A DNA stretch of 10,564 bases from an uncultured Ardenticatenia bacterium. Lineage in GTDB: Bacteria; Chloroflexota; Anaerolineae; Promineifilales; Promineifilaceae. Location of the stretch: NCBI GenBank assembly GCA_937858165.1, contig CALLZA010000708.1:1-10564 (forward strand), read 5' to 3'. Below, one piece after another: positions 1-10,564 of this stretch. Below the pieces are notes generated by a model. That model saw nothing but the letters and a program-made list of their open reading frames with translations, was not told the origin of the DNA and did no database searches. Position numbers and translations under genes: made by a program. Within the stretch, counting starts at the first letter, position 1; every line of letters begins with the position of its first letter.

Positions 1-2
1 GG

Positions 3-374
3 CTGGCGGTCAACCCGGAGCGCAAGGTGCCGCTGCGGCTGGGCACGGTCGAAGAGCCACGCACCACCATCGACGCCTGGGGTACGCAGCCAGTGGCCGG
101 CAGCGAGCTGAGCCTGACCGACATCTATGGGGCGGAGACGGTCGCCCGCCTGCGCGATGGCATCGCTGCCGCGCCGCGCTGGGGGATTCGCGAGGGGCAC
201 GGTGCACTGCTGACCCGACTCTACGAGGAGTTTACCATCTCCATCGTCTTGCAGGAGATGCTCAGCGGCTACTTCCCGCCCGGCGATACCTTGCGCGAAG
301 CCTACCGCCGCACGATCGATCTCATTCCCAACTACGCTTTCCCCATCAGCGTGCCGCAGGAGCTTGAGCCATAG
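3..374 (+). CDS. C-terminal part of an unrecognised protein, possibly an ABC transporter solute-binding protein
   Basis: The reading frame is open from the left edge, so the gene is truncated at its 5' end; about 123 residues remain before the TAG stop. A GTG at 27 is probably an internal Val. The tail is helical and acidic/aromatic, with the segment MLSGYFPPGDTLREAYRR about 35 residues from the end. A pattern of 'I..ML.G....D.LREA' near the C-terminus is common in family 1 (sugar-type) extracellular solute-binding proteins, where it forms the last helices. No catalytic motif is visible, and the signal peptide and lipobox would lie outside the window. The assignment rests on a weak resemblance only. 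No terminator hairpin follows the stop; the promoter of the aro attenuator starts 39 bases downstream. Confidence 0.55.
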   Translation: MAVNPERKVPLRLGTVEEPRTTIDAWGTQPVAGSELSLTDIYGAETVARLRDGIAAAPRWGIREGHGALLTRLYEEFTISIVLQEMLSGYFPPGDTLREAYRRTIDLIPNYAFPISVPQELEP

Positions 375-412
375 GTCTGCACAGTTGGAATGAGGTTTCT
401 CTTCTCTATCGC

Positions 413-441
413 TTGACGCCCTCTCTGTGTCATGCTATGAT
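413..441 (+). promoter_or_regulatory. Strong sigma70-like promoter for the aro leader
   Basis: A -35 box TTGACG (413-418) and a -10 box TATGAT (436-441) are separated by exactly 17 bases, each matching consensus at five of six positions. Initiation 7-8 bases past the -10 would be at A448 or A449, only 2-3 bases before the ATG of the leader peptide. This is the only strong promoter seen before aroH. Confidence 0.75.
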
Positions 442-450
442 GCTGCCAAC

Positions 451-558
451 ATGAACGGGTTGCTTACCAATTGCTTCGGCTTTTACTTTTATTTTAGCGA
501 CATCCCCCAGCCGCACTTGTTGCGAACGGGAGGGACTGCCGCGGCCTGCAAAGCATAA
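451..558 (+). CDS. Phe/Tyr-rich attenuation leader peptide (35 aa)
   Basis: A short ORF begins at ATG 451 and ends at TAA 556-558. Residues 8-16 read CFGFYFYFS: five Phe/Tyr codons in a row (UUU UAC UUU UAU UUU, 481-495) preceded by UUC GGC, giving four Phe and two Tyr codons within seven. Such a run is the signature of a ribosome-stalling leader peptide (compare PheL of enteric bacteria). It sits between a strong promoter and an intrinsic terminator, directly ahead of chorismate mutase and DAHP synthase, which is the pathway it would sense. No Shine-Dalgarno precedes the ATG; the predicted transcript starts 2-3 bases upstream, so initiation would be essentially leaderless. The tail after residue 16 has no recognisable domain and probably only positions the ribosome over the RNA segment at 538-548. 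Expression has not been shown. Confidence 0.8.
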   Translation: MNGLLTNCFGFYFYFSDIPQPHLLRTGGTAAACKA

Positions 559-590
559 GCCGAACGGAAGAAACCCCAAGACGAGACAAG

Positions 591-618
591 ACGCGGCTGA
601 TGAGGCCGCGTTTTTTAT
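591..618 (+). terminator. Intrinsic terminator of the aro attenuator
   Basis: A perfect 7-bp stem, ACGCGGC (591-597) with GCCGCGT (605-611) and loop TGATGAG, runs directly into a U tract (TTTTTT at 611-616, then ATT). It lies 34 bases upstream of aroH, with no coding sequence ended by it other than the leader peptide, so it fits an attenuator better than an end-of-operon terminator. Confidence 0.85.
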
Positions 619-651
619 TGCCTTTCGGTAGCATCAAGGAGAATAGGAATC

Positions 652-1143
652 ATGACCACAGCGAAGGCGGGCGACAGTGGACAGAGTGACGGGGCGGGGC
701 GGACGCGGCCGATGGTCTGTCGAGGCGTGCGCGGGGCCATTACCGTCAGGAATGATGACCAGGACGAGATTCTCGAGGCCACGCGCGAACTGTTGCAGGC
801 CGTCCTGCGGGCCAATGACATGCGCGTTGAAGATATCGCCAGCGTCTACTTCACGACGACGCCCGACCTGACCGCTACCTACCCAGCCTTCGCCGCCCGC
901 CAACTGGGCTGGTTCGACCTGGCGCTCATGTGTGGCCACGAGATGGCCGTGCCGACTGGCCTGCAAAAGTGCATCCGCGTCCTTATCCACTGGAACACGC
1001 ACAAGACCAACGAGGAGATCGTCCACGTCTACCTGCGCGACGCCAAATCGCTGCGCCCCGACCGCGGCAATATCCCTCCCGTGCGCCCGCGCCAGATCTC
1101 CCAGGTCGAGGCGGCGGTCAAGTTCCTGGCTATGACACTCTAA
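652..1143 (+). CDS. aroH: Chorismate mutase, AroH type
   Basis: This enzyme converts chorismate to prephenate, the committed step to Phe and Tyr. The 163-residue product aligns well with the monofunctional AroH family (Bacillus subtilis, 127 aa): RGVRGAITV near the N-terminus, [26 protein letters not shown] and [13 protein letters not shown]. Active-site residues known from B. subtilis AroH (Arg7, Cys75, Glu78, Arg90, Tyr108) correspond to Arg27, Cys94, Glu97, Arg109 and Tyr127 here. The protein has about 20 extra Gly/polar residues at the N-terminus and a C-terminal extension of roughly 25. The start at 652 has an excellent AAGGAG nine to ten bases upstream; an alternative ATG at 712 would give the family-like N-terminus but lacks a clear ribosome binding site. 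It is the first structural gene after the attenuator and is probably cotranscribed with aroF. Confidence 0.96.
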
Positions 1144-1161
1144 GAACAGACACCACAGATT

Positions 1162-1239
1162 TAGGTTCCAGGGGCCAGGTTCCAGGGGCCAGCGAAGCGC
1201 GCGCTTCCCTGGCCCCTGGAACCTGGCCCCTGGAACCTA
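1162..1239. repeat. 78-nt near-perfect palindrome built from a 14-mer tandem repeat
   Basis: Two 31-base arms (1162-1192 and 1209-1239) are exact reverse complements. They flank one C/C mismatch and a central perfect 14-base palindrome, GAAGCGCGCGCTTC (1194-1207). Each arm contains two tandem copies of the unit GGTTCCAGGGGCCA or its complement. The whole element can form a hairpin of about 38 bp between the aroH stop and the aroF ribosome binding site. It has no following U run and no coding potential. The structure resembles dispersed intergenic repeats or a processing/decay barrier; its copy number elsewhere cannot be judged from this window. Confidence 0.9.
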
Positions 1240-1256
1240 CATAAAAAGAGGATTGA

Positions 1257-2279
1257 ATGATGATCGTCATTATGAACCCGAACGCCACCATGCGCGACAA
1301 GTCGGCCGTGATTGCCCGCGCCGAAGACCTGGGCTTCAAAGTCCACCTCTCAGAGGGCAAAGAGCGTACCATCATCGGCATCATCGGCAACGACCGGGTG
1401 ATCAACCGCGAGCAGATCGAGCTCATGACCGGTGTCGAGCGCGTTGTGCCCATTCTGAAACCGTTCAAGCTGGCCAGCCGCGAGTTCAAGGCCAGCGACA
1501 CTGTCTTCCCGCTGGGCAACCACACCATCGGCGGCGATGAGATCATGATCATGGCCGGGCCGTGCTCGGTGGAGAGCCGCACCCAAATCATTGAAACGGC
1601 CATCGCCTGCAAAGAGGCCGGCGCCCACGTCTTGCGTGGCGGCGCGTTCAAACCGCGCACCTCCCCCTACGCCTTCCAGGGGTTGGGCGAGGAGGGGCTG
1701 AAGTATCTGGCCGAGGCGCGCGAGATCACCGGCCTGCCCATTGTCACTGAGGTGATGGAACCGGGACTGGTGCCGCTGGTGTGTGAATACGCCGACGTGT
1801 TGCAGATCGGTGCGCGCAATATGCAGAACTACGCCCTGCTCCACGCCGCCGGCGAATCGCAGCACCCCGTCTTGCTCAAGCGCGGCATGAGCAGCCTGAT
1901 CGAAGAGTGGCTGATGTGTGCCGAGTACATTCTGAGCCACGGCAACACGCGGGTTATGCTCTGCGAACGCGGTATCCGCACCTTTGAGACCTACACCCGC
2001 AACACTTTCGACATCAATGCCATCCCCGTCGCCAAGCAGCTTTCGCACCTACCCGTTGTGGCCGACCCCAGCCACGCCACGGGCAAGTGGGAGTACGTTG
2101 CCGCGGCGGCCAAAGCCAGCATCGCTGCTGGGGCGGATGGGATCATCGTCGAGGTTCACCCCCGCCCGGACGAGGCGATGTCCGACGGTGCGCAATCCCT
2201 TAAGCCGGAGAAGTTCGCCAAGCTGGTGCAGGAGATGAAGGCCATCGCCCAGGCGGTGGGGCGAGACGTGCGGCCTTAG
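1257..2279 (+). CDS. aroF: 3-deoxy-7-phosphoheptulonate (DAHP) synthase, type I-beta with regulatory N-domain
   Basis: The enzyme condenses phosphoenolpyruvate and erythrose 4-phosphate in the first step of the shikimate pathway. The 340-residue protein matches Thermotoga-type DAHP synthase (338 aa). Residues 1-80 form the ferredoxin-like regulatory domain that in T. maritima mediates Tyr/Phe feedback inhibition, and residues 95-335 form the TIM barrel. Motifs seen: [71 protein letters not shown]. The known metal ligands map to Cys103, His273, Glu299 and Asp310. The ATG at 1257 is chosen because AGAGG lies five bases upstream; ATG 1260 is possible. The gene follows aroH after 113 bases that hold the large palindrome. 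It is likely controlled both by the attenuator and allosterically through its N-domain. No terminator is obvious in the 18 bases before the convergent neighbour. Confidence 0.96.
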
Positions 2280-2297
2280 GGTGTTGTTCGTCTCTAT

Positions 2298-3185
2298 TCA
2301 ATCCGCTGGCGTTCGCAGCAGTTCGAGCATCAAATCCGGCCGATCAGTAATAATCCCATCCACGCCCATATCCAGAAAGCGGGCCATGTCGGTCGGGTCG
2401 TCGATGGTCCATGGGTGCACGGCGACGTTGTTGCCGTGCGCCCCGCGGACGAAGCGCGGCGTCAGTACGTGCAGATTGCCGGAGTACTCCGGTACCTGGA
2501 AGGCTGCTCCCGGTGGGCGATAGAGCGCGCCCAGGAACACCGTGTTCAGAATGAAGAACGGCCGAATCTCGTCCTCGACCATGGACGTTGCTACTTCGGG
2601 GCAGGCGGCGCGGAACTCATTCATCGCCGTAGGGTGGAAGGAGGCGACGAGTGCCCGGTCGGTCAGACGATGAGCGCGCAGCAGGTTGCATAGCGGCGCG
2701 GCGATGGACGGCTCGGTCTGCTTGATCTCGATGTTGTACTTCATCTGCGGGAAGGCAGTGATGATCTCTTCCAGCGTCGGAATGCGCACGCCCTGGCCGC
2801 GATAGGGGTAGGTTGCGCCGTCGTCAGGCGTCCAATACTCTCCGGCGTCCAGTTGTTGCACTTCCGCCAAGGTGAAGTCGTTGACCCGGCCGCTGCCGTC
2901 GGTTGTGCGATCTACGGTATCGTCGTGGATGAGGACGAGCGCGCCGTCGCGGGTGCCGTGCACGTCCATCTCCAGCACGTCGACGCCCAGGGCCACGGCA
3001 TTCTCGAAGGCGATACGTGTGTTGCTGGGCCGAAGCCCCTCGCCGCCTTGGTGGGCGATGACCATCGGACGCTCCGACTCGAAGAAGACAAAGTCAGGCG
3101 CGGGCGGTGTCAGCACGGCCGCGGCAACCAGCACGGCGGCAATGATTAGGACAATGATGAGCAAAGCGCGCAGGAAGCGATTCAT
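2298..3185 (-). CDS. Glycerophosphodiester phosphodiesterase family protein, membrane-anchored or secreted
   Basis: GDPD enzymes hydrolyse glycerophosphodiesters to glycerol 3-phosphate and an alcohol. The 295-residue product begins with MNRFLRALLIIVLIIAAVLV, a basic N-terminus plus a hydrophobic helix, so it is probably extracytoplasmic and anchored. The TIM-barrel signature follows: IAHQGGEGLRPSNT (His45), LEMDVHGTRDG (Glu72, Asp74), IHDDTVDRTTDGSG (His87), NIEIK (Glu153), HPWTID and the terminal GVDGIITDRPDLM. Two usually conserved positions differ: the Arg after the first His is Gln46 (AHRG to AHQG) and the Glu of PENT is Ser54, so activity or substrate may be altered. The frame stays open upstream to 3587, but that part overlaps chlI and is not family-like; ATG 3185 has AAGGA about 11 bases upstream. 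The gene converges on aroF with 18 bases between and diverges from the chelatase gene. Confidence 0.9.
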   Translation of the reverse strand: MNRFLRALLIIVLIIAAVLVAAAVLTPPAPDFVFFESERPMVIAHQGGEGLRPSNTRIAFENAVALGVDVLEMDVHGTRDGALVLIHDDTVDRTTDGSGRVNDFTLAEVQQLDAGEYWTPDDGATYPYRGQGVRIPTLEEIITAFPQMKYNIEIKQTEPSIAAPLCNLLRAHRLTDRALVASFHPTAMNEFRAACPEVATSMVEDEIRPFFILNTVFLGALYRPPGAAFQVPEYSGNLHVLTPRFVRGAHGNNVAVHPWTIDDPTDMARFLDMGVDGIITDRPDLMLELLRTPAD

Positions 3186-3220
3186 AAGGCTGATGATCCT
3201 TGGTCGGTAAGTACGGTTCC

Positions 3221-3248
3221 ATTGTCCCAATTCGCGTCTATCCGGCAA
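3221..3248 (-). promoter_or_regulatory. Candidate promoter of the phosphodiesterase gene
   Basis: On the minus strand, TTGCCG (3248-3243) and GACAAT (3226-3221) are 16 bases apart, each four of six to sigma70 consensus. The predicted start near 3214 leaves a leader of about 29 bases that contains the AAGGA site. Confidence 0.4.
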
Positions 3249-3263
3249 CTTCAGGCTGAAGCG

Positions 3264-3324
3264 TGGCACGCTGGTCAAGACCGCTGATTCTGATCGGCGA
3301 AAACCGGCGCCAATCAGCGTGCCA
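3264..3324. repeat. Inverted repeat and operator-like dyad in the divergent promoter region
   Basis: TGGCACGCTG (3264-3273) recurs as its exact reverse complement CAGCGTGCCA (3315-3324). The left copy also lies inside a compact dyad AGCGTG-G-CACGCT (3260-3272). A second pairing, CGCTGATT (3282-3289 region) with AATCAGCG (3312-3319), competes for the same right arm. The right arm overlaps the presumed -35 region of chlI. It could bind a dimeric regulator or form alternative hairpins; the role is unknown. Confidence 0.6.
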
Positions 3325-3347
3325 TTCTGTGCCCCCTGGGCTATAAT
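3319..3347 (+). promoter_or_regulatory. Candidate promoter of the chelatase gene
   Basis: A perfect TATAAT (3342-3347) is preceded by GTGCCA (3319-3324), four of six to the -35 consensus, at 17 bases. Transcription would start near 3353, giving a 5' leader of about 58 bases. The -35 element lies in the right arm of the inverted repeat described separately, which suggests regulated initiation. Confidence 0.55.
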
Positions 3348-3411
3348 CGACAAAGTGAGTAGCGAGGGGAACCCCCAATCGTCCCCGAAATCATTGGAGT
3401 TGAATCGTCTC

Positions 3412-4515
3412 ATGGCACGTCGCGCGGTATTTCCATTCACGGCCATTGTCAACCAGGAGCGCATGAAGCGCGCCCTGATCCTCAATGCAGTCAGCCCCCG
3501 CATCGGCGGGGTACTCATTCGCGGCGAACGCGGCACGGCAAAATCCACCGCTGCCCGCGCCCTGGCCGCCCTATTGCCGGACATCACCGTGCTGGCCGGC
3601 AGCCGCTACAACTGTGACCCGGAGCGGCCGGATGAGTGGAGCGATGACAGCCATGCCCGCTATGACGATCACCCGTTGGCGACCGAGATTCGCCAGACGC
3701 CGTTCATCGACCTGCCCGTCAGCGCCACTGAAGATCGCGTCGTCGGCACGCTCGACATCGAGAAGGCCATCAAGTCGGGTGAGAAGCACTTCGAGCCGGG
3801 CATCCTGGCTTCGGCCAACCGCGGCGTGCTCTATGTGGACGAAGTCAACCTGCTCGATGACCACGTTGTTGACCTGCTGCTCGACGCGGCGGCGATGGGC
3901 GTCAACATCGTCGAGCGCGAGGGCATCAGCTTTTCCCACCCGTCGAAGTTCATCCTCGTCGGCACGATGAACCCCGAAGAGGGGGACTTGCGGCCCCAGC
4001 TGCTCGACCGCTTCGCCTTCTCCGTGCAGATCGAGGGGCTGGAAGATACCCAGGAGCGGGTGGCCATCATCGAGCGCCGCATCGCCTTTGAGGTCGACCC
4101 CGACGGCTTCCGCCGCCAATGGGCCGCGAGCGAGCGCGAGTTGTCCGAGCGCATCGCTCACGCCCGCGACATGGTCAACTTCGTACGCTATTCCCGCCGT
4201 GACTTGCTATCCATCGCCGGGCTGGTGTCGTCGCTCAACGTCGACGGCCACCGCGCCGATCTGGTCATCCTGCGCGGGGCGCAGGCCCACGCCGCCCTGC
4301 AAGGGCGCGACCGCGTCACGGACGAAGACATCATCCTGGCCGCCGAGCTGGCGCTGCCGCATCGCATCCGCGGTCGCCTGTTTCACGATTCGGCCCTGTC
4401 GGCCGGCGATCTGTCCGAACGGCTGGAAGAGGTGCAGGGCGAGATGGGCGTCAGCGACACGGGAGAGCGCGAGGAAGAGGCCGAATCGGCCGCCGCAGGA
4501 AAAAAAAAGCCTTAG
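3412..4515 (+). CDS. ChlI/BchI-like AAA+ chelatase subunit (zero-frame product)
   Basis: The 367-residue protein is an AAA+ ATPase of the magnesium/cobalt chelatase I-subunit family, which powers metal insertion into a tetrapyrrole. Walker A is GERGTAKS (38-45), Walker B LYVDEVNLLDD (140-150), sensor 1 GTMNPEEG (around Asn187), and the arginine-finger region RPQLLDRF (194-201). A C-terminal lid domain of I-subunit type follows (HRIRGRLFH near 320), then an acidic Glu/Ala-rich linker. ATG 3412 is chosen because the family alignment begins at FPFTAIVNQE; a GGAG lies 12 bases upstream. Translation stops at TAG 4513-4515 immediately after a run of nine A residues, and the next frame continues into the ChlD VWA domain. 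No bch genes are present, so a cobaltochelatase role for B12, with CobN encoded elsewhere, is more likely than Mg chelatase; this is inferred. Confidence 0.93.
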   Translation: MARRAVFPFTAIVNQERMKRALILNAVSPRIGGVLIRGERGTAKSTAARALAALLPDITVLAGSRYNCDPERPDEWSDDSHARYDDHPLATEIRQTPFIDLPVSATEDRVVGTLDIEKAIKSGEKHFEPGILASANRGVLYVDEVNLLDDHVVDLLLDAAAMGVNIVEREGISFSHPSKFILVGTMNPEEGDLRPQLLDRFAFSVQIEGLEDTQERVAIIERRIAFEVDPDGFRRQWAASERELSERIAHARDMVNFVRYSRRDLLSIAGLVSSLNVDGHRADLVILRGAQAHAALQGRDRVTDEDIILAAELALPHRIRGRLFHDSALSAGDLSERLEEVQGEMGVSDTGEREEEAESAAAGKKKP

Positions 4516-4539
4516 GCGAGGAAGAAGCGTCGCCTGAGG
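4503..4539 (+). other. Candidate -1 programmed frameshift or slippage site
   Basis: The zero-frame codons are GGA AAA AAA AAG CCT TAG. They contain the heptamer A_AAA_AAG (4503-4509), the canonical -1 slippery sequence used in E. coli dnaX, inside an A9 run (4500-4508). Directly downstream, CCTTAGGCGA (4510-4519) can pair with TCGCCTGAGG (4530-4539) as a 10-bp stem with a 10-base loop and one G-U pair; the inner 6 bp start 4 bases after the slippery site. A -1 shift continues A-L-G-E-E into the VWA frame with no interruption. The A9 run could also allow RNA polymerase slippage. A homopolymer sequencing error is the main alternative. Confidence 0.7.
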
Positions 4540-5468
4540 GGGCCGACGTCAGCCAGCGCGAAGCCGGGCCGCAGTCCGTGCCCACCACCCCCCAAGAGGG
4601 GCATTGGTGGGAGGGCGGACAGAAGATCGCCAGCCAGCAGGAGTTCACCACCCGCCGCCTCGACACCCAACTCGACCGCCTGACGCGCAAGCAGGCCGGT
4701 CGCCGCTCGGTTACCAAGACGGAGCGCAAGCGCGGACGTTACATCCAGTCGCGCTTGCCCAAGGGGGACAAGGTGCGCGACCTGGCCTTCGACGCCACCT
4801 TCCGCGCCGCCGCCCCCCACCAGATTCGCCGCGACCGCACCCGCCTGGCGCTAGCCCTGGAGAAGAGCGACCTGCGCGAGAAAGTGCGCGTCCGCCGTTC
4901 GGCCAACCTCATCCTGTTCGTCGTCGATGCCAGTTGGAGTATGGCCGTGGCTGAGCGCATGGAGGCCACCAAAGGGGCCATCCTGTCGCTGCTGACCGAT
5001 GCCTACCAGCGGCGCGACCGCGTCGGCCTCATCGTCTTCAACAAGAACGACGCCAATCTGGTGCTGCCGCCGACCAACTCGGTACAACTGGCGCGCAAGG
5101 CGCTGATGGATATCGCCGTCGGCGGCAAGACGCCGCTGTCGGCCGGGCTTTACCTGGCCTATCAGGTCTTCCGGCAAGAGGCGTACAGCCACCCCGATGT
5201 ACTGCCGCTGATGATCCTGTTGACCGACGGCGCGGGCAACGTCAGCATGACCGACCTGCCGCCCCAGCAGGAGGCGCACAAAATCGCCGAACTCATTGCC
5301 GAAACGGACGTGCGTTCGGTGGTCATCAACATGGAACACGCCGCCTTCGACCAGGGGCTGGCCCGCCTGCTGGCCGAAAGTCTCAGCGCCCCCTGCCACA
5401 CACTGGAGGATTTGCGGGCGGATACGTTGTATAAGACGGTGCTGGATCAGTTAGTGGTTAGTGGTTAG
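4509..5468 (+). CDS. ChlD-type VWA domain, made as a ChlI-ChlD fusion by -1 frameshift
   Basis: Read in the -1 frame from 4509, 319 residues follow the ChlI-like part, giving a predicted 685-residue fusion beginning at 3412, close to the length of full ChlD proteins. The first ~90 residues are a charged linker and coiled region. A VWA domain follows with a complete MIDAS: DASWS (fusion residues about 506-510), Thr in GGKTPLSAG (about 574) and Asp in LLTDGAGN (about 606). In chelatases this domain docks the AAA+ ring on the metal-inserting large subunit. The only start-like codon in this frame, GTG at 4578, lacks a Shine-Dalgarno and falls within the linker, so independent translation looks unlikely. 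Production of small and medium cobalt chelatase subunits from one frameshifted chlD gene is known in bacteria. The stop codon lies inside the short repeat at 5461. Confidence 0.88.
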   Translation, partial: ALGEEEASPEGADVSQREAGPQSVPTTPQEGHWWEGGQKIASQQEFTTRRLDTQLDRLTRKQAGRRSVTKTERKRGRYIQSRLPKGDKVRDLAFDATFRAAAPHQIRRDRTRLALALEKSDLREKVRVRRSANLILFVVDASWSMAVAERMEATKGAILSLLTDAYQRRDRVGLIVFNKNDANLVLPPTNSVQLARKALMDIAVGGKTPLSAGLYLAYQVFRQEAYSHPDVLPLMILLTDGAGNVSMTDLPPQQEAHKIAELIAETDVRSVVINMEHAAFDQGLARLLAESLSAPCHTLEDLRADTLYKTVLDQLVVSG

Positions 5469-5492
5469 TGTCTAGTTCTAGTCACTAACCAC
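5461..5492. repeat. Short tandem-derived inverted repeat at a convergent gene junction
   Basis: GTGGTTAGTG (5461-5470) is the exact reverse complement of CACTAACCAC (5483-5492); the 12-base loop is two copies of TCTAGT. The left arm belongs to a heptamer tandem (TTAGTGG, from about 5451) that encodes the last residues and TAG stop of the chelatase gene. It lies in the 30 bases between convergent chlD and dnaN ends, so it may act as a bidirectional terminator, although there is no U run. Confidence 0.75.
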
Positions 5493-5498
5493 GAGTCC

Positions 5499-6632
5499 CT
5501 ATCTGTTGAAGTTCATCGGCATAATGATATGCACAAAGTCATTATCGCCGACGGGCTTAAGAACACCCGGCTCGTTGGCGTTTGTCGTCTCCAGCGCTAC
5601 CTGCGGGGTCTCGATGACGCTCAGCGCGTCGGACATGAACTTGACGTTGAAGGCGATCTCGATCGGCATCCCCTCGACACTGGCGTCCACCTGGGCCACG
5701 TTGTCGCCCGTCTCCTTGCTGTTGGCGGCAACGGTGGCATAGGCCGCCGATAACCCATCCCCCGGCTCCACGGCGACGCGCGCCGTGTTACTACTCTCGC
5801 GGGCGAAGATGTCGGCCGTCCGGCACGCCTTGGCGAACTCGGCCGTGTTCAGCACCGTGCGCGTGTTGTGGCGCGACGGGATGATCGGCTGGTAGTCGGG
5901 GAACTTGCCGTCGATCAGTTGCGACACCAACAGCGCGTTGTCCATATCGAAGATGATCTGGTTGCGCCCGGCGGGCATGGAGATGTAGACCGCCTCCAGA
6001 TCGTCGGACAGGATGCGCGCCACCTCATTTAGGGCCCGCGCCGGAATGATGACACTGAACGGCTTCTCGACGTAGCCGGCGATGTGGGCTGACCGCACCG
6101 AGAGGCGGAAGCCATCGGTCGCGGCCATCATCACCCGGTTGCCCTCGAAGCTGGTCAGCACGCCCGTCAGCGACGGCCGCGAGTCGTCGGTCGCCGCGGC
6201 GAAGGCCACTTGCGAGATGACCCGCTTCAGCACCGCCGGCTCCATGCGCACGCGGTTCTCCTGGTCGGGTTCGGGGATGACCGGGAACTCGTCGGCGTTG
6301 ATGCCCTTCACGTTGGCCTGCACCCTGCCGCAGGCGACGTGGAGCGTCTCCGTCGTCTTGTTGAGTGACAGATCAACGCGTTCCGCCGGCAGATTGTTGA
6401 CCAACTCGCTGAAGGTTCGCGCCGGGACGGTCGTCGCGCCGGAGTCCTGCACTGTCGCGCCAATCCAGCAGGTGATGACGATCTCCAGGTTGGTCGCTGA
6501 CAGCTTCAGGCGGCCGTTGTCCACCGCCAGCAGCACGTTGCCCAGCACCGGCAGTGTCGAACGCGGACTGACCGCGCGACCGACGATGCTCAACCCTTTG
6601 GCCAGATTGTCTTGCAGGCAGGAGATCTTCAT
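5499..6632 (-). CDS. dnaN: DNA polymerase III beta subunit (sliding clamp)
   Basis: The clamp dimerises around DNA and tethers the replicase and other clamp-binding proteins. The 377-residue protein has the expected length and three-domain layout (about 1-120, 128-250, 252-377). It opens with MKISCLQDNLAKGLSIVGRAV and contains VPARTFSELVNNLP, the second-domain segment RPSLTGVLTSFEGNRVMMAATDGFRLS, DGKFPDYQPIIP and the C-terminal end IIMPMNFNR, equivalent to the family's 'MPM.L' end that helps shape the binding pocket. ATG 6632 has GGAG nine bases upstream and a good promoter. It is not next to dnaA, gyrB or recF within this window, unlike the common origin cluster. The upstream gene on the same strand is an RNA methyltransferase, 99 bases away. 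Confidence 0.97.
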   Translation of the reverse strand: MKISCLQDNLAKGLSIVGRAVSPRSTLPVLGNVLLAVDNGRLKLSATNLEIVITCWIGATVQDSGATTVPARTFSELVNNLPAERVDLSLNKTTETLHVACGRVQANVKGINADEFPVIPEPDQENRVRMEPAVLKRVISQVAFAAATDDSRPSLTGVLTSFEGNRVMMAATDGFRLSVRSAHIAGYVEKPFSVIIPARALNEVARILSDDLEAVYISMPAGRNQIIFDMDNALLVSQLIDGKFPDYQPIIPSRHNTRTVLNTAEFAKACRTADIFARESSNTARVAVEPGDGLSAAYATVAANSKETGDNVAQVDASVEGMPIEIAFNVKFMSDALSVIETPQVALETTNANEPGVLKPVGDNDFVHIIMPMNFNR

Positions 6633-6681
6633 GACGACACGCTCCGGTTAATTGTTGTACTATCCCGCACTTCTACCTGTG

Positions 6682-6710
6682 AGTATACCCCGACCGGCAC
6701 GGATGCGCAA
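6682..6710 (-). promoter_or_regulatory. Promoter of dnaN
   Basis: On the minus strand TTGCGC (6710-6705) and TATACT (6687-6682) are 17 bases apart. Transcription would start near 6675 and give a 5' leader of about 43 bases holding the GGAG of dnaN. The promoter lies in the gap after the methyltransferase gene, so dnaN can be expressed alone. Confidence 0.65.
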
Positions 6711-6731
6711 GAAGTGAATTGTCGAGCGAAG

Positions 6732-7262
6732 TCAGTCCGATGGAGAGCCGTGTCGAAGGTGGTAGAGCACCACCGCCAGAGCGACGTGGACGTTGAGCGA
6801 TAGTCCTTTACCATACATGGGCACAAAGACGGCCGCGTCGCAAACCGCCAGCGTCGCCCGGGTCACACCGTGGTCTTCGTGGCCCACGACGAGGGCGACC
6901 TTTGGCCCGTACTCGAACTGGTGATAGGGCGCAGCGTCATCCGTCAACTCGACGGCCACGACCTGATAGCCGCCTGCCTTCAGTCCTTCGACGGCGACCA
7001 CGGGATCAGCCTCATAGCGCCAGGGCAGGCGCAGGCTCTTGAAGCGACCGACCTTGTCGATCGTCGCGTTGGGTGGCGTCGGCGTGATGCCGGTCAGCAC
7101 CAACTCGCTGACCCCCACGCCGTCGGCCAGGCGAAAGATAGAGCCGACGTTGGCCGGGTACTCGACGCTTTGCAGCACAGCGACGAGATCGCGCCGGGGC
7201 TTGTTGGCGCGGCGGTAATCGCGAACGAAGCGTTTTAGATCGACGCCGTTAAGTGGTCGCAT
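6732..7262 (-). CDS. TrmH/SpoU-family RNA 2'-O-methyltransferase
   Basis: SPOUT enzymes transfer a methyl group from S-adenosylmethionine to ribose in tRNA or rRNA. The 176-residue protein is a bare catalytic domain with the three SpoU motifs: motif 1 LQSVEYPANVGSIFRLADG (Asn38, Arg44), motif 2 VVGHEDHGVT (Glu129) and motif 3 VFVPMYGKGLSLNVHVALAV (Asn157). The usual Ser after NV in motif 3 (NVSVA) is His159 here. There is no N-terminal L30e-like substrate domain as in RlmB, so size is closer to TrmH or TrmL-like proteins; the RNA target cannot be named. ATG 7262 has GGAG (7272-7269) seven bases upstream, but this Shine-Dalgarno lies inside the 3' arm of a 13-bp hairpin. Confidence 0.92.
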   Translation of the reverse strand: MRPLNGVDLKRFVRDYRRANKPRRDLVAVLQSVEYPANVGSIFRLADGVGVSELVLTGITPTPPNATIDKVGRFKSLRLPWRYEADPVVAVEGLKAGGYQVVAVELTDDAAPYHQFEYGPKVALVVGHEDHGVTRATLAVCDAAVFVPMYGKGLSLNVHVALAVVLYHLRHGSPSD

Positions 7263-7268
7263 AAGGGA

Positions 7269-7303
7269 CTCCAGGCCCGGCCGTTAGTCAGCCGGGCCTG
7301 GAG
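7269..7303 (-). promoter_or_regulatory. GC-rich hairpin covering the methyltransferase ribosome binding site
   Basis: CTCCAGGCCCGGC (7269-7281) and GCCGGGCCTGGAG (7291-7303) are a perfect 13-bp inverted repeat with a 9-base loop. On the minus strand the 3' arm ends six bases before ATG 7262 and contains the GGAG. It could block initiation, or terminate transcription from the remnant upstream, whose TGA is at 7324-7322. There is no U tract. Confidence 0.7.
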
Positions 7304-7321
7304 CTTAGTCTAGCGCTGGAC

Positions 7322-7453
7322 TCAGTTGCCGGCCACTAGCGGCAGGTCGGGCGATAGTTTGGTCAGGGCCGCATCGTTGGCCGATGCCAGATTGGCGTTA
7401 ACGATAGATGGGCGGACGGGCGCGGTAGGCCGAGTGGGGGGATGTGGCGGGGA
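7322..7453 (-). pseudogene. Possible 3' remnant of a small or truncated gene
   Basis: An open frame of 43 codons on the minus strand ends at TGA 7324-7322. Its last part reads SIVNANLASANDAALTKLS followed by PDLPLVAGN, preceded by a Pro/Thr-rich stretch. Codon choice (GCC, CTG, ACC, GAC, GGC) matches neighbouring genes and the composition looks like a real C-terminus. There is no ATG, GTG or TTG near its 5' end and a TAG closes it at 7456-7454, so if genuine it is a truncated or frameshifted relic. No homologue is recognised. Confidence 0.3.
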
Positions 7454-7477
7454 CTACCTCTTTCACGTAAGATGACA

Positions 7478-7530
7478 AATTGGGAAACTGCCATCGACGC
7501 TACTTGTTTTCGATGGCAGTTTCCCTAATT
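7478..7530. terminator. Long hairpin, probable terminator of the acyltransferase gene
   Basis: GGGAAACTGCCATCGA (7482-7497) and its exact reverse complement (7510-7525) form a 16-bp stem with a 12-base loop. AATT on both sides extends it after a one-base bulge (7526). It begins six bases downstream of the acyltransferase stop (7538-7536) and is followed on the minus strand by AATTTGTC, a weak U-rich tail. Its length and perfection are also compatible with a dispersed repeat. Confidence 0.6.
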
Positions 7531-7535
7531 CCGCG

Positions 7536-8972
7536 TTACGAATGTAGTGACCGCGCCTGCATGTCGGCCGCCAACTGGCGCAGGGCCTCAAACTCGATGT
7601 AGAAGTTGCTGATGATTTCCTCGGGATGGGGCACAAGACCAACATCGGTCGTTACGCCGACCATAATGCCGCCGTTATAGCTGAGGATGCTGATGCCCAT
7701 GCCCAGTCCGCCCGATTGGGGAACCCAGGCCATGATTTCGCGTAAGGGGCTGCCGGCCAGATAGAGCTGCACCTGCGGCCCTGGGACGTTGGTCAGCACC
7801 ATGCTTGACTTGGTGGCGAAAAAGGTCAGGAACAGGCTCTCGATGTCGGTCGGCGTCATACCCAGCGCCTGCAAGACGCTGAAGGCCACGACGGCCTCGG
7901 GCGAGTCCTTGATCTCATTCATGAAGCGGCGCGTCTCGATGAAGCGCTCGTGGACGTCGGCCGCGCCGATGGGCAGGGTGGGGAAGACCAGCCCAAAGCG
8001 ATTGCCCAGTTCCAGTGGCTCGTCCAGCGGCCGCAGATTGACCGGCACCAAAGCGCGGATGTTGAGGTTGTCAACAGGGAAGTTGTGGTCTTGCAGGTAA
8101 CGGCGCAACGCCCCGGCCACGGTGCTCATCATCGCATCGTTGACTGTGCCATTAAGCGCCTTGCTGACGGCCTTTACGTCCGGTAACGGTAGCGGGTCAG
8201 ACCAGGCGGTGGCCTTGCGGATACCCAGTTCCCCCTTGAAAGGCGTCTGCGGATCGGGCGTGCGCAACACCATCTTGGCCAGCCGGGCCGCACTGCCCGC
8301 GCCGACCTTGGCCACGTCGACCAGTCGCCAGGGATCGCGCAACGTCTCCATGCTCTGGTGCAGGGCGAAGTCGGCCACGTTGCCCGTGGTGCGCCACGTT
8401 GTGCGGGCCAGCGAAGTGGCTGGGCTAACAAGCGTGCTCAGCAGCCCGCGCTCTTTGTCCGGCGCGTCCTTCTCAACCGGGTCGGTCGACAGCGGCGCGT
8501 CGGGTGTCAGGTCGGTCATCGACAACAGCACGCGCATCAGCGCGATGCCGTCGGCGATGCTGTGGTGTAGCCGGCAGGCGATCACCGAGCCGCCTTTGTA
8601 GCCGTCCAGCAAATAGTAGTGCCACAGCGGCCGCGAGCGGTCGAGTGGCGTGCTGATGATGTCGCTCATCATCGCCTGCAAGGCCGCTTTGTCGCCCGGC
8701 GCGGGCAGCGCGGCGCGATGGACGTGGGCGCGAATGTCAAAGTGTGGGTCGTCTTCCCAGGCGTAGTTGCCAAACGGGATGCGCGGCGGCACCACACGCT
8801 GGCGGAAGCGGTCGAAGATCAACAGCCGGCGCTCGATGGTCGCCAGCAGCCGTTCGTAGTCGATCGGCTCATCGAACGTCATGAAGCTGGCGATCATCAT
8901 GAGGTTCGTCGGGCGGTCCATCTGTAGCCACGCCGTGTCTACGTTGGACATTGTTTCCTTATGCTTCGACAT
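7536..8972 (-). CDS. Wax ester synthase/diacylglycerol acyltransferase (WS/DGAT) family protein
   Basis: This family esterifies fatty alcohols or diacylglycerol with acyl-CoA to make wax esters or triacylglycerol. The 478-residue length is typical. Visible motifs are PLDRSRPLWHYYLLDG (109-124), the catalytic HHSIADG (136-142, HHxxxDG) and, in the C-terminal half, LTNVPGPQ followed by SGGLGMGISILSYNGGIMVGVTTD in two consecutive stretches. The start at 8972 has GGAGG eight bases upstream; an ATG at 8951 with AAGGA close upstream gives MSNVDTAWLQMDR, closer to the usual family start, and cannot be excluded. Its own promoter lies at 9039-9066. The neighbouring redoxin-like gene is on the same strand about 90 bases upstream. 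The true substrate, storage lipid or another acyl acceptor, is unknown. Confidence 0.93.
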   Translation of the reverse strand: MSKHKETMSNVDTAWLQMDRPTNLMMIASFMTFDEPIDYERLLATIERRLLIFDRFRQRVVPPRIPFGNYAWEDDPHFDIRAHVHRAALPAPGDKAALQAMMSDIISTPLDRSRPLWHYYLLDGYKGGSVIACRLHHSIADGIALMRVLLSMTDLTPDAPLSTDPVEKDAPDKERGLLSTLVSPATSLARTTWRTTGNVADFALHQSMETLRDPWRLVDVAKVGAGSAARLAKMVLRTPDPQTPFKGELGIRKATAWSDPLPLPDVKAVSKALNGTVNDAMMSTVAGALRRYLQDHNFPVDNLNIRALVPVNLRPLDEPLELGNRFGLVFPTLPIGAADVHERFIETRRFMNEIKDSPEAVVAFSVLQALGMTPTDIESLFLTFFATKSSMVLTNVPGPQVQLYLAGSPLREIMAWVPQSGGLGMGISILSYNGGIMVGVTTDVGLVPHPEEIISNFYIEFEALRQLAADMQARSLHS

Positions 8973-9034
8973 GGCAGCGTCCTCCGGCTAGGCGAGCAAT
9001 ACCCTACATGGTCCGCCCACAGTATGAAATATTA

Positions 9035-9066
9035 CTCTATTATAGAGCATGGTGTCCTATGATCAA
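9035..9066 (-). promoter_or_regulatory. Promoter of the acyltransferase gene with a dyad over its -10 box
   Basis: TTGATC (9066-9061) and a perfect TATAAT (9044-9039) on the minus strand are 16 bases apart. The -10 is the centre of a 13-base perfect dyad, CTCTAT-T-ATAGAG (9035-9047), which could be an operator where a repressor occludes the polymerase. The -35 overlaps the end of the upstream redoxin-like gene. The start would be near 9032. Confidence 0.6.
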
Positions 9067-9563
9067 TCGTCCAGCAGCGCCCGGGCCATCTCCAGGGCCT
9101 GAGCGGCCGGGTTTGGCCCGTGGTAGCCGGCCCGCACCTGGCCATCTGGCCCAATGAACACCAGCGCGATCTCCCGGCTGACGTTGCCGACCCCGTAGGC
9201 GCGGACGACATCGCCCGACCAGTCCGGTAACAGGATAAGATGGTCGGCAGCGTCGTACCCATCCGGTAGCGCCGCGGCAACTTCGCGATAGGAGCTTTCC
9301 ATCATGCCTTCGGCCATACCCCGGAGCAGGCGCGGGACGATGCGCACGTCAACAACTACGGCGATCGCCAGTTGGCGATGATCGGCGTAGCGGCGCCGCA
9401 ATGTTTCGACGATGGGTTGGGACGCGCGGCCGGTGTTGTGATCAACAAAGAGCAACAACAGCGGCCGGCCGAGATGATCGGCCGGCTGGAAAACACGACC
9501 GGAGCCGACAGCCGTAAGACTGAACGTCGGAGCGGGTTGGCCGGGCGCAAGTGGTTGGGTCAC
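9063..9563 (-). CDS. Redoxin-fold (AhpC/TSA-like) protein lacking cysteine
   Basis: The sequence PLAPGQPAPTFSLTAVGSGR, then HLGRPLLLLFVDHNTGRAS, then LVFIGPDGQVRAGYHG follows the order of strands and loops of AhpC/TSA and TlpA-like thioredoxin-fold proteins. At the place of the peroxidatic cysteine (normally 'F.P....C') it has VDHNTGRAS, and the whole protein contains no cysteine, so peroxidase or disulfide activity by the usual mechanism is not expected. Start is uncertain: the frame is open to ATG 9641 (192 aa), with other ATGs at 9623 and 9605. GTG 9563 (166 aa) is preferred because homology begins just after it and a promoter-like TTGGCC-17-TACAAT ends seven bases upstream, which would make a leaderless message. 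It might be a binding or structural protein. Confidence 0.72.
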   Translation of the reverse strand: MTQPLAPGQPAPTFSLTAVGSGRVFQPADHLGRPLLLLFVDHNTGRASQPIVETLRRRYADHRQLAIAVVVDVRIVPRLLRGMAEGMMESSYREVAAALPDGYDAADHLILLPDWSGDVVRAYGVGNVSREIALVFIGPDGQVRAGYHGPNPAAQALEMARALLDD

Positions 9564-9569
9564 GCGACT

Positions 9570-9598
9570 ATTGTAGTGTGAGAACGGGGGGAGGCCAA
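9570..9598 (-). promoter_or_regulatory. Candidate promoter giving a leaderless redoxin-like transcript
   Basis: On the minus strand TTGGCC (9598-9593) is 17 bases from TACAAT (9575-9570). Initiation 7 bases beyond would fall on the GTG at 9563. The -10 lies inside the longer alternative ORF, which argues against the longer starts. Confidence 0.4.
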
Positions 9599-9712
9599 CG
9601 ACCATTTTCCGATCAGCGTCCATCAGCGAAATTTGCGCCATCGGTGTACCATTCCGCTATGGGGGTGCGGGCCGTTCGCCGCCGGCGGCTGTTGCGGGTA
9701 AACTGGCCAACG

Positions 9713-10327
9713 ATGAGTGACCTGCTGTGTCCCCGCTGTGGGCGACCAACTCGTGAACAGGACCTGGTGGAGAGCCACTGGGCCAACGAGGCTGTCATCA
9801 ACCAGCTACGACAAGATCACCCCGAATGGGCCGCGGAGCAGGGCGCGTGTGTGGCCTGCATCCAGGAGGCACTGCTGCTGCTCCTCATTCAGGAGGGCGC
9901 GGCCACGTTCTACGAAAGCGTGCAGAGCGTCTGGCCGTTGGATGCATCGGCCGCGTTTGGCGCGCTGCCTACGCCGCTGCGGATGCGCGCCGACCCACGC
10001 TATACAGGCAAGGGCGTCACCGTTGCCGTGCTCGACTCGGGCTTCTATCCGCACCCCGACCTGACCCAGCCGGTCAACCGGATTCGGGCTTGGGTCAACG
10101 CCGGCGTCGAGCCAATCGAAGGGAGTTGGGACGGGTGGCAGACACCCGGGCTGCTGGCGACCGAGACGGAGCCGGGACTGTGGATCATCTATCAGGATTC
10201 GCTGCCGCCCGGCATCTATCAGTACAAGTTCATGATCGATGGTCACCGCTGGCTGCTCGATCCATCCAACCGTGCCCGTGTGCCGGATAGCGCGGGCGGC
10301 CTCAACAGTGTGTTGACCGTACCGTAG
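9713..10327 (+). CDS. Zn-ribbon/subtilase-stump/glycogen-binding-type hybrid protein
   Basis: The 204-residue product has three parts. Residues 1-50 contain CPRCG (Cys6, Cys9) and CVAC (Cys46, Cys49), a likely zinc ribbon. Residues 97-130 read YTGKGVTVAVLDSGFYPHPD, the N-terminal strand and catalytic Asp box (Asp108) of subtilisin-like S8 proteases. Residues about 125-204, with GSWDGW, PPGIYQYKFMIDGHRWLLDPSN and NSVLTV, match the early-set glycogen-binding fold (CBM48/AMPK-beta type). The His (HGT) and Ser (GTSMA) boxes of subtilases are absent, so it cannot be a normal protease; an in-frame deletion of the peptidase core is a likely origin. The frame is open from 9551, but ATG 9713 starts the recognisable sequence. 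No clear ribosome binding site is seen; a TAAACT box ends nine bases before the ATG. Confidence 0.75.
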   Translation: MSDLLCPRCGRPTREQDLVESHWANEAVINQLRQDHPEWAAEQGACVACIQEALLLLLIQEGAATFYESVQSVWPLDASAAFGALPTPLRMRADPRYTGKGVTVAVLDSGFYPHPDLTQPVNRIRAWVNAGVEPIEGSWDGWQTPGLLATETEPGLWIIYQDSLPPGIYQYKFMIDGHRWLLDPSNRARVPDSAGGLNSVLTVP

Positions 10328-10376
10328 GTGACCGGCGATTGTCTAGAAAAGGGACTGCTATACAAAGGAGTTGGCA

Positions 10377-10564
10377 ATGGAACTGGCAATGATCGGCCTG
10401 GGTCGGATGGGCGGCAATATGGCCTCGCGGCTGCTGCGCGGCGGCCCTCGCGTAGTCGTATACAACCGCTCGCCCGAGCCGGGGCGGGGCGCCGCTGCCC
10501 GTTTTAACCCACTGACGCTCCCGCCCGGGCGAGCGGGGGTAGACTGCGGTGGTGGGGATCATAG
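10377..10564 (+). CDS. 6-phosphogluconate dehydrogenase-like protein, N-terminal part, apparently disrupted
   Basis: A strong ribosome binding site AAAGGAG (10364-10370) precedes ATG 10377 by six bases. The first ~34 residues, MELAMIGLGRMGGNMASRLL then RGGPRVVVYNRSPEP, match the NADP-binding Rossmann start (GxGxMG) of the bacterial Gnd/YqeC type, the decarboxylating 6-phosphogluconate dehydrogenase family of the oxidative pentose phosphate pathway. Beyond Pro36 the frame stays open to the window edge but becomes Gly/Arg/Pro-rich and no longer resembles the family, which should continue with a helix after NRSPE. An 11-base inverted repeat there suggests a fold-back artefact or a break. Only the first third of the visible sequence is trusted. 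Confidence 0.7.
   Translation, partial: MELAMIGLGRMGGNMASRLLRGGPRVVVYNRSPEPGRGAAARFNPLTLPPGRAGVDCGGGDH

Follow-up and report, generated by a model that had tools for sequence, protein, structure and literature searches.

We found that the chorismate mutase gene aroH and the DAHP synthase gene aroF of a Chloroflexota bacterium are very probably controlled by a ribosome-mediated transcription attenuator, which, judged from its sequence, would respond when either tRNA-Phe or tRNA-Tyr is poorly charged and would thus act as an OR gate. The window, that is, the whole stretch of DNA that was analyzed, was a single contig of 10,564 bases from an incomplete (79%) 4.4-Mb genome. Because the nearest named match of its AroH protein came from Promineifilum sp. 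SSF11 (85% identity), the host was assigned to the Chloroflexota, as had been guessed in the first-pass annotation. On the forward strand, which also bears the promoter, leader, and terminator described below, aroH (652-1143) and aroF (1257-2279) were identified with the NCBIfam models TIGR01796 (138 bits against a cut-off of 82) and NF006421 (506 bits against a cut-off of 335; also TIGR01361), respectively, and both genes lie where the first-pass annotation had placed them. An aroH gene was found in 45 of the 52 genomes of the same family that were searched, with an aroF match downstream of it in 43 cases. The two exceptions were L026 and L040, where the fetched stretch stops at a contig end and no aroF was found before it. 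By reading, a long inverted repeat of ggttccaggggcca-type units was observed between aroH and aroF (1164-1243); it may be a mobile element-like repeat, or else serve transcript processing or termination within the operon.

The promoter upstream of the leader (413-441; motif score 10/12) was read directly, with a -35 element TTGACG at 413-418, a spacer of 17 nt, and an extended -10 element TATGAT at 436-441 preceded by TGC. The leader peptide ORF of 35 aa spans 451-558, with its stop codon at 556-558, and was delimited by reading and by family comparison; its control codons, Phe-Gly-Phe-Tyr-Phe-Tyr-Phe (FGFYFYF, residues 9-15), occupy 475-495. Both the promoter and the ORF with this run had been claimed from the letters alone, and both stood up to inspection. 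Of 40 family rows, 36 have the leader ATG 6-10 nt past the -10 box, leaving a 5' leader of ~0-3 nt (L031, from the same contig as L002, and L032, from outside the family, were excluded from this count onward); the leader ORF is therefore probably leaderless, with a transcription start predicted from the promoter at ~448-451. In f2, another family of this class, the ATG was located 9-10 nt past the -10 box in all 10 rows with a called leader; in family f23 the distance was ~35-43 nt, and several non-family Chloroflexota families also had the leader ATG ~35-43 nt past the -10 box.

Behind the leader ORF, and before the first structural gene, lies an intrinsic terminator (590-616), with a GC-rich stem of ~590-597/605-612 and a U-tract (TTTTTT) at 611-616. 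The early description of such a stem followed by TTTTTT was upheld by reading, by separate scans, and by the family alignment, despite a simple terminator scan of 300-1300 that listed none (0.9 expected by chance). The fold of 448-622 had a z of -3.06, with 1 of 200 shuffles being equally good. When 39 family sequences were aligned with MAFFT (L025, which contains an N run, was excluded here and from the duplex and folding tests), four segments stood out besides D, the terminator 3' arm. Segment A (470-490) comprises the control codons and their 5' flank, and its partner, segment E (550-570), lies around and after the leader stop, both being supported by the pairing of native against swapped sequences described below. 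Segment B (508-520, CAGCCGC-A-CTTGT) lies within the leader ORF and is the candidate 5' strand of the antiterminator. Segment C (586-599, ACAAGACGCGGCTG) consists of the terminator 5' arm plus an ACAAG lead, and is common to the antiterminator (with B) and the terminator (with D).

We addressed the conservation of this arrangement with a picker that ignored amino acids and called a promoter, an ATG 5-11 nt past the -10 box, an ORF of 12-60 codons, and a terminator behind it; as it requires the leaderless layout, other layouts were scored as misses. A leader with a terminator was called at 38 of the 45 family aroH loci, and every one of these 38 leaders carried a Phe/Tyr run, the peptides averaging 4.6 Phe and 2.3 Tyr. 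Among the seven unpicked loci, L045 was cut by a contig end, a Phe/Tyr ORF that failed the rule was visible at L025 and L052, and a leader of this kind was not found at L026, L040, L043, and L051. Over all 105 loci of aroH, pheS, and tyrS to which the picker was applied, 19 were left without a leader; L045, L179, and L226 lie so close to a contig end that the upstream sequence was too short, and at L025, L052, L171, L187, L207, and L229 a leader was present elsewhere but failed the promoter or distance rule, the last four being the same places as L149, L140, L139, and L143, respectively.

The same design was not restricted to aroH. With a covariance model derived from the aroH elements, copies, counting those at aroH, were found at E up to 1 in at least 50 of the 52 genomes of the family, and at 40 further places that were read, the design was observed before pheS, tyrS, stand-alone aroF, and one orphan gene; three of the 40 were without a called promoter-linked leader, and three were without a downstream ORF of at least 140 codons in the stretch. 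The identity of the genes was determined by NCBIfam for eight representatives (three pheS, two tyrS, and three aroF), and the others were judged by eye. For the codon analysis, pheS and tyrS loci were drawn from protein searches, independently of the RNA model, with 30 loci examined of 39 genomes matched for pheS and 30 of 47 for tyrS. The blind picker called a leader and terminator at 24 of the 30 pheS loci, with means of 5.2 Phe and 0.2 Tyr (a Phe run), and at 24 of the 30 tyrS loci, with means of 1.2 Phe and 3.5 Tyr (a Tyr run). In the densest window of eight codons, the aroH leaders had 158 Phe and 85 Tyr among 304 codons (3 Leu), the pheS leaders 112 Phe and 3 Tyr among 192 (2 Leu), and the tyrS leaders 21 Phe and 82 Tyr among 192 (3 Leu). 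The leader codons therefore track the amino acid made or used by the downstream gene, which is a natural specificity control for ribosome-mediated attenuation. It is because the codon content follows the downstream gene, the strongest evidence of this study, that we read these codons as codons. The aroH leaders had on average 6.39 Phe/Tyr in their best eight codons versus 1.88 in shuffles of their own nucleotides, and the density was matched by <5% of such shuffles for 38 of 38 aroH, 23 of 24 pheS, and 22 of 24 tyrS leaders; a chance ORF was thus rejected. A pattern search of the genus for the promoter-to-terminator layout, whose spacing was too short for the aroH elements, gave 20 matches, whereas the control pattern, run in reverse, gave 10. 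Judged from their coordinates and leaders, 13 of the 20 were pheS or tyrS elements, and seven look like chance.

Three family genomes (L118, L131, and L133) carried an aroF without aroH directly ahead and with its own Phe/Tyr leader, FFSFYF, FFYYW, and FFYFYF, respectively. A similar leader and terminator preceded the orphan ORF of ~105 aa at L111 (G000:C1020), L114, L127, and L145, where the peptide was FVF(x)SDC-like with no clear Phe run; the orphan ORF had no Pfam match in the one copy tested. The trpE and trpS genes were searched in 16 relatives, with matches in 11 and 15, respectively. At 20 trpE-type and 17 trpS loci, the leaderless picker made a single weak call (L333), without a Trp run, and upstream of nine trpE loci no ORF had more than two Trp per eight codons, some ORF with two being present at six of the nine. 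Among 13 prephenate dehydratase loci, one had a leader (L350). This locus belongs to a genome of the same order from outside the family (G354), and its leader, VYFYFYF, lies 8 nt past a -10 box and precedes a cluster in which a prephenate dehydratase gene lies between aroH and aroF, the last two identified by eye.

The alternative helices were evaluated by comparison. In the 39 sequences, 93.7% of the cells of the terminator C:D were paired, with a T-run behind, and 80.4% of those of B:C. The covariation score of B:C was 0.116, versus 0.011-0.052 for slid partners and a mean of 0.070 in shuffles, with 0 of 500 shuffles reaching 0.116. The compensatory changes to be looked for in the antiterminator were indeed seen, for example in the B/C pairs GACCGC/GCGGTC (L039 and L042), GCGCCGC/GCGGCGC (L017 and L020), and GGCCGC/GCGGCC (L046), but two of the five covariation measures fell within the shuffle range (56/500 and 206/500). 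Since RNAalifold recovered the terminator alone from the 39 sequences, we instead compared, genus by genus, the duplex energy of each native pair with that of cross-genus swaps. In the aroH leaders, the native pair was better in 19 of 19 genera for A:E (p = 1.9e-6) and in 17 of 19 for B:C (p = 3.2e-4); the differences were not significant for A:B (9/19), B:E (6/19), E:C (7/19), and A:C (8/19). At L038 and L052, the best partner of C was located near the stop codon, unlike the position of B elsewhere. In the pheS leaders, A:E was specific (16 of 18 genera, p = 4e-4) and B:C borderline (12 of 18, p = 0.054); in the tyrS leaders, A:E was marginal (10 of 13, p = 0.047) and B:C was not specific (6 of 13, p = 0.27). 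These comparisons support two crossing helices, A:E and B:C, in the aroH leaders. As B falls within the loop that A:E closes and C falls beyond it, the two helices would exclude each other without a common strand. The sequence features expected of an attenuator were present in aroH, namely a short leader ORF in which codons for amino acids of the pathway form a run, an intrinsic terminator between this ORF and the first structural gene, and a predicted antiterminator exclusive with the terminator, the last being borderline in pheS and not specific in tyrS. The comparison as a whole supports the leader, its codons, the terminator, the specific complementarity of B with C and of A with E, and the match between codons and downstream gene.

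Ribosome stalling, its kinetics, the transcription start, and the direction of the response we infer as follows. Transcription would begin on the leader ATG or immediately beside it, so that the ribosome would load straight onto the 5' end. When either tRNA is poorly charged, the ribosome would stall in the Phe/Tyr run and cover A, thus blocking A:E; B could then pair with C once C is made, pre-empting C:D and allowing readthrough into aroH-aroF. When both tRNAs are charged, the ribosome would leave A, A:E would close around B, and C would be free for D, so that transcription would stop at the U-tract. In folding of transcripts ended at C, masking A increased the expected B:C pairs in 37 of 39 sequences, in some rows only slightly. 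The number of sequences, out of 39, in which B:C reached at least four pairs was 37 with A masked, 31 when a ribosome occupied the stop codon, and 23 without any mask. The transcript of the window itself, ended at C, had 12.7 expected B:C pairs at equilibrium whether masked or unmasked, with A:E absent when unmasked; in full-length transcripts at equilibrium, C:D mostly won in every state, including that with A masked. Because equilibrium folding favors C:D in the full-length transcript and B:C in the unmasked shorter one, the order of synthesis, with A, B, and E made before C and D, would have to matter. Termination when amino acids are plentiful would thus need co-transcriptional order or ribosome timing, such that the ribosome is off A and E, or covers B, at the time C appears.

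Several other readings were weighed against this mechanism. The two segments that had been put forward in the first-pass annotation as partners of the terminator 5' arm, CAGCCGC at 508-514 and GCCGCG at 538-543, are each complementary to it by reading. It is thus conceivable, albeit unlikely, that the attenuator is the same but that its antiterminator strand in this lineage is 538-543, which a ribosome at the stop could reach and mask as in a trp-type leader. L002 retains this site, and the best C partners of L038 and L052 likewise lie near the stop; in the other five aligned congeners (L003-L007), however, the GCG of this site is replaced by ATG or ACG. By contrast, conservation of 511-514 over the 39 sequences is at least 90%, and 508-520 forms the longer duplex by reading. 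The strand 508-520 was kept as the antiterminator candidate, and 538-543, present only in L001 and L002 and hence shared in the alignment with L002 alone, was set aside. A different kind of sensor, an arrest peptide whose nascent chain detects free Phe or Tyr, much as TnaC detects Trp, instead of tRNA charging, could account for some residues past the run being conserved within a genus. These residues overlap segment B, however, and the C-terminal parts vary across genera while the aromatic codons stay; moreover, the residue tracks the downstream gene in the pheS and tyrS leaders, as expected for codon sensing, and we regard an arrest peptide as very improbable.

It is more doubtful still that the T-rich run is kept for RNA pairing with E alone, with the Phe/Tyr codons as a by-product. 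Segment A does pair with E and is pyrimidine-rich, but Leu codons numbered only 3 of 304, the other two frames averaged 2.66 and 2.24 versus 6.39, and Tyr and Phe codons segregate by downstream gene; a U-rich RNA without a coding role was therefore rejected on the basis of the frame-specific density, the near-zero Leu, and the codons following the gene. Known RNA elements were sought with Rfam, and none of its families, including the T-box covariance model RF00230, matched at the gathering threshold in the window or in 18 related loci, pheS and tyrS among them. At E up to 10, there were five sub-threshold hits, none of them a leader family, so that the Rfam amino acid leader families had no covariance model match at either setting; the best hit, with 25.3 bits (gathering 60) and E = 0.043, was to OrzO-P and covered the terminator on the reverse strand. 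T-boxes are reported in Chloroflexi in PMC3766115, but given the absence of Rfam matches upstream of these genes, control by a T-box, a riboswitch, or another known RNA element, with the ORF incidental, seems just as remote as a function in RNA pairing alone.

The ribosome-mediated attenuator was then considered across the phylum. The sample consisted of 28 non-family loci and 80 hand-picked places, with 158 genomes matched of 301 searched; picking was by genus, mostly one to a few each, upstream content was ignored, and one place at a contig start was skipped. L304, which had no BLAST match, was dropped, leaving 107 aroH loci outside the family. An ORF with at least five Phe/Tyr/Trp in eight codons was present at 45 of the 107 (2 in the reverse-strand control) and was accompanied by a terminator at 40, in 10 families (0 in the control), under density and terminator rules that were fixed after viewing the 28 loci, the latter loosened because a stricter version missed Chloroflexia-like terminators. 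Together with the 38 of 45 family loci called blind to amino acids, these 40 of 107 elsewhere in the phylum answered a test set in advance, namely whether relatives keep the Phe/Tyr run along with the terminator, in favor of the attenuator. The positives were distributed as 10/11 loci in f2, 1/1 in f3, 1/1 in f4, 2/2 in f5, 1/1 in f11, 1/1 in f12, 18/18 in f23, 4/4 in f33, 1/1 in f59, and 1/1 in f62; in 25 other families, no leader with terminator was found by the rule, and five of these had one aromatic-rich ORF with no terminator called. The terminator sequences differed from family to family. At L083, L085, L102, L103, and L235, from other Chloroflexota families, the aromatic codons were kept, often with Trp, and the terminators were unrelated. 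As aromatic-rich leaders with terminators were found in 11 Chloroflexota families (its own and 10 others), we proposed that this logic is older or has arisen more than once.

Leader-peptide Phe attenuators are known from pheA and pheST of Proteobacteria. Like these, the elements described here have a leader rich in Phe codons, an intrinsic terminator, and an alternative antiterminator, and pheS is also a predicted target; unlike these, they occur in another phylum, would act on aroH-aroF with mixed Phe/Tyr codons, apparently have a leaderless leader, place the antiterminator strand within the ORF, and have a separate helix between the control codons and the stop region. The enterobacterial ilvGMEDA and ilvB operons have multi-amino-acid attenuators, in which, as is proposed here, a single leader carries codons for more than one end product and serves as an OR gate on a common pathway; the amino acids there are branched-chain and not aromatic, and the phylum and RNA geometry differ. 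In the four-segment topology of trpL, the strand after the stop pairs with either the control-codon strand or the terminator 5' arm (1:2 vs 2:3). This topology did not apply here, where E lacked specific pairing with C (7/19 genera) and B with A (9/19), so that exclusion would be by crossing helices instead of the shared strand of trpL. In Bacillus, tyrS is controlled by a T-box.

Among related cases, PMC1262725 names the pheST attenuator, describes leader-peptide attenuators of trpS and leuS in Streptomyces, and gives a T-box as the control for tyrosine in other species; the Streptomyces cases resemble the present ones as synthetase genes with classical leader attenuators outside the Proteobacteria, the synthetases here being pheS and tyrS. 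The trpL leader of Sinorhizobium meliloti is described as leaderless in PMC7298713, and its transcript begins at the leader ATG, as is predicted for the start here, although it carries Trp codons and belongs to the Alphaproteobacteria, in contrast to the Phe/Tyr codons of the Chloroflexota. The authors of PMC2965389 state that they knew of no leader-peptide system outside the Proteobacteria and Actinobacteria before their own Firmicutes case, and His attenuators in further Firmicutes appear in PMC9413887; these are likewise leader-peptide attenuation beyond the Proteobacteria and Actinobacteria, but for histidine and in Firmicutes. A gamma-proteobacterial origin of amino acid attenuators is suggested in PMC3766115.

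Leader-peptide attenuation is little described in the Chloroflexota. In open-access full texts, we found neither a leader with Phe and Tyr codons ahead of genes for chorismate mutase and DAHP synthase nor a Tyr-codon leader on tyrS; most of the subscription literature lay outside the scope of the search, above all the comparative survey of attenuation in amino acid and synthetase operons by Lopatovskaya 2010 (Mol Biol 44:128), which might cover Chloroflexi. As far as searched, the phylum, the Phe+Tyr control of aroH-aroF, the Tyr leader on tyrS, and the geometry look new, the kind of mechanism being known. We lean, with some reserve, toward an aromatic attenuation regulon of Chloroflexota origin, independent of the proteobacterial one, in which a single leaderless design was recoded with Phe, Tyr, or both for pheS, tyrS, and aroH-aroF, including a Tyr attenuator for the tyrosyl-tRNA synthetase gene; a helix enclosing the antiterminator strand, and not a shared strand, would bring about exclusion. 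The matched trio of Phe, Tyr, and Phe+Tyr leaders on one RNA scaffold provides a ready-made experiment on attenuator sensitivity, and likewise on how transcription and translation are coupled when mRNAs are leaderless, in a phylum that has been little studied.

Farther along the window, two adjoining ORFs (3319-5468) corresponded to a putative cobaltochelatase (TIGR02442) in two pieces, with BchI-like and BchD-like parts matching profile positions 1-353 and 388-641. An ORF at 9551-10327 contained a glycogen-binding-like domain (AMPK1_CBM, E = 4.3e-8), preceded by a weak, sub-threshold subtilase-like stretch.
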